64,000 nucleotides of DNA from contig CALWVS010000003.1 of assembly GCA_944385095.1 (NCBI GenBank), positions 86,509 through 150,508 on the forward strand, given 5' to 3'. Below, one piece after another: positions 1 to 64,000 of this stretch. Made by a program: the position numbers and the translations under genes. Position 1 is the first letter of the stretch, and every line of letters begins with the position of its first letter. Below the pieces are notes generated by a model that saw only the letters and a list, made by a program, of their open reading frames with translations, ran no database searches and was not told the origin of the DNA. Origin of the DNA: an uncultured Oscillospiraceae bacterium (GTDB lineage: Bacteria; Bacillota; Clostridia; Oscillospirales; Oscillospiraceae).

Positions 1-408
1 TTGAGCAGGGTAGGCATCTGCCTTTTCCTCCAATCCCACACGGCGCAGGAGAGTCATTGCCACTTCATCTGCCTCATTCTGTTTCATTAACCCTGTACGA
101 ACAGGGGCAAGTGTAATATTTTTGCGGATGGTCATATTGGGAAACAGATTGAAATGTTGAAATACCATACCCATTTGACGACGAATCAAGTCAATATCAC
201 TTTTGGGGTCTGTGATTTCCATCCCGTTGAATGTAATGGTACCAGAAGTAGGGGACTCCAGAAGATTCAGGCAGCGCAGGAAGGTGGATTTACCAGAACC
301 GGAGGGTCCAATGACAACCACTTTTTCACCGGGGTAAATATGCTCAGAAATATCATTCAGCACCAGATGGTCCCCGAAAGATTTGGTCAAATGTTTAACG
401 TCGATCAC
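1..408 (-). CDS. Polar amino-acid ABC transporter ATP-binding protein (partial, C-terminus off the window)
   Basis: Cytoplasmic ATPase that energises an amino-acid importer. The 136 visible residues hold the Walker A motif GPSGSGKST (residues 34-42) and the Q-loop region VFQHFNLF. The ABC signature, Walker B and switch histidine lie beyond the window edge. The likely start is GTG at 408-406, read as VIDVKHLTKSFGDH, and it overlaps the end of the permease gene by 14 bases, which points to coupled translation. The order binding protein, permease, ATPase on one strand and the GlnQ/HisP-like sequence support polar amino-acid uptake; the substrate cannot be told. The start codon is inferred, since no ATG is nearby. 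Confidence 0.9.
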   Translation of the reverse strand, partial: MIDVKHLTKSFGDHLVLNDISEHIYPGEKVVVIGPSGSGKSTFLRCLNLLESPTSGTITFNGMEITDPKSDIDLIRRQMGMVFQHFNLFPNMTIRKNITLAPVRTGLMKQNEADEVAMTLLRRVGLEEKADAYPAQ

Positions 409-1156
409 TTTGACGCAGCCTCCTCTCCAGTTTGGTCTGTAGCCAAGTAAAGATTAACACCATAATGAGATACATTACAGCAGTAATCAGATAGGGAAAC
501 ATAGGTTCATAGGTTTTTGTGATAATTGCTCTAGCAAAGTAAACAATCTCTTTTCCAGCAATAACAGAAATGAGAGAAGTATCTTTCAACAGTACAATAA
601 ATTCATTGCCCAACGCAGGTAGAATTGCTTTGAATGCCTGTGGGATGACAATAAAACGCATAGTATCCAGATAGCCAAGACCCAAAGAGCGACCAGCTTC
701 CATCTGTCCGGGGTCCAGAGACATAAGACCACCACGGATGATTTCAGCCACATAGGCACCAGAGTTGATGCCCAGAGCCAACGCGCCGACCAAGGTAGCC
801 TCACGACTGCTGGCAAAAATCACAAAGCCCATAATCATAAGTTGTACCATCATAGGGGTACCTCGAATGATGGTCACATAGATTTTGCAAATGAGGTTGA
901 CAATGCCCAACAGAATATTTTTAGAGCCAGGACGCTGCTGGTCATGGGCTGTGCGGATGGTGGCAACCAACACACCTAAAATGACACCAATCATCAATGC
1001 GATAACAGTAACTTCAATGGTGGTGACTAGACCACGGAAGTAGGACATCCAGCGGTCCTCAAAAAACCATGCATTATAGAATTTTACATAAAATTCCTGC
1101 CAGATACTTGGATTTTCCAGCCCCTTAAAGGTCTCATATAGCTGTGCCAGATCCAT
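395..1156 (-). CDS. Amino-acid ABC transporter permease, HisM/GlnP family
   Basis: Integral membrane subunit of the importer, 253 residues, the usual size. Several hydrophobic helices are visible from about residue 40 onward. The cytoplasmic EAA-type loop that docks the ATPase is seen around EAGRSLGLGYLDTMRFIVIP, followed by QAFKAILPAL. It sits between the binding-protein gene (1235-2110) and the ATPase (1-408), all on the minus strand. A hairpin with a U-run at 1192-1220 lies just upstream, so its expression is probably lower than that of the binding protein. A ribosome site (gaaaggagcg on the minus strand) precedes the ATG. Confidence 0.93.
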   Translation of the reverse strand: MDLAQLYETFKGLENPSIWQEFYVKFYNAWFFEDRWMSYFRGLVTTIEVTVIALMIGVILGVLVATIRTAHDQQRPGSKNILLGIVNLICKIYVTIIRGTPMMVQLMIMGFVIFASSREATLVGALALGINSGAYVAEIIRGGLMSLDPGQMEAGRSLGLGYLDTMRFIVIPQAFKAILPALGNEFIVLLKDTSLISVIAGKEIVYFARAIITKTYEPMFPYLITAVMYLIMVLIFTWLQTKLERRLRQSDRR

Positions 1157-1191
1157 ACATTCGCTCCTTTCTGTCTTTACGGGGATATCAC

Positions 1192-1220
1192 AAAAAGGGC
1201 GGCAGATGCCGCCCTTTTTT
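1192..1220 (-). terminator. Intra-operon hairpin between binding protein and permease
   Basis: Perfect 12-bp stem (AAAAAGGGCGGC / GCCGCCCTTTTT) with a 4-base loop; the stem itself supplies the U-run on either strand. It lies between the stop of the binding-protein gene and the permease start. Such partial terminators are known to raise binding-protein dosage over membrane parts; that role is inferred here. Confidence 0.8.
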
Positions 1221-1234
1221 GCGGATAATTGAAA

Positions 1235-2110
1235 TTAGTCAGCCTTGATGTACTTTGCAATGATGCTGTCCACAGTGCCATCTGCCTGCAACTCAGAGAG
1301 AGCACCCTGAACTGCATCCAACAGAGCAGTGTTTCCATCATCCACAGCAATGCAGTAGTCCTCTACCACCCATTCAGTAGGCAGGATGGTCAATCCCTCA
1401 TTGGCAGCCACATACTCCTGTGCGGGAGCCTGGTCAATAATCACTGCATCAATCTGACCATTGACAAGAGCCTGAACAGCCAGTGCACCGCTGTCATAGC
1501 CCAGAACATGGTCCTCACCATAACCGCCATTTTCAGGAGTATCGGAAGCATAGGTGAAACCAGTGGTGCCACGCTGAGTACCAATCATCTTCTCGCCCAG
1601 ATTATCCAAAGTGACATCGGAGCCTTCCTTCACAATGACAACCTGAACACCAGTGGCATATTTTTCGGTGAAGTCCATTGCAGCATCGCGGTCCTCACTG
1701 TAGCTCAGACCAGCCAGCACCAAATCAGCAGCGTTATTTTGAACAGCCAGCAGGGCAGAGTCAAAGTCCATGTCGTCAATCACCAGTTCCAGACCCAGCT
1801 TATCAGCAATGGCAACGGCCAACTCTACGTCAATGCCCTCAAAGCCCTGATATACACCATCACCGTCAGCTACCATCTCGTAGGGAGGGAACTGGGCGTT
1901 GGTTGCCATAATCAGCTTACCCTCTTCTACAGTGGTGAAGGAAGCAGAAGTGGAACCGGCAGCAGAGCTGGAGGAGGAAGTGGAGCCTGCGGTGGAGCCA
2001 GTAGCAGAAACATCTGTGGAGCTGGAAGCGGAAGTGCTGCCACCAGAACAGGCAGCCAAAGACATGGTCATGCCAAACGCAAGACCCATAGCAAGCAGTT
2101 TGTGATTCAT
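1235..2110 (-). CDS. Amino-acid ABC transporter substrate-binding lipoprotein
   Basis: Extracellular, lipid-anchored receptor of the importer, 291 residues from the ATG at 2110. That start gives a clean signal peptide with lipobox SLAAC (Cys 21) and has an AAGGAG about 12 bases upstream; an in-frame upstream ATG at 2149 would put extra residues before the signal. After the lipidated Cys comes a Ser/Thr/Gly-rich linker of about 35 residues, then a family 3 solute-binding fold beginning KLIMATNAQFPPYEM, with GFEGIDVELAVAIADKLG typical of polar amino-acid receptors. A good promoter is seen at 2173-2201. Ligand unknown. Confidence 0.93.
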   Translation of the reverse strand: MNHKLLAMGLAFGMTMSLAACSGGSTSASSSTDVSATGSTAGSTSSSSSAAGSTSASFTTVEEGKLIMATNAQFPPYEMVADGDGVYQGFEGIDVELAVAIADKLGLELVIDDMDFDSALLAVQNNAADLVLAGLSYSEDRDAAMDFTEKYATGVQVVIVKEGSDVTLDNLGEKMIGTQRGTTGFTYASDTPENGGYGEDHVLGYDSGALAVQALVNGQIDAVIIDQAPAQEYVAANEGLTILPTEWVVEDYCIAVDDGNTALLDAVQGALSELQADGTVDSIIAKYIKAD

Positions 2111-2172
2111 GATGTTTATAATCTCCTTTTTCAAAAATAGCTGAAGCATATCGCCACAGCAATCGTCAATAC

Positions 2173-2201
2173 AGTATATACCAGAGATTATACATCGTCA
2201 A
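2173..2201 (-). promoter_or_regulatory. Promoter of the amino-acid ABC operon
   Basis: Minus-strand TTGACG, 17-base spacer, TATACT. It lies about 60 bases upstream of the binding-protein start. The -10 overlaps a TATACTGTA-type repeat that recurs at 2261 and 2282, so a regulator may act here. Confidence 0.7.
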
Positions 2202-2260
2202 TAGAAAATTGTTTAAGAATAATTAAAAAATATGCAGTATGATTTGGGATATTACCACAA

Positions 2261-2292
2261 TATACTGTATAAATAGAGGATATATACTGTAT
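2261..2292. repeat. Two direct copies of TATACTGTATA (third, inverted and partial, copy at 2170-2178)
   Basis: The 11-mer TATACTGTATA occurs at 2261-2271 and 2282-2292, 21 bases apart, roughly two helical turns. An inverted partial copy (acagtatata) overlaps the -10 of the ABC promoter. The motif is itself close to a palindrome. It may be a set of operator half-sites, or an AT-rich coincidence around divergent promoters. Confidence 0.45.
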
Positions 2293-2416
2293 AAAAAATG
2301 AAAGGGAGACAGGGAACCAGAGAAGGGGAGAAAGCGTCTATGGAAATAAGAGGGCTTGAAAAATGACGAAAAATTGGGTATCCTAAACCTTAATTCCAGT
2401 AACGGAGGCGTGAAAC

Positions 2417-4252
2417 ATGACAATAGAGAAGGGATGGACCAGATGGAAAAAAGGGATAGATTGGCTGAAAAGAGTCAAACGAGACTCCTTTTTCAGCTGG
2501 TTTGCTTTTTTGTTGGGTCCATGGGCAGCACTTTGGATGGTGGAACTGCTCAATGAAAATGATCTCTTTTCAGACTTGCATCTCTGGCAGGTGGGTATGA
2601 ATCTCATCTGGTATTATATGTTGTTTATACTCTGTGATTTGGTGTTACACAGCCACAGATGGGCAGGGTTGACGGCGATGACACTCAGTGGCATTGTGGG
2701 ACTGGTAAACCACTATATTCTCAGATTTCGGGGTAGAATTTTGTTCCCTGCTGACTTGAGTGCATGGAAAACAGCTGCTAATGTAGCAGATGCCTTTGAT
2801 TTTTCTATTGATTCTTACATACAGCAAGGTGCAATTCTGTTCGTGGCATATGGATTTCTCTTGTGGTTTGCAACACAGAACAGCACAAGGGGAGAGCGGT
2901 CTAAACTGTGTGGTGTGATTACCATTGCAGTGGTTGTGGGCTATTGCTACGCATTTTTTGGTACAAACATGCTGCCTGCATTGGGGATTTACACACAGCA
3001 GTGGGTGACACAGGCAAACGGATTTTTGCTGAATTTTACAGTGGCTATGCGATATAGTTCTGTAGACAAACCGGAGGATTACAGCAGGGACAAGGCTTTG
3101 GAGTATATGCAGCTTTACACAGGGACACAAGGGGACAGTTCTGTCACAAAGCCCACCAACCTGATTGTGATTATGAATGAATCCTTTGGAGACCTTACCA
3201 TTTTTGACGGGTTGGAGGCGTCGGAGGACCCTACACCATTTTTGCATTCCATGCAGGAGAACACCATTAAGGGATGGATGTATTCTCCAGTTACAGGTGG
3301 AGGAACTGCCAGTGTGGAATTTGAATATTTGACGGGGTTTGCCACCATTTTTCAGCCACCTCATACGGTAGCGTATCAGCTTTACACAGAGGAGGGAATG
3401 CCCTCTCTGGCTGCATTGGCAGGGTCACAGGGGTATGATACCACAGCGTTCCATCCCTATGAATCCTCTGGTTGGAATCGTCCCATCGTCTATGAGAATA
3501 TGCGTTTTGCCCATCAACTTTATCAGGAGGACGTACAAGACCCCTATTTGATTCGCAATTATATCTCAGATTACTCTGATTATCAGGTTTTGATGGATAT
3601 TACGGACCAGAAACAGGGGAATCAGACCTTTATTTTCAATGTGACCATGCAAAATCACAGCGGCTATGCCCAAGGGTGGAACAATTTGGAGCAGAGTATC
3701 ACAGTATCTGAAGAATTGGATGATGCAGATTTCTCAGCAGAGCAGTATTTTGCACTGGCAAGAGAGAGCGACAACGCCTTAAAGGAACTGATTGCCCACT
3801 ATGAGACCAGTGAGGAGCAAACCATGATCGTCTTTTTTGGTGACCATCAGCCACCACTGAAAAATGCCTTTTATGAGTGCCTTTATGGAAAGAAACTATC
3901 AGAACGCACCACAGAGGAAGTGCTTATGCAGTATGCAACCCCTTTCTTTATCTGGACCAATTATGACATTGAGGAAAAGCAGGATGTGATCATCAGCCCA
4001 AACTATTTGGGTGTTCTCACAGCAAAGATGGCAGGACTGCCATTGACAGGCTATATGGAATTTTTGGACACGCTCTATCAACAACTGCCTGTCATTACAC
4101 CGGTGGGTGTCATTACCAGTGATGGAGAATATGTCAAAAGGGAGGAACTCAATGCCTCACAACAGGCATGGCTGGCAGATTATGAACTGCTCAACTACTG
4201 TGGCATGATAGATCTGTTTGAGGAGATACGCCCATTTTACTGTATGGACTGA
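2417..4252 (+). CDS. LtaS-type phosphoglycerol transferase / sulfatase-fold membrane enzyme
   Basis: Membrane enzyme of 611 residues. About five N-terminal hydrophobic helices (roughly residues 25-210) are followed by an extracellular sulfatase-fold domain. Likely metal and catalytic positions are visible: Glu in MNESFGDL (about 254), Thr in GGGTASVEFEY (about 297), and Asp-His in FFGDHQPP (about 476-477). These line up in spacing with Glu255, Thr300, Asp475 and His476 of Staphylococcus LtaS. The family moves glycerol-phosphate from phosphatidylglycerol onto teichoic acids or glycans; the exact acceptor cannot be told. The start has GGAGG seven bases upstream. It stands alone: the next gene has its own promoter. 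Confidence 0.88.
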   Translation: MTIEKGWTRWKKGIDWLKRVKRDSFFSWFAFLLGPWAALWMVELLNENDLFSDLHLWQVGMNLIWYYMLFILCDLVLHSHRWAGLTAMTLSGIVGLVNHYILRFRGRILFPADLSAWKTAANVADAFDFSIDSYIQQGAILFVAYGFLLWFATQNSTRGERSKLCGVITIAVVVGYCYAFFGTNMLPALGIYTQQWVTQANGFLLNFTVAMRYSSVDKPEDYSRDKALEYMQLYTGTQGDSSVTKPTNLIVIMNESFGDLTIFDGLEASEDPTPFLHSMQENTIKGWMYSPVTGGGTASVEFEYLTGFATIFQPPHTVAYQLYTEEGMPSLAALAGSQGYDTTAFHPYESSGWNRPIVYENMRFAHQLYQEDVQDPYLIRNYISDYSDYQVLMDITDQKQGNQTFIFNVTMQNHSGYAQGWNNLEQSITVSEELDDADFSAEQYFALARESDNALKELIAHYETSEEQTMIVFFGDHQPPLKNAFYECLYGKKLSERTTEEVLMQYATPFFIWTNYDIEEKQDVIISPNYLGVLTAKMAGLPLTGYMEFLDTLYQQLPVITPVGVITSDGEYVKREELNASQQAWLADYELLNYCGMIDLFEEIRPFYCMD

Positions 4253-4264
4253 GTGAGAATTCTC

Positions 4265-4293
4265 TTGCACAACAAGCCTGGATAGGCTATACT
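4265..4293 (+). promoter_or_regulatory. Promoter of hprK
   Basis: TTGCAC, 17-base spacer, TATACT, ending 53 bases before the hprK start. It separates hprK from the LtaS-type gene. Confidence 0.65.
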
Positions 4294-4346
4294 GTAACAA
4301 GGTATAGAGAGAGGGATGTTCCCTGCTCACAAAGGAGGCATCAACA

Positions 4347-5300
4347 ATGGCAGAGCTTGAAAAAAGTGTAAAACTGGGTACCATTATTGAGGAATTTGGA
4401 CTTGAAATTCTCCATAAAGGACCAGACTATGAGAAAATTCCCCTGACTACGTTGGATGTAAACCGTCCGGGTTTACCCCTGTCTGGTTTTTTCCAGCATT
4501 TTGATGAGAAGCGAATCCTGTTGATTGGGTTGACAGAAACCACATTTTTATCAGAGATGGACAGTGAAAGCAGGAGAGCCAGATTTGATGAATTGTTCTC
4601 CTATCCAGTGCCTACTCTGATTATTACAAGAGCTTTGGAGCCATATCCTGAGTGTATGGAAATGGCACAGAAGCACGAAGTCACCATCTTGCGTACTCAG
4701 GAACAGACCTCCGTTTTTATGAGTCGCCTGATTGGCAGTTTGTATAATCATCTGGCTCCCCAGATTACACGTTCTGGCGTCATGATGGAGGTATACGGGG
4801 AAGGTGTTCTGTTTCAGGGAGAATCTGGTGTAGGCAAAAGTGAGGTTGCCATTGAACTGATTCAGCGTGGGCATCGTATGATTGCAGATGATGCAGTGGA
4901 AATCAGAGAAACCAATCATGGCACCCTGATGGCAACAGCCCCTGAACTGATTCGTCACTATATGGAATTGCGTGGCATTGGTGTGGTAGATGTACGGCGT
5001 CTGTTTGGTATGCGTGCCATTAAAATTGAACAGGAAATTGATATGGTGATTAACTTGGAGCCATGGAATGATCGGGCAGTGTATGACCGACTGGGTTTGG
5101 AGGTTTCCAGCACAGAAATTTTAGGCGTAAAAGTGCCCTGTCTCACCATACCAGTGAAGCCAGGTCGGAATCTGGCCAGTATTGTAGAAGTGGCAGCCAT
5201 CAACAACCGTAACCGTAAAATGGGACATAATGCAGCGTTGGAGCTGACCAAACGCATGGACGAACATTTCCAGAAGCTGATGGAAGAAGGAGAGAATTGA
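4347..5300 (+). CDS. hprK: HPr kinase/phosphorylase
   Basis: Bifunctional enzyme that phosphorylates and dephosphorylates HPr on Ser46, the sensor step of carbon catabolite control in Bacillota. At 317 residues it has the usual length. The N-terminal domain ends near residue 130. The C-terminal kinase domain carries Walker A GESGVGKSE at 158-166 and the HprK family signature ELRGIGVVDVRRLFG. AAAGGAGG precedes the ATG. The stop overlaps the region before the glucokinase start, so the two are cotranscribed, linking carbon sensing with glucose phosphorylation. Confidence 0.97.
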   Translation: MAELEKSVKLGTIIEEFGLEILHKGPDYEKIPLTTLDVNRPGLPLSGFFQHFDEKRILLIGLTETTFLSEMDSESRRARFDELFSYPVPTLIITRALEPYPECMEMAQKHEVTILRTQEQTSVFMSRLIGSLYNHLAPQITRSGVMMEVYGEGVLFQGESGVGKSEVAIELIQRGHRMIADDAVEIRETNHGTLMATAPELIRHYMELRGIGVVDVRRLFGMRAIKIEQEIDMVINLEPWNDRAVYDRLGLEVSSTEILGVKVPCLTIPVKPGRNLASIVEVAAINNRNRKMGHNAALELTKRMDEHFQKLMEEGEN

Positions 5301-5302
5301 GT

Positions 5303-6250
5303 ATGTACATTGGAATTGATGTAGGTGGAACCAATCTGGTGGCAGGTCTTGTAGACGGACAGGGAAAAGTGCTGGCAAAGGCGACCTGTCCGGTGGATAA
5401 GACAGCCAGTGCAGAGGAGCTGACTCATCAACTGATTCAGCTTTCCAAAGAGGCAGCAGGCAAAGCAGACTGCCCAATCAAAGACATTCAGGCGATTGGA
5501 GCAGGAATTCCAGGGCTTGTGAACAACAGTACAGGTGTGGTCATCAAAACCACCAATATGCCATTTGTGAATACCCCGTTTCGGGCAATGTTTCAGCAGG
5601 AAATTGATGCCCCTGTTTATCTAGGAAATGATGCAGATTGTGCGGCCATTGGAGAATATTGGGCGGGTGCTGCTAAGGGCTATGACCCAGCCCTCATGGT
5701 TACACTGGGCACCGGCATTGGTGGCGGTATGATCAAAAGTGGTAAGCTCTATACTGGTTTTGGTGGCATTGGCATGGAAGTAGGGCATTTGATTACCAAA
5801 CAGGGCGGTCTTTTGTGCGGCTGTGGAAATCATGGCTGTTGGGAACAGTATGGCTCTGCTACAGCCCTTGTTCGGATGACACGGGAGAAGATGACACAGC
5901 GAGAGGACACTGTTTTGTGGCAGCTCTGTGGTGGCGATATCCAAAAAGTGGAGGGACGCACTACATTCCAGGCAGCAGGACAGGGGGATGAGGCAGCCAA
6001 AGAGGTTTTGGAGCAGTATCTGGATGAACTGGCAGTGGGACTGGTCAACCTTGCTAATATCCTGTTTCCAGAGGTCATTTGTCTGGGCGGTGGTATCAGC
6101 CACGCAGAAGATGCACTGTTGCTGAACCCCTTAAAAGAACGAGTATACAGCGGTTGTTTTGATAAGACACATCTTCCCAAAATGGAGCGAGCCAGCCTTG
6201 GCAATGATGCTGGTGTGGTCGGTGCAGCCATGCTTTGTCATGTGGTGTAA
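5303..6250 (+). CDS. glcK: ROK-family glucokinase
   Basis: Cytosolic kinase making glucose 6-phosphate, 315 residues. The N-terminal phosphate-binding motif IDVGGTNLVAG and the ROK zinc motif CGCGNHGCWEQYG (three Cys plus Glu) are present, as is the ATP-site stretch TLGTGIGGG. ATG 5303 is preferred over a TTG at 5297 because AAGGAG lies 10 bases before the ATG but only 4 before the TTG. It follows hprK directly and ends in a strong terminator. ROK kinases can use other hexoses; glucose is the best guess because of the close match to the GlcK type. Confidence 0.92.
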   Translation: MYIGIDVGGTNLVAGLVDGQGKVLAKATCPVDKTASAEELTHQLIQLSKEAAGKADCPIKDIQAIGAGIPGLVNNSTGVVIKTTNMPFVNTPFRAMFQQEIDAPVYLGNDADCAAIGEYWAGAAKGYDPALMVTLGTGIGGGMIKSGKLYTGFGGIGMEVGHLITKQGGLLCGCGNHGCWEQYGSATALVRMTREKMTQREDTVLWQLCGGDIQKVEGRTTFQAAGQGDEAAKEVLEQYLDELAVGLVNLANILFPEVICLGGGISHAEDALLLNPLKERVYSGCFDKTHLPKMERASLGNDAGVVGAAMLCHVV

Positions 6251-6261
6251 AGAACCTGATA

Positions 6262-6302
6262 GAATTGGTCTTGGCGTATGAGCTGAGACCAATTCTTTTT
6301 CT
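6262..6302 (+). terminator. Terminator after glcK
   Basis: Stem GAATTGGTCT / AGACCAATTC followed by five T residues. It closes the hprK-glcK unit. Confidence 0.88.
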
Positions 6303-6330
6303 CTGTATTCTGGAAAGTTTTCATTCCCTA

Positions 6331-6359
6331 TTCAAATTCGCCTGAAAATTTGCTATAAT
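6331..6359 (+). promoter_or_regulatory. Promoter of the murB-to-dnaE operon
   Basis: TTCAAA, 17-base spacer, perfect TATAAT, about 48 bases before the murB start. The -35 is weak. Confidence 0.6.
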
Positions 6360-6406
6360 TGCACTAAAATAGGAATTGCGTATCCGTGTTTACCCAGGAG
6401 GTCAAT

Positions 6407-7327
6407 ATGAATAAAATGGAGATGTTAGGGCAGTATTTGGCAGAGTGCTGTCCATCCCTCATACAGAAAAAACAGGAACCTATGTCGCGATATACCACCT
6501 TTCGGATTGGTGGAGAGGCACAGTGGATGGTGTTTCCTAAAACAGAGGAGGAACTCAAACACTGTGTAAAAGGAGCAATTCAATATAAAGTGCCCTATGA
6601 GGTTATTGGCAATGGTTCTAATTTGCTGGTTTCGGATGGGGGAGTGGATGCCCTTGTCATTCAAACGATGGGATTAGATGGAATGGAATATCTGGGACAG
6701 GGGAAAATAAAGGCAGGGGCAGGGATCACACTTGCAAAACTGGCAGGATTTGCAGCGCACTATGGTTTGACTGGACTGGAATTTGCACATGGAATTCCAG
6801 GCACCTTGGGCGGCGGCGTGTTGATGAACGCAGGAGCCTATGGCGGTGAGTTGATGCAGGTGGTACAGTCTACCTGTTATCTGGATGAACAGGGCAATAA
6901 GCAGGAAATTGGGGGGGAGGCACACCAATTCTCCTACCGGCACAGTGTATTTTCTGGTCGGAAGTGTGTCATTTTGTCCTCTGTGTTGCAGTTGCAACAG
7001 GGAGACCCTCAGACGATACGGGAGAAAATGGCGCAGCTTGCCAGCCAGCGGCGAGAAAAACAGCCACTGGAGTACCCCAGTGCTGGCTCCATGTTCAAAC
7101 GACCAGAGGGCTATTTTGCAGCGGCACTGATTGAACAGTGTGGATTGAAGGGGCTGACGGTAGGCGGCGCACAGGTATCAGAAAAACATTCTGGCTTTGT
7201 CATCAACCGTGGGGGAGCCACCTGTCAGGATGTGCTGACGTTGGTGAAACAGGTGCAGGAATGTGTGTTTGCGCAGACTGGAGTACGACTGGAAATGGAG
7301 GTCAAGTTACTTCCTTCTGAATGGTAA
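6407..7327 (+). CDS. murB: UDP-N-acetylenolpyruvoylglucosamine reductase
   Basis: Flavoenzyme that reduces UDP-GlcNAc-enolpyruvate to UDP-MurNAc in peptidoglycan precursor synthesis. 306 residues from ATG 6407, chosen because AGGAGG lies five bases before it; an in-frame GTG at 6386 has no such site. FAD-domain motifs VIGNGSNLLVSDGG and GTLGGGVLMNAGAYGGE are clear. The catalytic serine region reads YPSAGSMFKRP, and the last stretch LEMEVKLL carries the expected acidic residue. Type II-like compact form. First gene of a run through rapZ, yvcK, whiA and dnaE. Confidence 0.97.
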   Translation: MNKMEMLGQYLAECCPSLIQKKQEPMSRYTTFRIGGEAQWMVFPKTEEELKHCVKGAIQYKVPYEVIGNGSNLLVSDGGVDALVIQTMGLDGMEYLGQGKIKAGAGITLAKLAGFAAHYGLTGLEFAHGIPGTLGGGVLMNAGAYGGELMQVVQSTCYLDEQGNKQEIGGEAHQFSYRHSVFSGRKCVILSSVLQLQQGDPQTIREKMAQLASQRREKQPLEYPSAGSMFKRPEGYFAAALIEQCGLKGLTVGGAQVSEKHSGFVINRGGATCQDVLTLVKQVQECVFAQTGVRLEMEVKLLPSEW

Positions 7328-7375
7328 CAGATCAAAAAGCAAAGGTTCCTGATAGAAGAAAGAGAGAGGATTCAA

Positions 7376-8236
7376 ATGGAGTTTGTGATTATATCTGGGC
7401 TGTCTGGAGCTGGCAAAAGCAGAGCGGCTTCTATTATGGAAGATATGGGCTTTTTCTGTGTGGACAATCTGCCAGCACCCTTGATTGGAAAGTTTGCAGA
7501 ACTTGGGATGGCAGGTACAGGGGAATATGACCGTGTTGTCTTGGTAACAGATATCCGCAGCGGCACCAATTTTGATGGGCTGTTTCATGCACTGGAGGAT
7601 TTGGAGGCAATGAAATGCCCCTACCGTATTTTGTTTATTGAGGCCAGCGATGAGGTGATTATTCGCAGATACAAAGAGACCAGAAGAATCCATCCTCTGT
7701 TGGAGGAATATGGTTCCCTCAAAGATGCGATTACAAGAGAGCGAACGATGCTGGCACCCATACGGGAGCGGGCAGAGCATATCATAGATACATCCCGTCT
7801 GAGTACAAGGGGCTTGAGAGGGGAATTGCGGCGCATCTTTTCCCGTGACAGTGAGGAGCACCCAATGGAGGTGTGTGTGACTTCCTTTGGATTCAAGCAT
7901 GGGATTTTGCTGGAGGCAGATTTGGTATTTGATGTGCGCTTTCTGCCCAATCCCTACTATGTGCCTGAATTGCGTTCTCTGACAGGGCTTGACCAGAATG
8001 TACAGGATTATGTATACTCCACACCACAAAGCATAGAGTTCAAAAATCGACTGATTGAGTTTGTTCGATATCTGCTCCCCTCCTATGTAGAGGAGGGAAA
8101 GTCATCTCTGGTGATTGGCATTGGCTGCACAGGAGGTCACCACCGCTCGGTGGCTTTGACCCATGCATTGACCCAAGCCATTCAGGCAGCAGGCTACCCG
8201 GTACAGGAAAATCACAGGGATTTAGGGAAAAACTAG
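7376..8236 (+). CDS. rapZ: RNase adapter / nucleotide-binding protein RapZ (YvcJ)
   Basis: P-loop protein of 286 residues. Walker A GLSGAGKS is at residues 8-15, followed by the family stretch MEDMGFFCVDNLP. The C-terminal domain carries GCTGGHHRSVAL, a hallmark of the family. In E. coli RapZ controls decay of the sRNA GlmZ and hence amino-sugar synthesis; in Bacillus YvcJ affects competence. Which role holds here is unknown. It lies 48 bases after murB and 23 before yvcK, the conserved rapZ-yvcK-whiA order of Bacillota. Confidence 0.96.
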   Translation: MEFVIISGLSGAGKSRAASIMEDMGFFCVDNLPAPLIGKFAELGMAGTGEYDRVVLVTDIRSGTNFDGLFHALEDLEAMKCPYRILFIEASDEVIIRRYKETRRIHPLLEEYGSLKDAITRERTMLAPIRERAEHIIDTSRLSTRGLRGELRRIFSRDSEEHPMEVCVTSFGFKHGILLEADLVFDVRFLPNPYYVPELRSLTGLDQNVQDYVYSTPQSIEFKNRLIEFVRYLLPSYVEEGKSSLVIGIGCTGGHHRSVALTHALTQAIQAAGYPVQENHRDLGKN

Positions 8237-8259
8237 AAACCAGAAGGAGGCAACCTGAT

Positions 8260-9300
8260 ATGATGCAACCCATCCCCAACAGCCAACAGTGGGAACGGGG
8301 TCCTAAAATCGTGGCAATTGGTGGCGGTACAGGGCTGTCCACCATGCTCAGAGGGCTGAAACGATATACAAAAAATCTCACTGCCATTGTAACGGTGGCA
8401 GATGACGGTGGGGGTTCTGGCGTTTTGAGACGGGATATGGGCATGCCACCACCGGGGGATATTCGCCACTGTATGGAATCTCTTGCCAATGTAGAGCCAA
8501 TTATGCAGAAGCTGTTGACCTACCGTTTTCAGGATGGTGCATTGAGTGGGCAGTCATTTGGAAATCTCATTCTGGCAGCTCTCAATGGGGTAACAGGCTC
8601 CTTTGAGGAGGCAGTGGAGCAGATGAGTCAGGTTCTGGCCATCACAGGCAGAGTGATTCCTGTAACCAGTGCCAATGTGCAGTTAGAGGCTGTGTTTGAA
8701 AATGGAACACAGGTGATTGGGGAATCCAAGATTTCAGATTTCAAAAAACAACAGGATTGCCGGATTCACCATGTTTCTCTGCTTCCTGAACAGCCCACTG
8801 CCCTGCCCGCTGCTCTGGAAGCCATCGAAGATGCAGATTTGATTTTATTGGGTCCAGGGAGCCTCTATACCAGTGTGATTCCCAATTTATTGGTGCAGGG
8901 TGTGCCACAGGCAATTATGGAGGCAAATGCCATCAAATTGTATGTGTGTAATATCATGACACAGGAGGGGGAGACGGAGGGGTATACAGCAGCGGATCAC
9001 CTTCAAGCACTGCTGAACCATGGGGCGCCCAATATGATTGATATTTGTCTTGCCAACAGTGCGCCAGTGCCAGAACCACTTCTGGACCGCTATCAACAGG
9101 AGGATGCAGCCCCATTAAACATTGACCGGGAGCGAATTGCACAGATGGGAATTGAATTGGTAGAAGCACCCGTAGCACAGGACAAGGGAGATTATGCAAG
9201 ACATGACCCAGAGCGTCTGGCCAGTGCCATTTTAGAGTTATATCGAAAGAAAGCCATGCGAATCTTCCGAGGGAAGGAACGCTATATTATAGAGGAGTGA
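8260..9300 (+). CDS. yvcK: YvcK-family gluconeogenesis / morphogenesis factor
   Basis: Cytosolic protein of the CofD-like fold, 346 residues. The N-terminal glycine-rich motif AIGGGTGLSTML binds UDP-sugars in characterised members. VTVADDGGGSGVLRRD and DLILLGPGSLYTSVIPNLL are also family hallmarks. In Bacillus YvcK is needed for cell shape on gluconeogenic carbon and binds UDP-GlcNAc. AAGGAGG sits nine bases before ATG 8260 (a second ATG follows at once). Its stop lies a few bases before the whiA start. Confidence 0.95.
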   Translation: MMQPIPNSQQWERGPKIVAIGGGTGLSTMLRGLKRYTKNLTAIVTVADDGGGSGVLRRDMGMPPPGDIRHCMESLANVEPIMQKLLTYRFQDGALSGQSFGNLILAALNGVTGSFEEAVEQMSQVLAITGRVIPVTSANVQLEAVFENGTQVIGESKISDFKKQQDCRIHHVSLLPEQPTALPAALEAIEDADLILLGPGSLYTSVIPNLLVQGVPQAIMEANAIKLYVCNIMTQEGETEGYTAADHLQALLNHGAPNMIDICLANSAPVPEPLLDRYQQEDAAPLNIDRERIAQMGIELVEAPVAQDKGDYARHDPERLASAILELYRKKAMRIFRGKERYIIEE

Positions 9301-9305
9301 CACCC

Positions 9306-10220
9306 ATGTCCTTTGGAGGAGATGTAAAATATGAGCTGTGCCGCCAGCCTGTCAACCACCGGAATCTGGCACAGGCAGAGGTTTATGGAATATTGCTCTA
9401 TTGCAATACCTTTACAGAACAGGAAATTAAAATTGTCACAGAACATGAGGGCTTTGCCCAGCGTCTGCCCATTTTGATAAAGAAGGCATTCAAATTTGGC
9501 TTTGACACAGTACCAGATCGAGAGGGGAAATATATTTTCACCATTCACAATCCCCAAAAGCTGGCACAAATTCGCCAGAGCTATGGAATTGATGGTGGAG
9601 CAGTGGCGTTGCATATCAATTTTGGCGTGTTAGAGGAGACAGAAAGCAGGATGGCTTTTTTCAGAGGGGCATTTTTGGCAGGTGGCTCTGTAACGGACCC
9701 CAAAAAAGGATATCATCTGGAACTGGCAACCTCACACCACAGTGTCAGCCGAGAGATGCTGGCACTGATGCGAGATACAGAATTTACCCCAAAAGATGCA
9801 AACCGAAAGGGAAATGCAGTGATTTATTTTAAGCAGAGCGAGTGTATTGAGGATTTCCTCACCGCCATAGGTGCGCCTATATCTGCCATGGATATTATGA
9901 CAGCCAAGCTGGAAAAGGATTTGCGTGGCAGTGTCAACCGCCGTGTCAACTGTGATGCAGCCAATTTGGATAAAGTGGTAGAGGCGGCACAGGTTCAGAT
10001 TGAGGCCATAAAAAAACTGGAGGAGGCAGGGCAGTTGGAAATTCTGCCTGAAAAATTACAGGAGACAGCCAGACTGAGACGGGCGCACCCCTCTGATACA
10101 CTGGCGCAGCTGGCGGAGCAGTGTGACCCACCAGTAACAAAATCTGCACTGAATCACCGTCTGAGAAAGCTGGTGGAGCTAGCTGGAAAGTTGGAGGAAA
10201 TTTGTGAAGCAGTCACATAA
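9306..10220 (+). CDS. whiA: DNA-binding protein WhiA
   Basis: Protein of 304 residues with an N-terminal LAGLIDADG-like fold (AFLAGGSVTDPKKGYHLE) and a C-terminal helix-turn-helix (around DTLAQLAEQCDPPVTKSAL). In Actinobacteria it is a sporulation regulator with WhiB; in Bacillota it affects division and chromosome segregation. ATG 9306 is chosen because GGAG ends eight bases before it; a GTG at 9297 is in frame but lies inside that site. It follows yvcK almost without gap and overlaps the start of the next gene. Confidence 0.95.
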   Translation: MSFGGDVKYELCRQPVNHRNLAQAEVYGILLYCNTFTEQEIKIVTEHEGFAQRLPILIKKAFKFGFDTVPDREGKYIFTIHNPQKLAQIRQSYGIDGGAVALHINFGVLEETESRMAFFRGAFLAGGSVTDPKKGYHLELATSHHSVSREMLALMRDTEFTPKDANRKGNAVIYFKQSECIEDFLTAIGAPISAMDIMTAKLEKDLRGSVNRRVNCDAANLDKVVEAAQVQIEAIKKLEEAGQLEILPEKLQETARLRRAHPSDTLAQLAEQCDPPVTKSALNHRLRKLVELAGKLEEICEAVT

Positions 10221-10842
10221 GACGGGTTTGTTCCCTTTCTTTTGCTACATCATGGTGTTCTGTCTAAATCTTGGGTGGCTGTGGATGAAAGACAGATGGT
10301 CCCTTTCCATGCAGATGGCAATTCCTGTGTTGAGTTTTCTGCTGGGTGGGCTTGGTGTGTGGTGGAGGACTCAGGGTGACGCCAATATAGAGACGACTTC
10401 CTATGTGAGAAAAGCCCTGTGGGTGTTTACATTGTACTATATGGCAATTTTGTCTGTGCTGCTTTTTTTTGGTGGATTGTTTCATTTAGATCGGGGTTGG
10501 GGTGGTAGTGTCAACCTAGTGCCATTCCATACCATCCACAACTATATTCGGTTTTATCGCAACACGGGCAGTATGGTCAGTGTGTTTAATTTGGTTGGAA
10601 ATATTGTCATTACCATTCCATTGGGGATGTTGCTGCCACTGCTCTGGAAACGGCTGAGACACTGGTTTCTTGCCATCCCCATTTTGGCGTTTTTTTGTGT
10701 GGGGGTGGAATACCTCCAGTGGCTGACTGCCACAGGAACGGCAGATATAGATGATTCTATCTTGAATTTTGTGGGGGGCTGTGTGGGCTATGGTCTGACA
10801 CGGCTGGGGCAAATGATTTGGAATTGGAGAAAACGGAGGTGA
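10204..10842 (+). CDS. VanZ-like membrane protein
   Basis: 212 residues with about six hydrophobic segments. The stretch VNLVPFHTIHNYIRF after the third helix and the GNIVITIPLGMLLPLLW segment match the VanZ family. VanZ gives low-level teicoplanin resistance in enterococci; most family members have no known role and resistance should not be inferred. The GTG start has GGAGG six bases upstream and overlaps the 3' end of whiA by 17 bases, so translation is probably coupled. Only four bases separate its stop from dnaE. Confidence 0.82.
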   Translation: MKQSHKTGLFPFFCYIMVFCLNLGWLWMKDRWSLSMQMAIPVLSFLLGGLGVWWRTQGDANIETTSYVRKALWVFTLYYMAILSVLLFFGGLFHLDRGWGGSVNLVPFHTIHNYIRFYRNTGSMVSVFNLVGNIVITIPLGMLLPLLWKRLRHWFLAIPILAFFCVGVEYLQWLTATGTADIDDSILNFVGGCVGYGLTRLGQMIWNWRKRR

Positions 10843-10846
10843 GCCT

Positions 10847-13800
10847 ATGGGGTTTGTACACTTACATTTGCATACAGAATTTTCCCTTCTGGATGGAGCG
10901 TGCCGGATTGACCGCCTGGTGGAGCGGTTGAAAGAGATTGGGCAAAATGCAGTTGCCATTACAGACCACGGAGTGATGTATGGCACCATAGATTTTTATA
11001 AAGCGTGTAAAAAAGGGGGCATTAAGCCCATTATAGGCTGTGAAGTGTATGTGGCACCCAGAGGGCGCAGCCGATTTCAGAAAGTGCATGAGTACGATGC
11101 AGCCTTTACCCATCTGGTGTTACTGTGTCGCAATGAGAAAGGCTATCAAAACCTTTCCCACCTTGCATCCAAGGCCTTTACAGAGGGGTTTTATATTAAG
11201 CCCAGAATTGATTTGGATTTACTGCGGGAGCACAGTGAGGGATTGATTGCACTTTCTGCCTGTCTGGGTGGTGAAATTCCAAAATTACTGATTGCAGACC
11301 AATACGAACAGGCGAAACAGATTGCATTGGAGATGCGAGACATTTTTGGGGAAGATGGTTACTATCTGGAATTGCAGGACCACGGCATTGCAGTGCAAAA
11401 GAAAGTGAACCTGGGGCTGATTCGTATCCATGAGGAGACAGGGATTCCTCTGGTGGCAACCAATGATGCCCACTATCTGCGCAGAGAGGATGCCAAGATG
11501 CAGGATATTCTGATGTGTATCCAGACAGGGCGCACCTTAGAGGACACCAACCGCATGAAGTTTGAGACTTCGGAATTTTATGTCAAGAGCCAGCAGGAGA
11601 TGGAGCAGCTCTTTCCCAACTACCCAGAAGCATTGGAAAACACCCAAAAAATAGCAGATTTGTGCCAGGTGGATTTTGAATTTGGAAAGTACCACCTGCC
11701 CCATTTCCAGTTACCAGAGGGGTGGGAAGATGGGGACGCTTATTTTGAACATCTATGTAAGCAGGGCTTTGCAAGCCGCTATCCTTCCCAACCCCAGGAG
11801 TATCTGGAGCAACTTCATTATGAAATAGACATGATTCGACAGATGGGGTTTGTGGACTACTTTTTGATTGTACAGGATTTTGTGAATTATGCAAAAGAAC
11901 ACAACATTCCGGTAGGACCTGGACGTGGTTCAGCAGCAGGTTCCATTGTGGCATACTGTCTGAGAATTACAGACATTGACCCAATGCAGTATTCCCTCTA
12001 TTTTGAACGGTTCCTGAATCCAGAGCGTGTCACCATGCCGGATATTGATATTGATTTCTGTATCCGCAGGCGGCAGGATGTGATTGACTATGTGGCACAG
12101 AAATACGGTTCCGACCACATCGCCCAGATTATCACCTTTGGCACCATGGCGGCAAGAGCTGCGGTGCGAGATGTAGGTCGGGTGATGGGGATTCCTTACG
12201 CAGAGGTAGATGCCATTGCAAAACTGGTGCCCACAGGTCCTCAAGTAAAGAGTATCAAAAAATTTGATTTGATGAAGGCATTGGAAATTTCCAAGCCCCT
12301 CAAAGATATTTATGATGAAAATCCACAGATGCGCCAACTGATTGACACAGCCCATAAAATTGAGGGGATGCCCAGAAACGCCTCTACCCATGCGGCCGGT
12401 GTGGTTATCACAAAAAAACCAGTGGAAGAATATGTACCACTGGCAAAAAACGATGATTTGATTGTGACACAGTATGTTATGACCACATTGGAAGAACTGG
12501 GACTGCTGAAAATGGATTTTCTTGGGTTGCGTAACCTGACTGTGTTGGATGATGCCACAAAGCTAATTCAGCGCAGCAATCCAGAATTTTGTCCAGAATC
12601 CATTCCCATTGATGATGAAGCAACCTATCAGATGCTGTCAGAAGGGCGAACCGCAGGGGTATTTCAAATGGAATCCAGTGGGATTACCAGTGTTTGTACC
12701 AGTTTGAAACCGCAGAACATTGAAGATGTCACCGCTATTATTGCCCTGTATCGACCGGGTCCCATGTACTCCATTCCCACCTTTATTACATGTAAACACA
12801 ATCCAGAAAAAGTGCAGTACAAGCACCCACTGTTAGAGCCAATCCTGTCCAATACTTACGGATGTATTGTGTATCAGGAACAGGTCCTCCAGATTTTCCG
12901 ACAGCTTGGTGGGTACTCTCTGGGACAGGCTGATATGGTACGCAGAGCCATGTCAAAGAAAAAAGTGGATGATTTGGAGCGGGAGAGAACCGCATTCCTG
13001 TATGGAGATGAGAGCAGAGGAATTTGCGGCTGTGCAGCCAATGGAATTTCAGAATCTGTGGCACAGAGTATCTATGATGAGATTTTCAGCTTTGCAGAAT
13101 ATGCCTTCAACAGAGCCCATGCAGTGGGGTATTCTCAGATTACATACCGCACAGCATGGTATAAATGCCACTATCCAAGAGAGTATATGGCGGCATTGCT
13201 GACTTCCGTTCTGGATTCCAGCGAAAAGGTGGCAGAGTATATCAGCGAGTGTAAAAGCTGGGGCATTGCACTGCTGCCGCCAGATGTGAATGAGTCAGAG
13301 GCAGATTTCACGGTATCGCCAGAGGGCATCCGTTTTGGATTGGTGGCATTGAAAGGCGTGGGACGCAATGTCATTGAGCATCTTTTGAAGGAGCGAAACA
13401 GCAACGGAAAATTTGTAGATTTTATGGATTTCTGTCAGCGCATGTTGGGGCAGGACTTAAATAAGCGTGTGCTGGAAAGTCTCATCAAAGCAGGTGCATT
13501 TGACCGAATGGGCTATAAACGGGTACAGTTGATGCTGGTTTATGGTCAGGTATTGGACAGCATAGAGAACTACCGCAGGCAGAACATTGAAGGGCAGTTA
13601 GATTTATTTGGTTTGATGGGAGAACAGTCTGGCGGCAGTGCCCTGTCTATGCCTCCCTTGCCAGATGTTCCAGAGTATACCGCACAGGAACGGATGAGTA
13701 TGGAGAAGGAAATGACTGGATTGTACCTCACAGGGCATCCTATGGATGCCTATCGAGATGCAGTGCGTATCATAGGGGCTGTACCCATTGCAACCATCCA

Positions 13801-14335
13801 ATCGGAGGCAAAACAGGAGCCGCCTTCTGCCCATTTTGTAGATGGGGCACAGGTGACAGTGGCAGGCATTATTTCCAACCACAAGACCAGAAGCACCAGA
13901 AACAACAGCTTAATGGCGTATGTGACCATAGAAGATGACACAGCATCCATAGAACTCATCTGTTTTTCCAGAGTGCTGAGTGAATGCAGCGGATATATAC
14001 GGGAGAACAACGGTATTTTAGTGACGGGGAAACTGTCTTTGCGAGAGGAAAAAGAACCTCAGATTATGGTGGATTCCATGCGACCACTGGGAGAATTGGA
14101 GACCGCCAGCCAGACAGTCAGCCAAAAACTGTATCTCCGCTTTCCAAACCGGGAAGATCCCAGGGTGCGCAAAGCACAGTTGGTCATTTCCTTCTTTCCA
14201 GGAGATAGTCAGGTGATACTCTATTTTGAAGACTGCAAAAAACGAATTGGAACCCGATGTGCCATTCATCCCGCATTGGTAGAGGATTTAAAGGAACGGC
14301 TGGGTGGAGAAAATGTAGTTGTGAAAGAAGGATAG
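10847..14335 (+). CDS. dnaE: DNA polymerase III alpha subunit
   Basis: Replicative polymerase of 1162 residues. The N-terminal PHP domain starts HLHTEFSLLDGACRIDRL. The catalytic aspartates are in MPDIDIDFCIRRR (about 399-403), and PGRGSAAGSIVAYCL is the polymerase-family glycine motif. A C-terminal OB fold (VTVAGIISNHKTR) is present. Length and order are those of DnaE rather than PolC, which carries an inserted exonuclease. Bacillota usually also have PolC elsewhere as main leading-strand enzyme. AGGTGAG precedes the ATG. The gene ends the murB operon; no clear terminator was seen before the next promoter at 14357. Confidence 0.97.
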   Translation: MGFVHLHLHTEFSLLDGACRIDRLVERLKEIGQNAVAITDHGVMYGTIDFYKACKKGGIKPIIGCEVYVAPRGRSRFQKVHEYDAAFTHLVLLCRNEKGYQNLSHLASKAFTEGFYIKPRIDLDLLREHSEGLIALSACLGGEIPKLLIADQYEQAKQIALEMRDIFGEDGYYLELQDHGIAVQKKVNLGLIRIHEETGIPLVATNDAHYLRREDAKMQDILMCIQTGRTLEDTNRMKFETSEFYVKSQQEMEQLFPNYPEALENTQKIADLCQVDFEFGKYHLPHFQLPEGWEDGDAYFEHLCKQGFASRYPSQPQEYLEQLHYEIDMIRQMGFVDYFLIVQDFVNYAKEHNIPVGPGRGSAAGSIVAYCLRITDIDPMQYSLYFERFLNPERVTMPDIDIDFCIRRRQDVIDYVAQKYGSDHIAQIITFGTMAARAAVRDVGRVMGIPYAEVDAIAKLVPTGPQVKSIKKFDLMKALEISKPLKDIYDENPQMRQLIDTAHKIEGMPRNASTHAAGVVITKKPVEEYVPLAKNDDLIVTQYVMTTLEELGLLKMDFLGLRNLTVLDDATKLIQRSNPEFCPESIPIDDEATYQMLSEGRTAGVFQMESSGITSVCTSLKPQNIEDVTAIIALYRPGPMYSIPTFITCKHNPEKVQYKHPLLEPILSNTYGCIVYQEQVLQIFRQLGGYSLGQADMVRRAMSKKKVDDLERERTAFLYGDESRGICGCAANGISESVAQSIYDEIFSFAEYAFNRAHAVGYSQITYRTAWYKCHYPREYMAALLTSVLDSSEKVAEYISECKSWGIALLPPDVNESEADFTVSPEGIRFGLVALKGVGRNVIEHLLKERNSNGKFVDFMDFCQRMLGQDLNKRVLESLIKAGAFDRMGYKRVQLMLVYGQVLDSIENYRRQNIEGQLDLFGLMGEQSGGSALSMPPLPDVPEYTAQERMSMEKEMTGLYLTGHPMDAYRDAVRIIGAVPIATIQSEAKQEPPSAHFVDGAQVTVAGIISNHKTRSTRNNSLMAYVTIEDDTASIELICFSRVLSECSGYIRENNGILVTGKLSLREEKEPQIMVDSMRPLGELETASQTVSQKLYLRFPNREDPRVRKAQLVISFFPGDSQVILYFEDCKKRIGTRCAIHPALVEDLKERLGGENVVVKEG

Positions 14336-14356
14336 AAAAGATTCACACTTTCTTCA

Positions 14357-14385
14357 TAGACATTTTCCACCAAAACGGGTACAAT
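14357..14385 (+). promoter_or_regulatory. Promoter upstream of the rhomboid-fold gene
   Basis: TAGACA, 17-base spacer, TACAAT, placed 75 bases before the ATG at 14460. Confidence 0.5.
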
Positions 14386-14459
14386 GCTCCATAGACTGTG
14401 TTTTGAAAAAAGAACAGACCTGTCAATATTCTGTTACAAAAGGAAAAGGAGGGCTGTCC

Positions 14460-15302
14460 ATGAGAGCCATCTCTCGCTGGCTGGATCGCTTTTGCTACAA
14501 TCACCCTAATTTTGGAATACCCAATCTGATGAAACTGATAGTCATCGGAAATGTGATGGTTTACCTGCTGGATATGTTCAGTAGTGGATATGCTACACTG
14601 CTGTTGATGTTCCATCCGTATTATGTACTGCAAGGGCAGGTATGGAGACTGATTACATTTATCTTTGTGCCAACCAACAATGGATTTATTTTGTGGTTTA
14701 TCCTGTCCACTCTCTTTTATTACTACATTGGAAATGCGTTGGAGCAGCAATGGGGAACTGCACGATTTACTGTATTTTATGGAATTGGTGTGGTATTGAA
14801 TCTTATCATCGGGTTTGTGTTTACCATGTCTGTCAGTATGTACTATGTCAATATGTCTATGTTCTTTTCCTTTGCCACTCTGTATCCCGAGATGCAGGTG
14901 ATGCTATATGGCATTATTCCCATCAAAATCAAGTGGCTTGCATGGCTGGATGCAGCGCTGTTTGCCTATACCATGATATCGGGGATCATCAACGGTCAAA
15001 TTGCAATGGCACTGTTGCCTGTGGTGGCAATTCTAAACTATTTCATTTTCTTCTGGGATGATCTAATGGACCTGTTCCGAAGAGCCAGTGGACGAGTTTC
15101 ACACCACACCAACCACCAGACCATCAATTTCAAAAAAGCACAGAGACAGGTACAGGAGCGAAAAGGTTATTTGCATAAATGTTCTGTATGTGGAATTACC
15201 GATGCAGACAATCCCAATATGGAATTTCGCTACTGTTCCAAATGCAATGGCTACTACTGTTACTGTATGGACCATATCAACAACCATACCCATGTACAGT
15301 AG
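14460..15302 (+). CDS. Rhomboid-fold membrane protein with C-terminal zinc ribbon, probably not a protease
   Basis: 280 residues from ATG 14460, which has AGGAGG seven bases upstream; an in-frame TTG-initiated frame 19 codons longer lacks such a site. About six transmembrane helices span residues 20-200. YYVLQGQVWRLITFIFVP and the following helix with EQQWGTARFTVFY match the rhomboid family (L1 loop, WR motif). The catalytic GxSG is not visible: the corresponding stretch reads NMSMFFSFATLYPE. The C-terminus holds two CxxC pairs (CSVCG, CSKCN) plus further Cys/His, consistent with a zinc ribbon. Substrate or role unknown. Confidence 0.75.
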   Translation: MRAISRWLDRFCYNHPNFGIPNLMKLIVIGNVMVYLLDMFSSGYATLLLMFHPYYVLQGQVWRLITFIFVPTNNGFILWFILSTLFYYYIGNALEQQWGTARFTVFYGIGVVLNLIIGFVFTMSVSMYYVNMSMFFSFATLYPEMQVMLYGIIPIKIKWLAWLDAALFAYTMISGIINGQIAMALLPVVAILNYFIFFWDDLMDLFRRASGRVSHHTNHQTINFKKAQRQVQERKGYLHKCSVCGITDADNPNMEFRYCSKCNGYYCYCMDHINNHTHVQ

Positions 15303-15325
15303 TATATCATCCAATATACGCAAAG

Positions 15326-15371
15326 AAATCCCAGTCGAGACAGAGAAAATTTGTCTTGACTGGGATTTTTG
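15326..15371. terminator. Convergent terminator
   Basis: Stem AAATCCCAGTC / GACTGGGATTT with T-rich flank on the plus side (ATTTTTG). It lies between the rhomboid-fold gene (plus) and the sulfite-reductase-like gene (minus). Confidence 0.8.
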
Positions 15372-15386
15372 ATAGCATGGAGAAAC

Positions 15387-16325
15387 TTAAAGTTCCTTTG
15401 CCAAAATCTCGTCCTTCTGCTCTAACAGTTCATTGGATAAGAGCAGGGCTTCTGCTTTGTCAAAGCCAATGCGGGTAACAGTGTCTGCAAAACGCTCCTT
15501 GGGGTTGCCATAGGCACGGAACAGCAGCAGGCATTTTTCTACGATGGAGAGCACTTCCTCTTTTTCTGTAAAGATGACGCTGAGGGGACGTCCCATAGCG
15601 GTGCGCTTACCCCAACGACCGCCGATATAGACACGATAACCGGTCATCTGTGCCTCAATGGCATGGAAGGGGCACTTGGCAATGCAGCGACCACATCGGT
15701 TACACTGGTTGGGATCAATGACGGCTTTTCCATCCACCACAGTTGCTACATGGACAGGACAGGTCTTTTCACAAATTTTACAGCCCTTGCATAAATCAGG
15801 ATGCACCAGAGGTACACGCTGTCCCACAATACCAACATCATTCAAATCAGGCTTGACACAGTTATTGGGACAGCCACCCACTGCAATTTTGAATTTGTGG
15901 GGCAGTTTCACAGTGTGATAGCCCTTAAAGAAACGCTCATGGACGGCAAGAGACAGGTCATAGGTATCAATCAGACCATATTGACAGGTGGTACCTTTGC
16001 AGGATACCACAGGGCGTACCTTTGCCCCAGTGCCACCGGTTTCCAAACCAGCTTCTTCTTTCAAGAAAGTACGCAGTGGCTCAATGTTTTCGTAGGGGAC
16101 ACCCTGAATTTCCATGGTCAGACGAGTGGTCATGGCAACCTCACCACTGCCAAAGCGTTTGGCAGCTTCAGCCACAACACGGCACTCCTCTGCGGTAATT
16201 TTTCCATTGCGTGTGATGACACGTCCATTGAAGGTATCTGGGGTGCGCTTGTCCCATAGAAAACCCAAAGCCTTTACACGGGTAATATCTGCCTGAGAAA
16301 CGGCAGTTTTCTGTTGCTCACTCAT
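15387..16325 (-). CDS. Siroheme sulfite/nitrite reductase-like protein with ferredoxin domain (AsrC-like)
   Basis: 312 residues. An N-terminal ferredoxin-like half domain (about 15-90) precedes a siroheme/4Fe-4S centre with CKGTTCQYG and GGCPNNCVKPDLND. An inserted two-cluster ferredoxin follows (CKGCKICEKTCPVH and CNRCGRCIAKCPFH). This is the layout of anaerobic sulfite reductase subunit C and of small clostridial sulfite/nitrite reductase-like proteins. No asrA or asrB homologue is adjacent, so the electron donor and true substrate are open. A promoter is seen at 16452-16481 and the leader is about 120 bases long. Confidence 0.82.
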   Translation of the reverse strand: MSEQQKTAVSQADITRVKALGFLWDKRTPDTFNGRVITRNGKITAEECRVVAEAAKRFGSGEVAMTTRLTMEIQGVPYENIEPLRTFLKEEAGLETGGTGAKVRPVVSCKGTTCQYGLIDTYDLSLAVHERFFKGYHTVKLPHKFKIAVGGCPNNCVKPDLNDVGIVGQRVPLVHPDLCKGCKICEKTCPVHVATVVDGKAVIDPNQCNRCGRCIAKCPFHAIEAQMTGYRVYIGGRWGKRTAMGRPLSVIFTEKEEVLSIVEKCLLLFRAYGNPKERFADTVTRIGFDKAEALLLSNELLEQKDEILAKEL

Positions 16326-16451
16326 TGGTAAAACCTCCCTAAATTCTGTCCTGTACCGTGTGGATGCGGGACACTGATTTCTGAATGAACTTCTGATGGC
16401 ATCCTGGAGGGCATTCAGACAGAGGAGTTGTAATCACTTCCTCTATGTACC

Positions 16452-16481
16452 AGAATAACAGAAAAAAGTGGCATATGTCAA
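16452..16481 (-). promoter_or_regulatory. Promoter of the sulfite-reductase-like gene
   Basis: Minus-strand TTGACA, 18-base spacer, TATTCT. The transcript would carry a leader of roughly 120 bases containing a GAGGA / TCCTC hairpin; no known riboswitch was recognised in it. Confidence 0.6.
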
Positions 16482-16621
16482 TGAAAAGTCCAAGCGAAAA
16501 AGAAGGTTCTTTCTCCAATATTTTTACAATATTTTGAAGGAATATCAAGTGAAATTCCTTGCGGAACAATAGGAAAGATGATAAACTTTTGTGTTGTATT
16601 GAGGATCAATATGAGGGGGAT

Positions 16622-19240
16622 ATGGGCTGTGTATGGGGGAGAAACAGTAAGCTTGAAACGGAGATACCACATTGGAAAAAGAGGCTCTATGATTCGGGGG
16701 TGTTGGAATTGAGGAGATATCAGAGACGGGTCAACCGGTTGAGAAATCATCAACTTGGTATCTATGCAATGATTATCCTGGCACTGGTGGTATTGGGTGG
16801 ACTCTTTCATATGATTTTAAGGGATACTCTGTTACAAAATGCGCAGGATATGGGTACAACATTGGCACGCAGTTACATATCAGATGAGAACAGCAATATT
16901 GAAGTATATGAAACTTTGGTGCAATTTGCTACAAATACGATTGATGATCAGGCAGCCCAAGGAGAGAGCACAGAAGAGATTGTTCAATGGATGAAAGGCT
17001 TCGATGACCAGTTACAGGGGATTCTGGGAGAAGGGCAGGCAGAATTGTATGCGGTTGTCAAAGGGGAACTGATTGCCCCCAGACCCTGGGAGGGGGATGC
17101 AAGTTATGATTATGAGGCAGTTTCATGGTATCAACGTGCCATAGAGGCAAACGGAGATGTGGTATTTAGTGATATCTATCGAGATGTCATCACAGGGCGG
17201 GCTATGTTGACCATCTCTATGAGAGGGGAAAAGACAGGCTGTGTTGTGGCAGTGGATGTGGTGCCAACCCAATACCATGTCAACAGCACCCAAACCCAAC
17301 TGCCCAAAGGAAGTTCCATCTATGTCTGTGACAGAGTGGGAACCGTTATTTTTAAGGAAACCTCGTTCCAAGGGGAGGAGCAGCAGCTCCAAGACTACAT
17401 CACCCAGCTTTTGGTACAAATCCAAAAAGGAGAAATGGAAGATTACAATGGCTATGTGATGGATTTACAGGGAATTCAGTGCGGCGTCTACTACTATACT
17501 TTGCCAAATGGATGGAGTGCCATTTTGACTGTGCCATTTGATACCATTTTAAACAAGCTCAACCAGTTCAGTACCCTGTTTTCTGGATTTATGTTGTTTA
17601 GTATTCTGGTGGTATTGGGTGTGGCAGCCAGAGATATGTATATGTATCGTCAGATTAGAAGGACCAATGAGACCATACATGTACTGGGTAATATCTATTA
17701 TGCTTTGTACCGAATTAACTATGAAAAAGGAACCTATGAGACCATCAAAGGCTCTCCTGACATTGGGCAGAAGCTCCCAATGCAAGGAAAATATCAGGAT
17801 CTGTTGGACCAGATTGCTGAAGTGTCTGACCATGATACATTCCAGGCATTTTATGATAGTTTTTCTGCCAGTGGAATTCGTACACTGGTGGAAAAACAGA
17901 TTCGGGAGTATGGAGGAGATTTTAAGCGCCGGTTTGGGACGGAGTACCGTTGGGTTAATATTCGCATGTTGTATGACAGTGCATTTTCTTCCAATGAAGT
18001 GGTATTGTGTTTCAGTGAAGTAGAGGAGGAAAAACAGCATCAGATGCGAGAACGAGCTTTCATGCAGGAGGCATTGGAGCGGGCGAGACGCAGTGAGAGT
18101 ACAAAACAGGCATTTTTTAACCATATGTCCCATGATATGCGTACCCCATTAAACGCCATTTTGGGGTTGTCTGACTTGGTGCAACAGCATAGACAGGAAC
18201 CAGAACAGGTGTCAGATTATATACAGAAAATTCAGTATTCCAGCCGTCAACTGCTGGATTTGGTGAATGATATTTTAGATATGTCCCGCATTGAACAGGG
18301 AAAAGTGATACTCAACCAGCAGACGTTTGATATCTGTCAATGTATTGAGGAATGTGTAGCAACCTTCCGATTACAGGCAGAGATGGAGAAAAAAAGATTT
18401 CATGTGGAGTATGACATACAGAGTAGCTGTGTGCTGGGAGATTCGTTCCGTATCGCACAAATTCTCAATAACCTTCTATCCAATGCCTTTAAGTTTACAG
18501 AAGAAGGAGATGAGATTTATGTGGGAGTACGCCAGTTTGAGGAAAAGACCTGTTCTCAGTTCCAATTCATTGTACGAGATACGGGAATTGGCATGTCAGA
18601 GGAATTTTTACCACAACTGTTTGAGCCATATGCCCGTGAGACACAATTTTCTTCCAGACAAATTACTGGGACAGGTTTGGGGATGCCCATTGTAAAGAAT
18701 CTGGTAACACAAATGAGTGGGCAGATTCATGTACAGAGCAAATTACAAGAGGGTACAACCTTTACCATCACAGTACCATTTACAGTGGTTGGCGCTCAAA
18801 ACCAGGAGGAGAAAACCAAACAAAAGGAAAAGAAACAGTTCTCTTTGAATGGATATCGTATTTTGTTGGCAGAAGATAACATGATTAATATGGAAATTGC
18901 CACAGAAATTCTGACGATGCACGGAATTCAGGTGATACAGGCATGGAATGGCAAAGAGGCGGTGGAACTGTTCCGACAGTCAAAACCATTTGAGTTTGAT
19001 GCAATTTTGCTGGATATGCTGATGCCTCAGATGGGTGGCTGTGAGGCTGCAAAATATATTCGTGAAATGGACCGTCCAGATGCCAAACAGGTGCCGATGA
19101 TTGCGGTCACTGCCAATGCCTTTTCTGAGGACATTGCAGCAACAACCGCAGCTGGAATGGATGCCCATATTTCAAAACCCATAGATTTTAATATTCTCTG
19201 TGCAACCATGCAGGATTTGCTCCAGCAAAGGGAGAAATAA
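16622..19240 (+). CDS. Hybrid sensor histidine kinase with receiver domain
   Basis: 872 residues from ATG 16622 (GGGGG just upstream); a TTG at 16559 would add 21 residues and cannot be excluded. A first membrane helix (about 44-66) and a second (about 315-337) flank an extracellular region of about 250 residues, Cache-like in size. A PAS-sized linker, then HisKA with phospho-accepting His about 504 in MSHDMRTPLNAI, HATPase with ILNNLLSNAFKFT and TGTGLGMPIVKNL, and a C-terminal receiver with Asp about 798 in AILLDMLMPQMGG and Lys in HISKPIDF. No partner response regulator or Hpt protein is adjacent. Stimulus unknown. It ends in a strong terminator. Confidence 0.92.
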   Translation: MGCVWGRNSKLETEIPHWKKRLYDSGVLELRRYQRRVNRLRNHQLGIYAMIILALVVLGGLFHMILRDTLLQNAQDMGTTLARSYISDENSNIEVYETLVQFATNTIDDQAAQGESTEEIVQWMKGFDDQLQGILGEGQAELYAVVKGELIAPRPWEGDASYDYEAVSWYQRAIEANGDVVFSDIYRDVITGRAMLTISMRGEKTGCVVAVDVVPTQYHVNSTQTQLPKGSSIYVCDRVGTVIFKETSFQGEEQQLQDYITQLLVQIQKGEMEDYNGYVMDLQGIQCGVYYYTLPNGWSAILTVPFDTILNKLNQFSTLFSGFMLFSILVVLGVAARDMYMYRQIRRTNETIHVLGNIYYALYRINYEKGTYETIKGSPDIGQKLPMQGKYQDLLDQIAEVSDHDTFQAFYDSFSASGIRTLVEKQIREYGGDFKRRFGTEYRWVNIRMLYDSAFSSNEVVLCFSEVEEEKQHQMRERAFMQEALERARRSESTKQAFFNHMSHDMRTPLNAILGLSDLVQQHRQEPEQVSDYIQKIQYSSRQLLDLVNDILDMSRIEQGKVILNQQTFDICQCIEECVATFRLQAEMEKKRFHVEYDIQSSCVLGDSFRIAQILNNLLSNAFKFTEEGDEIYVGVRQFEEKTCSQFQFIVRDTGIGMSEEFLPQLFEPYARETQFSSRQITGTGLGMPIVKNLVTQMSGQIHVQSKLQEGTTFTITVPFTVVGAQNQEEKTKQKEKKQFSLNGYRILLAEDNMINMEIATEILTMHGIQVIQAWNGKEAVELFRQSKPFEFDAILLDMLMPQMGGCEAAKYIREMDRPDAKQVPMIAVTANAFSEDIAATTAAGMDAHISKPIDFNILCATMQDLLQQREK

Positions 19241-19247
19241 AAGCAAT

Positions 19248-19300
19248 CCGGCAATGCAAGTGGGAAAAATTCCCTCTTGCATTGCCGGAGTTTTATTTTT
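19248..19300. terminator. Strong terminator between hybrid kinase and DUF362 gene
   Basis: 13-bp perfect stem CCGGCAATGCAAG / CTTGCATTGCCGG with an inner GGGAA / TTCCC extension, then TTTTATTTTT on the plus side. It probably serves both converging genes. Confidence 0.88.
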
Positions 19301-20423
19301 TAACACGTCGAATGTCTATGGCTTTCACAGGGCACATCTCATGACAACAAAAGCAGGAGATACAGGCAGAATAGTCAATCACAGCTTTCCCATCTTTGAC
19401 CTGTATGGTACTGGGTGGGCAACTTTCTGCACACTTTCCGCACCCAATACAGTCGTTGGTACGGATGACAGGGCGATTGACCCAAATTCCCCGCAGAAAC
19501 TTTGCCAATGGACGAAGAAAACAGGGGATATGGTCAGAAAAATCTAAGGATTTGCTTTTAGGCATCTGAAAATCAGAAATGGGGTTCCAACCATCACCCA
19601 AATGGACAAGCTGTTGGGGAGAGGCAGGAATCAGCCCTGTTGCTATACTGTAAGACACTGTTTCAACCTGTGTTGGCTCTAAGCGCATCAGTTCACACAG
19701 TGCCAAATCAGCGGCAAAGGGGGAGGCGGAGCCGATGAGCCAACCAGCCTTTCTTGGAGTTCCACCAGATGGTCCATCCCCCTCCATTGCCACCACACCG
19801 TCTAAAATAGTCAACTGTGGCTGTACCGTCTGAGCAAGCTCTACCAACATACGGCAGAAGGCACGATTGTCTGGAAAGCGGTAGTGAAGCTGGGGTTTTT
19901 GTAAACCTGGGATACATCCAAACAAATTTTTGACCCCTCCGCTCAGGGTAGTCATACTGTGTGTTTTCACCTTTCCAATGGAGATGACTACATCGGCATT
20001 TAAAATGGGGTTAATCAGGGCGTATTCCGAAAGGAGAGAACCGGAAGGGGCAGGGCGGTGCCCATAGCCAGTATCATAATTGAGCAGTTCTGCGCCCAGT
20101 GCCTCCAGACCACAGGTTTGATAAATGCCATGTAAGGCTGAAGTAGTATAGGGACCACCTGGGGAGTCAGCAATGGTGATCTGAGTAATGCCACGAGCCC
20201 GCAGTGCATGAATCACCGCCTGTATAATGACGGGGTGTGTGGTGGTTGCCTGCTCTGGGGTGCGGCGCATCAGGAGATTTGGTTTGATGGTCACACGGGT
20301 CTCTGGCTTCAGACAATCACCAGACCAGTTGGAAAAAATAGTCTCTACCGCAGCAATGGCAGAATCCAAATGGTAGTCTTTTAGCTTCATAACAGTAACA
20401 GTTGAACATTCAGATGGTATCAT
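19293..20423 (-). CDS. DUF362 family protein with C-terminal 2x[4Fe-4S] ferredoxin domain
   Basis: 376 residues. The DUF362 domain covers about 1-280 (VTIKPNLLMRRTPEQATTTH, DVVISIGKVKTHSMTTLSGG, GVKNLFGCIPGLQK). The C-terminal ferredoxin has CIGCGKCAESCP and CISCFCCHEMCP. The family's biochemical role is not settled; an iron-sulfur redox function is likely. Its ATG overlaps the TGA of the upstream lipoprotein gene, so the two are translationally coupled. A GGAGG lies 13 bases before the start, rather far, but coupling may compensate. Confidence 0.85.
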   Translation of the reverse strand: MIPSECSTVTVMKLKDYHLDSAIAAVETIFSNWSGDCLKPETRVTIKPNLLMRRTPEQATTTHPVIIQAVIHALRARGITQITIADSPGGPYTTSALHGIYQTCGLEALGAELLNYDTGYGHRPAPSGSLLSEYALINPILNADVVISIGKVKTHSMTTLSGGVKNLFGCIPGLQKPQLHYRFPDNRAFCRMLVELAQTVQPQLTILDGVVAMEGDGPSGGTPRKAGWLIGSASPFAADLALCELMRLEPTQVETVSYSIATGLIPASPQQLVHLGDGWNPISDFQMPKSKSLDFSDHIPCFLRPLAKFLRGIWVNRPVIRTNDCIGCGKCAESCPPSTIQVKDGKAVIDYSACISCFCCHEMCPVKAIDIRRVKK

Positions 20424-20917
20424 AAGTTGCTTTCTTCCTCCAAAGTCAATAAAAGTCCGTTGGGTCCTACATCAATGGAACCATCCTTGAGGGAAATAAA
20501 TGGGGAGAAGGTAGAGGCGGTTCCTTCATAGTTGAATTGAATGGTGGCATCTGCAAAAATGTCACTGACATTACATTGTACAATAAAAGGTTCACAATTT
20601 GATTCTTGATAGATGAGGACAGAGTCACCTGTTGTGATATCATTCTGATAGAGAAACAGTTCCATATTCTCATATCGGGGAATAATCAAATAGTAGTCAC
20701 CAGGGGAAAGATAGTGGATGGGCAGCTGGTCGCTGTCCAAATACCGCTCTGTATAACCACTGAGGTACTCAATCTTTTCATAGCCCAAATGGGCAACTGC
20801 GTAGGTCTGATGAGAAAGATAAGGAATCTTCTCCTGTTTACTTTGGTTTGTCTGGCATCCAGAGAGACAGAGAGAGCAAAACAGAAATATCGCAATGGCT
20901 CTAATTTGTGCCTTCAT
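20420..20917 (-). CDS. Small secreted lipoprotein of unknown function
   Basis: 165 residues from ATG 20917, which has GAGGTG six bases before it. A short hydrophobic signal ends in lipobox LSGC (about residue 19). The mature part is acidic with aromatic-rich, probably beta-strand segments (DYYLIIPRYENMELFLYQND). No family recognised. It overlaps the DUF362 gene by four bases (ATGA) and follows the flippase gene by 72 bases; a TATAAT at 20941-20946 (minus) with a poor -35 could give it a separate promoter. Confidence 0.72.
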   Translation of the reverse strand: MKAQIRAIAIFLFCSLCLSGCQTNQSKQEKIPYLSHQTYAVAHLGYEKIEYLSGYTERYLDSDQLPIHYLSPGDYYLIIPRYENMELFLYQNDITTGDSVLIYQESNCEPFIVQCNVSDIFADATIQFNYEGTASTFSPFISLKDGSIDVGPNGLLLTLEEESNL

Positions 20918-20989
20918 TTCAATCACCTCAACATAGCCCAATTATATCACAGTTTATTTTGGTTTCATACCCCAGTAGAGAAGAAACAG

Positions 20990-22504
20990 CTAGAGTACAC
21001 CCCATAAATCACGAAGATGAACCCCCTGTGCGTGGAGTGTGACAAGGTAAAGCACAACCCCAAACAGGCAAGTCAAGATACCAGCAGAAAGGGAGCTGAC
21101 ACCATAATCAATCAACCGATGCATCAAAAGATTAGAACATAAAGTCATCAAGAGAGCAGCCAGTGCAGGGGCAGTAAACCAGGAAAAAATGGACAGGTGC
21201 ATTCCAGTGGTTCGTATCACAGACCAGATACAGAACAGAAAACCCAGAGCAGAGGAGACAACTGCACCAAGTGCAAAACCAGCCATACCAAACTGCGGCA
21301 ATTTGACCAGAGAGGCAGTGAAAAAGAGCTGTACCACATCACAGAGAATGGAGATGAATGCAACCGTCCCCTGATGCCCAATCCCATTGAGTGCAGATGC
21401 CAGAGTTGCCTGATAACAGGAGAGAATCATGGCAACAGCCAGCATGGGAAGATGTCTGCCTACTTGGTCATTATGGAATAACAGACAGCCTAAATCTTCT
21501 CCCATAACAACCATAAGCCCCATGGAGGGTAGTGTTAAAATGGATACCACAGACAGGGCTTTGGATACAATGTGAGCAATATGCCCAGTGTGTCCCAGTG
21601 CTTTGGCACGGGAGAGGCGTGGAATCATTACAAGGCTCATGGCACCCAAAAATACGGTGGGGAGGGCAAGCATGGGCATGGTCATGCCACAGACTACACC
21701 GAATTCAGAGACTGCCTCCTGTTGAGATAGCCCACTTTCCACCAGTTTTTTGGGAACCATGGCAGCATTGACTGCGTGCATCAGATTACCAGCCAGAGAT
21801 GTGAGTGCCACAGGCAGTGCGATGGTGAACAGTTGCATTGTAAGCCCACGTTCTGGAGTGCGAACCGGTCGCCATAGATGGAGACGAAATAAAAGGGTGA
21901 GGGTCAGGGCAGAGGAGATTTCACACAAAATCATCCCCAGCACTACAAGCCCAAGAGCCCGTTCTGGGTATTGAGGCAGAAATAGAACCAGTAAACCCAA
22001 CACAGCCACAGCCCGTATGATTTGCTCTAATAATTCGGTGGTAGCAGGGATTTTCACAGAGTCTGCACCATAAAAGACATGTTTTTGAATGTTTTCTATC
22101 CCGGTCAGGGCAACACAGGGCAGCAGTAACAAAATACCAAGCTGTGTTCTGGCATCCCCCAGTAGATACACAGAAATGGGATCACTCCATAGAATGATTA
22201 CACCACTGACTGGAATCATCAATAGAATCAGCCAGAAAAGGGCTGTTTTTCGCAGCTGTGATACCGTTTCCGGTTTTCCTAAAGCCAGAAATTTGGGGGT
22301 TAAGTTGGACATGGCAGCAGTCAATCCAACCGCAGTCAGAGAGAGCAGCACAGAGTAAACTGGCATAATCAGCTGATAAAGCCCCATAACCTGTGCCCCT
22401 ACCATTCTGGATAGAAGCACGCGATAGCCAAATCCCAGCAGTTGTGTCAAGGTTCCCATCAGGGTGAGAAACAAAACCCGTTTTCCTGTTGTCAGTTCTT
22501 TCAT
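20990..22504 (-). CDS. SpoVB/MurJ-like polysaccharide flippase
   Basis: Membrane protein of 504 residues with about 14 helices, MATE/MOP superfamily. The opening LFLTLMGTLTQLLGFGYRVLLSRMVG is split here as LFLTLMGTLTQLLGFGYR and VLLSRMVGAQVMGLYQLI; it matches the SpoVB / YtgP group. Members move lipid-linked glycans across the membrane; SpoVB of Bacillus serves spore cortex synthesis, others act in vegetative wall synthesis. It may head a unit with the lipoprotein and DUF362 genes. The choice between spore and vegetative role cannot be made here. Confidence 0.88.
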   Translation of the reverse strand: MKELTTGKRVLFLTLMGTLTQLLGFGYRVLLSRMVGAQVMGLYQLIMPVYSVLLSLTAVGLTAAMSNLTPKFLALGKPETVSQLRKTALFWLILLMIPVSGVIILWSDPISVYLLGDARTQLGILLLLPCVALTGIENIQKHVFYGADSVKIPATTELLEQIIRAVAVLGLLVLFLPQYPERALGLVVLGMILCEISSALTLTLLFRLHLWRPVRTPERGLTMQLFTIALPVALTSLAGNLMHAVNAAMVPKKLVESGLSQQEAVSEFGVVCGMTMPMLALPTVFLGAMSLVMIPRLSRAKALGHTGHIAHIVSKALSVVSILTLPSMGLMVVMGEDLGCLLFHNDQVGRHLPMLAVAMILSCYQATLASALNGIGHQGTVAFISILCDVVQLFFTASLVKLPQFGMAGFALGAVVSSALGFLFCIWSVIRTTGMHLSIFSWFTAPALAALLMTLCSNLLMHRLIDYGVSSLSAGILTCLFGVVLYLVTLHAQGVHLRDLWGVL

Positions 22505-22574
22505 AGCTCAGCCCCCTCTTGCCTCTAAGTTATGAGAGTTGGTGCTTCCCTATGACGAAAAAAATGTTTTATAC

Positions 22575-22603
22575 TTGCTCCTGTCTCTGTTCTATTGTAT
22601 AAT
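22575..22603 (+). promoter_or_regulatory. Promoter of the crotonase gene
   Basis: TTGCTC, 17-base spacer, perfect TATAAT, ending about 53 bases before the ATG at 22656. Confidence 0.65.
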
Positions 22604-22655
22604 GGGGAGCAGAGAAAACCCTGATTCCATTTACTTAGAAAGGGAGGACGTTTTT

Positions 22656-23432
22656 ATGTCTTTTGTAGAGCTTGAACAGAAAGGTCATGTTGGTATTTTG
22701 ACCATGAATCGACCAGAGGCCCTGAACGCACTCAATGAGCAGGTTTTGAAGGATTTGGATGCTGCACTGGATGCTGTGGAGAGCAATGAGGAGATTTGGG
22801 TCGTGATTCTCACAGGTGCAGGACGCTCCTTTGTGGCAGGTGCAGATATTGGTCAGATGAAAGATTTTAGTGCGATTCAGGCCAAGAAGTTTGGTGCCTA
22901 TGGAAATCAGGTATTTTTGAAGCTGGAACATCTGTCTAAGCCAGTGATTGCAGCAGTGAATGGATTTGCTTTGGGTGGTGGCTGTGAGCTGTGTATGTCT
23001 TGTGACATCCGCCTTGCCAGCGAGAAAGCAAAGTTTGGTCAGCCAGAAGTTGGTCTGGGCATTACTCCTGGATTTGGCGGCACCCAACGGCTTGCCCGTA
23101 TTGTTGGCACATCCAACGCTATGGAACTGATTCTCACCGCTAAGGTGATTTCTGCCGCTCAGGCAAAGGAACTGGGGCTGGTGAGCCATGTGTATCCCCC
23201 AGAGGAGCTGATGGAGCAGGCAATCCAGTTGGCAGAATCCATTGCAGCCAATGCACAGATTGCAGTCCGTCAGTCAAAGGCAGCCATCCGCAGAGGATTA
23301 CAGACAGATATGTACACAGGAACAGCCTATGAGACAGAGGCATTCGGTCTGTGCTTTGCCACAGAGGACCAGAAAGACGCCATGACTGCCTTTGTAAACA
23401 AGGAGAAGCTGGAAGGATTTAAAAACCGCTAA
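22656..23432 (+). CDS. crt: Enoyl-CoA hydratase / 3-hydroxybutyryl-CoA dehydratase (crotonase)
   Basis: 258 residues from ATG 22656, with GGGAGG eight bases upstream; the open frame runs back to 22539 without a start site of quality. Both catalytic glutamates of the crotonase fold are present, in FALGGGCELCMSCD and FGQPEVGLGI, and the oxyanion loop reads GRSFVAGADIGQM. In Clostridia this enzyme dehydrates 3-hydroxybutyryl-CoA on the way to butyrate. The other butyrate-pathway genes (thl, hbd, bcd-etf) are not adjacent, so a role in another acyl-CoA pathway is possible. Confidence 0.9.
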   Translation: MSFVELEQKGHVGILTMNRPEALNALNEQVLKDLDAALDAVESNEEIWVVILTGAGRSFVAGADIGQMKDFSAIQAKKFGAYGNQVFLKLEHLSKPVIAAVNGFALGGGCELCMSCDIRLASEKAKFGQPEVGLGITPGFGGTQRLARIVGTSNAMELILTAKVISAAQAKELGLVSHVYPPEELMEQAIQLAESIAANAQIAVRQSKAAIRRGLQTDMYTGTAYETEAFGLCFATEDQKDAMTAFVNKEKLEGFKNR

Positions 23433-23446
23433 TCAATCAGGAAAAC

Positions 23447-23478
23447 AAACAGACCGCAATTTTGCGGTCTGTTTGACT
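23447..23478 (+). terminator. Terminator after crt
   Basis: 13-bp stem AAACAGACCGCAA / TTGCGGTCTGTTT around a 2-base centre, with U residues supplied by the stem end. Confidence 0.8.
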
Positions 23479-23507
23479 GTCTGACATTAAGCTAGAGAGG
23501 TGAAACG

Positions 23508-24446
23508 ATGTTAGATATTGGAGAGGTATTTTCCGCATTATTGGGACTGTTTCTTCTGATTGGAGTTGGCTTTGCAGGTGCAAAAGTGGGTGTGTTATCC
23601 ACAGAGCATACCCCACAGCTCAGTCGACTTCTGATGAATGTCACCATGCCAGCAACCCTGTTTTCTGCTCTGGTACAGCCATTTGATGCTGCTTTTATGA
23701 GAGAAGGGGTGCTCATTGTCCTGTTAGGAAGTGCATTTATTTTACTGGGTGGGGCAATTAGCTGGGGCTGTTCCTATCCATGTCAGGTTAAAAGCAGCCG
23801 CAGGGGCTGCTGGGTCTTTTCCTGTATGTTCAACAACAATGGATTCATGGGATTTCCCATTGCATTGGCACTGTTTGGGCAGGAGGGACTGGCGTTGGCA
23901 GCTTTTTTGAGCATCCCATTTAGTATACTCGCCTTTACGTTGGGTGCAAAACTCATGGTATTGGATGGGCAGAGGACAGAACAAACAGAAACCATTTCAT
24001 GGAAATCTATTTTGCTTACACCAGTCAATGGGGCAATGGTGTTGGGATTGTTATTTTATATTCTGCAAATTCCATTGCCATCGGCATTGAGTACACCCAT
24101 TACCCATTTGTCCAATGTGACAACCCCACTTTCCATGTTGATTACAGGAATTACCTTGTCCGGTGGACAGGTGAAACAGATTTTCTGTAATCTGGATGCA
24201 ATCACAGCAAGCCTGATGCGGCTTTTGATTTTGCCGCTCCTGACCGTTGCAGGATTAAGGCTGGTTCCGATTGACAACCCAGTTTTTGTAGGTGTCATGG
24301 TTGTGATTATGTCTATGCCTGCGGCAGCAGTGGGAACCATTTTGGCAGATACTTATGGGGCAGATACTGAATTTGCTGCTGAGACAGTCTTTCTATCTAG
24401 TATTTTATGCCTTGTCACCATCCCGTTGATGACGCTTTTTCTGTAA
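23508..24446 (+). CDS. AEC (auxin efflux carrier) family transporter
   Basis: Membrane permease of 312 residues with about ten helices. The start LLGLFLLIGVGFAGAKVG, the NVTMPATLFSALVQPF segment and CMFNNNGFMGFPIALALFG are typical of the family (MleP/MdcF type). Bacterial members carry malate, malonate and related organic acids; the substrate here is unknown. GAGGTGAAACG precedes the ATG. It ends against the terminator shared with the minus-strand RNA candidate. Confidence 0.87.
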   Translation: MLDIGEVFSALLGLFLLIGVGFAGAKVGVLSTEHTPQLSRLLMNVTMPATLFSALVQPFDAAFMREGVLIVLLGSAFILLGGAISWGCSYPCQVKSSRRGCWVFSCMFNNNGFMGFPIALALFGQEGLALAAFLSIPFSILAFTLGAKLMVLDGQRTEQTETISWKSILLTPVNGAMVLGLLFYILQIPLPSALSTPITHLSNVTTPLSMLITGITLSGGQVKQIFCNLDAITASLMRLLILPLLTVAGLRLVPIDNPVFVGVMVVIMSMPAAAVGTILADTYGADTEFAAETVFLSSILCLVTIPLMTLFL

Positions 24447-24857
24447 AAAAGAAGTAACCCTTGACCTGACGATTTACTCACCGTACCAGTCAAGGGTTAC
24501 TTCTGTTGCTCCTTGTTATCTAACATCAATTGTTTACCTCACTTTCTACAGATTCACATTCACCACCGAGCCGAATTACAGGTACCAACTGCCCCATGCA
24601 ACCTTCTCAAACGCCGCTACTTTCTGGCTCCTCCCTCATCTATGAGGTGCTACTCTGTTGTCAGGCGAGTCCGAATCCCGCATTCCTTCGTGATGTCTGT
24701 GTGGATTAGATACCGTGCTCTGTTAAGCAGCGAGTATGATAAACTACCTTTCTTCTCCACCTTGGCTGAACCATCAGCAGGGACATCTATATAAATTTGC
24801 TGCCCAACTGGGTATCTATTGGGGAAAGTTACTTACCACATTGGTATCACCCTTTCT
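24444..24857 (-). ncRNA. Unassigned structured non-coding RNA candidate, about 410 nt
   Basis: Between two genes lies about 410 bases with a consensus minus-strand promoter (24864-24892) at one end and a strong terminator at the other, and no convincing coding frame. The transcript holds many short perfect hairpins: TACCA/TGGTA, CCCA/TGGG, GCTGA/TCAGC and CCTCAT/ATGAGG. By eye it lacks the hallmarks of tmRNA, RNase P, SRP and 6S RNA. It does not precede a gene on its own strand, so a riboswitch is unlikely. The 5' end is inferred from the -10 position. Confidence 0.55.
24445..24503. terminator. Terminator shared by the AEC gene (plus) and an RNA candidate (minus)
   Basis: 15-bp perfect stem GAAGTAACCCTTGAC / GTCAAGGGTTACTTC with a 23-base loop. 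On the minus strand it is followed by six U residues, the better orientation. Confidence 0.88.
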
Positions 24858-24863
24858 GGCTAT

Positions 24864-24892
24864 AATATACCATAGAGCAATAGGGAAGTCAA
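24864..24892 (-). promoter_or_regulatory. Strong promoter of the RNA candidate
   Basis: Minus-strand TTGACT, exactly 17 bases, TATATT. No reading frame with a ribosome site follows it. Confidence 0.7.
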
Positions 24893-24957
24893 CTAAAATT
24901 TATTGAAAATCGACAATCATTTTTGAAAAAAATGAAAATGTATTCCAAATATAGTAA

Positions 24958-24980
24958 GGGCTGTCCAACATGGACAGCCC
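24958..24980 (-). terminator. Terminator after the DUF2461 gene
   Basis: 10-bp stem GGGCTGTCCA / TGGACAGCCC with a 3-base loop; the minus strand continues TTACTATATTT. It also insulates the RNA-candidate promoter downstream. Confidence 0.75.
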
Positions 24981-24989
24981 TTAGTGGTC

Positions 24990-25658
24990 TTATAGGAGAA
25001 GTTCATCAGCAGAGACAGAATATAAATAGAGATAATAGGGAACGAGAAATTCAAAGCCCTGAATAACCTTTTGGGACAATTCTGGCTGAAAGAGCAATCC
25101 TTCACAATTTTCATCATGAATCAGGGCGATGCGTTTTCGGTTGTACCAGTCTTTCAGTACACCTTCTACAGCTTTTTTGGGTCGTTTGTAGCAGTCTCCG
25201 TCCAACTGAAATTCTGAATTGGATAAATGACGAGCCAGCTTTTCCAGGGGTTTGGGGTTTTGGTCGATTCGCCTGCGGAACGCCTCCATAAAAGAAGGTG
25301 TGGCATCATAGCACCCCATACCATAACTGTAATATTCAGGGGCAATTTCAAAGTAAAAAACCGGTTGCGTTCGGATGCTGTCCTTTGGTTTTCGCAAAGT
25401 GAACCAGATATGGTCTTTATAGGGACCTCTACCATGAAGGCGTCTTGCATCCCGATAAATGCGGCTCACATGCAGGGTAAGTCCCAACTCGGGATGGGTT
25501 GTCTGGACGCTCTGGTATACCTGCTCTCCCAATGCCCGCATGGGCTGGATGATTTGAGAGAGGTAGATTTCTTTATGTGCCTCAAACCAGCTCTTTTCAT
25601 TGTGGAAACGGATGCCCCACAGAAAATCTACAGCATCTTGTGAAAATCCAGAAAACAT
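24990..25658 (-). CDS. DUF2461 family protein
   Basis: 222 residues. The family pattern is clear: an N-terminal FLWGIRFHNEKSWFEAHK, the HVSRIYRDARRLHGRGPYK stretch, and a middle EIAPEYYSYGMGCYD. Members are widespread single-domain proteins of unknown biochemical role. AAGGA lies eight bases before the ATG. It begins 17 bases after the VanW gene on the same strand, so the two are likely cotranscribed. Confidence 0.85.
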   Translation of the reverse strand: MFSGFSQDAVDFLWGIRFHNEKSWFEAHKEIYLSQIIQPMRALGEQVYQSVQTTHPELGLTLHVSRIYRDARRLHGRGPYKDHIWFTLRKPKDSIRTQPVFYFEIAPEYYSYGMGCYDATPSFMEAFRRRIDQNPKPLEKLARHLSNSEFQLDGDCYKRPKKAVEGVLKDWYNRKRIALIHDENCEGLLFQPELSQKVIQGFEFLVPYYLYLYSVSADELLL

Positions 25659-25675
25659 AGGGTGTCCTTTCTGAG

Positions 25676-27421
25676 TTAAGTTTCTGACTGTGTCAGGTCA
25701 ATGGGAGGAGTTGACTCCTGTGGTGTATTGGTAGCTTCCCCAGTAGCAGGTGTCTCCTGTGGCTTTTCTGTGACAGGGGCAGGGGGTGTTCCATTGACCC
25801 ATGTACTAGGGTCTCCATCGGCAGGATTGTATAAAATGGTTTTGGGGCGCATTTTATAGTTGCTGACACCCATGTCCTGTTTTTCAAGCAGGTTTCCATT
25901 TTTATCGTAGATATAACGAGTGGTACTGGCAGAACGACCAGTATATGGGGTCTGCTTGCTGTCCACTACGGTTGTACCACGAGGGACAGATTCACTGGGT
26001 TGATATTGGACCGTAGGTGTAATATAGTCATACTGAACCCGTTCTGGCTGGGCATAACGACCATCCTCATTGGTGCCATAGATGGCTACATTCAAATAGC
26101 GTTTTCCATTTTGGTCATAGCTTTTGGTCACAATCTTGATGGGATAGTTTGTGTTGTTTTTAAACTGAAAATCCAGAGAACCAAAATAAACGGTGGCATC
26201 CATACCATCTGGCACATATCCAACGGCATACCGATGGGCGTGGCGTTCTACAATTTCAAGGGTGGTATGAAGCACAGCATAGTAGATGGTAGAGGAGGTT
26301 TGGCAAATACCACCGCCAATTTCGTCTACCGATGCACCGCCAACATAGGCAGTGGCAGGCAAATAGCCCTTATCTGTGGTACGGCTGCCAGTGGTGTTGT
26401 TGTAGGAAAATACCTCACCTGGCATGAGAATGATACCATTACAGGCAGAGGCTGACAGCTTTACATTGCTTTTCCGGTTGGATGAGCCGCTGACAGCACT
26501 GGTGGCTTCTCCCAACACATCCCGAAACAATTTCGATTCCAAAGATTCCGTTGTCTCCTCTGGTTCTGTCAGAGTCAATGGAATGGCAAAGGTTTCTCCA
26601 TCTTTCGCTTGAGCATAGAGGGATTTCGCCTCATTTACATCAAAGTCAAGACCCACAACATGGGGGACTACCTCGTGAGTTTCAGGGTCAACAGAGGCAT
26701 TCTCCGCCACTCGATAGAGCTGTTGGTGCATATCTTCAAAATCTGGAGCCTGTGGTCCAGATTCATGAGAGGGCAGAGTGACAGAAGTTGGCTGTTCAGT
26801 ACCACTGCTGAGAGACTGGGTCAATGCATCCGCAGCAGACTGTTCCAGCAGTGTTTTTGCCTGCTCCCGGTCGACAGTTACACCTATGACACCTTTGGTC
26901 AGCATCAGTTGATCCCCTTCCACGGCATAGGAGGCATGGGTTAAACCACCACCAACCTGTAAATCTGCCTCATCCATCTGCTGTTCAAAAGAGGATAATC
27001 CTTCCTCTGTCCACTCCAATACTGCATCTACCTGTTCCGATTTTCCCAGCAGATGCGCCAGATAGAGAGCACCTTGGGTCAAAAAATGTTCACGTCCTGC
27101 TTTCCATGCCAACTGACTGCTTTCCTCTGCCTGTAGCTGCCACGCTGTCTGTGACAGTGTGTTATTCCATGTACCATAAGACAGGTCCAGTGCAAAGGAA
27201 GCCTGTTCATAGGCAGTAGACAACTGCTGGCTGGTCTGCTGTTTTGAGAGACCACCTACATCAACACCAGATACAGAGACATTGGGCATCACCTGATCCG
27301 CCTGTCCCACCCATGCACATACGCCCAAATATCCACCTAACAATGCCACAGCTACACCAATACCAATGAGTAATGCAGGGTTGTGCTTGTGTTCTGGTGG
27401 CATACTTCTATTTCCTTCCAT
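25676..27421 (-). CDS. VanW family protein with N-terminal membrane anchor
   Basis: 581 residues. A single membrane helix (about 17-37) is followed by an extracellular region with peptidoglycan-binding-type repeats (VSVSGVDVGGLSKQQ, GVIGVTVDREQAK, HVVGLDFDVNEAK). The VanW domain then shows LSASACNGIILMPGEVFSYN and GGGICQTSSTIYYAVLHTTL. The C-terminal 60 residues are proline/threonine-rich and probably disordered. VanW is linked by name to glycopeptide resistance clusters, but its function is unknown and most carriers are not resistant; a wall-related role is the safest reading. GGAGG lies six bases before the ATG. Confidence 0.87.
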   Translation of the reverse strand: MEGNRSMPPEHKHNPALLIGIGVAVALLGGYLGVCAWVGQADQVMPNVSVSGVDVGGLSKQQTSQQLSTAYEQASFALDLSYGTWNNTLSQTAWQLQAEESSQLAWKAGREHFLTQGALYLAHLLGKSEQVDAVLEWTEEGLSSFEQQMDEADLQVGGGLTHASYAVEGDQLMLTKGVIGVTVDREQAKTLLEQSAADALTQSLSSGTEQPTSVTLPSHESGPQAPDFEDMHQQLYRVAENASVDPETHEVVPHVVGLDFDVNEAKSLYAQAKDGETFAIPLTLTEPEETTESLESKLFRDVLGEATSAVSGSSNRKSNVKLSASACNGIILMPGEVFSYNNTTGSRTTDKGYLPATAYVGGASVDEIGGGICQTSSTIYYAVLHTTLEIVERHAHRYAVGYVPDGMDATVYFGSLDFQFKNNTNYPIKIVTKSYDQNGKRYLNVAIYGTNEDGRYAQPERVQYDYITPTVQYQPSESVPRGTTVVDSKQTPYTGRSASTTRYIYDKNGNLLEKQDMGVSNYKMRPKTILYNPADGDPSTWVNGTPPAPVTEKPQETPATGEATNTPQESTPPIDLTQSET

Positions 27422-27565
27422 TGGGTTCCTCCGCTCTCCCCTCCCGTATGGGGTTTTTTCTTTCCTTGACGGGTTTCATGTTTTAACATGTCATAATATG
27501 AAATTGATTATACCACTTCCAATGTATGCTTACAATTACAGAACAGTTACAGAGCAAATATCACC

Positions 27566-27594
27566 TTTACTTTTCCATGAAAAAAAAGTATAAT
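27566..27594 (+). promoter_or_regulatory. Promoter of the XpaC-like gene
   Basis: TTTACT, 17-base spacer, perfect TATAAT, 38 bases before the ATG at 27633. Confidence 0.6.
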
Positions 27595-27632
27595 AAACAA
27601 AAATTCTCTTGATAGAACTGGGAGGTTTTGCT

Positions 27633-28757
27633 ATGGCGAACCCATTATACCAATATCATGGAAATCAAACACCCCCAAGTCGTCCTCCGGTTTCTGACCG
27701 TAATTTCTGGATTCTAGTAGCCATTTTGTTTTTTATCTTTACACCTGCGGCGGTGGTTTTGACCATTTTGAAACTTTCCGGCGTTTTGGATAGACAACCA
27801 AGAAAAAACAATCAAGGGCTGTATGGAAGGTACGGCGCACGCACAACAAGTTATGAAGTGAATGCAACTAAGGTGCAAAAGGTACCTTCTGCCACTGAGT
27901 TGACAGCACTGGAGCGGAAGGCAACGTTTCTGACGATTTTGGGTGCTGTTTTTACAGCTCTGGGTGGAGTTGCAACGGCTGGAACTGTTGGTGCTGGGCT
28001 GGGTTCTGGTCTGTTTTTTGCATTGGCAGCAGCTCTGGCTCCAGCCAGTGTATTGGCTGGGGGATTGGCAGTTTTAGGGATTGGGCGGTATAAACAAAAA
28101 TATGTGCGGCGGTTTCGAACCTACCTTGCCATGATTGGCAAACGTGATATGGTGAGCATTTCCTCTCTGGCAGCAGCCACTGGAACATCTCCTAAACAGG
28201 TACGGGATACATTGGAACATATGCTAGCAGCAGGGCTGTTTCCTGTGGGATATTTGGATTATAGCAAAGATTGTCTGATGTTATCAGGGCAGGCAGTGAC
28301 AGAGCCTGTAGAGGAACAAGAGAATAAGACAGGGGATGACCCACAAGAGCAGATTTTAAAAGAAATTCAATCCCTCAGTGGTGAGATTGACAACCCCAAA
28401 ATAGCAGGGCAAGTAGAAAAGATTGGATATATTACAGCCCGTATTTTTGATTATCAGCGCAGTCACCCCAGTGAATCCACACAGTTGCGCAGTTTTCTAA
28501 ACTATTATTTGCCCACAACCCTTAAATTATTGCGAGCCTATGAGCAGTTGGAAGACCAAAAGGTACAGGGTGTCAACATCAATACAACCATGGAACGAAT
28601 TGATAAGATGATGGACAAAGTGGTAGATGGATTTGAAAAGCAGTTGGATCAGCTGTTCCAAGGTACAGCCATGGATTTGACGGCTGATATAGAAGTTCTG
28701 GAGCAGATGCTCACCAAAGATGGACTCTCCAGTTCAGAATTTAAGCTGGAACTGTAA
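27633..28757 (+). CDS. XpaC-like (5-bromo-4-chloroindolyl phosphate hydrolysis) family protein
   Basis: 374 residues from ATG 27633, with GGGAGG seven bases upstream. Helices at about 22-45 and 100-155 are followed by a winged-helix-like stretch (SISSLAAATGTSPKQVRDTL, about 180-200). A C-terminal helical domain begins EIDNPKIAGQVEKIGYITAR and holds SFLNYYLPTTLKLLRAYEQL, the XpaC hallmark. The enzymatic name comes from a Bacillus screen and does not establish a hydrolase; XpaC is often found with tellurite-resistance TelA, which is not present here. Confidence 0.75.
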   Translation: MANPLYQYHGNQTPPSRPPVSDRNFWILVAILFFIFTPAAVVLTILKLSGVLDRQPRKNNQGLYGRYGARTTSYEVNATKVQKVPSATELTALERKATFLTILGAVFTALGGVATAGTVGAGLGSGLFFALAAALAPASVLAGGLAVLGIGRYKQKYVRRFRTYLAMIGKRDMVSISSLAAATGTSPKQVRDTLEHMLAAGLFPVGYLDYSKDCLMLSGQAVTEPVEEQENKTGDDPQEQILKEIQSLSGEIDNPKIAGQVEKIGYITARIFDYQRSHPSESTQLRSFLNYYLPTTLKLLRAYEQLEDQKVQGVNINTTMERIDKMMDKVVDGFEKQLDQLFQGTAMDLTADIEVLEQMLTKDGLSSSEFKLEL

Positions 28758-28802
28758 AAAACAAGGTCAAGGAATGTTTTGGATTCCTTGACCTTGTTTT
28801 TT
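28756..28802. terminator. Bidirectional terminator between XpaC-like gene and folA
   Basis: Stem AAAACAAGGTCAAGGAAT / ATTCCTTGACCTTGTTTT with A and T runs on the two sides, so it can serve both converging genes. Confidence 0.88.
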
Positions 28803-29280
28803 ATGTGGTACGGCGATAGGTGACAAAATGATAGATAATACCATCCTGTTCTAATGGTGAAGATTCCTCGCTGATGTCCCAGTCAGGTGCTATATCCAAA
28901 TTGGGAAAGTAACAGTCAGCAGGAAATGCAGCATGGATTTTAGTGACATAAACAGTATCACAGTAGGGAAGGAGCTGCTCATAGACTGATGCACCACCAA
29001 TGACAAAATCATTGTCCTGAACCGCTTTCAAAATAGAATCAATGGTATGATGTACCACCGCCCCTTCCAGTTGATACTGGGGATTGTGGGACAAAATGTG
29101 GTTGGTGCGGTTTTTGAGAGGCATTCCATTGGGGAATGTAGCAAGGGTTTTGCGACCTAAAATCACACCATGACCACTGGTGAGTTGACGAAAATGCTTT
29201 AAATCTTCTTTTAAATAGATGAGCTGGTCACCATCCTTACCAATGGCCCAGTTTTCATCTACAACAACAATGGCTTTCAT
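28801..29280 (-). CDS. folA: Dihydrofolate reductase
   Basis: Reduces dihydrofolate, which is made by the thymidylate synthase just upstream. 159 residues from ATG 29280, which has GAGGA nine bases before it; an ATG at 29307 overlaps the thyA stop but has no ribosome site. Hallmarks: VVDENWAIGKDGDQLIY, the substrate Asp/Glu helix LKEDLKHFR, GRKTLATFPNGMPLKNR and the NADPH motif FVIGGASVYEQLLPY. The unit thyA-folA ends at a bidirectional terminator. Confidence 0.95.
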   Translation of the reverse strand: MKAIVVVDENWAIGKDGDQLIYLKEDLKHFRQLTSGHGVILGRKTLATFPNGMPLKNRTNHILSHNPQYQLEGAVVHHTIDSILKAVQDNDFVIGGASVYEQLLPYCDTVYVTKIHAAFPADCYFPNLDIAPDWDISEESSPLEQDGIIYHFVTYRRTT

Positions 29281-29303
29281 GATAGTGTTCCTCACGCATT
29301 CAC

Positions 29304-30134
29304 TCAAATTGCAACAGGAATTTTTTCATCCAGAGGATGAGACTGATACCCGTCCAGACGAAAGCTGTCTACTGTAAAGTCATAGAAATTTTTGACAGAG
29401 GGGTCCATCCAAAGTTTGGGGGCATCAAAGGGGGTTCTTTGAATGAGTTGTTCCACAACAGGCACATGGCGGTCGTAAATGTGGGCATCTGCGATGACAT
29501 GGACCAGTTCCCCAGCCACCAGCCCGGAAACCTGTGCAAACATATGAAGTAAAATGGCATATTGCATCACATTCCACCCATTTGCAGTCAGCATATCCTG
29601 AGAACGCTGGTTTAAAATGCCATTTAGTACATTTCCACTGACATTGAAGGTCATGGAGTAGGCACAGGGATAGAGTGCCATTTCACTTAAATCGTGGTGG
29701 TTATAGAGGTTGGTCATAATTCGGCGGGAACCTGGGTCATGGGTCAAATCCCACAAAACCCGGTCCACCTGGTCCATATCCCCCTGTGGGTAGTGGTGTT
29801 TCACACCCAGTTGATAACCGTAGGCTTTCCCAATGGTTCCCTGTTCATCTGCCCAGGCGTCCCAAATGTGGCTGTTCAGGTCAGCCACTCGGTTGGATTT
29901 TTTTTGCCAAATCCAAAGCAGTTCATCAATGGCAGATTTCAGGTACTGTCTGCGGATAGTGATAATGGGAAATTCCTGCTGTAAATTGTAGCGGTTGACC
30001 ACGCCAAACAGTTTTATGGTGTGGGCAGGGGTGCCATCCTCCCAGCGGGGACGGACAGGGCGGTCTGTGTCCCAGACACCTTTGCTTAAAATATCTTTGC
30101 AGGTTTGGATGAATTGTAAATCGGCGTTGCTCAT
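29304..30134 (-). CDS. thyA: Thymidylate synthase, phage phi3T / Bacillus ThyA type
   Basis: Methylates dUMP to dTMP using methylene-tetrahydrofolate. 276 residues. The catalytic cysteine is in MALYPCAYSMTF, and HVIADAHIYDRHV matches the dUMP-binding region. The sequence follows the divergent ThyA of Bacillus subtilis and phage phi3T rather than the common ThyB/E. coli type: KSAIDELLWIWQKKSN and KNFYDFTVDSFRLDGY are characteristic, and QRSQDMLTANGWNVMQY departs from the usual LGxPFN. AAGGAG lies nine bases before the ATG. Cotranscribed with folA. Confidence 0.95.
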   Translation of the reverse strand: MSNADLQFIQTCKDILSKGVWDTDRPVRPRWEDGTPAHTIKLFGVVNRYNLQQEFPIITIRRQYLKSAIDELLWIWQKKSNRVADLNSHIWDAWADEQGTIGKAYGYQLGVKHHYPQGDMDQVDRVLWDLTHDPGSRRIMTNLYNHHDLSEMALYPCAYSMTFNVSGNVLNGILNQRSQDMLTANGWNVMQYAILLHMFAQVSGLVAGELVHVIADAHIYDRHVPVVEQLIQRTPFDAPKLWMDPSVKNFYDFTVDSFRLDGYQSHPLDEKIPVAI

Positions 30135-30204
30135 CGTGGTATGCTCCTTGTTGTGTCAAATGTAGATCTAATAATTCCTTTCATTAAAATAAATTTCAGA
30201 ATTA

Positions 30205-31923
30205 TTATAATTTCCAGATAACCTTTGCATTATCACACATCCAAATGGCTCTTTTGTAAATCTCATCTTCATTCCATTTGGATTGGTTTAAAACATGATG
30301 GAGGGTGCACAACCCACCAGCACAGAGGGCAAGCCCAGGTTTATTCCCTTTCCCAGATTTTTTTATGTCCCATGCAGCATCACGAATGGAAGCATTTAAA
30401 GATTGAGGTATAATAGCAAGATTCCCTAGTGTGAGAAGGACAGAATCTCTCATCTTAGCCTGAGCTTCGGATAAACATGGATCCCAATGATTTCTCCATT
30501 TTTTTGGCATTAAATGCTCCAGACTGTAGCCATGAAAGCCAAGGAGGGATGTAGCACTGTCACTTGGTCGAATACTGCTTTCCAATAGATAAAGAATGCC
30601 TTTGGTCTGTAGGTTGACTAATTTGGAACTATGGAAACCAATTTGTAATTCCTCATCGTTTGGAATATATGTAGTTACATCTCCACTTTTTTGTAGTCTT
30701 TTCAACAAAGAATTTGCATCCAATATGTTATTAAGAATAAGGGATGTGAACAGGTTATTATAATTTTTAGTTGGTGCATGAACAATCATTCGACGCATGA
30801 TATAGCTTTCTATAATACCACAAACGTGATTTAATTCCTGTCTTTCTTCAATATTTTTAACGAGATACAAAACATATGGAATGAGTGTTGTATTATTTAG
30901 ACCAAAAATAATCACATTGAGACGTTCAATCCCCATCTCTTTTGGAACAGCCATATTGCATTGTTCAGGACGGAATGTGTGCATAAAACATAGTGCATAG
31001 TCTTTCATTTGGTCCAAGATGATGTTTTTATTTCCATCACAATAGTGGTTGATAAAATGTTGATAGGACTGGGCTAAATTGTCAACTCTGGAATACATCA
31101 GTTTATCTTCGTTGGAGATATTGTAGTTTCTATTTTGAATGAATAGCTGGAAATATGCACTGAAAAAAATGTCAATCATTGCCCGCTTGATGCGACCTGT
31201 TTCCAATTCAGTATCCCAGTAAGATTTTGTCTCAATATCTCTTTCAAAAACACTTTCCCATATAGTTTTGTATGAATCTACAGAATTTCTATCAAAAAAA
31301 TAGTTCTTGAGTAGTTCAGATGTGGTGAGACTGACACCTAATGAGTTAATGGTATCAAAAATTTGCTGTTCATTTTCGTTTGCATCTAAATCAATGCGAA
31401 CGAATTGCGTGTTCATAATGACCTGCATCACATCTAATTTATCTGTTTGTATATGCTCCACAAAATAGTTAAAAGCCTGAATGACCTTGGAATCGGCTTC
31501 AAAGCCCTCAATTTTTTCAGCTTGTACCATAGACATCACTTTCTCAAATGCATTTAAGTCATTTTTTCCATGTTTTAGCGCGATTTCTTGTCCCATGATG
31601 CTGAACTGAAAATTAAATAAGGCAGTTTGACCAGTTTTTAGACAAAGTACCTTTAAGAAAATTAAAAAAGTTGTAAGTCGTTGCTGTCCATCCACTACCG
31701 TCTTACAAGAAGCATACAGAGAGCCAGAAGGTGGAGTGTTACCTTGCTTCAAAATGATAGAACCAAGGAAGTGAGGTTTTTTGGTTTTTGCTACAAATTC
31801 CATATCTTCTAAAAATCTGGACCAAAGTTCTTCTGTCCATACATATGACCTTTGAAAAAAAGGAATTTCAACTAACGTTGAACCATTAAATATGTCTGTA
31901 ATCAATGATTTGTGTGCATCCAT
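30205..31923 (-). CDS. DUF262/DUF1524 (GmrSD-like) protein, probable single-gene defence nuclease
   Basis: 572 residues. The N-terminal DUF262 domain shows IPFFQRSYVWTEELWSRFLE and the VVDGQQRLTTFLIFLK motif, seen in GmrSD-type enzymes that use nucleotides to cut modified DNA. The C-terminal DUF1524 part carries GYSLEHLMPKKWRNHW, a His-centred HNH-like motif, as in GmrD. Both halves in one chain match type IV restriction-like and BrxU-like proteins. It stands alone between thyA and the sugar-acid island. The coding sequence is visibly richer in A and T than its neighbours, which suggests transfer. The start is preceded only by a weak GGGG site. Confidence 0.82.
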   Translation of the reverse strand: MDAHKSLITDIFNGSTLVEIPFFQRSYVWTEELWSRFLEDMEFVAKTKKPHFLGSIILKQGNTPPSGSLYASCKTVVDGQQRLTTFLIFLKVLCLKTGQTALFNFQFSIMGQEIALKHGKNDLNAFEKVMSMVQAEKIEGFEADSKVIQAFNYFVEHIQTDKLDVMQVIMNTQFVRIDLDANENEQQIFDTINSLGVSLTTSELLKNYFFDRNSVDSYKTIWESVFERDIETKSYWDTELETGRIKRAMIDIFFSAYFQLFIQNRNYNISNEDKLMYSRVDNLAQSYQHFINHYCDGNKNIILDQMKDYALCFMHTFRPEQCNMAVPKEMGIERLNVIIFGLNNTTLIPYVLYLVKNIEERQELNHVCGIIESYIMRRMIVHAPTKNYNNLFTSLILNNILDANSLLKRLQKSGDVTTYIPNDEELQIGFHSSKLVNLQTKGILYLLESSIRPSDSATSLLGFHGYSLEHLMPKKWRNHWDPCLSEAQAKMRDSVLLTLGNLAIIPQSLNASIRDAAWDIKKSGKGNKPGLALCAGGLCTLHHVLNQSKWNEDEIYKRAIWMCDNAKVIWKL

Positions 31924-31993
31924 AATTTATACCCCGTATTCCTATCGAATATATTTCTAAATAAGTAATTGGCAAGTATGAGAGTGGATATCA

Positions 31994-32422
31994 TTAAAAT
32001 TTCTTCCGAATAATGGTGTGATTTGCTGTTTGACGAAGCTGTTCCACCAAGGTGGAATCAGCACCCTGCACAGATTCATAGCACTGAATAGCACGCTCCA
32101 CAAGTTGAATGGAGGAGGCGACCAGATACAGGTGTTTTTGTGCCTGAAGTGCTTCCAGAAGTCCCTGTGCAATTTCATCCGTCGGGTCACAGATGCACTG
32201 TTGGGCAAATGCTTTGACCACATTGTGCTTTTGCAGACTGGCTGCACCCAAAGACACTAACACTATTCCAATCAGGAGCAAAAGAAGATTGAGTTCGGTG
32301 GGAATGGTGGGCAGAAAACTCCAAAATAATAATCCGAAGATGCAACACAGTCCACCACCGGCTATAAATCGCAAGGCTGCATAGCGATATCTTTGATAAC
32401 TAATGGTATGTTCTGAATTCAT
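31994..32422 (-). CDS. Small two-helix membrane protein of unknown function
   Basis: 142 residues. Two adjacent membrane helices (about 14-33 and 43-62) are followed by a soluble helical tail of about 75 residues. GGGAGG lies five bases before the ATG. No family recognised. It starts 30 bases after the stop of the GntR regulator on the same strand and may share its transcript, although nothing in it suggests sugar-acid metabolism. Confidence 0.7.
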   Translation of the reverse strand: MNSEHTISYQRYRYAALRFIAGGGLCCIFGLLFWSFLPTIPTELNLLLLLIGIVLVSLGAASLQKHNVVKAFAQQCICDPTDEIAQGLLEALQAQKHLYLVASSIQLVERAIQCYESVQGADSTLVEQLRQTANHTIIRKKF

Positions 32423-32452
32423 AGAAACCTCCCGATGGTTTAGCTGAAGTGG

Positions 32453-33130
32453 TTACAAAATGCCTGCAATACTGCTCTGTTTCAGAAGCATGGAGAGAGC
32501 AGAGTTGCGGGAATGGATCAGGTGAATTTCCATCGCAGTGGCAGCTTGTTCCCATTCTCCATTGAGACATGCGTCTGCAATCTGAGCATGTTCAATCATT
32601 GTATCTCGAATACGGGAGTCAATGGTTTTTCCACTGAGAATACGCAAGCGGAAATTCTGTGTTTGAATGCGGGCTGAAAGCTCCTGAAGGTAGTCATTTT
32701 CCAGAGAACGCATAATCAGGGCATGAAAGGCGTCATCTAACTGATAAAAATCCTGAAGACAGGTATCTTCACAGGGCAAAGCATGATTATGAAAGGAATC
32801 AGAAAATTCCTTCATTTCTTCCAGAGATATGTTATTGTGGTAGGTGCGTAATGTATATGGTTCCAATAGACTGCGCACTTCAAAAATTTTATGGACATCT
32901 CCAATAGAAATGCCAGATACAACAATGCCACGTTTTGGAAACACAGTTAGAAGCCCTTCCTGAACCAGACGGCTCACAGCTTCCCGTACAGGAGTGCGGG
33001 AAATGCCAAGTTCATCTCTCAACTGGGATTCACTAAGCATCTGGTTGGGGGCGTATTCGCAGGTGGCAATTTTTTGCCGGATATACTGATAAGCCTGAGA
33101 TTGCAAAGAATTTTCTTGCTCTTTGGGCAT
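32453..33130 (-). CDS. GntR-family regulator, FadR/FCD type
   Basis: 225 residues from ATG 33130, with AAGGAG ten bases upstream; a TTG eight codons earlier overlaps that site. The N-terminal winged helix reads MLSESQLRDELGISRTPVREAVSRL, here noted as LSESQLRDELGIS and RTPVREAVSRLVQEG. The C-terminal FCD domain contains the metal-site pattern (DDAFHALIMRSL, EHAQIADACLNGEWEQA). It diverges from the zinc dehydrogenase at 33440, and is the obvious regulator of the sugar-acid island, in the manner of E. coli LgoR, ExuR or UxuR. The effector is unknown. Confidence 0.9.
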   Translation of the reverse strand: MPKEQENSLQSQAYQYIRQKIATCEYAPNQMLSESQLRDELGISRTPVREAVSRLVQEGLLTVFPKRGIVVSGISIGDVHKIFEVRSLLEPYTLRTYHNNISLEEMKEFSDSFHNHALPCEDTCLQDFYQLDDAFHALIMRSLENDYLQELSARIQTQNFRLRILSGKTIDSRIRDTMIEHAQIADACLNGEWEQAATAMEIHLIHSRNSALSMLLKQSSIAGIL

Positions 33131-33170
33131 ATTTTGGAAACTCCTTTCGCTCAATTTGTGCTTTCAGTTT

Positions 33171-33199
33171 ATATTACAGTCTTTCCGATTTGTTTGCAA
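33171..33199 (-). promoter_or_regulatory. Promoter of the GntR regulator gene
   Basis: Minus-strand TTGCAA, 17-base spacer, TAATAT, about 40 bases before the ATG at 33130. Confidence 0.6.
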
Positions 33200-33321
33200 T
33201 AGAAAAAATGACTTTCCAATGGAAACAGAAGAAAAAAGCAGGATTTATGGTTAGAATGCCCATATTTTAAAGAGTGAAATTATTGCACATGACGAAAATA
33301 AGGTAAAATAGAAAACTCCAA

Positions 33322-33350
33322 TTGACAAATATGTCATAGAGAGTTAGAAT
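33322..33350 (+). promoter_or_regulatory. Promoter of the sugar-acid operon
   Basis: Perfect TTGACA, 17-base spacer, TAGAAT. It lies 90 bases upstream of the dehydrogenase start and just upstream of the inverted repeat at 33365-33387. Confidence 0.75.
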
Positions 33351-33364
33351 GCAGCTATAGAACA

Positions 33365-33387
33365 TTATGTATACAAGTTGTACATAA
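33365..33387. promoter_or_regulatory. Candidate GntR operator
   Basis: Inverted repeat TTATGTA / TACATAA around a 9-base centre that itself contains ACAAGTTGT. It lies just downstream of the expected transcript start of the sugar-acid operon, a position suited to repression. Assignment to the adjacent FCD regulator is inferred. Confidence 0.55.
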
Positions 33388-33439
33388 GATGCGTATGATG
33401 TGTATATCAGATAGAATTGTGTGCTTGGAGGGAAGAAAA

Positions 33440-34465
33440 ATGAAAGCAATTTGTATTGAAGCTCCTGGTCAGGTTGTGGTCAAAGAGGTCGAAAAACCTG
33501 TGCGTATGCCCGGTGAAGCATTGTTGAAAATGCTCTATGGAGGCATCTGTGGAAGCGACCTAGGTTCTTATCGCGGTGCCAATGCCTATGTGTCTTATCC
33601 CCGTGTACCAGGGCATGAGCTTGCCGCTGAGATTGTGGAAATTGATGAGAACGACCAGGGGTTAAAGCCGGGTATGATTGTGACTTGCAATCCCTATTTC
33701 AACTGTGGTTCCTGTTATTCCTGCAAGAGAGGGCTGGTGAATGCCTGTACTGATAACCAGACCATGGGGGTTCAGCGTGAGGGTGGTTTTGCTGAGTATA
33801 TCACAATGCCCATCGAGCGGATCTACGATGGCAAAGGGTTGCCAGCAAAAGTGCTGGCTCTGATTGAGCCTTTCTGCATCAGTTACCATGGAATTTCCCG
33901 TGCCAATGTTCAGAAAGGGGAGCGGGTGCTGGTAGTAGGTGCTGGTACCATTGGCGTGTTGGCTGCTGTGGCTGCCAAGGCAAAGGGTGCTGAAGTGACC
34001 ATCTGTGACGTGGCTGAGGACAAACTGGACTACGCCTATAAGACGTTCCAGCTTGACCATAAACTGCTCAACAGTTCCCCTGAAGCATTTGAAAAAGGGG
34101 TGGCTGAACTGACCAATGGAGATGGTTATGATGTGACCATCGAGGCAGTTGGTCTGCCTAATACCTTCCAGAACTGTATTGATGCTGCCTGTTTTGGTGC
34201 ACGTGTGGTGCTGATTGGCGTTTCTAAGCGCAACATTGACGATTTCTTCTTTACCATCATTCAGAAAAAAGAATTGAATGTTTATGGTTCTCGCAATGCA
34301 ATGAAGAAAGATTTTCTGGAATTGATTGATTTGGTCAAGGCTGGCGGTGTAGATTTAGAGAAGATTGTGACCAATACTTATAAGATGGACGAAGCACCCA
34401 AAGCATTTGAGGAGTTTGCAGCAAATGCTGGTAAGATGCTGAAAGTTGTGATTGATTTTACCTGA
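33440..34465 (+). CDS. Zinc-dependent hexonate dehydrogenase (LgoD/RspB-like)
   Basis: 341 residues from ATG 33440, with GGAGGG eight bases upstream. A medium-chain dehydrogenase: catalytic zinc ligands in GGICGSDLGSYRG and VPGHELAAEI, structural zinc cysteines in CNPYFNCGSCYSCKRGLVNAC, and a Rossmann motif VLVVGAGTIGVLAA. It is closest in type to E. coli RspB (L-gulonate) and LgoD (L-galactonate 5-dehydrogenase). Because uxaB and uxaA follow, oxidation of L-galactonate to D-tagaturonate fits best; L-gulonate would give fructuronate, which would call for uxuB/uxuA instead. Substrate is inferred from neighbours. Confidence 0.85.
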   Translation: MKAICIEAPGQVVVKEVEKPVRMPGEALLKMLYGGICGSDLGSYRGANAYVSYPRVPGHELAAEIVEIDENDQGLKPGMIVTCNPYFNCGSCYSCKRGLVNACTDNQTMGVQREGGFAEYITMPIERIYDGKGLPAKVLALIEPFCISYHGISRANVQKGERVLVVGAGTIGVLAAVAAKAKGAEVTICDVAEDKLDYAYKTFQLDHKLLNSSPEAFEKGVAELTNGDGYDVTIEAVGLPNTFQNCIDAACFGARVVLIGVSKRNIDDFFFTIIQKKELNVYGSRNAMKKDFLELIDLVKAGGVDLEKIVTNTYKMDEAPKAFEEFAANAGKMLKVVIDFT

Positions 34466-34509
34466 TAGTTCAGGAAAAATAAAATTTGAGAAGAAGAGAG
34501 GAAAAGAAA

Positions 34510-35574
34510 ATGACTACTACTTGGAAAAGATTAACAGCAACTCTGATTTGTGGTACTATGGTTGCCGGACTGGCAGCTTGTAGCGGCGGTACTACAAGTA
34601 CAGGGGGCACCAGCAGTACCACATCTGAAAGCACTGGTAGCACTGGTGATGTGATTGAGTTACAGATTGGATTTGAGAACTCCATCTCTGAACCCATTGG
34701 TCAGGGCATTGAGAAGTGGGCGGAATTGCTGGATGAAGTTTCTGGTGGCACCATGAAAATTACCCCCTATCCTGACAGCCAGCTGGGAAGCAAGAATGAA
34801 TTGATTGATTCCATGCTGTTGGGTGAGCCTGTGTGTACGCTGGCTGACGGTGCATTCTATGCAGACTATGGTGTACCTGATTTTGGTATTGTATTTGCTC
34901 CCTTCCTGTTTGACAGCTGGGATGAGTGCTGGGCTTTGATTGAGTCTGACTGGTATGCAGATCAATCTGCTCAACTGGAGAGCAAGGGTCTGAAGATTCT
35001 GTCCTCCAACTGGATGTATGGTGCCCGTCATACCCTGACCAACACACCTGTCAACACTGTGGATGACTTGGCAGGTCTGAAAATCCGTGTACCAAACAAC
35101 CAGATTCAGTCCTATGGGTTTGATGTGCTGGGTGCTGTGTCCACCGGCATGGATTTGGGTGATGTATACTCTGCCCTTCAGACAAAAACCATTGATGGCG
35201 CAGAAAATCCCCTGGCTACTCTGTATGGACGCAAGCTCCATGAGGTTGCACAGTATCTGATTTTGGATGGTCATGTGCTCAACTTTACCACTTGGGTTTG
35301 CTCTGCTGACTGGTTCAACTCCCTCACTGAGGAACAGCAGAACTGGCTCATTGAGACTGGCGAAGAAGCAGGCTTCTATAATAACACTGTTCTGGAGGAG
35401 CAGGAAGCAAATTATTTGCAGATGATGAAGGATGAGGGTGTCACAGTTGTGGAGCCTACTGAGGAGGTTCTGGAGGGCTTCCGCACAAAGGCTCAGGCTT
35501 TCTATGAGATGGGCAGTACCTTTGGTTGGAGCGATGGTCTGTATGAGACTGTCTGTGAGGCTATGGGCAAGTAA
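34510..35574 (+). CDS. dctP: TRAP transporter substrate-binding lipoprotein (DctP family)
   Basis: 354 residues from ATG 34510, with GAGAGGAAAAGAAA before it. The signal peptide ends in lipobox LAAC (Cys 24), then a Ser/Thr/Gly linker. The DctP fold shows GIEKWAELLDEVSGGTMKI, the carboxylate-binding Arg in LAGLKIRVPNNQ, and KTIDGAENPLATLYG. It captures an organic acid outside the cell; the pathway genes around it point to a hexonate or uronate. An intercistronic hairpin follows it at 35616. Confidence 0.93.
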   Translation: MTTTWKRLTATLICGTMVAGLAACSGGTTSTGGTSSTTSESTGSTGDVIELQIGFENSISEPIGQGIEKWAELLDEVSGGTMKITPYPDSQLGSKNELIDSMLLGEPVCTLADGAFYADYGVPDFGIVFAPFLFDSWDECWALIESDWYADQSAQLESKGLKILSSNWMYGARHTLTNTPVNTVDDLAGLKIRVPNNQIQSYGFDVLGAVSTGMDLGDVYSALQTKTIDGAENPLATLYGRKLHEVAQYLILDGHVLNFTTWVCSADWFNSLTEEQQNWLIETGEEAGFYNNTVLEEQEANYLQMMKDEGVTVVEPTEEVLEGFRTKAQAFYEMGSTFGWSDGLYETVCEAMGK

Positions 35575-35615
35575 GCAGTTACTGCATACGATTGCACCAA
35601 ACTTAGATTGATAGA

Positions 35616-35651
35616 ATCACGACCGGTGACAGTTTTGTTACTGGTCGTGAT
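35616..35651 (+). terminator. Intercistronic hairpin after dctP
   Basis: Stem ATCACGACC / GGTCGTGAT with further pairing inside (near-perfect), lying between dctP and dctQ. There is no U-run, so it is more likely an mRNA-stabilising or processing element favouring the binding protein than a full terminator. Confidence 0.6.
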
Positions 35652-35671
35652 GTGCAAAAGGAGGAAATCTC

Positions 35672-36172
35672 ATGAAGGAGGACAACAAGCTCAAAGCAAT
35701 CCTTGGGAATCTGGATGTTATTGTGGCGGCTGTTGTGTTGGCAATTTTGATTGTTCTGACCTTTGCAGGTGTGCCATTCCGCTATGTATTTAATAAACCG
35801 TTCACATGGCTGGAAGAAGTACAGCTTGCCTGTATGGTTTGGATTGTGTTTGCTGCGGCTGGTGCTGCGTTTCGTGCAGGAAATCAGGTTGCCATTGAAA
35901 TGGTGGTTGATATGCTGCCAAAGAAGATGCAGAAGATGGTAGAAATTTTTATTTCTGTTGTAGTGGTTGTTGTACTTGGCTATCTGATGTATCAGAGTTT
36001 TGGTTATCTGGAGATTTTTATTCGCAGTGGTCGTTCCACCCCTATGTTGAAAATTCCATATGTAGTGATTTATGGTATTGCACCAGTTTCCTATGTACTG
36101 ATGGTTATCAGCTATTTCTACGCTCTGGTGACGGGCGTTAAGTCTGAAGCAAAGGAGGCAATGGAAGAATGA
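35672..36172 (+). CDS. dctQ: TRAP transporter small permease (DctQ family)
   Basis: 166 residues with four membrane helices (about 14-34, 48-68, 88-110 and 128-150). PFTWLEEVQLACMVWIVFAA and the AFRAGNQVAIEMVVDMLP stretch are typical of DctQ. AAAGGAGG precedes the ATG. Its stop overlaps the ATG of the large permease (ATGA), so translation is coupled. Confidence 0.92.
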   Translation: MKEDNKLKAILGNLDVIVAAVVLAILIVLTFAGVPFRYVFNKPFTWLEEVQLACMVWIVFAAAGAAFRAGNQVAIEMVVDMLPKKMQKMVEIFISVVVVVVLGYLMYQSFGYLEIFIRSGRSTPMLKIPYVVIYGIAPVSYVLMVISYFYALVTGVKSEAKEAMEE

Positions 36173-37455
36173 ATGAAGTGTTAGCTTTGGCATCCATTGT
36201 GATGCTCCTGTTGCTGTTTTTGAAAGTACCTGTATTTATTTCTGTGCTAGGTGGTGCAGCAGTTTATTTCCTGCTGAACCCCAATGTAAATCCTGTTGTA
36301 TTTGCCCAGCAGTCCATTGTTGGTGTAGAGAGTATTTCTCTGTTGGCCATTCCATTCTTTGTGTGTGCTGGTATTATGATGAACTACACCGGCGTAACAG
36401 CCCGTATCATGAATTTCTGTGAGGTGCTGACTGGTCGTATGTTTGGCGGTCTTGCACAGGTGAATGTGTTGCTGTCCACATTGATGGGCGGTCTGTCTGG
36501 CTCTAACTTGGCTGATGCTGCAATGGAAGCAAAAATGCTGGTACCTGAGATGGAGAAGAAGGGATTCTCTAAAGAGTTCTCCACTGTGGTGACTGCTGCA
36601 TCTGCTATGATTACCCCTTTGATTCCTCCTGGAATCTCCATGATTCTCTATGGCTGTATTGCCAATGTGTCTATCGGTGATTTGTTCCTGTCCGGTTTGA
36701 CTGTAGGTGCCCTGCTGTGTGTGACCATGATGCTTTTGGTGCGGTTTGTATCCAAAAAGCGTGGATATGCGCCTCTCCGTACCACCCCTGTTACTGGTCA
36801 GGAGTTTGCAAGAGCGATTAAGCCTGCCATTTTGCCTCTGTTGCTTCCTATTATTATCATTGGTGGTATCCGTATTGGTGTGTTCACTGCAACAGAAGCA
36901 GGTGCTGTGGCGATTATCTATGCCATGCTGCTGGGTCTGATTTATCGTGAAATGCACTGGGCAGACCTGAAGCAGGGCTTCAAGGAGACTGTGTGCACCA
37001 CATCTTCTATTATGCTCATTGTGTCAGCTGCCAGCGTGTTCTCCTGGGTACTGACAAAGGAGCGGATTCCCCAGATGCTGACAGAGTGGATTGTAGCAAC
37101 CATTGACAACAAGTATGTGTTCCTGCTGATTGTGAATATCTTCCTGTTGATTGTTGGTATGTTCATTGAAGGAAACGCCTCCATGATTATTCTGGTGCCT
37201 CTCCTGCATCCCATTGCAAAAGAATATGGCATCAATGAAATTCAGTTTGCCATGACCTACATCTTTAACAATGCCATCGGTGCATTGTCTCCCCCTATGG
37301 GAACCTTGATGTTTGTCACTTGTGGTATTACTGGTTGTAAGACAGGTAAGTTCATTCGGGAAGCTGTCCCATTCTATCTGTTGTTGGTTGTCAACCTGCT
37401 GCTTATTACATATGTACCTGTGTTCTCCACTGGTATTCTGACTCTGTTCGGTTGA
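36169..37455 (+). CDS. dctM: TRAP transporter large permease (DctM family)
   Basis: 428 residues with about 12 hydrophobic helices. LLAIPFFVCAGIMMNYTGVT, GGLSGSNLADAAMEAKMLVP and TPLIPPGISMILYGC are DctM hallmarks. It forms the sodium-driven transport path with DctQ. Overlaps dctQ by four bases. The gene order dehydrogenase-P-Q-M-uxaB-uxaA suggests a single operon importing the hexonate used by the downstream enzymes. Confidence 0.94.
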   Translation: MNEVLALASIVMLLLLFLKVPVFISVLGGAAVYFLLNPNVNPVVFAQQSIVGVESISLLAIPFFVCAGIMMNYTGVTARIMNFCEVLTGRMFGGLAQVNVLLSTLMGGLSGSNLADAAMEAKMLVPEMEKKGFSKEFSTVVTAASAMITPLIPPGISMILYGCIANVSIGDLFLSGLTVGALLCVTMMLLVRFVSKKRGYAPLRTTPVTGQEFARAIKPAILPLLLPIIIIGGIRIGVFTATEAGAVAIIYAMLLGLIYREMHWADLKQGFKETVCTTSSIMLIVSAASVFSWVLTKERIPQMLTEWIVATIDNKYVFLLIVNIFLLIVGMFIEGNASMIILVPLLHPIAKEYGINEIQFAMTYIFNNAIGALSPPMGTLMFVTCGITGCKTGKFIREAVPFYLLLVVNLLLITYVPVFSTGILTLFG

Positions 37456-37523
37456 TCATATTGGTTTGAGTACGGTGGACTGGTTCCACCGTACTTGTGT
37501 ATGAAAAATTTGAGGTGAATGTG

Positions 37524-39014
37524 ATGGAAAAGCTCAACTATGAAGTGCTAAAAAAATCCGGTTATGAAGGTTATATTCTGGAGAAAGCACCAGAGAAGAT
37601 TTTACAGTTTGGTGAGGGTAATTTTCTGCGTGCTTTTGTAGACTACTGGTTTGATGTATCCAACGAAAAGGCAGGGTTCAATGGAAAGGCAGTGCTGGTG
37701 CAGCCCATTGCCCCCGGTCTTGCGAAACTGATTAACGAGCAGGAGGGACTATACACCCTGTATCTGCGTGGTCGTGAGAATGGGGAAAAGGTAGACCGTA
37801 AGAGAGTGATTTCCTCTGTCAGCCGCTGCCTGAATCCCTATGAAAAGGCAGATTATGACGCTATGATGGAAGTGGCAGTGTCTGACGATTTGGAGTACAT
37901 TGTATCCAATACCACAGAGGCAGGGATTGTCTATGACCCAGCCTGTCAAAAGGATGACTGCCCCCCTTCCTCTTTCCCTGCAAAGCTGACCCAAGTGCTG
38001 TATCAGCGTTGGAAGGCAGGAAAGAAGCCGGTTGTGATTCTCTCCTGTGAGCTGATTGACAACAACGGCAAGGAATTGGAAAAGTGTGTGGGACAGTACA
38101 TTGACCAGTGGGCACTGGAGGCAGAATTCAAGGCATGGTGTGCGACTTGTACCTTCTGTTCCACTCTGGTGGACCGCATTGTGCCCGGTCGAATCAAGGA
38201 TGCTGAGGAAGTGAAGCGTCTGGAAGAAGCCAATGGCTACCACGATGAACTGATTGACGTGGGCGAAGTGTTTGGTGTATGGAATATTGAAGGACCAGAA
38301 TGGCTGCAAGAGCAGCTTCCCTTCCAGAAGGCAGGGGTCAACTGTATTGTGGTTCCCGATGTAACCCCATACAAAAAGCGCAAAGTGCGTATTCTCAATG
38401 GCGCACACACCGGGTTTGTGCTGGGTGCTTATCTGGCAGGGTTTGACATTGTCCGTGACTGTATGCAGGATGAGACGGTATGTGGATTTATGAACAAAAT
38501 GCTCCATGAGGAAGTGATTCCCACGCTGCCTCTGGATAAGCAGGATTTGGAGCAGTTTGCCAGTGCAGTGGAGGACCGCTTCAATAACCCATTTATCGAC
38601 CATGAGCTGATGAGCATTTCCCTCAACTCCACATCCAAATGGAAGGCACGCAATATGCCCAGCTTTTTGGAGTACATTGAAAAAGAGGGCAAGCTGCCCA
38701 CCTGTCTGACCATGAGTTTGGCAGCTTATATTGCATTCTATTCCAATGACATTCAGGAGTTGACCGACGCCGGACTGGTGTGCCGCCGTGCCAAGGGCAA
38801 CACCTACACAGTCAGCGACGACCGCTGGGCACTGGAATTCTATTGGAATCACAGAAATGACAGTGCAGAAGCACTGGTGCATGCTGTTCTCACCAATGAG
38901 CAGATGTGGGACCAGGATTTGACCCAGATTGCAGGGCTGGAATCTGCGGTACTGGCTAATCTGAACACCATCCGTACAGAGGGTGCAAAGGCTGCATACG
39001 CATCCTGTCTGTAA
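37524..39014 (+). CDS. uxaB: Tagaturonate reductase (altronate oxidoreductase)
   Basis: NAD-dependent enzyme of the mannitol/mannonate dehydrogenase family, 496 residues from ATG 37524 (GAGGTG seven bases upstream). Interconverts D-tagaturonate and D-altronate. The N-terminal ILQFGEGNFLRAFVDYWFD is characteristic of UxaB rather than UxuB. The family substrate site KVRILNGAHTGFVLGAYLAG is intact. It follows the TRAP genes by 68 bases and precedes uxaA, giving the two-step route from tagaturonate to 2-keto-3-deoxygluconate. Confidence 0.92.
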   Translation: MEKLNYEVLKKSGYEGYILEKAPEKILQFGEGNFLRAFVDYWFDVSNEKAGFNGKAVLVQPIAPGLAKLINEQEGLYTLYLRGRENGEKVDRKRVISSVSRCLNPYEKADYDAMMEVAVSDDLEYIVSNTTEAGIVYDPACQKDDCPPSSFPAKLTQVLYQRWKAGKKPVVILSCELIDNNGKELEKCVGQYIDQWALEAEFKAWCATCTFCSTLVDRIVPGRIKDAEEVKRLEEANGYHDELIDVGEVFGVWNIEGPEWLQEQLPFQKAGVNCIVVPDVTPYKKRKVRILNGAHTGFVLGAYLAGFDIVRDCMQDETVCGFMNKMLHEEVIPTLPLDKQDLEQFASAVEDRFNNPFIDHELMSISLNSTSKWKARNMPSFLEYIEKEGKLPTCLTMSLAAYIAFYSNDIQELTDAGLVCRRAKGNTYTVSDDRWALEFYWNHRNDSAEALVHAVLTNEQMWDQDLTQIAGLESAVLANLNTIRTEGAKAAYASCL

Positions 39015-39023
39015 CAATCAAAA

Positions 39024-39056
39024 ACGGGTCTGCACCTATGGGGTTGGCAGACCCGT
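39024..39056 (+). terminator. Hairpin between uxaB and uxaA
   Basis: 10-bp stem ACGGGTCTGC / GCAGACCCGT, followed by CCCCATTTTG. The weak U-tract suggests partial termination or mRNA processing. Confidence 0.55.
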
Positions 39057-39092
39057 CCCCATTTTGTCACAACAAGAGAAGGAGATTGTCCT

Positions 39093-40565
39093 ATGCCTGA
39101 ATTGATTCATATTCACCCCAAGGATAATGTAGTAGTTGCCCTGAAACCCGTCCCAGCCGGGACTGTGTTTGAGGGAGTGACCGCAAAAGTAGACATTCCA
39201 CAGGGGCATAAAATGGCACTGTCACCCATTGGAGCAGGGGAGCAGGTCATTAAATACGGTTTTTCTATTGGTCACGCCACAGAACCCATTGAAGTGGGTG
39301 CATGGGTGCATACCCACAATATGAAAACCAACCTGTCAGGAGAAATTGACTATACATACAATCCAGAATTACAGTTTCCCACCCCTGTGGAGGCTGCCAC
39401 CTTTCAGGGCTACCGTCGCAGAGATGGGAAAGTGGGCATCCGCAATGAAATTTGGATTTTACCCACAGTAGGCTGTGTGAATGATGTGGCAAAGGCATTG
39501 GTGCAGGAGAATCAGGATTTGGTGTCTGGTTCCATTGATGGACTGTATACCTTTCCCCATCCCTTTGGCTGTTCCCAGACAGGGGAGGACCACGCACAGA
39601 CCAGAAAACTACTGGCTGCACTGGCACAGCATCCCAATGCTGGTGCGGTGCTGGTGCTGTGTCTGGGCTGCGAAAACCTGACGTTGGAGCAGTTTAAGGC
39701 AGAACTGGGCAACTATGACGAGGAGCGAGTGAAATTCCTGGTGTGTCAGGAGGTAGAGGATGAACTGGAAGCAGGGCGCAAGATGCTGGAACAGTGTGCT
39801 AACTATGCCGGGCAGTTCAAGCGTGAGGCAATCCCAGCTTCTGAGCTGGTAGTTGGTATGAAGTGTGGCGGTTCTGATGGGTTGTCTGGTATCACTGCCA
39901 ATCCCACAGTGGGACGCTTTTCTGATTTGCTGGTGGCACAGGGAGGCTCTACTGTGCTGACAGAAGTGCCGGAAATGTTTGGTGCAGAAGGATTTTTGAT
40001 GGACCGCTGTGTGAATGAGACAGTATTTCAGAAAGCGGTTGCCATGATTAACGGCTTTAAGGAGTATTTTATTCGCCACAATGAGGTGGTGTATGAAAAT
40101 CCAAGCCCTGGAAATAAGGCAGGCGGTATCACTACGCTGGAAGATAAGTCCTGTGGCTGTGTGCAAAAAGGTGGCTCTGCCCCCATTATGGATGTGATTG
40201 GCTATGGGGAGCAGGTGACAACCAAGGGGCTGAATATGCTCTATGGACCGGGCAATGATTTGGTGTCCTCCACTGCGCTCACGGCTGCTGGTGCCCACCT
40301 GATTCTGTTTACAACAGGACGTGGTACTCCATTTGGTGCACCTGCACCCACCATGAAAATTTCCAGTAATACACCGCTGGCAACGAAAAAATCCGGCTGG
40401 ATTGATTTCAACGCTGGTGTGGTAGCAGATGGCACAAGAACACTGGATGAGGCTGCACAGGATTTGATGGCACTGGTACTGGAAGTGGCTTCTGGTAAAC
40501 AGACCAAAACCGAGGAAAAGGGATTTCGTGAAATTTCCATTTTCAAAGGTGGCGTGACACTGTAA
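39093..40565 (+). CDS. uxaA: Altronate dehydratase
   Basis: Dehydrates D-altronate to 2-keto-3-deoxygluconate; 490 residues. The N-terminal SAF domain (VVALKPVPAGTVFEGVTA, about 10-85) is followed by the UxaA catalytic domain with FPHPFGCSQTGEDHAQT, GMKCGGSDGLSGITANP and LEDKSCGCVQKGG, whose cysteines are probable iron ligands. It closes the sugar-acid operon before a strong terminator. The next enzymes, KDG kinase and aldolase, are not in this window. Confidence 0.95.
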   Translation: MPELIHIHPKDNVVVALKPVPAGTVFEGVTAKVDIPQGHKMALSPIGAGEQVIKYGFSIGHATEPIEVGAWVHTHNMKTNLSGEIDYTYNPELQFPTPVEAATFQGYRRRDGKVGIRNEIWILPTVGCVNDVAKALVQENQDLVSGSIDGLYTFPHPFGCSQTGEDHAQTRKLLAALAQHPNAGAVLVLCLGCENLTLEQFKAELGNYDEERVKFLVCQEVEDELEAGRKMLEQCANYAGQFKREAIPASELVVGMKCGGSDGLSGITANPTVGRFSDLLVAQGGSTVLTEVPEMFGAEGFLMDRCVNETVFQKAVAMINGFKEYFIRHNEVVYENPSPGNKAGGITTLEDKSCGCVQKGGSAPIMDVIGYGEQVTTKGLNMLYGPGNDLVSSTALTAAGAHLILFTTGRGTPFGAPAPTMKISSNTPLATKKSGWIDFNAGVVADGTRTLDEAAQDLMALVLEVASGKQTKTEEKGFREISIFKGGVTL

Positions 40566-40583
40566 AGAGAGAATCAATATAGA

Positions 40584-40632
40584 ACATCCTGACAGGAATC
40601 AACTTATGTCTACTTCCTGTCAGGATGTTTTG
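40584..40632 (+). terminator. Terminator of the sugar-acid operon
   Basis: 15-bp stem ACATCCTGACAGGAA / TTCCTGTCAGGATGT followed by TTTGTTTG. Confidence 0.88.
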
Positions 40633-40920
40633 TTTGTTTTTGCGGCTGTAAGGGAAATGGGATATAGATAGATAAAAATAAAAATAATATAGATTTTATG
40701 ATGTATATATAAAAAAGATAAAAGAATAGAATGAAAAAGTTTGTAAATATGAATATGAAAAAACAGTAAATGGACAAAATTCCATCCATTCAAATGATAG
40801 ATTTTAAATTTAAAGGGATATTGTTTCTTATTTTTTTGAGAAAATGGCCGATGTAGATTAGGATAGGTGTTTTTATAGATGAGTATGATTTTGTACAAGG
40901 TGTCTTTGCACATAGAAGGA
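40633..40920. other. AT-rich non-coding stretch
   Basis: About 290 bases very rich in A and T with no coding frame that has a ribosome site. It probably holds the promoter of the chemoreceptor gene. A GCCGATGT at 40847-40854 resembles a sigma-D -10 but has no good TAAA at the right distance. Confidence 0.5.
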
Positions 40921-40925
40921 AAATG

Positions 40926-40974
40926 GTCTATAGCGACCAACAAACTGAATGTAGTATATAGACGGTTGTGGTCG
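40926..40974 (+). promoter_or_regulatory. Candidate pseudoknotted leader of the chemoreceptor mRNA
   Basis: Two interleaved stems can be drawn: GTCTATA (40926-40932) with TATAGAC (40957-40963), and CGACCAACAA (40934-40943, one bulge) with TTGTGGTCG (40966-40974). They are compatible only as an H-type pseudoknot or as alternatives. The second arm ends just before the AAAGGAG ribosome site. No known riboswitch class was recognised. Confidence 0.35.
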
Positions 40975-40999
40975 ATGTATCAGAAAGGAGATATGGAAA

Positions 41000-43216
41000 A
41001 TGAAAAAAATGAAGCTGGCAACGAAACTCTCTATTATGCTAGGCAGTATCCTAGCGATCATTTTGATCATTTTGGTGGTGAGTACCTCCATCATGACCAG
41101 TGCTGCAATTAAACAGGGCATTTCAGGGGAGCTTTCTGCTATTGCCGATTCAAACGCAACAAAAATTCAGAATTACTTTCAGGAAGCAGATTTTACAGCC
41201 ACTAGCATGAACAACTATCTGGAAACAGCATATGAAAGGGCACAGGAACATCCAGCAGACAATATTCCCTCTACTGACCCTGTTGTGGCGGCACTGTGTC
41301 AAAGTGTGATATACAACACAACACTTTCTTCTATTGGCTATGATGCGGAAAACTTTATGGTGGAAACTGCCCGTAATACAGTGAAAAACAATGCAGTCAT
41401 TGCAGGTATGGGTGTGATGTTTGAGCCATATAAGTTTGAGTCCTCCATTAAGGATTATGCGTTTTATATTTCACAGAACAACGTAGATGGACAGGTGGAA
41501 CCTTATGGAACCTATGAGGAATACTCTGCGGAATCTTGGTATGCTGATGCCATTCAGGCAAAGAAGCAGATTGTAACAGAGCCTTATGAGTATGATGGGA
41601 TGCTGATTCTTTCCTATGCCAATCCTCTGATTATCAATGGAGAAGTACAGGGTGTCATTATTGCAGATCTTGACATCAGTGCATTTAATGAGCTAAGCAG
41701 TTCCAATGAAAAATATCCCACCATGTGGAGTGATGTCTACAGTCACAATGGAAATATCATCTGGGACAGTGAAAGTATGGATGATGTGGGAAAAAGTATG
41801 ACCGACTTTACCCCGAATCAAAATGAGCTGAAACAGATTCAAAACGGCATGAGCGGTGGTACTGCATTTGATGTGACAAAAGTGCGAGAGGATGGCGCAA
41901 AGACCTATTGTTATTACAGTCCCATTCAGGTCGGAGACAGTATCTGGTGGGCCCTGACTGGAGTCTATGCCTCTGATGCAGATGCAATGCAGACACAGAC
42001 CCTGATTGCCCTTGTGGTTTGTTCTGTCATTGCCCTGTTGTTAGTGATTGGGGCAACCATTGTTTTGCTGCAACGTATGCTCAAGCCTATCAGAGAGATT
42101 GCCCATGCCGCTGATGAGATTGTGAGCGGTAATCTTGATATTGAGATTAACCTGAAATCAGAGGATGAAATTGGAAAACTAGCTCACGCATTCCGCACCA
42201 TGGCGCAAAATTTACGAGAAATTATTTTAGATATTGACTATATACTGGGAGAAATGGCAGAGGGCAATTTCCAAGTTCGTACACGGACAGAGAAAAGTTA
42301 CATTGGAGATTATCAGAATCTTTTGCTGTCTATGCGTAAAATCAAACGGTCTTTGAGCAGTACATTAAGTGAAATCAACAGTGCAGCCGATCTGGTTTCT
42401 TCTGGGGCAGAGCAGGTGTCCAGTGGAGCACAGGCTTTGAGTCAGGGAGCCACAGAGCAGGCAAGTTCTGTACAGGAATTGTCTGCCACCATACAGGAGA
42501 TTTCTGGCAAGGTGAATGTCAGCGCCCAGCAGACAAAGACAGCCAATGATCAGACCAGACATGCAGGTCAGAGAGTTTCTGAGAGTCAGGAAAAGATGAT
42601 GCAGCTTGTAGAGGCAATGGAGGAAATTAAGGAGACATCCAGCCAGATTCAAGGCATTATCAAGACCATTGATGACATTGCATTCCAGACCAACATTCTG
42701 GCATTGAATGCAGCAGTAGAGGCAGCCAGAGCCGGCACAGCAGGAAAGGGATTTGCTGTTGTGGCAGATGAAGTGCGAAATCTGGCTGGAAAATCTGCGG
42801 AGGCTTCCAAGAATACACAGGAACTGATTTTACGGTCTATCACGGCGGTGGATAAGGGCAGTGCATTGGCAGTCGATACAGCTGCAGTATTAAAAGAGAC
42901 AGCCGAACAGGCAAGCAAGGTGGTATCTGCCATCACTGAAATTACAGAAGTCTCTATGGAACAGGCAAATGAGATTATGCAGGTGACAGAGGGACTGGAC
43001 CAGATTTCCGCTGTTGTACAAAACAATTCCGCTACCGCAGAGGAGAGCGCAGCAGCCAGTGAAGAACTGTCCAGTCAGGCCAGCGTATTGAAATCTCTGG
43101 TGAGCAAGTTTAAAATTACTGGCGAGAGGGAAACCTATGCTTCACAGTCTAAACCCAGCTATGATGACTATGGAATGGGTGCTGAAGTAGAAGTAGGTTC
43201 CGGTGAAAAGTATTAA
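41000..43216 (+). CDS. Methyl-accepting chemotaxis protein
   Basis: 738 residues. Membrane helix 1 (about 8-31), an extracellular double-Cache-like sensor (about 35-330; contains [18 protein letters not shown]), helix 2 (about 333-358), a HAMP domain ([19 protein letters not shown]), and a long coiled-coil signalling domain. The conserved hairpin tip is present ([20 protein letters not shown], then [19 protein letters not shown]). It couples an outside ligand to CheA. No C-terminal CheR-tethering pentapeptide is seen. AGGAG is nine bases before the ATG. No che genes are adjacent; its place next to the sugar-acid island makes sugar acids possible ligands, which is a guess. Confidence 0.95.
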
Positions 43217-43252
43217 ATGAGGGGAACTGTCTTTTTGACAGAGGTATAACAC

Positions 43253-43302
43253 AAAAACCAGACAGAGAGGGGAAACACAGTCTCCTTTCTGTCTGGTTTT
43301 TT
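43253..43302. terminator. Bidirectional terminator between chemoreceptor and XRE gene
   Basis: Stem AAAAACCAGACAGA / TCTGTCTGGTTTTT with a GGGGA / TCTCC inner part; A and T runs on both sides. Confidence 0.87.
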
Positions 43303-43321
43303 ATAGGATTGTTTTGCATAT

Positions 43322-43675
43322 TTAATGTCTGGTTTTCTTCTGTGGCTCTTTGGTGGCTAACGCAAGTAGTTCCAGTTGTGTCTGTATGAGCGTTTCCATC
43401 AGGTGGTGATATTCTGGCGGGATGTGGGATAAACGCTCAGACAGGTCTATGGTTTCTGTGGACCGTTCCCATAGAAGGCGGTCGGCAGAGATGCCCAACA
43501 CTTCACAGATTTTCTTAAATGTTGAAAGGGAAATCCCCACATTTCCAGATTCACAATCGTACAAGAATTTTGAACTAACTCCAATTAGTTCAGAAAAGTT
43601 TTCACGGGTATACCCACATGCTTCTCTATAAATCCTTATATTTTTACCTACAATAATATTTATATCCTTTTTCAC
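43322..43675 (-). CDS. XRE-family helix-turn-helix regulator
   Basis: 117 residues from GTG 43675, with GGAGG seven bases upstream. The Cro/CI-type helix-turn-helix spans about 8-65 (NIRIYREACGYTRENFSELI, then VSSKFLYDCESGNVGISLST). The C-terminal 50 residues are helical and may dimerise. It diverges from the SLOG-family gene at 43774 across a perfect palindrome (43734-43760), so control of that gene and itself is likely. Confidence 0.85.
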   Translation of the reverse strand: MKKDINIIVGKNIRIYREACGYTRENFSELIGVSSKFLYDCESGNVGISLSTFKKICEVLGISADRLLWERSTETIDLSERLSHIPPEYHHLMETLIQTQLELLALATKEPQKKTRH

Positions 43676-43733
43676 AGAAGCACCTCCGTAATACTTATAT
43701 TTTAGACAGAGGTATTACTGGACAAAACTAAGT

Positions 43734-43760
43734 ATTACTTATAATATAATTATAAGTAAT
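43734..43760. promoter_or_regulatory. Perfect palindromic operator between XRE and SLOG genes
   Basis: ATTACTTATAAT / ATTATAAGTAAT, 12-bp arms around ATA. The left arm contains the TATAAT (43740-43745) that would be the -10 of the plus-strand gene. Further TATTAC / GTAATA copies lie at 43688-43693 and 43713-43718, spaced about two turns apart. Confidence 0.65.
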
Positions 43761-43773
43761 AGGGGGTGAATTT

Positions 43774-44250
43774 ATGATTTGTAAAGAAAAAACAGTATGC
43801 TTTACAGGGCACAGAGAATTGAGAGAACATACAGATACACTGTTCCCAAAACTTTATGAGACAGTGGAACTGTTGATTCAGCGTGGTTATTGCTATTTTG
43901 GTACTGGCGGTGCAAGGGGTTTTGATGCTCTCGCTGCTGAAGTTGTCCTTGCACTGAAAGAGAAATACCCGCATATCCATTTAATTCTTGTACTGCCATT
44001 CAAAATGCAGTATTCCCATGAATATGGATGGAGTATGGAAGATGTGATACAACATCAACAGCACAAAAAAAGAGCCTCCAAAGTGGTTTACACACAGGAG
44101 ACATACAGTGCAGGGTGTTACTATAAGAGAAATCGGCATTTGGTTGACTTTTCTGGAATTTGTGTCTGTTATCAGTACAAAAATACAGGTGGAACGGCTT
44201 ATACTACAAAATACGCAAGGGAGCAGGGCGTAAAAATCATTCAGATATAG
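43774..44250 (+). CDS. SLOG-family DUF1273 (YoqJ-like) protein
   Basis: 158 residues, one Rossmann-like domain. CFTGHRELREH at the start and GTGGARGFDALAAEVVLALK match DUF1273; SGICVCYQYKNTGGTAYT is the C-terminal nucleotide-site stretch of the SLOG superfamily, which binds nucleotides or nucleotide-derived signals. Function unknown. AGGGGGTG lies five bases before the ATG. It diverges from the XRE regulator and ends in a perfect hairpin terminator, forming a compact two-gene module. Confidence 0.82.
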   Translation: MICKEKTVCFTGHRELREHTDTLFPKLYETVELLIQRGYCYFGTGGARGFDALAAEVVLALKEKYPHIHLILVLPFKMQYSHEYGWSMEDVIQHQQHKKRASKVVYTQETYSAGCYYKRNRHLVDFSGICVCYQYKNTGGTAYTTKYAREQGVKIIQI

Positions 44251-44283
44251 AACAAGGTGGGTGTTAATACACCCACCTTGTTT
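44251..44283 (+). terminator. Terminator after the SLOG-family gene
   Basis: 13-bp stem AACAAGGTGGGTG.. / CACCCACCTTGTT with a short loop, then TTC. Confidence 0.85.
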
Positions 44284-44301
44284 CATTGTATGAGAGAATT
44301 T

Positions 44302-44334
44302 ATTGTAAACCGTAAATATATTTGAGTTGACAAT
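44302..44334. promoter_or_regulatory. BirA operator of the biotin operon
   Basis: ATTGTAAAC, 15 bases, GTTGACAAT: the two half-sites and spacing fit the known BirA box of Bacillota (TTGTAAAC-N15-GTTTACAA), with one mismatch in the right arm. The right arm overlaps the -35 TTGACA of the bio promoter, so biotin-loaded BirA would block transcription. Confidence 0.8.
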
Positions 44335-44355
44335 ATACGTGGATTGTGTTACATT
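44327..44355 (+). promoter_or_regulatory. Promoter of bioY-bioD-bioA
   Basis: Perfect TTGACA, 17-base spacer, TACATT, 52 bases before the bioY start and overlapping the BirA box. Confidence 0.72.
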
Positions 44356-44406
44356 TGCATGGAAAAACAGGGAACCACATCCAAATACAGAACAGGAGAA
44401 TGAGAA

Positions 44407-44967
44407 ATGAAACAAAACCATACAAGAAACTTAATATTGTGTTCGCTTTTTGCAGCCTTGACCGTGGTGGGAGCATTTATCAGAATCCCAATCCCTGTCG
44501 TTCCGTTTACCTTACAACTCCTATTTACAATGATGGCAGGGCTTTTGCTTGGTGGAAAACTGGGTGCTGCTTCCGTTTGTGTATATATTGTAATGGGGTT
44601 GATTGGGCTGCCTGTGTTTACAGAAGGTGGTGGCTTTGCTTATGTCTTAAAGCCAAGTTTTGGGTATATTCTGGGCTTTGCGGTTGCCTCCTATGTAACC
44701 GGTAAAATTGCAAATCAGACAGCGAAACCCAGTTATCGGCGGTTACTGGCTGCAAATTTTGTAGGTTTGGGCATTGTCTATCTGATGGGAATGGTTTACT
44801 ACTATGTGATGAGTAATTTCTATCTGGGCAGCCCCATTGGTCTGTGGCCACTTTTCCTGTACTGCTTCCTTTTGGCTGTACCAGGTGATATTTTGCTGTG
44901 TATCCTTGCAGCAATCCTTGGAAAACGTCTCATTCCATTGATGCACCATCAAAGAATGGAACGATAA
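44407..44967 (+). CDS. bioY: Biotin ECF transporter S-component BioY
   Basis: Membrane protein of 186 residues with about six helices that binds biotin for an ECF transporter. IRIPIPVVPFTLQLLFTMMA and GLLLGGKLGAASVCVYIVMG are strong BioY hallmarks; so is GLPVFTEGGGFAYVLKPSFG. The energising EcfA/A'/T module is not in the window. It heads an operon under a BirA box. Confidence 0.95.
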   Translation: MKQNHTRNLILCSLFAALTVVGAFIRIPIPVVPFTLQLLFTMMAGLLLGGKLGAASVCVYIVMGLIGLPVFTEGGGFAYVLKPSFGYILGFAVASYVTGKIANQTAKPSYRRLLAANFVGLGIVYLMGMVYYYVMSNFYLGSPIGLWPLFLYCFLLAVPGDILLCILAAILGKRLIPLMHHQRMER

Positions 44968-44989
44968 AACGATGAGGGGAGAATCTGTT

Positions 44990-45673
44990 ATGAGTCAAAA
45001 CTTGTTTATCACTGGAACCGGTACAGATGTGGGCAAAACCTATGTGACAGGGTTAATCGTCAAAAAATTGGCACAAAGCGGGAAAAAGGCTGCCTATTAC
45101 AAAGCGGCTATGAGTGGGAATGAAAGACAGCCCAATGGAGAACTGATTCCCAATGATGCCCTCTATGTAAAAACGATTGCTCAAATTTCTCAGCCATTGG
45201 AGGAGATGTGCCCCTATGTCTATGAAACCGCCGTTTCTCCTCACTTAGCATCAAAAATGGAAGGGAACCCGGTGGAGCTGGAACAAGTGCTACAGAGATT
45301 GGATGACTTATGTGGAGAATATGATTATGTTACAGTAGAAGGGTCTGGCGGAATAGTGTGCCCACTGCGCTATGATACAAAGGAAATTTTTCTCAAAGAT
45401 TTGATAACCGCCAGAAAAATGGGCTGTCTCATCGTTGCCCATGCTGGACTTGGAACCATTAACGCTGTGGTTTTAACTGTAGAATATATGAAGTCCAATC
45501 AAATTCCCATTCAGGGTATCATTTTGAATCAGTATGAGCAGGGCAACCCACTCCATGAAGATAATCAATTTATGTGCGAACGGATGACAGGGATTCCCGT
45601 CCTTGCCTGTGTGAAAAACGGAGATACAGAACTGGAACTTCCAGTGGAACAGTTGCAGTCACTCTATAAATAA
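44990..45673 (+). CDS. bioD: Dethiobiotin synthetase
   Basis: Closes the ureido ring of 7,8-diaminopelargonate, using ATP and CO2. 227 residues from ATG 44990, which has GAGGGGAG eight bases upstream; an earlier ATG at 44972 lacks a site. The P-loop TGTGTDVGKTYVTGL and the VTVEGSGGIVCPL motif are clear. Lies between bioY and bioA. Confidence 0.95.
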   Translation: MSQNLFITGTGTDVGKTYVTGLIVKKLAQSGKKAAYYKAAMSGNERQPNGELIPNDALYVKTIAQISQPLEEMCPYVYETAVSPHLASKMEGNPVELEQVLQRLDDLCGEYDYVTVEGSGGIVCPLRYDTKEIFLKDLITARKMGCLIVAHAGLGTINAVVLTVEYMKSNQIPIQGIILNQYEQGNPLHEDNQFMCERMTGIPVLACVKNGDTELELPVEQLQSLYK

Positions 45674-45688
45674 AATGGGGGATTCGTT

Positions 45689-46885
45689 ATGATTTGGTAT
45701 CCATATACACAGATGAAAACCATGAAAGCGCCTTATGAAATTATAGATGCACAAGGGGTCTACCTCTATACCAAAGACCAAAAACTCATTGACTCTGTGT
45801 CCTCTTGGTGGAGTGTCATTCATGGCTATAAACATCCAGAACTTGACACAGCCATTGAAACACAGCTCAAAACATTTTCCCATGTGATGCTGGGAGGGCT
45901 TACCCATCAAGCAGTGCAAACACTGTCAGACAAGTTGCAAAGCTGGCTTCCCGGGGATTTGGATTACTGCTTTTTCTCTGATTCCGGCAGTGTAGCTGTG
46001 GAAGTTGCCCTGAAAATGGCGTTACAGTATTATATCAATCAGGGAGACACCAAACGAACTATGGTACTTGCATTGGAGCACGCCTACCATGGGGACACAT
46101 TCAAGACCATGGAAATCGGGGACGATGAGGACTATCATTTTGTGTTAAAGGCATATGGAAAAAGCAAAAATGTCATCCATATTCCAACAGAGATTGAGGC
46201 GTTGGAAAAGACATTCCAAGAATACCACCATTGCCTGAATTGTTTCATTGTGGAACCACTTCTTCAAGGTGCAGGCGGTATGCGTATGTATGACATTTCC
46301 TTCCTGCAACGTGCCAGAGAGCTTTGTGACCAGTATGGTGTGTTTCTTATTTTTGATGAAGTAGCCACTGGATTTGGACGCACAGGAAACCGGTTTGTTT
46401 CCGATTTGGTTTTACCAGATATTCTTGTGTTAGGAAAGGCACTGACAGGCGGTTATATAGGGCACGCTGTCACTGTGGCAAATCATAAAGTATATGAGGG
46501 ATTTTACAGTGATGACCAAACACACACCTTTATGCACGGTCCCACCTTTATGGGAAATGCACTGGCTTGCAGTGTGGCACTGAAATCCATTGAACTGTTT
46601 GAAAGTCAGGATTATCTGTCCAAAATCCAGAGAATAGAACAGATTACCCGACGAGAATTGGAACATTTTTCTGACCCCCGTGTCAAAGAGGTGCGTATCA
46701 TGGGCGGTTGTGTGTGTATGGAAGTTTATGACGCTGATACAATCAAGGGGTATCAACAGTTCGCCTATGAACGAGGTGTATTTAGCCGACCATTCCTAAA
46801 TTATCTCTATGCAATGGTTCCTTATGTCATCGGTGAAGCAGAATTGGTTCAGATTTTGGATACAATGAAAGCATGGTTTCAATAA
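45689..46885 (+). CDS. bioA: Adenosylmethionine-8-amino-7-oxononanoate aminotransferase
   Basis: PLP enzyme that makes 7,8-diaminopelargonate; 398 residues, somewhat shorter than E. coli BioA. It opens with IWYPYTQMKTM, typical of BioA. SVSSWWSVIHGYKHP matches the substrate pocket, LIFDEVATGFGRTG holds the PLP aspartate, and VLGKALTGGYIGHA the Schiff-base lysine. Follows bioD by 15 bases. bioB, bioF and bioW/C/H are missing from the operon. Confidence 0.94.
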   Translation: MIWYPYTQMKTMKAPYEIIDAQGVYLYTKDQKLIDSVSSWWSVIHGYKHPELDTAIETQLKTFSHVMLGGLTHQAVQTLSDKLQSWLPGDLDYCFFSDSGSVAVEVALKMALQYYINQGDTKRTMVLALEHAYHGDTFKTMEIGDDEDYHFVLKAYGKSKNVIHIPTEIEALEKTFQEYHHCLNCFIVEPLLQGAGGMRMYDISFLQRARELCDQYGVFLIFDEVATGFGRTGNRFVSDLVLPDILVLGKALTGGYIGHAVTVANHKVYEGFYSDDQTHTFMHGPTFMGNALACSVALKSIELFESQDYLSKIQRIEQITRRELEHFSDPRVKEVRIMGGCVCMEVYDADTIKGYQQFAYERGVFSRPFLNYLYAMVPYVIGEAELVQILDTMKAWFQ

Positions 46886-46926
46886 AAAGGGATGTTCTCA
46901 CAGAGCTGTGAGAACATCCTTTTTTC
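46884..46926. terminator. Bidirectional terminator between bioA and rlmD
   Basis: Stem AAAAAGGATGTTCTCACAG-type (one bulge) / CTGTGAGAACATCCTTTTTT, with A and T runs suitable for both strands. Confidence 0.87.
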
Positions 46927-48291
46927 TTATAGACTGGATGTTGAGGAAAGCTGGACAACCGTCTCAACATGTGCTGTTCTGGGAAACAAATCCACTGCCT
47001 GTATCTTGTGTACTTGGTAACCAAGGGTGGCAAGCCGTTTTACATCACGGGCAAGGGTGGCAGGGTCACAGGAGACATAGACAATGCGTTTGGGCTGCAT
47101 AGAGGTCAAAATCTCTGGTACTTCCGGTGCCAGACCTTTTCTGGGTGGGTCTACACAAATGACATCGGGGGTAATCCCATCCTGGGCAAGTTTTGCGGCA
47201 ATTTCTCCTGCATCACCACAGAAAAATTGTGTATTTGCAATCCCATTTCTTTCAGCATTGGCGTTGGCATCCTCAATGGCTTCCGGCACAATTTCGCAGC
47301 CAATGACAGTTTTGGCTTTCTGTGCCAGTGCAAGGGAAATGGTTCCAATACCACAATATAAATCCAAAACGGTTTCTGTTCCAGTGAGCTGGGCAAAGTC
47401 CAGCGCAATTTGGTAGAGCCGTTCTGTCTGTGGATGGTTAATCTGAAAGAAGGAGGGGACGGAGAGACGGAACGACATGCCACAGAGAGTTTCCTCTAAG
47501 TAGGATTGCCCCCACAAGGTTTCATAGCGTTCTCCCAGTATGACATTGGTGTCTTTGGTGTTACAGTTTAACACAATTCCCAGCAGAGCAGGGTATGCAC
47601 CACACAGAGATTCAATCAAGGCGGATTGGTGAGGGATTTTGTGCCCATTGACCACAATACATGCCAGAGCCTGCCCGTTTTGATTGGTGCGTACATAAAA
47701 GTGACGCACCAGCCCACTACAAGTGGCTTCCTCATAAGCGGGAATTTGGTAAGTTTCCATCCATGTCTTGAAAGCATGGCGTAGTTGGGTGACTGGTTCT
47801 GGCTGGAGCATACAGTCTGTGGTGTCAATGACATCATGACTGCGTGGGCGATAGAAGCCAATGGCAAGCCCATGTTTGGTCTGGGAAACTGGAAACTGTA
47901 CTTTGTTTCGATAACGGAGAGGAGAAACTGCACCCAAAACGGGAGGAATTTCCAAAGATAAACCACCCAGTCGGGTCAGAGCATCCTGTACCTTTTGCCG
48001 TTTTGCGGACAGTTCTTCCTCATAGGACATATGGCGATACTGGCAGCCCCCACACTTTGCACTGTATGGGCAGTCAGAATCAATTCTGGCAGGGGATGGA
48101 GTCAATAAATGAATACCGCGTGCCCATGCCACATGTTTTGTGACCTTGAGTAATTGAATTTCCCAGGTTTCTCCTTGAATGGTATTGGGAATGAATAGTA
48201 CCAGTCCATCCAACCGCGCTACACCCATTCCTTCTGCTGTGTATCCAGTGATTTGAACGGTGTGGATGCTGTTTTTCTTCCACTGTGTCAT
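46927..48291 (-). CDS. rlmD: 23S rRNA (uracil-5-)-methyltransferase, RlmD/RumA family
   Basis: 454 residues from ATG 48291 (GGAGG seven bases upstream; an earlier ATG-less extension of 16 codons is less likely). An N-terminal TRAM domain (AEGMGVARLDGLVLFIPN), iron-sulfur cysteines (CPYSAKCGGCQYRH), the SAM motif VLDLYCGIGTISLALA, VICVDPPRKGLAPEV and the catalytic-loop VYVSCDPATLARDVKRL are present. It methylates a uracil in 23S rRNA, or possibly tRNA: Bacillota RlmCD and TrmA-like paralogues are hard to separate by eye. Lies 57 bases after the comM-type gene, likely one unit. Confidence 0.92.
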   Translation of the reverse strand: MTQWKKNSIHTVQITGYTAEGMGVARLDGLVLFIPNTIQGETWEIQLLKVTKHVAWARGIHLLTPSPARIDSDCPYSAKCGGCQYRHMSYEEELSAKRQKVQDALTRLGGLSLEIPPVLGAVSPLRYRNKVQFPVSQTKHGLAIGFYRPRSHDVIDTTDCMLQPEPVTQLRHAFKTWMETYQIPAYEEATCSGLVRHFYVRTNQNGQALACIVVNGHKIPHQSALIESLCGAYPALLGIVLNCNTKDTNVILGERYETLWGQSYLEETLCGMSFRLSVPSFFQINHPQTERLYQIALDFAQLTGTETVLDLYCGIGTISLALAQKAKTVIGCEIVPEAIEDANANAERNGIANTQFFCGDAGEIAAKLAQDGITPDVICVDPPRKGLAPEVPEILTSMQPKRIVYVSCDPATLARDVKRLATLGYQVHKIQAVDLFPRTAHVETVVQLSSTSSL

Positions 48292-48348
48292 GGGGGTTCC
48301 TCCAACATAATCAGAAATTTTGTGTTTTGTTTTTGTCATAAGAAAAAG

Positions 48349-49857
48349 TCAGCGTTTCAAATAAGCAGGGGGACGATATTGCAGAGCTTCTGCCAAGTGG
48401 GATACCTGAATGTCTGTTTCTCCCTCCAAGTCAGCAATGGTGCGTGCCACACGCCGAATACGGTCATAGCTGCGTGCAGACAGCCCCATACGTTCATAGG
48501 CACCTCGCATCATGCGCTGGCAGTCATCATTCAGATGACAGAACTGGTCAAGATAGGGTTGCATCATCTGTGCATTGCATTGCCCATGTTCCCGTTTCTG
48601 TTGAATGGAGCGCGTCCGGTTTATCCGTTCTTTCACCTGCTGAGAGGATTCAGAAGGCGTTTGGGTGGCTAAATCTTCAAAATTCAGGGAAGATACTTCA
48701 ATAAACAAATCAATGCGGTCTAACAGGGGACCAGAAAGACGGGAGAGGTATTTTTGTACTTGTTGTTCAGAACATTTACAACGACCGGATGGGTGCCCAT
48801 ACCATCCACATTTACAGGGATTCATGGCACATACCAGCATAAACCGGCTGGGGTAGGAGACAGAGCCGGATGCACGGGAGATATGTACAACCCCATCTTC
48901 CATAGGTTGTCTCAGCACCTCCAGCACATCTTTTTGGAACTCTGGCAACTCATCCAAAAATAGAACCCCATTGTGTGCCAGAGAGATTTCCCCCGGTTTG
49001 GGATTGGCACCACCACCAGACATCCCAACAGCAGAGATGCTGTGGTGAGGGGAGCGAAAGGGACGCTGATGAATCAGAGGATTTTGGGCAGAAGTCAGCC
49101 CCATCACCGAGTGAATTTCTGTGGTTTCCAGTGCCTCTGTCTGTGTCATATCAGGCAAAATACCAGGCAGACGTTTTGCCAGCATGGATTTGCCAGTGCC
49201 GGGAGGTCCCACCATCAAAATATTGTGCCCCCCAGCGGCGGCAATTTCCAGTGCACGTTTCACAGCATCCTGTCCCTTCACATCGGACAGGTCGGGACAT
49301 GTAGCAGATGCAGTGGATACAGAACAGGGAGGAGCGGGAGAAATGGGTACTTCACCAGTCAGGTGCTGGACCAGTTGGGAGATGTGTTCCACAGGATAAA
49401 TGAGGGGACCGTCTGCCAAAGTGGCTTCAGGTGCGTTTTCTTTTGGCACAAACAGGTGCTCAACGCCAACACGCTTTGCCGCCAGTGCCATAGGGAGCAT
49501 ACCAGCCGTGGGACGCAGATGCCCAGTGAGAGACAACTCTCCTAAAAAAGCACAGCGTTCTGTCTGTATGTTCAACTGGTTGCCAGCCACTAAAATACCA
49601 ATCAGAATGGGCAAATCGTATAGGGTGCCAATTTTCTTTAAATGGGCAGGGGCAAGGTTGACCGTGATACGGCTGACTGGAAAGCGAAAACCACAGTTTT
49701 TGATGGCAGCACGCACACGCTCCCGGGCTTCACTGACCGCTGCATCAGGCAGCCCAACAACTGTAAACGCAGGCAAACCATTGGAGAGATCACACTCCAC
49801 TGTAACAGGATAACCCATGATTCCATGAAGCCCCAAGGATTGCACAGAGTAGACCAT
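48349..49857 (-). CDS. comM: YifB/ComM-family Mg-chelatase-like AAA+ ATPase
   Basis: 502 residues from ATG 49857, with AGGAGG seven bases upstream. The N-terminal Lon-protease-like fold domain (PVTVECDLSNGLPAFTVVGL) is followed by an AAA+ module with Walker A VGPPGTGKSMLAKRLPGIL, FRSPHHSISAVGMSGGG, Walker B GVLFLDELPEF, and a C-terminal Mg-chelatase domain. A zinc-type CKCGWYGHPSGRCKCS insert is present. ComM is a branch-migration helicase that helps integrate incoming DNA in natural transformation; that role is inferred here. Confidence 0.95.
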   Translation of the reverse strand: MVYSVQSLGLHGIMGYPVTVECDLSNGLPAFTVVGLPDAAVSEARERVRAAIKNCGFRFPVSRITVNLAPAHLKKIGTLYDLPILIGILVAGNQLNIQTERCAFLGELSLTGHLRPTAGMLPMALAAKRVGVEHLFVPKENAPEATLADGPLIYPVEHISQLVQHLTGEVPISPAPPCSVSTASATCPDLSDVKGQDAVKRALEIAAAGGHNILMVGPPGTGKSMLAKRLPGILPDMTQTEALETTEIHSVMGLTSAQNPLIHQRPFRSPHHSISAVGMSGGGANPKPGEISLAHNGVLFLDELPEFQKDVLEVLRQPMEDGVVHISRASGSVSYPSRFMLVCAMNPCKCGWYGHPSGRCKCSEQQVQKYLSRLSGPLLDRIDLFIEVSSLNFEDLATQTPSESSQQVKERINRTRSIQQKREHGQCNAQMMQPYLDQFCHLNDDCQRMMRGAYERMGLSARSYDRIRRVARTIADLEGETDIQVSHLAEALQYRPPAYLKR

Positions 49858-50075
49858 ACCAGTTCCTCCTGAAAACAAAAGAGAAATATGAGAACTGGAA
49901 TGAAAAGAATTTTCATTCCAGTTTTGTTTATTTTTTGTGTATATTTCAAAAAAACAATACAAATATCAGAATAAGAGCAAACGAATTCCAGTCTATTTTA
50001 ATCGGATATCGGAAAGATTTCAAGGGTATCGTATAAATTTATCCAGAAAAAACGGGAAAAAAACGGTGGAATCAA

Positions 50076-50104
50076 TTTACAAACCAAAGAGAAAGTGTTA
50101 AAAT
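50076..50104 (+). promoter_or_regulatory. Promoter of nifJ
   Basis: TTTACA, 17-base spacer, TAAAAT. The predicted start near 50111 gives a leader of about 210 bases. Confidence 0.6.
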
Positions 50105-50127
50105 GAAGCCATGCTGAGATATGCAAC

Positions 50128-50220
50128 CATTCTGTATGCCCAGAGAATGGGCTGTTTTTCTGGAATATAGCAAAACAGTTATAGTCACTATAACTGTTTC
50201 GGTCATGGGCTTTTTTCAGG
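50128..50220 (+). promoter_or_regulatory. Structured leader of nifJ, possible attenuator
   Basis: Three elements follow one another. CCATTCT (50128) can pair with AGAATGG (50144), or the inner GCCCA (50138) with TGGGC (50148) followed by TGTTTTTC. Next comes a perfect AACAGTTATAG / CTATAACTGTT hairpin (50174-50198). Then a second TGGGCTTTTTT (50206-50216) could also pair with GCCCA. Mutually exclusive pairings next to two U-runs are the form of a transcription attenuator. The AT-rich palindrome may instead be a protein operator. Confidence 0.45.
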
Positions 50221-50320
50221 AAAAACAGTAAAATAGGGCAGTAACTTATGGAATGTGGGGTAGTTGGGAATACCCCATTACCAAAGAACCATTTGAATAA
50301 GGAAGAAAGTAGGGAACTCT

Positions 50321-53300
50321 ATGGCAAGAAAGTTCAAAACCATGGACGGCAACAATGCGGCAGCATATGTAAGCTATGCCTTTACTGAGGTAGCTGGCAT
50401 TTACCCCATTACTCCGTCCAGCCCAATGGCTGACTATGTAGATCAGTGGGCAGCTCAGGGTCAGAAAAACATCTTCGGCACCACTGTCAATGTGGTGGAG
50501 ATGCAGTCTGAGGCCGGTGCAGCAGGTACTGTGCATGGCTCTCTGGCTGCTGGTGCTCTGACCACCACTTACACTGCATCTCAGGGTCTGCTGCTGATGA
50601 TCCCCAACATGTACAAGATTGCTGGTGAGCTGCTGCCCACCGTGTTCCATGTGTCTGCCCGTACTGTGGCTGCACAGTCTCTGAACATCTTCGGCGATCA
50701 CTCCGACGTTATGGCCTGCCGCCAGACTGGCTTTGCTATGCTGGCTGAGGGCAATGTACAGGAAGTGATGGATCTGGCTCCTGTTGCCCATCTGGCAGCA
50801 ATTAAGGGTCGTGTCCCCTTCATCAACTTCTTTGATGGTTTCCGTACTTCTCACGAAATTCAGAAGATTGCCATTTGGGATTACAAGGATCTGGCTGAGA
50901 TGGTTGACATGGATGCAGTGGCTGCATTCCGTCAGCGTGCACTGAATCCTGAGCATCCCACCATGCGTGGCTCTCATGAAAACGGTGATATTTTCTTCCA
51001 GCACCGTGAGGCATGCAACCCCTACTATGATGCTCTGCCCGAGATTGTAGAGGAGTACATGGGCAAGGTCAATGAGAAGCTGGGCACCAATTATCAGCTG
51101 TTCAACTACTATGGTGCTCCTGATGCTGACCGTGTGATTGTTGCTATGGGTTCCTTCTGCGATGTGGCTGAGGAAGTCATTGACTACCTGAATGCACACG
51201 GTGAGAAGGTTGGTCTGGTGAAGGTGCGTCTGTATCGTCCTTTCCGTGCAGACAAGCTGATTGCTGCCATTCCTGCCACTGCTAAGAAGATTGCTGTTAT
51301 GGACCGCACCAAGGAGCCTGGTGCTCTGGGTGATCCTCTGTATCTGGATGTGATTACCGCTCTGTCCACTGCTGGCATCCACGACAAGGTTGTTGTTGGT
51401 GGTCGCTATGGTCTGGGCTCCAAGGATACTCCTCCCAAGAGTGTATTTGCTGTGTATGAGAATCTGGCTCAGGCTCAGCCCAAGGATCATTTCACCATCG
51501 GTATCGTGGACGATGTGACCAACACTTCTCTGGAGGAGAAGGAGTCTGCCAACACTGCCGCAGAAGGCACCATCGAGTGCAAGTTCTGGGGTCTGGGCGG
51601 CGACGGTACTGTTGGTGCTAACAAGAACTCCATTAAGATCATTGGTGACCATACTGACAAGTATGTACAGGCTTACTTCCAGTATGACTCCAAAAAGACT
51701 GGCGGCGTAACCGTAAGCCACCTGCGCTTTGGTGACAATGCCATCAAGAGCCCCTACTATATCAACAAGGCTGACTTCGTGGCCTGCCATAACCCCTCCT
51801 ACATTGTGAAGGGCTTCCCCATGGTGCGTGACGTAAAGCCCGGCGGCACCTTCCTCATCAACTGCCAGTGGTCTGCTGAGGATCTGGACAAGCACATGCC
51901 TGCTGTTGCAAAGCGTTATATCGCTGCCAACAACATTCAGGTCTACACCATTGACGCCATTGATCTGGCTGCTAAGATTGGTATGGGCAAGCGCACCAAC
52001 ACCATTCTCCAGTCTGCATTCTTTGCTCTGGCTAAGGTTATGCCTCAGGAGGAGGCCATCCAGTATATGAAGGATGCTGCCACTAAGTCCTACCTGAAGA
52101 AGGGTCAGGATGTGGTTGACATGAACCACAAGGCCATTGATGCTGGTGCGACTGCATTCAAGAAGTTTGACGTTCCTGCTTCCTGGGCTACCGCTGAGGA
52201 TGTAAAGGCAGAGAACACCCTGACTGGTCCTGCAAAGCTGGTGAAGATGGTGGAATCCATTCTGGAGCCTGTGGACCGTATGGACGGCGACAGCCTGCCT
52301 GTTTCCGCTTTCGTAGAGCATGTGGATGGTACCTTCGAGCAGGGTGCTTCTGCTTACGAGAAGCGTGGCGTAGCTGTGTCTGTACCTACATGGGATGCTA
52401 CCAAGTGTATCCAGTGTAACCAGTGCTCCTTTGTCTGCCCCCATGCTACCATCCGTCCCTTCGCTCTGACTGAGGAGGAGGCTAAGAACGCTCCTGAGGC
52501 AGCTAAGATTGTAGATGTGAAGGCTGGTAAGGGCAAGGGCGTTTATAAGTTCGCTATGGCAGTCAGCCCCCTCGATTGTATGGGCTGTGGTGTCTGTGCT
52601 AAGGTCTGTCCCGCAAGTGCTCTGACTATGGTGCCTCAGGAGCAGGAAGCTGCTCAGCAGCCTGTATTTGATTACATGGTTGCCAATGTGGCTGCTAAGA
52701 GCGATGTGACCGACCTGACTGTGAAGGGCAGCCAGTTCAACAAGCCTCTGCTGGAGTTCTCTGGCTCCTGTGCAGGCTGTGCTGAAACTGCTTATGCCCG
52801 TCTCATCACCCAGCTGTTCGGTGATCGTATGTATATCTCCAATGCAACTGGCTGTTCCTCCATCTGGGGCGGTCCTGCTGCAACTTCCCCCTACACCACC
52901 AATGCTGAGGGCAAGGGTCCCGCTTGGGCTAACTCCCTGTTCGAGGACAACGCTGAGCATGGTCTGGGTATGTATCTGGGTCAGAAGGCCATCCGTGACC
53001 GCCTGATTGGTCAGCTGTCCGCTATGGCTGAGGCTGAGGCAACTCCTGCTGAGGCAAAGGCTGCCATCGAGGCATTCATTGCTACCAAGGATGACGGTAC
53101 TGCAAATCAGGCTGCTACTGCTGCTCTGGTTACTGAGCTGGAGAAGGGTGCCGCTGCTGGTTGTGACGCCTGCAAGGCAATTCTGGCTGAGAAGGAGTAC
53201 CTGAACAAGAAGTCCGTGTGGATCTTCGGTGGTGACGGCTGGGCATACGACATTGGCTTCGGCGGTGTTGACCATGTTCTGGCTTCCGGTGAGGATGTTA

Positions 53301-53866
53301 ACATCTTTGTATTTGATACTGAGGTGTATTCCAACACTGGTGGACAGGCTTCCAAGGCTTCTAACATTGGTCAGGTAGCTCAGTTTGCTGCTGCTGGTAA
53401 GACTGTGGCTAAGAAGAGCCTGGCTGAGATTGCCATGACTTATGGCTATGTCTATGTGGCTCAGATTGCTATGGGTGCCAACATGAACCAGACTCTGAAG
53501 GCCATTGCTGAGGCTGAGGCTTATCATGGTCCTTCCCTGATCATCGGCTATGCTCCCTGTGAGATGCACAGCATCAAGGGCGGCATGACCAACTGCCAGA
53601 GCGAGATGAAGAAGGCTGTTGAGTGCGGCTACTGGAACCTGTTCCGCTTCAATCCTGCTCTGAAGGCTGAGGGTAAGACCCCCTTCACTCTGGACAGCAA
53701 GGCTCCCGCTGGCGGCTATCAGGAGTTCCTGATGAACGAGGCTCGTTACTCCAGCCTGACCCGCTCCTTCCCAGAGCGTGCTAAGGAGCTGTTCGAGCTG
53801 AACGAGGAGACTGCAAAGGCTCGCTATGAGAAGCTGGTCCGTATGCAGGAGATGTATAAGGTCTAA
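50321..53866 (+). CDS. nifJ: Pyruvate:ferredoxin (flavodoxin) oxidoreductase
   Basis: Single-chain PFOR of 1181 residues, the usual size. It converts pyruvate and CoA to acetyl-CoA, CO2 and reduced ferredoxin. Domain I starts TEVAGIYPITPSSPMADYVD. The two-cluster ferredoxin has CIQCNQCSFVCPHATIRP and CMGCGVCAKVCPASAL. The third cluster region (SGSCAGCAETAYARL) and the TPP motif GDGWAYDIGFGG are intact. Codon use is far more biased (CTG, GCT, AAG) than in neighbours, as expected of a very highly expressed enzyme. The ribosome site is modest (AGGGAA). Ends in a strong terminator. Confidence 0.98.
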   Translation: MARKFKTMDGNNAAAYVSYAFTEVAGIYPITPSSPMADYVDQWAAQGQKNIFGTTVNVVEMQSEAGAAGTVHGSLAAGALTTTYTASQGLLLMIPNMYKIAGELLPTVFHVSARTVAAQSLNIFGDHSDVMACRQTGFAMLAEGNVQEVMDLAPVAHLAAIKGRVPFINFFDGFRTSHEIQKIAIWDYKDLAEMVDMDAVAAFRQRALNPEHPTMRGSHENGDIFFQHREACNPYYDALPEIVEEYMGKVNEKLGTNYQLFNYYGAPDADRVIVAMGSFCDVAEEVIDYLNAHGEKVGLVKVRLYRPFRADKLIAAIPATAKKIAVMDRTKEPGALGDPLYLDVITALSTAGIHDKVVVGGRYGLGSKDTPPKSVFAVYENLAQAQPKDHFTIGIVDDVTNTSLEEKESANTAAEGTIECKFWGLGGDGTVGANKNSIKIIGDHTDKYVQAYFQYDSKKTGGVTVSHLRFGDNAIKSPYYINKADFVACHNPSYIVKGFPMVRDVKPGGTFLINCQWSAEDLDKHMPAVAKRYIAANNIQVYTIDAIDLAAKIGMGKRTNTILQSAFFALAKVMPQEEAIQYMKDAATKSYLKKGQDVVDMNHKAIDAGATAFKKFDVPASWATAEDVKAENTLTGPAKLVKMVESILEPVDRMDGDSLPVSAFVEHVDGTFEQGASAYEKRGVAVSVPTWDATKCIQCNQCSFVCPHATIRPFALTEEEAKNAPEAAKIVDVKAGKGKGVYKFAMAVSPLDCMGCGVCAKVCPASALTMVPQEQEAAQQPVFDYMVANVAAKSDVTDLTVKGSQFNKPLLEFSGSCAGCAETAYARLITQLFGDRMYISNATGCSSIWGGPAATSPYTTNAEGKGPAWANSLFEDNAEHGLGMYLGQKAIRDRLIGQLSAMAEAEATPAEAKAAIEAFIATKDDGTANQAATAALVTELEKGAAAGCDACKAILAEKEYLNKKSVWIFGGDGWAYDIGFGGVDHVLASGEDVNIFVFDTEVYSNTGGQASKASNIGQVAQFAAAGKTVAKKSLAEIAMTYGYVYVAQIAMGANMNQTLKAIAEAEAYHGPSLIIGYAPCEMHSIKGGMTNCQSEMKKAVECGYWNLFRFNPALKAEGKTPFTLDSKAPAGGYQEFLMNEARYSSLTRSFPERAKELFELNEETAKARYEKLVRMQEMYKV

Positions 53867-53906
53867 TCCTTCTCAACTGCTCTCATCAAAGAGATGATAG
53901 AATTTG

Positions 53907-53949
53907 CCCCTGTGGGTTCCTGTTGGAACCCACAGGGGTTTCTTTTTGA
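53907..53949 (+). terminator. Terminator after nifJ
   Basis: 14-bp perfect stem CCCCTGTGGGTTCC / GGAACCCACAGGGG, tetraloop TGTT, then TTTCTTTTT. Confidence 0.93.
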
Positions 53950-53965
53950 GATTTTATGTAATTGT

Positions 53966-54490
53966 TTATTTGCTCAAAATAGGGATGGGAATGGGAGTGC
54001 GCTGAAGTGCCATGACAGTGACTGTGGTACAAATCAATCCTAGCGTGCCTTGCAGGGCATTGACTGGGATATTTACCACTACACCATATCCCATACCCAA
54101 TACAGAGCATTCAAAGAGAAAATATCCCAATACCATTATAACTTCAGCCAAAATGCCGCCAAGAATCACAGAAATCACAGGAGATTTCCAGCGGTGGGAC
54201 AGTGCATGAAAGCAAATTCCAGAAATGATTGCCATCATTCCCTTAATCAGTAAAGTGGCAGGTGCATAGAGGGGATAACCCAGTAAATCGGCAAGACAGG
54301 AACCCATACCAGCAGCAACCCCACCATAGAAGGGACCAAGCAGAATCCCAGAGAGTAACACAGCACAGTCACCCAGATTAAAATATCCACCCATAGGGGA
54401 TGGAATTTGTATCATCATGGTGAGCAGGGTACAGAGTGCACACATCAGACCGGTGACAGTAAGGGAATGAATGGAAACTTGTTTTTTCAT
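53966..54490 (-). CDS. ECF transporter S-component, possibly for vitamin B6
   Basis: Membrane protein of 174 residues with five or six helices. GLMCALCTLLTMMIQIPSP, GGYFNLGDCAVLLSGILLGP and GGVAAGMGSCLADLLGYPLY are typical of ECF S-components of the HmpT/PdxU sort. AAGGAGG lies before the ATG. It diverges from a MocR regulator of the PdxR type, whose family controls pyridoxal synthesis and uptake, so vitamin B6 is the most likely ligand; hydroxymethylpyrimidine or another vitamin is possible. The EcfAT module is elsewhere. Confidence 0.78.
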   Translation of the reverse strand: MKKQVSIHSLTVTGLMCALCTLLTMMIQIPSPMGGYFNLGDCAVLLSGILLGPFYGGVAAGMGSCLADLLGYPLYAPATLLIKGMMAIISGICFHALSHRWKSPVISVILGGILAEVIMVLGYFLFECSVLGMGYGVVVNIPVNALQGTLGLICTTVTVMALQRTPIPIPILSK

Positions 54491-54511
54491 AGAAAATTCC
54501 TCCTTGACAAG

Positions 54512-54548
54512 TTGACCTGTTTTGTATTATACCGTAAACTGACCTGAT
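54512..54548. promoter_or_regulatory. Overlapping divergent promoters with TGACCTG repeats
   Basis: Plus strand: TTGACC, 17 bases, TAAACT, for the MocR gene. Minus strand: TATAAT at 54526-54531 with a poor -35, for the ECF gene, as expected of an activated promoter. TGACCTG occurs twice as a direct repeat (54513 and 54541), 28 bases apart, which is the form of MocR-type binding sites. Assignment is inferred. Confidence 0.5.
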
Positions 54549-54601
54549 TCATAGTATCAATAACAGAAAACTTTATCAGACCAGATGGTGGAGGAATTGA
54601 A

Positions 54602-55975
54602 ATGCTGACCTATGAAATGAGCAAGCGAGGACAGAGGAGTTTATACGAATATTTATACCAGTGTATTCGAGATGACATTATAAAAGGAACTTTGGTGGCA
54701 GAAGAAAAACTGCCATCCAAACGGATGCTGGCACGTCATTTACAAGTTTCTGTGGTGACAGTGGAAAATGCCTATCAACAGTTGGAAGCAGAGGGATATA
54801 TATATGCCCAAGAAAAACGGGGGTATTTTGTAAGTCTGGTAGAGACTTTTGCACAAGAAAAAGAAACTGCCATAACATATCATCAGGAGAGGGAAACACG
54901 GAAGTGGGACTATGACTTATTAGGGGGCAGAAATACAGAGGGCTTCCCGTTTTCGCTCTGGGCAAAGTTGATGCGTCAGGTGCTTACAGAGCGGGGAGAA
55001 AGTCTGTTGGAGAGTTCTCCATCTTGTGGAGTTTTGGAATTGCGGGAGGCAATTGCCCAGTATCTGCTACGATTTCGAGGGATGCAGGTACATCCCAGTC
55101 AAATTATCATTGGAGCTGGAGCAGAATACCTCTATGACCAAATGGTGCAGTTGTTGGGCAATCACTTGTGCTACGGGGTAGAGCAGCCAGGGTATCCCAA
55201 AGTACAGCAGGTTTACACATTGCATGGTGCCAACTGTGTCGGAATTCCATTGGATGAGGGGGGCATGCAGTTGGGTGCAGTGTGCCAAAGTGGAGCGCAG
55301 GTACTGCATTTGTCTCCATCCCACCAGTTTCCCACTGGTGTGGTCATACCCATTGGGAGGAGACAGGCATTGCTAAAATGGGCAGAGGAGAAACCGGAGA
55401 GATATATCATAGAGGATGACTATGACAGCGAATTTCGCTTTATGGGCACAGCGATTCCAACATTACAGAGCATTGACCAGGCGCAAAGAGTGATTTATAT
55501 CAATACCTTTTCCAGAACACTGGCTCCCTCTCTGCGTATGGGCTATATGGTGCTTCCACCTGTTTTGATAGAGCGGTATCATATGATGATGGGGTTCTAT
55601 TCCTGTACTGTTCCAGTGATGGAGCAATACACATTGGCACGATTTTTGTCTCAGGGATATTTTGAACGGCATTTGAACCGTATGCGTGGTTTGTATCGAA
55701 ACAAGCGAGACAGGATATTGGAATTGTTGCAGAATAGCCCACTGGCTGGGCAGTATCAGGTGCAGGGGGCAGAGAGGGGACTGCACTTCCTGTTAAAATT
55801 ACCAACCAACAAAAGTGACAAGGAATTGAAGTGGCAGGCAGAGCAACAAAAGGTACGACTGGCTTTTTTATCTGAATACGGTGGAGGGGAGCAGCACTGG
55901 CTTTTGATGCACTATCCCGGCATTCAGTTGGAACAGTTGGAAGAAGGGCTTGCACTGCTTTCCAAACTATTGTAA
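54602..55975 (+). CDS. MocR/PdxR-type regulator (GntR head, aminotransferase-fold body)
   Basis: 457 residues. The GntR-type winged helix covers about 10-78 (LPSKRMLARHLQVSVVTVEN). An aminotransferase class I fold follows from about 100 (LLGGRNTEGFPFSLWAKLMR, IIIGAGAEYLYDQMVQLLG, YIIEDDYDSEFRF). The position where the PLP-binding lysine is expected reads INTFSRTLAPSLRMGYM, that is Arg instead of Lys. If alignment confirms this, PLP could not form the usual internal aldimine. It diverges from the ECF gene it probably controls. GAGGAATTGAA precedes the ATG. Confidence 0.88.
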   Translation: MLTYEMSKRGQRSLYEYLYQCIRDDIIKGTLVAEEKLPSKRMLARHLQVSVVTVENAYQQLEAEGYIYAQEKRGYFVSLVETFAQEKETAITYHQERETRKWDYDLLGGRNTEGFPFSLWAKLMRQVLTERGESLLESSPSCGVLELREAIAQYLLRFRGMQVHPSQIIIGAGAEYLYDQMVQLLGNHLCYGVEQPGYPKVQQVYTLHGANCVGIPLDEGGMQLGAVCQSGAQVLHLSPSHQFPTGVVIPIGRRQALLKWAEEKPERYIIEDDYDSEFRFMGTAIPTLQSIDQAQRVIYINTFSRTLAPSLRMGYMVLPPVLIERYHMMMGFYSCTVPVMEQYTLARFLSQGYFERHLNRMRGLYRNKRDRILELLQNSPLAGQYQVQGAERGLHFLLKLPTNKSDKELKWQAEQQKVRLAFLSEYGGGEQHWLLMHYPGIQLEQLEEGLALLSKLL

Positions 55976-56006
55976 AATGGAAAAAAGAGTGGAGAGGTGA
56001 GGAAAG

Positions 56007-56360
56007 ATGGGGTGGCATTTTCTAATATTCCCTATATGGGGAGTTTCATTTATACTTCCGATGGGTTTATTGGTGCTTCTGCAAGTTTGGTTGTGTCGAA
56101 AAGAGAACCGGTGGCTTGGGCTGATTTTGCCAGCAATTTTCTTTTTGCTGAGTTTGATTCTCACATTTGCGGCAGCAGTGGGATATTTTGTGACACAGGG
56201 TCCCACTCCACATCTGGGAGGACCTGAGCATCATGGCATATTTGTCATTGGTCGTAGTCTGTTTGACTTCTTATTCCTTGGTGGAAGAACCTTTATTTTT
56301 ACCAATATTCCCACGATGATATTGGGATGTATCTGGTTTTACCATCAGAGACGCCCATAA
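56007..56360 (+). CDS. Small membrane protein of unknown function
   Basis: 117 residues with three hydrophobic helices (about 5-28, 36-62 and 82-108). GAGGTGAGGAAAG lies before ATG 56007. It begins 31 bases after the MocR gene on the same strand and may be cotranscribed. A terminator follows. No family recognised. Confidence 0.65.
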   Translation: MGWHFLIFPIWGVSFILPMGLLVLLQVWLCRKENRWLGLILPAIFFLLSLILTFAAAVGYFVTQGPTPHLGGPEHHGIFVIGRSLFDFLFLGGRTFIFTNIPTMILGCIWFYHQRRP

Positions 56361-56368
56361 GAAAGAAA

Positions 56369-56415
56369 ACACAAGCAAATTGTGCTTTATGGTGCACAGT
56401 TTGCTTGTGTTTTTA
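56369..56415. terminator. Convergent terminator
   Basis: Stem ACACAAGCAAA (with inner TTGTGC / GCACAG) / TTTGCTTGTGT followed by TTTTTA on the plus strand, between the small membrane protein and the FMN oxidase gene. Confidence 0.82.
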
Positions 56416-56425
56416 TGAATTCCAA

Positions 56426-57445
56426 TTAAAAAGAGGCAATTAGGCTTTCGTTGATTTCAGAGAGACTGTGTACTCCACACATTCCCATGGTGTCCTCCAG
56501 TTCTCCCTTCACTTTTTCTGTCAACAGACGCACCCCTTCTTCTCCACCACCATAGAGAGCTGTGACATAGGGGCGAGCCATCAGAACGGCATCTGCACCC
56601 AAAGCAAGGGCTTTGCATACATCTACACCATTGCGCAGACCGCCATCTACAAAGATGGTCATTTGCCCCTTGACTGCCTTGGCAATTTTGGAGAGTACCA
56701 GTGCAGTGGGTGGCACTCCATCCTGAACACGACCGCCATGGTTGGAGACAACAATTCCAGCGGCACCGGCATCCAGAGCTTTTTTTGCTCCAGTGACTGT
56801 CATAACCCCTTTGATAATGAAAGGCACCTTGGCATATGCAATCACTTCACGCAGTTCTGCTACGGTTTTAGAACCAGCAGGTGGAATCAACCCCTTCAGG
56901 AAGGGAAGCCCTGCTGCATCAATGTCCATGGCAAATACTTCTGCGCCGGAGGCTTTGGCAGCATCCAGCTTTTCAAATATAGTGTCCTGATCCCAGGGCT
57001 TTACTGTTGGAATTCCAACGCCGCCAGCATTGCCAATGGCTCTGGCAGCAGAGAGAAAGACCTGTGGATTGGCTCCATCACCAGTAAAAGCGGCAATGCC
57101 TGCCTTTTCACATGCTGGGACTAAAATGTTGTTGTATTCCAAATCGTTGTATTTGTCACCATAATGAAGGTTGACAGCACCCACAGGACCAGCAAAGACA
57201 GGAAGGGCATAGGTTCTACCTGCAAATGTGAAACTGGTGTCTACTGGTTTATTTTCACAAATGGTATCCATATTCAAATAGATGGACTGCCATGCCTCAT
57301 AGTTGGCAATGGCAACACGACCGGTTCCTTTGGCACCGGGACCAGGCATGGTGCTGCCACAGGCTTTGCCGTTACAAACAGGACAGGCTTTGCAATATGG
57401 ACCACTGCAAGTACGAGCTTGCGCCAGAACATCAGAATAATTCAT
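56426..57445 (-). CDS. FMN-dependent alpha-hydroxy-acid oxidizing protein
   Basis: 339 residues, TIM-barrel flavoprotein of the lactate/glycolate oxidase family. The active-site stretch AGIVVSNHGGRVQDGVPPTA holds the catalytic His and FMN-binding Arg; IFVDGGLRNGVDVCKALALG and ALGADAVLMARPY form the phosphate site. The N-terminus has a cysteine cluster (CSGPYCKACPVCNGKACG), common in the anaerobe branch of this family, whose role is not known. In anaerobes the oxidant is unlikely to be oxygen. Single gene; substrate unknown. Confidence 0.88.
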   Translation of the reverse strand: MNYSDVLAQARTCSGPYCKACPVCNGKACGSTMPGPGAKGTGRVAIANYEAWQSIYLNMDTICENKPVDTSFTFAGRTYALPVFAGPVGAVNLHYGDKYNDLEYNNILVPACEKAGIAAFTGDGANPQVFLSAARAIGNAGGVGIPTVKPWDQDTIFEKLDAAKASGAEVFAMDIDAAGLPFLKGLIPPAGSKTVAELREVIAYAKVPFIIKGVMTVTGAKKALDAGAAGIVVSNHGGRVQDGVPPTALVLSKIAKAVKGQMTIFVDGGLRNGVDVCKALALGADAVLMARPYVTALYGGGEEGVRLLTEKVKGELEDTMGMCGVHSLSEINESLIASF

Positions 57446-57519
57446 ATCAGAATCCCTCCTCTATTTCTAATCTGTATTGTAGTAGGAAACATGGGGCAGG
57501 TCAAGAGAAACATGAATTT

Positions 57520-58446
57520 TTATACATGTGCTTCCAGCCAGCGCAAGAGGTGAGTAAGCACTTCCTGTTTGTTTGCCTCATGAAACATCTCATGCCTTCC
57601 CCCGGGGTATAGATGAAGTGTGACATCAGTGCAACCAGCCTGACGAAAGAGTTGCACCACCTTTTGCACCCCTTTTCCCATGCCACCTACCGGGTCATGG
57701 TCGCCAGAGAAGAAATAAACAGGGGTATGTTTGTCCATTTTAGAGAGTGCTTTTGGGTTCCCTATCAACTGAAGCCCACCCATCATATCACGAAATAGAG
57801 AAGCAGTGATGGGATATTGACAGAGAGGGTCAGAAAGATAACAGTCTACTTCTGAGGGGTCACTGGAAATCCAGTCAGCTGTTGTACGGTTGGGGTGGAA
57901 TTTGCGATTGTACCCACCCAGAGACAGAGAAGAAATCAGAGGACTGACCCCATGCACCCCCAATCGTTTGCACTCCAAGGAAGCAAGAGATTTTCCCAGA
58001 GCTACAAGTTTAGAAGATTCTTGTCCAGTGCCGGATAAAATGGCACCAGATACCACACCAGGGTATTGGATGAGATAAGTGCGCACAAGGAAAGACCCCA
58101 TAGAGTGCCCCAGTAAGAAGTAGGGAAGGGAGGGGTAGGCATGGCTCTGTTGTTGTTGCAGAGTATGAATGTCCTGTACCACCAAATTCCAACCATTTTT
58201 TGGAGCAAAAAAGCCATACTTACCATTTTCCACTGTGTGCCCATGCCCTAGATGGTCCTCACCGCAGACCAGAAAACCATGAGCACAGAGAAACTGTGCC
58301 ACTTCTTCATACCGACCCACATGTTCTGCAATGCCATGCACAATTTGTACAACACCTCTGGGTGTTTGTTCAGGAATCCATTCCACTGCATAGATGGAAT
58401 GCCCACTGGAAGCAGAAGGATAACAAAATGTATTTTTGACTGCCAT
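57520..58446 (-). CDS. Alpha/beta hydrolase, monoacylglycerol-lipase-like
   Basis: 308 residues from ATG 58446, with AAAGGAGG eight bases before it; the frame extends 25 codons further without a start site. The nucleophile elbow reads LGHSMGSFLVR; the acid is in FFSGDHDPVGGMGKG; the histidine in YPGGRHEMFHEAN. QIVHGIAEHVGRYEEVAQFL is typical of the lysophospholipase / monoglyceride lipase (Hydrolase_4) group. Likely cytosolic; no signal peptide. Natural substrate unknown. Confidence 0.88.
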   Translation of the reverse strand: MAVKNTFCYPSASSGHSIYAVEWIPEQTPRGVVQIVHGIAEHVGRYEEVAQFLCAHGFLVCGEDHLGHGHTVENGKYGFFAPKNGWNLVVQDIHTLQQQQSHAYPSLPYFLLGHSMGSFLVRTYLIQYPGVVSGAILSGTGQESSKLVALGKSLASLECKRLGVHGVSPLISSLSLGGYNRKFHPNRTTADWISSDPSEVDCYLSDPLCQYPITASLFRDMMGGLQLIGNPKALSKMDKHTPVYFFSGDHDPVGGMGKGVQKVVQLFRQAGCTDVTLHLYPGGRHEMFHEANKQEVLTHLLRWLEAHV

Positions 58447-58541
58447 AAAACAATCCTCCTTTACATAAAAGTTGAAATAAGGTATTAGTTGTGAAAAGGT
58501 TTGTCCTATGATAGAATACAAAAAACAGGAGGAATTGTACC

Positions 58542-58880
58542 ATGAAAGATTGTATTGTGATTTTAGATTTGGGCAGTGAAGAAAATGAACGGGTTCTGAA
58601 AGACCTACAGGCGTTGGGTGTAGACGCTCAGATCCAGAAACATACCATTACATTAGAAGAATTACAATGTATTCCCAATGTGAAAGGAATCATTCTAAAT
58701 GGTGGTCCCAGAGGAATGGAGAGTGGGCAGGAGTGGGAAGCAGCCCTGGAAATTTACAACTGTGACATACCAGCGTTGATGGTAGCACACAAGGGGGATG
58801 CTCCCTGGCCAGAGGACCCAGATATCAGGGATATGGTGCTACGGGCATTTGTATTTAGCATCTGTGGAATACAGGAATAG
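58542..58880 (+). CDS. Shortened GuaA-like glutamine amidotransferase domain without catalytic Cys
   Basis: 112 residues with an excellent ribosome site (AGGAGG eight bases before ATG). IVILDLGSEENERVLKDLQ, the HTITLEELQ strand and GIILNGGPRGME follow the N-terminal class I amidotransferase domain of GMP synthetase, including the oxyanion-type GGP. The nucleophile region, normally GICYG, reads LMVAHKGD, and the part with the catalytic His-Glu is gone. The last residues (LRAFVFSICGIQE) match the end of the same domain. It thus looks like an internally deleted domain kept in frame. It may be a binding or regulatory protein, or a decaying copy. Confidence 0.6.
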   Translation: MKDCIVILDLGSEENERVLKDLQALGVDAQIQKHTITLEELQCIPNVKGIILNGGPRGMESGQEWEAALEIYNCDIPALMVAHKGDAPWPEDPDIRDMVLRAFVFSICGIQE

Positions 58881-58889
58881 ACACAGCAT

Positions 58890-59936
58890 TTAGGAACATG
58901 CCTTGATTTTAATGGAGCATTGGGATTCTATCTGAAAGGTTTCAAAATACTGCTGTTCCAAAGGAATCCACAGAGCCTCAAATCGAGCAAGCCCACCCTC
59001 ACCACAGCGTTTCAGCAGCCGTTCTCTGCGTACAGACCAAGGGGCATCAAGATAGCAACAAATGGAATAGTAGGGCTGTAAATCAGGGCGCAGAGCATAA
59101 ACCCCTTCAATGATTGTAAGGGCAGAAGGTGGAACCTCCAGCCATTCCCCAAAATCGTCTGTATGGCAGCGATAGGGTTGGTATTGAGCAGATTTTCCCT
59201 GAGAAACAGGCAGTAAAACCTGAGAAAGAAATCGCTCTGCATCAATATTGCCACCAGCCTGACTGAGTCGGGCTGGTGTTTTTTGTTTTTGGGGGAGAAA
59301 GAAGTCATCCATATGTACAAGAGGACAGCCATAAAGCTGGGAAAGAAGTGCACCTATGGTGGATTTTCCAGCAGCACATGGACCATCTAAGGCAACAATC
59401 GTTCTGGGATTTTGCGCCATATGACGGTCTATGTCGGCGCAGAGGGGCAATAGAGGAATATCCTGTTCCAATACAAGACGATAGGCTGGAGCATAGGCAG
59501 TTCGATAGGTTTGAGAATGGCTGATGACAGGCATCCCATCCTGTAAATATTGTTGGATTTCAGCAATCTGGTGAGGATAAGGGAACAGGGAATAGAGCTG
59601 TGGAAGTAATGTTCTAAGTGTGGCTTGACTGGGAGAAAACAGGCGGTTGGCACGCAGAAACAGGGCAAATAGAGTGTGAACGGATAGCCCCATTTCTTTA
59701 CAAGATGCGAGAGACAGACGGCATAGACCATTTCCCAGAGATTCTGTCAATGGTACTGTATAAGAAGGGGGTGTTTTCTGCCATTCCTCCACAAGATAGT
59801 TCCAAGCGGCATCCCTGTCTAACATCAAATGACCATTGCCCATACAGCTCTGGTATAAAAACTTAATGGCATCTCTCAATTCCAAAGCAGGATGAGTTTT
59901 CATATGAAGTTGTAGTTGGGACAGGATATCATTCAT
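58890..59936 (-). CDS. Uridine-kinase-like P-loop kinase with extra N-terminal domain
   Basis: 348 residues from ATG 59936 (GAGGTG nine bases upstream). A helical N-terminal region of about 170 residues (ELRDAIKFLYQSCMGNGHLM) of unknown role precedes the kinase. Walker A GPCAAGKST lies at about 185-193; MDDFFLPQKQKT and the ALTIIEGVYALRPDLQPYY stretch match the uridine/pantothenate kinase superfamily. It starts 13 bases after the ECF gene on the same strand, so it probably phosphorylates the imported compound and traps it in the cell. Substrate unknown. Confidence 0.78.
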   Translation of the reverse strand: MNDILSQLQLHMKTHPALELRDAIKFLYQSCMGNGHLMLDRDAAWNYLVEEWQKTPPSYTVPLTESLGNGLCRLSLASCKEMGLSVHTLFALFLRANRLFSPSQATLRTLLPQLYSLFPYPHQIAEIQQYLQDGMPVISHSQTYRTAYAPAYRLVLEQDIPLLPLCADIDRHMAQNPRTIVALDGPCAAGKSTIGALLSQLYGCPLVHMDDFFLPQKQKTPARLSQAGGNIDAERFLSQVLLPVSQGKSAQYQPYRCHTDDFGEWLEVPPSALTIIEGVYALRPDLQPYYSICCYLDAPWSVRRERLLKRCGEGGLARFEALWIPLEQQYFETFQIESQCSIKIKACS

Positions 59937-59949
59937 CAGCGATAACACC

Positions 59950-60498
59950 TCACAAAGTGATGAGATTGGATTTTTGCAAAGACAACAAAATAGCAGGAAT
60001 TGCAACTAATTGAAGGATGATACCAGGAATCGCAGAGGTGACTGCACCAACCCAAAACGCCTGAAGAGTAAAAGGAGATGTGCCAAAAGCCAGAAGAAGT
60101 GCAGTAACAGCTCCCCACACCAGACGACCGCCAACCATAGCAGAGAGTAAAGATGCATAGATACCAGTCAAATTTTTCTTAGGCAGTTTGGAAAAAAGAA
60201 AACCAGAGAGAAAGCCATAAGTAGCAAGCTCAAATGCCATTGCAACCGCAGTGGGAAAAGGAGGGGGCATGCCCAAAATAGCAGAGCGCATAAGGGGAGC
60301 AATCAAGCCAACTACAGCCCCCCAGGGTCCACCACATAAAAATCCACACAGCAGAACGGGCAGGTGCATAGGCAGCAGCATAGAGCCAATTTGTGGGATA
60401 TTCCCTGTGAAAAAGGGCAGCACATAGGCAAGTGCAAGCATCATGGCAGATAACACCAGATTGCGCAGAGAGATGGTACGAGACGTTGTCAGATTCAA
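59950..60498 (-). CDS. ECF transporter S-component, ligand unknown
   Basis: 182 residues, five or six helices. IPQIGSMLLPMHLPVLLCGF and CGGPWGAVVGLIAPLMRSAI are S-component hallmarks, closest in look to the PanT-like group. Cotranscribed with a uridine-kinase-like protein, which suggests uptake of a nucleoside-like compound or a vitamin precursor followed by phosphorylation. Upstream lies a structured leader (60518-60650). Confidence 0.8.
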   Translation of the reverse strand: MNLTTSRTISLRNLVLSAMMLALAYVLPFFTGNIPQIGSMLLPMHLPVLLCGFLCGGPWGAVVGLIAPLMRSAILGMPPPFPTAVAMAFELATYGFLSGFLFSKLPKKNLTGIYASLLSAMVGGRLVWGAVTALLLAFGTSPFTLQAFWVGAVTSAIPGIILQLVAIPAILLSLQKSNLITL

Positions 60499-60517
60499 TG
60501 AAATACACTCCTATCAT

Positions 60518-60576
60518 AAAAAATACCGCGTTGGCGGTGCTGCCTCAACGGAGAGACAGGACATACCTTCGCGGTA
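60518..60576 (-). terminator. Hairpin with U-run before the ECF gene
   Basis: Minus strand: TACCGCG pairs with CGCGGTA across about 45 bases, or the tight ACCGC-CAAC-GCGGT hairpin forms (60525-60538); both end in TTTTTT. It can end the phosphoketolase transcript, or act as the expression platform of a leader for the ECF gene. Confidence 0.65.
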
Positions 60577-60589
60577 CTATTTCTGTTAG

Positions 60590-60655
60590 GATTTCAGATA
60601 GAATAGATTGTCAGCATCAACTGACGGCTATCTAACATGATAACAGATCACCAAA
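60590..60655 (-). promoter_or_regulatory. Candidate cis-regulatory leader of the ECF/kinase operon
   Basis: Minus strand: CTGTTA..TAACAG encloses AGATAG..CTATCT, which encloses GTCAG-TTGATG-CTGAC. This three-tier stem lies just upstream of the terminator at 60518-60576. The layout (aptamer-like stem, terminator, transporter) resembles a riboswitch. No known class was recognised. It may also be only the 3' untranslated region of the phosphoketolase gene. Confidence 0.35.
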
Positions 60656-60661
60656 CAGAAG

Positions 60662-63097
60662 TCAATAGATACCCAGACCGTTGTTCCACTTCCAATTACG
60701 AATTTCGGGCATATCCTGACCATGTGTTGTGATATATTGGTGATGTTCCACCAGTTTATCCTGCATTTCCTGGATGAGATAGGAGGCAGTGTTTCCCAAC
60801 TGGGGCAGACGCTTGACGGTATCAATCACCAAATCAAAGCGGTCAATATCATTCTGTACCCGCATATCAAATGGGGTGGTGATGGTGCCTTCCTCTTTGT
60901 ATCCCCGCACATGGAGATTTTTATTGTGACGTCGATAGGTCAACTCATGGACCAGAGTGGGATAGCCATGAAACGCAAAGATAATGGGTTTATCTTTGGT
61001 AAAGAGAGCATCATAGTCCTCATCAGTTAATCCATGGGGATGTTCTGTATGAGGTTGCAGTTTCATCAAGTCTACCACATTGACCACACGAATTTTCAGG
61101 TCAGGCAAGTAGTGGTGCAGAATGGTCACGGCTGCCAGTGTTTCCAATGTAGGGGTATCACCGCAACATGCCATAATCACATCCGGTTCCACTCCTCGGT
61201 CATTGGAAGCCCACTGCCAGATTCCAATTCCCTGTGTACAGTGTTTCACTGCCTGCTCCATGGTCAACCACTGGGGACGTGAGTGTTTGGATGCAATAAC
61301 CACATTTACATAGTTTCGGCTTTTGATACAGTGGTCCACACAGGATAAAAGACAGTTGGCATCTGGGGGGAGATAGAGGCGCACCACGTCGGCTTTTTTG
61401 TTGGCTACATGGTCCAGAAAACCGGGGTCCTGATGGGTAAAGCCGTTGTGGTCCTGTTGCCACACGTTGGAAGCCAATACATAGTTTAAAGAGGCAATTT
61501 TTTGCCGCCAGGGGAGTTGCGTACACACTTTCAGCCATTTGGCATGTTGTGCTACCATAGAGTCCACAATACGAACAAATGCCTCGTAACTGCTGAAAAT
61601 ACCATGGCGACCGGTGAGCAAATAGCCTTCCAACCAGCCCTGACATAGGTGCTCGGACAACATGGCGTCCATAATACGACCATCATGGTCTAAAGATTCA
61701 TCTACTTTGGAATCAATCTCATCCACCCAGCGTTTGCCTGTGGCTTCCAGAACAGAGGAGAGCCGATTCGCGACCGTTTCATCCGGTGCAAAAATGCGAA
61801 AGTTTCGGGCTTCTAAATTGCGTTTGGTGAGGTCACGCAAATAGCCACCTAAAACAGCAGTATCTTCTCCTTGACAGGCTCCAGGCTCTGGAACAGAAAT
61901 GGCATATTCTCGAAAGTCAGGAGTACGCAGGTCACGAAGCAACAGCCCGCCGTTGGCGTGTGGGTTGGCACCCATGCGACGGGTACCAACAGGGGAGAGC
62001 GCTTGTAAAGAGGAAATCAGGGTACCATGGGCGTCAAAAAGTTCCTCTGGGTGATAACTTTTCAGCCATTGTTCCAGTTGTTCCAGCCGTCCAGGTTTTC
62101 CGTCGTGTACTGGAATGGGAATCTGGTGGGAACGCCAACTGCCCTCCACTGTTTTTCCATCCACAGTCTGAGGACCTGTCCACCCTTTGGGAGAGTGCAA
62201 AATAATCATAGGCCATCTGGGACGGGTGGTGTCTTTGGTGGAGCGGGCATATTCCTGAATGCGCTGGATTTCACGCACTGCCCAATCCAGTGCAGCAGCC
62301 ATTTTTTGGTGCATCTGATATGGTTCACTGCCCTCTACAAAGCGAGGTTCCCATCCGCACCCTTTGAAAAACATCTCCACTTCTTCATGGGAAATACGGG
62401 AAAAAATGGTCGGATTTGAAATTTTAAAACCGTTGAGATGGAGAATGGGCAGCACTGCACCATCGGTCATTGGATTGAGAAATTTATTGGAATGCCACGA
62501 TGTGGCGAGAGGTCCTGTTTCTGCCTCTCCATCTCCTACCACACAGGCGGCAATGAGATCGGGATTATCCATAACAGCACCAAAGGCGTGGGCAAGAGAG
62601 TAGCCCAATTCTCCGCCTTCATTGATGGAACCGGGGGTTTCGGGGGCAGCATGGCTGGGAATTCCACCAGGAAAAGAAAACTGACGAAACAGTTTTTTCA
62701 TGCCCTCCTCATCCTGACTGATATTGGGATAAATTTCACTGTATGAGCCGTCCAGATAGTCCTGTGCTACAATGGCATTTCCACCATGACCAGGACCAGA
62801 TAGAAAAATCATATTCAAATCATACTTGACGATGGCACGATTCAGATGGGTATAGATGAAGTTGAGACCAGGGCAGGTTCCCCAATGCCCAACAATGGTA
62901 CTTTTCAGGTGTTCTTTTTTCAAAGGTTTTCGCAGCAGTGGATTATCTAGCAGATAGAGCTGACAGGCGGAGAGGTAGTTGGCAGCACGCCACCAGGCAT
63001 GGATATCCTGTACCTGCTCATGGGTAAGGGGATCTTTTTTGGACATACGAGCCGGAGCTTTTACCACAGTTTTAGACGGCTCAACTTGTTTAGGCAT
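60662..63097 (-). CDS. xfp: Xylulose-5-phosphate/fructose-6-phosphate phosphoketolase
   Basis: TPP enzyme of 811 residues that cleaves xylulose 5-phosphate (and often fructose 6-phosphate) to acetyl phosphate and glyceraldehyde 3-phosphate (or erythrose 4-phosphate). Hallmarks: [38 protein letters not shown], the TPP motif [19 protein letters not shown], and [25 protein letters not shown] is nine bases before the ATG, and a consensus promoter is at 63134-63162. It gives a short route from pentoses and hexoses to acetyl phosphate, beside PFOR. Confidence 0.97.
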
Positions 63098-63133
63098 AGG
63101 ACATAGCCTCCTCGGAATGGTTGTTTTATGTTT

Positions 63134-63162
63134 AGTATACAGTAAAGAGAAAATATGGTCAA
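63134..63162 (-). promoter_or_regulatory. Promoter of xfp
   Basis: Minus-strand TTGACC, 17-base spacer, TATACT, about 37 bases before the ATG. Confidence 0.72.
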
Positions 63163-63233
63163 TGATTTATGCAAAACTTATGAAAAATAATGGATGATTT
63201 AGCCTAGGATATGGAAAAGGAGCTTAAAAAGAA

Positions 63234-63270
63234 GCTTACCAGTCAGGTAATAAACGCTAAACTGGTAAGC
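63234..63270 (-). terminator. Terminator after the 143-residue helical protein
   Basis: 9-bp stem GCTTACCAG / CTGGTAAGC; minus strand continues TTCTTTTT. It isolates xfp from the upstream gene. Confidence 0.78.
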
Positions 63271-63276
63271 AGGCAG

Positions 63277-63708
63277 TTACAAAAATTGTTTTAAATCCTG
63301 AATGTGTTGTTCTTCACTGCGCAGGAGGGTTTGTCCTAATGCCGCCAGATGGGGGTCGATGTGTTGGGCATAGTGGTTGAGGGAGCGTGTCATTTGCACA
63401 GTACCCATTGTGCTGCCTTGAATTAGATGCTCCGCCAGTTTGGATGGGGAAGCGTTGATGAGAGATTGCATACGCATGGTCAGTGAGGTCATGAGCAAAA
63501 CAGCCGAACTGGGCTTTTTCAACGTATGTGCATGTTCTTTGGCGTATTGCTGAGATTGAGCTGCAATCTGTCGATAGGTCTGTAATTGTTGTTGCAGAGT
63601 GTGAGTCATAGCCTGATTGCGGGAAAGAGTGAGGGCGGTTGGAATGGAAGTAACTCCCATTGTGGCGTTTTTATGAATCAACTGGAGAAATAACTCATTT
63701 TCATTCAT
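63277..63708 (-). CDS. Helical protein of unknown function, ferritin-like in pattern
   Basis: 143 residues, almost wholly helical, with no signal peptide or membrane segment. The pattern of long amphipathic helices and the end EEQHIQDLKQFL resemble four-helix bundle proteins such as DUF2383/ferritin-like or CotF-like spore-coat proteins, but metal-binding residues cannot be confirmed. A GAGGTGAT site precedes the ATG on the minus strand. Cotranscription with xfp is unlikely because of the terminator between them. Confidence 0.65.
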   Translation of the reverse strand: MNENELFLQLIHKNATMGVTSIPTALTLSRNQAMTHTLQQQLQTYRQIAAQSQQYAKEHAHTLKKPSSAVLLMTSLTMRMQSLINASPSKLAEHLIQGSTMGTVQMTRSLNHYAQHIDPHLAALGQTLLRSEEQHIQDLKQFL

Positions 63709-63768
63709 GATAGCATCACCTCAGATTTAGTATGACAAAGAACTGTGGAACCATGCAGAAAAAGATGC

Positions 63769-63797
63769 TTGTCGTCAGGGAATTTGTGGGATATAAT
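63769..63797 (+). promoter_or_regulatory. Promoter of the 42-residue protein
   Basis: TTGTCG, 17-base spacer, perfect TATAAT, 35 bases before the ATG at 63833. Confidence 0.65.
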
Positions 63798-63832
63798 AGG
63801 GGAAGAATGATAGATAAGGAGGCAATCATAGG

Positions 63833-63961
63833 ATGAAAGATCAGAATTGTGGTTACTGTATGGGCGGAGCATTGTTGGGAGAATTTGGAATTCCTATTTG
63901 TGAACTGAGTGTAAGCAGTTTGATTTTATTGGCTATGTCACAACAAACAGTTGATAAATAG
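63833..63961 (+). CDS. 42-residue mini-protein resembling the N-terminus of a HIT-family protein
   Basis: The frame encodes 42 residues starting MKDQNCGYCMGGALLGEF, with AAGGAGG ten bases before the ATG and a good promoter. The CxxC followed by LLGEFGIPICELSVSSL follows the opening of clostridial HIT-domain proteins (Cys-x-x-Cys, then a strand and helix), but the chain ends before the histidine triad. It may be a truncated HIT gene or a short zinc-binding protein. A hairpin follows at 63972. Confidence 0.5.
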   Translation: MKDQNCGYCMGGALLGEFGIPICELSVSSLILLAMSQQTVDK

Positions 63962-63971
63962 CCATTTTTAT

Positions 63972-63993
63972 AGGGGAGTATCAGAACTCCCCT
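63972..63993. terminator. Stem-loop after the mini-protein
   Basis: 8-bp stem AGGGGAGT / ACTCCCCT with a 6-base loop. There is little U-run on the plus strand, so terminator strength is uncertain. Confidence 0.5.
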
Positions 63994-64000
63994 ACAAACT

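Follow-up and report, generated by a model that had tools for sequence, protein, structure and literature searches.

Downstream of a DUF2461 gene, the minus strand of a 64,000-nucleotide stretch of DNA from an uncultured Oscillospiraceae bacterium (the whole analysed stretch, hereafter the window) carries a unit of approximately 410 nt, bracketed by its own promoter and a U-tailed terminator. What might such a unit produce, if it is followed by no gene that it could control? The original prediction described it as a gene-free orphan RNA, structured and possibly uncatalogued. Below, the limits of the unit are established and compared with known RNA classes, its coding content and structure are traced through relatives, and the possible functions are weighed.

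Limits of the unit and known RNA classes

The signals at the two ends of the unit were located as follows.

24887..24892, minus strand: −35 element TTGACT (promoter scan and sequence reading)
24864..24869, minus strand: −10 element TATATT, after a 17-nt spacer and with a preceding TG (promoter scan; recurs in relatives)
24450..24504, minus strand: intrinsic terminator hairpin, with the final codons and stop of a 3′ micro-ORF in its 5′ arm (sequence and folding)
24445..24450, minus strand: terminator U tract, T6 (sequence reading)

The predicted minus-strand promoter was found with both elements, the spacer and the TG. It matched the consensus at 10 of 12 positions (TTGACT-17-TATATT), and the transcript would start near 24857 (−). 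The promoter ranked first among 6 promoter-like sites in 3 kb; the scan by itself was not significant, as shuffled sequences contained 4.8 such sites on average. A loose form of the promoter pattern, followed by a ribosome-binding site (SD) and a short ORF, recurred in 58 of 59 related loci examined by script. In six loci of other families (L193, L190, L094, L089, L103 and L202), the −35 region resembled TTGAAA or TTGCAA by eye, with a similar AT-rich stretch, possibly an operator, 5′ of it.

The region 24444–24507 folded at −33.6 kcal/mol (z −8.0), and none of 200 shuffled sequences was equally stable. Of the predicted 15-bp U-tailed terminator, the hairpin and its T6 tail stood, but the main stem was 17 bp long by folding. 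A simple terminator scan did not include this terminator in its output; the length of its apical part is the probable reason. Over the full 419 nt, folding was only moderately better than in shuffled sequences (z −1.9; 7 of 100 shuffles equally stable). With a promoter and a terminator of its own approximately 410 nt apart, the stretch was an independent unit, as had been claimed.

In the window, the unit is flanked upstream by DUF2461 and VanW genes on the same strand and downstream by a Mem_trans transporter gene on the opposite strand, in agreement with the earlier statement that no downstream gene lies on its strand. A separate 13-bp terminator-like hairpin is present 3′ of the DUF2461 gene (24955–24983, −), so the unit is probably not the 3′ UTR of that gene. 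Among 62 loci, upstream genes were of the DUF2461 type in 24 and of the VanW type in 24, with both clusters identified via the window's own members and with many loci not long enough to include the two genes. The commonest downstream gene family was present in at most 8 of the 62. In 57 further units from outside the first genus set, which share four loci with the 62 (one of them the other-family locus), the nearest downstream ORF of at least 80 aa was convergent in 31 and co-directional in 23, and none was seen in 3. A leader of a downstream gene was rejected because of this lack of a conserved neighbour. A riboswitch was rejected likewise, since no conserved downstream gene was found for it to control, and the lack of a consistent downstream gene was also held against an attenuator or uORF leader.

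No Rfam family reached its gathering score anywhere in the 64-kb window, which bears out the view that the unit is uncatalogued by Rfam. A permissive search gave sub-threshold matches to microRNA, snoRNA, sRNA and plastid 3′ UTR families in the unit region, and most of the strongest of these lay over the terminator. A partial match to alpha_tmRNA (24643–24818, −; E 7e-6, 26.2 bits vs a gathering score of 50) is probably due to chance. As anticipated, the unit is not tmRNA, RNase P or 6S RNA: these identities were rejected because none of them had a gathering hit in the window and each was found elsewhere in the genome above its own cut-off. The suggestion of a raiA-type RNA or a member of another catalogued class was not borne out, and raiA-type RNAs had no match in the unit region up to E 10. 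In 20 distant loci, Rfam returned 13 gathering hits (12 tRNA and 1 Gut-1), none of which overlapped the element. The Gut-1 RNA (RF01706) lies upstream of the unit in L193 (2076–2149, +), on the opposite strand.

Two micro-ORFs at the ends of the unit

The stretch had been regarded as gene-free and purely non-coding. This did not hold, as its most conserved parts were two micro-ORFs with ribosome-binding sites.

24843..24857, minus strand: 5′ ribosome-binding site AGAAAGGGUGAUACC (coordinates from sequence; similar in relatives)
24833..24841, minus strand: 5′ minigene AUG-UGG-UAA (MW-stop), ATG-TGG-TAA in DNA (sequence; genus loci)
24536..24548, minus strand: 3′ ribosome-binding site UAGAAAGUGAGGU (sequence; similar in relatives)
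24497..24529, minus strand: 3′ micro-ORF TTG-ATG-TTA-GAT-AAC-AAG-GAG-CAA-CAG-AAG-TAA, M(M)LDNKEQQK-stop (sequence and relatives)

Both the 5′ and the 3′ ribosome-binding site resemble the complement of a 16S rRNA 3′ end. The 16S 3′ end was looked for in the source metagenome-assembled genome (MAG) and was not found, so complementarity beyond the SD core is putative.

At the 5′ position, an SD was followed in each of the 58 genus loci by M-[W/Y/F]-stop or M-Y-[R/K/S]-stop (MW 12, MY 9, MF 4, MYR 18, MYK 13 and MYS 2, each followed by a stop codon). By script, promoter, SD and short uORF were recovered in 58 of 59 loci; the 59th, from another family (L056), read MYS-stop by eye. Elsewhere, the aromatic second codon was not universal (MT, MI, MKR and MRM, each followed by a stop, were seen), the minigene was longer in L197 and L198, and none was seen in several units of other families. 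A minigene of 2–3 codons behind an SD was thus a property of the genus and not of all units of other families. The longer 5′ uORFs of L197, L198 and L213 shared an N-P-K core by eye (MNTARRNPKVTGK, MYTKRQNPKVTVR and MNRKNPKP, each ending in a stop). The distance from the minigene AUG to the AUG of the 3′ ORF was about 190–580 nt in the loci read.

The 3′ block consisted of an SD, (A/T/G)TG-ATG, the residues L-D-N-K, four more residues and a stop within the 5′ arm of the terminator. MLDNK plus four residues ahead of a terminator was present in 59/59 loci read. A near-exact scan for the 3′ module, with one genome per species, yielded 106 stretches with 112 ORFs. One of these was the start of a long protein (L167) and three were cut by locus ends (L114, L153 and L174); the remaining ORFs were short, each ahead of a hairpin. 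Deduplication left 116 units, L167 among them, in which Leu was encoded by TTA in 109, CTA in 5 and CTG in 2, Asp was GAT in every unit and Lys was AAG in 107 and AAA in 9, counts that are partly constrained by the search patterns. The codons were therefore left free in a further test, in which an SD plus TGATG pattern was run over 394 genomes of the order. It gave 46 matches, 30 of which were read: 17 were MLD[N/I/T]K micro-ORFs (Leu UUA 8, UUG 5, CUG 4), 11 started long ORFs and 2 were unrelated short ORFs. Since the variation at Leu was purely synonymous with codons free, the 3′ peptide appears to be under selection at the amino-acid level. The unit thereby holds a conserved small coding sequence of the kind expected of dual-function small RNAs. 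The near-invariant GAU (116/116) and AAG (107/116) hint at constraint on the RNA as well.

The codon preceding the ATG was ATG in 88 of 115 units, TTG in 26, GTG in 1 and CTG in none. This NTG-ATG double start, never CTG, suggests that translation starts at the codon before the ATG, giving M-M-L-D. After the K, 2 to 6 residues followed in the units read. The stop codon was located within the terminator stem in 110/115 units in a crude stem search, so that the short ORF overlaps the terminator as in attenuator and uORF leaders. A reading in which an upstream ORF stops at the UGA of UGAUG, seen by eye in a few loci, was rejected because the spacer before it shifts the frame in L010.

Distribution of the unit and its structured middle

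A BLASTN search of 99 genomes detected the element in 59 of them, namely the window's own genome, 57 of the other 60 in the genus and one of 38 that belong to other families of the order. The homologues that the original prediction proposed to seek by BLASTN were thus present throughout most of the genus. Of the three misses, G016 matched the 3′ module over 22 bases, at the end of a contig. In G029 (96% complete) and G042 (76%) nothing convincing was found, and their 5 and 4 pattern matches were at the level of the reversed-pattern controls.

When a 3′ pattern requiring Leu and Asp was run on 394 genomes of the order, it matched 32 times, in 4 genomes of the genus and 23 outside it (27 in all), and never in reversed-pattern controls; all 30 matches read were MLD-type micro-ORFs. 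The 3′ module was thereby detected beyond the genus in 23 of 390 genomes of the order (families f1, f3, f13, f15 and f19), and in 3 of 39 genomes from other genera of the same family. By these pattern matches, occurrence beyond the genus is patchy. A near-exact pattern was present in 7/394 genomes of the order, a similar pattern matched only the window's own genome among 393 in a class sample, and viral contigs contained no pattern match. The named genomes among the matches listed were mostly uncultured Oscillospiraceae, Clostridia or Firmicutes, together with Lawsonibacter, Flavonifractor, Pseudoflavonifractor, Oscillibacter, Ruminococcus, Ruminiclostridium and one Christensenella record. Cultivated carriers of the unit include Flavonifractor sp. 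An100 and Pseudoflavonifractor phocaeensis An858/An901. The window's genome has one copy of the unit. Tandem or multiple units, from 2 to at least 5 per locus, were seen in six loci (L094, L171, L178, L086, L150 and L185); their middles differed, several had visible promoters of their own, and some read MLDIK instead of MLDNK.

The middle of the unit varied in sequence and length, and the conserved blocks were two, the −10/5′ end and the 3′ end. No conserved reading frame was noticed in the middle by inspection. The middle domain was almost missing in some units, such as L103 and the second one of L185. In the window copy, the following elements were assigned.

24634..24647, minus strand: P2 hairpin CCUCA-UAGA-UGAGG with an anti-SD-like 5′ strand (sequence, folding, genus comparison)
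24657..24660, minus strand: candidate P1 5′ strand CAAC, which would pair with 24599–24602 (analogy with genus relatives)
24599..24602, minus strand: candidate P1 3′ strand GUUG (analogy with genus relatives)

A hairpin CCUCA-N4-UGAGG (or UGGGG) was present in 44/58 genus units, 118–128 nt 5′ of the peptide ORF; in 3 of the remaining units the variant was CCUCU or CCUCG, and in 11 the script located no such hairpin. The structure claimed for the unit gained support from genus homologues with covarying base pairs, which form a three-way junction ahead of the peptide ORF; both partners had changed in 12 of its 15 pairs. In this junction, 95.4% of cells were paired vs 86.5% in shuffled alignments (0/500 shuffles as high) and at most 58.6% in slid controls. 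Neither outcome named in advance as refuting the prediction, a significant Rfam hit or homologues that reveal a decayed gene or transposon end and lack covariation, was observed. The covariance model (A3/R1) was built on nine close relatives because MAFFT alignments (A1, A2) misplaced the P1 3′ strand in some rows. Its extension over 84 loci (A4; 32 matches, E up to 1) is an alignment fitted to the structure, with several weak rows and one spurious one (the second match in L050). An alignment-free duplex test of P1 gave a weak signal (p 0.056).

In the window copy, the junction model recovered P2 alone, with 6.1 bits (reverse strand 6.8), and P1 was recovered neither by the covariance model nor by folding. 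By model and folding, the central hairpin P2 is the one convincing part of the three-way junction in this copy. Outside the genus, hairpins such as CUCGCUUAAGAG were present in 18/69 representatives, against a mean of 1.4 and a maximum of 4 in shuffled sequences, for a pattern that was picked after examples had been seen. They were located 86–126 nt 5′ of the ORF in 17 of the 18. The motif UUUAUAUAGAU recurred mid-unit in several distant units (L056, L113, L199 and the window, 24785–24795).

Possible functions and comparison with known systems

The sequence comparisons support the existence of the unit, of both micro-ORFs, of selection on the 3′ ORF and of a structured middle in the genus, and the lack of a conserved downstream gene. 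They led us to hypothesize that the unit is a free-standing, ribosome-engaged micro-mRNA composed of a minigene, a structured domain and a micropeptide ORF. This broad statement is held with about even confidence, and each mechanistic step with less. In PMC8708949 (available text), a strong SD followed by a short ORF is reported to make transcripts more stable, and ribosomes are said to initiate repeatedly on such minigenes while remaining bound; the system of that study required active translation. These reported effects, the possible competition of P2 for an SD and the meeting of the 3′ ORF with the terminator are why the hypothesis is favoured.

Transcription from the autonomous promoter would begin almost at the 5′ ribosome-binding site, leaving the 5′ end open to immediate occupation by a ribosome or 30S subunit. 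The 2–3-codon minigene there would be followed by the structured domain and, at the 3′ end, by the second ribosome-binding site, an ORF of approximately 10 codons (M-M-L-D-[N/I/T]-K plus 2–6 residues) and the terminator overlapping its stop. Ribosomes docked on the minigene may protect the transcript and may tie its folding to the status of initiation or early elongation. The CCUC or UCUC strand of P2 is anti-SD-like and able to pair with an SD; it could compete for the second one and set access to the 3′ site. A ribosome on the 3′ ORF would run into the base of the terminator hairpin. The unit might act in trans through the micropeptide made from it, through ribosomes that occupy its 3′ end, or through both, and it may behave like a leader or attenuator RNA detached from any gene. 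We tentatively extend this to a new, gene-free class of regulators in gut Oscillospirales, in which an RNA would read ribosome status at its minigene of two or three codons and, by way of its conserved structured domain, convert it into a 10-residue micropeptide or ribosome capture, in trans.

The alternative that survives best is that the micropeptide, MMLD[N/I/T]K plus a few residues, is itself the product, encoded behind a long regulated 5′ UTR and acting in trans like the leader peptide peTrpL, for which such action is described in the available text of PMC7298713. The exclusively synonymous Leu variation, the NTG-ATG start and the occurrence of M-L-D-x-K in five families (with a search pattern that itself demanded Leu and Asp) all agree with it, but only about 6 residues are conserved, the near-invariant GAU and AAG codons hint at RNA-level constraint too, and the peptide has no known partner or export signal. 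We consider this reading possible, at clearly less than even chances.

On a somewhat less likely reading, the unit acts in trans as a structured RNA or one that binds ribosomes, e.g. as a place where 30S subunits are sponged up or parked, and its micro-ORFs just recruit ribosomes or stabilise the ends. This would account for the two SDs (with their putative 16S complementarity), the promoter-like sequence in 58/59 loci, the covarying genus junction and the excess of P2-like hairpins in other families. Such an RNA has no need of amino-acid-level conservation in a 3′ ORF, however, and its structured middle is nearly absent from some units; we regard it as unlikely.

More doubtful still is a transcription attenuator, in which ribosomes on the 3′ ORF would keep the terminator open and allow read-through into neighbouring DNA. 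The stop inside the terminator stem in 110/115 units and the 23 co-directional downstream ORFs (e.g. L086) are what it would predict, but in the window, as in 31 of the 57 further units (none seen in 3), the nearest gene downstream is convergent, and no downstream family occurs in more than 8 of the 62 loci, which makes this reading improbable. A divergent known large RNA (tmRNA, RNase P, 6S or raiA-type) or a mobile-element remnant, to which the partial alpha_tmRNA match and the tandem copies in a few genomes might point, is largely refuted and very improbable, as tmRNA, RNase P and 6S RNA lie elsewhere in the genome above their cut-offs and the unit is single-copy there, often stands behind the same upstream genes and is missing from viral contigs.

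The unit is near-universal in a large gut-bacterial genus and patchy in at least five families, yet no Rfam model detects it. It would push known conserved coding down to a two-codon and a ten-codon ORF on one structured RNA, and it offers a concrete system in which to study natural roles of minigenes and ultrashort peptides. Gene finders usually apply minimum lengths that exclude ORFs of this size. Among the main texts searched, no report of the unit and no mention of MLDNK was found, and the main texts of two surveys of intergenic regions (IGRs), PMC8632094 and PMC11109978, contained no Oscillospir-, Flavonifractor- or Ruminococc- term in the portions available. Within these texts, the family is apparently unreported.

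Attenuator leaders such as peTrpL combine a micro-ORF with RNA structure ahead of a terminator, as the unit does. Unlike peTrpL, the unit has no conserved downstream operon, carries two micro-ORFs and contains no run of a single amino acid. The dual-function small RNAs SgrS and SR1 are, like the unit, stand-alone RNAs with a small ORF, and their ORFs are several times longer. We know of no other family of structured orphan RNAs that carry a micro-ORF at each end. The uORF/sORF motifs of the IGR surveys likewise join a structured motif to conserved start and stop codons, but they precede a consistent main gene, which the unit does not (PMC8632094 and PMC11109978, available text). The closest parallel to the 5′ end is provided by axe-txe mg2 and LEE1, where, as described in the available part of PMC8708949, two-codon minigenes behind SDs affect their transcripts; there the minigene precedes a protein gene, whereas in the unit an ORF of approximately 10 codons and a terminator follow about 190–580 nt on. 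With its minigene and its conserved small ORF, the unit shows kinship with known kinds of RNA despite the novel combination.
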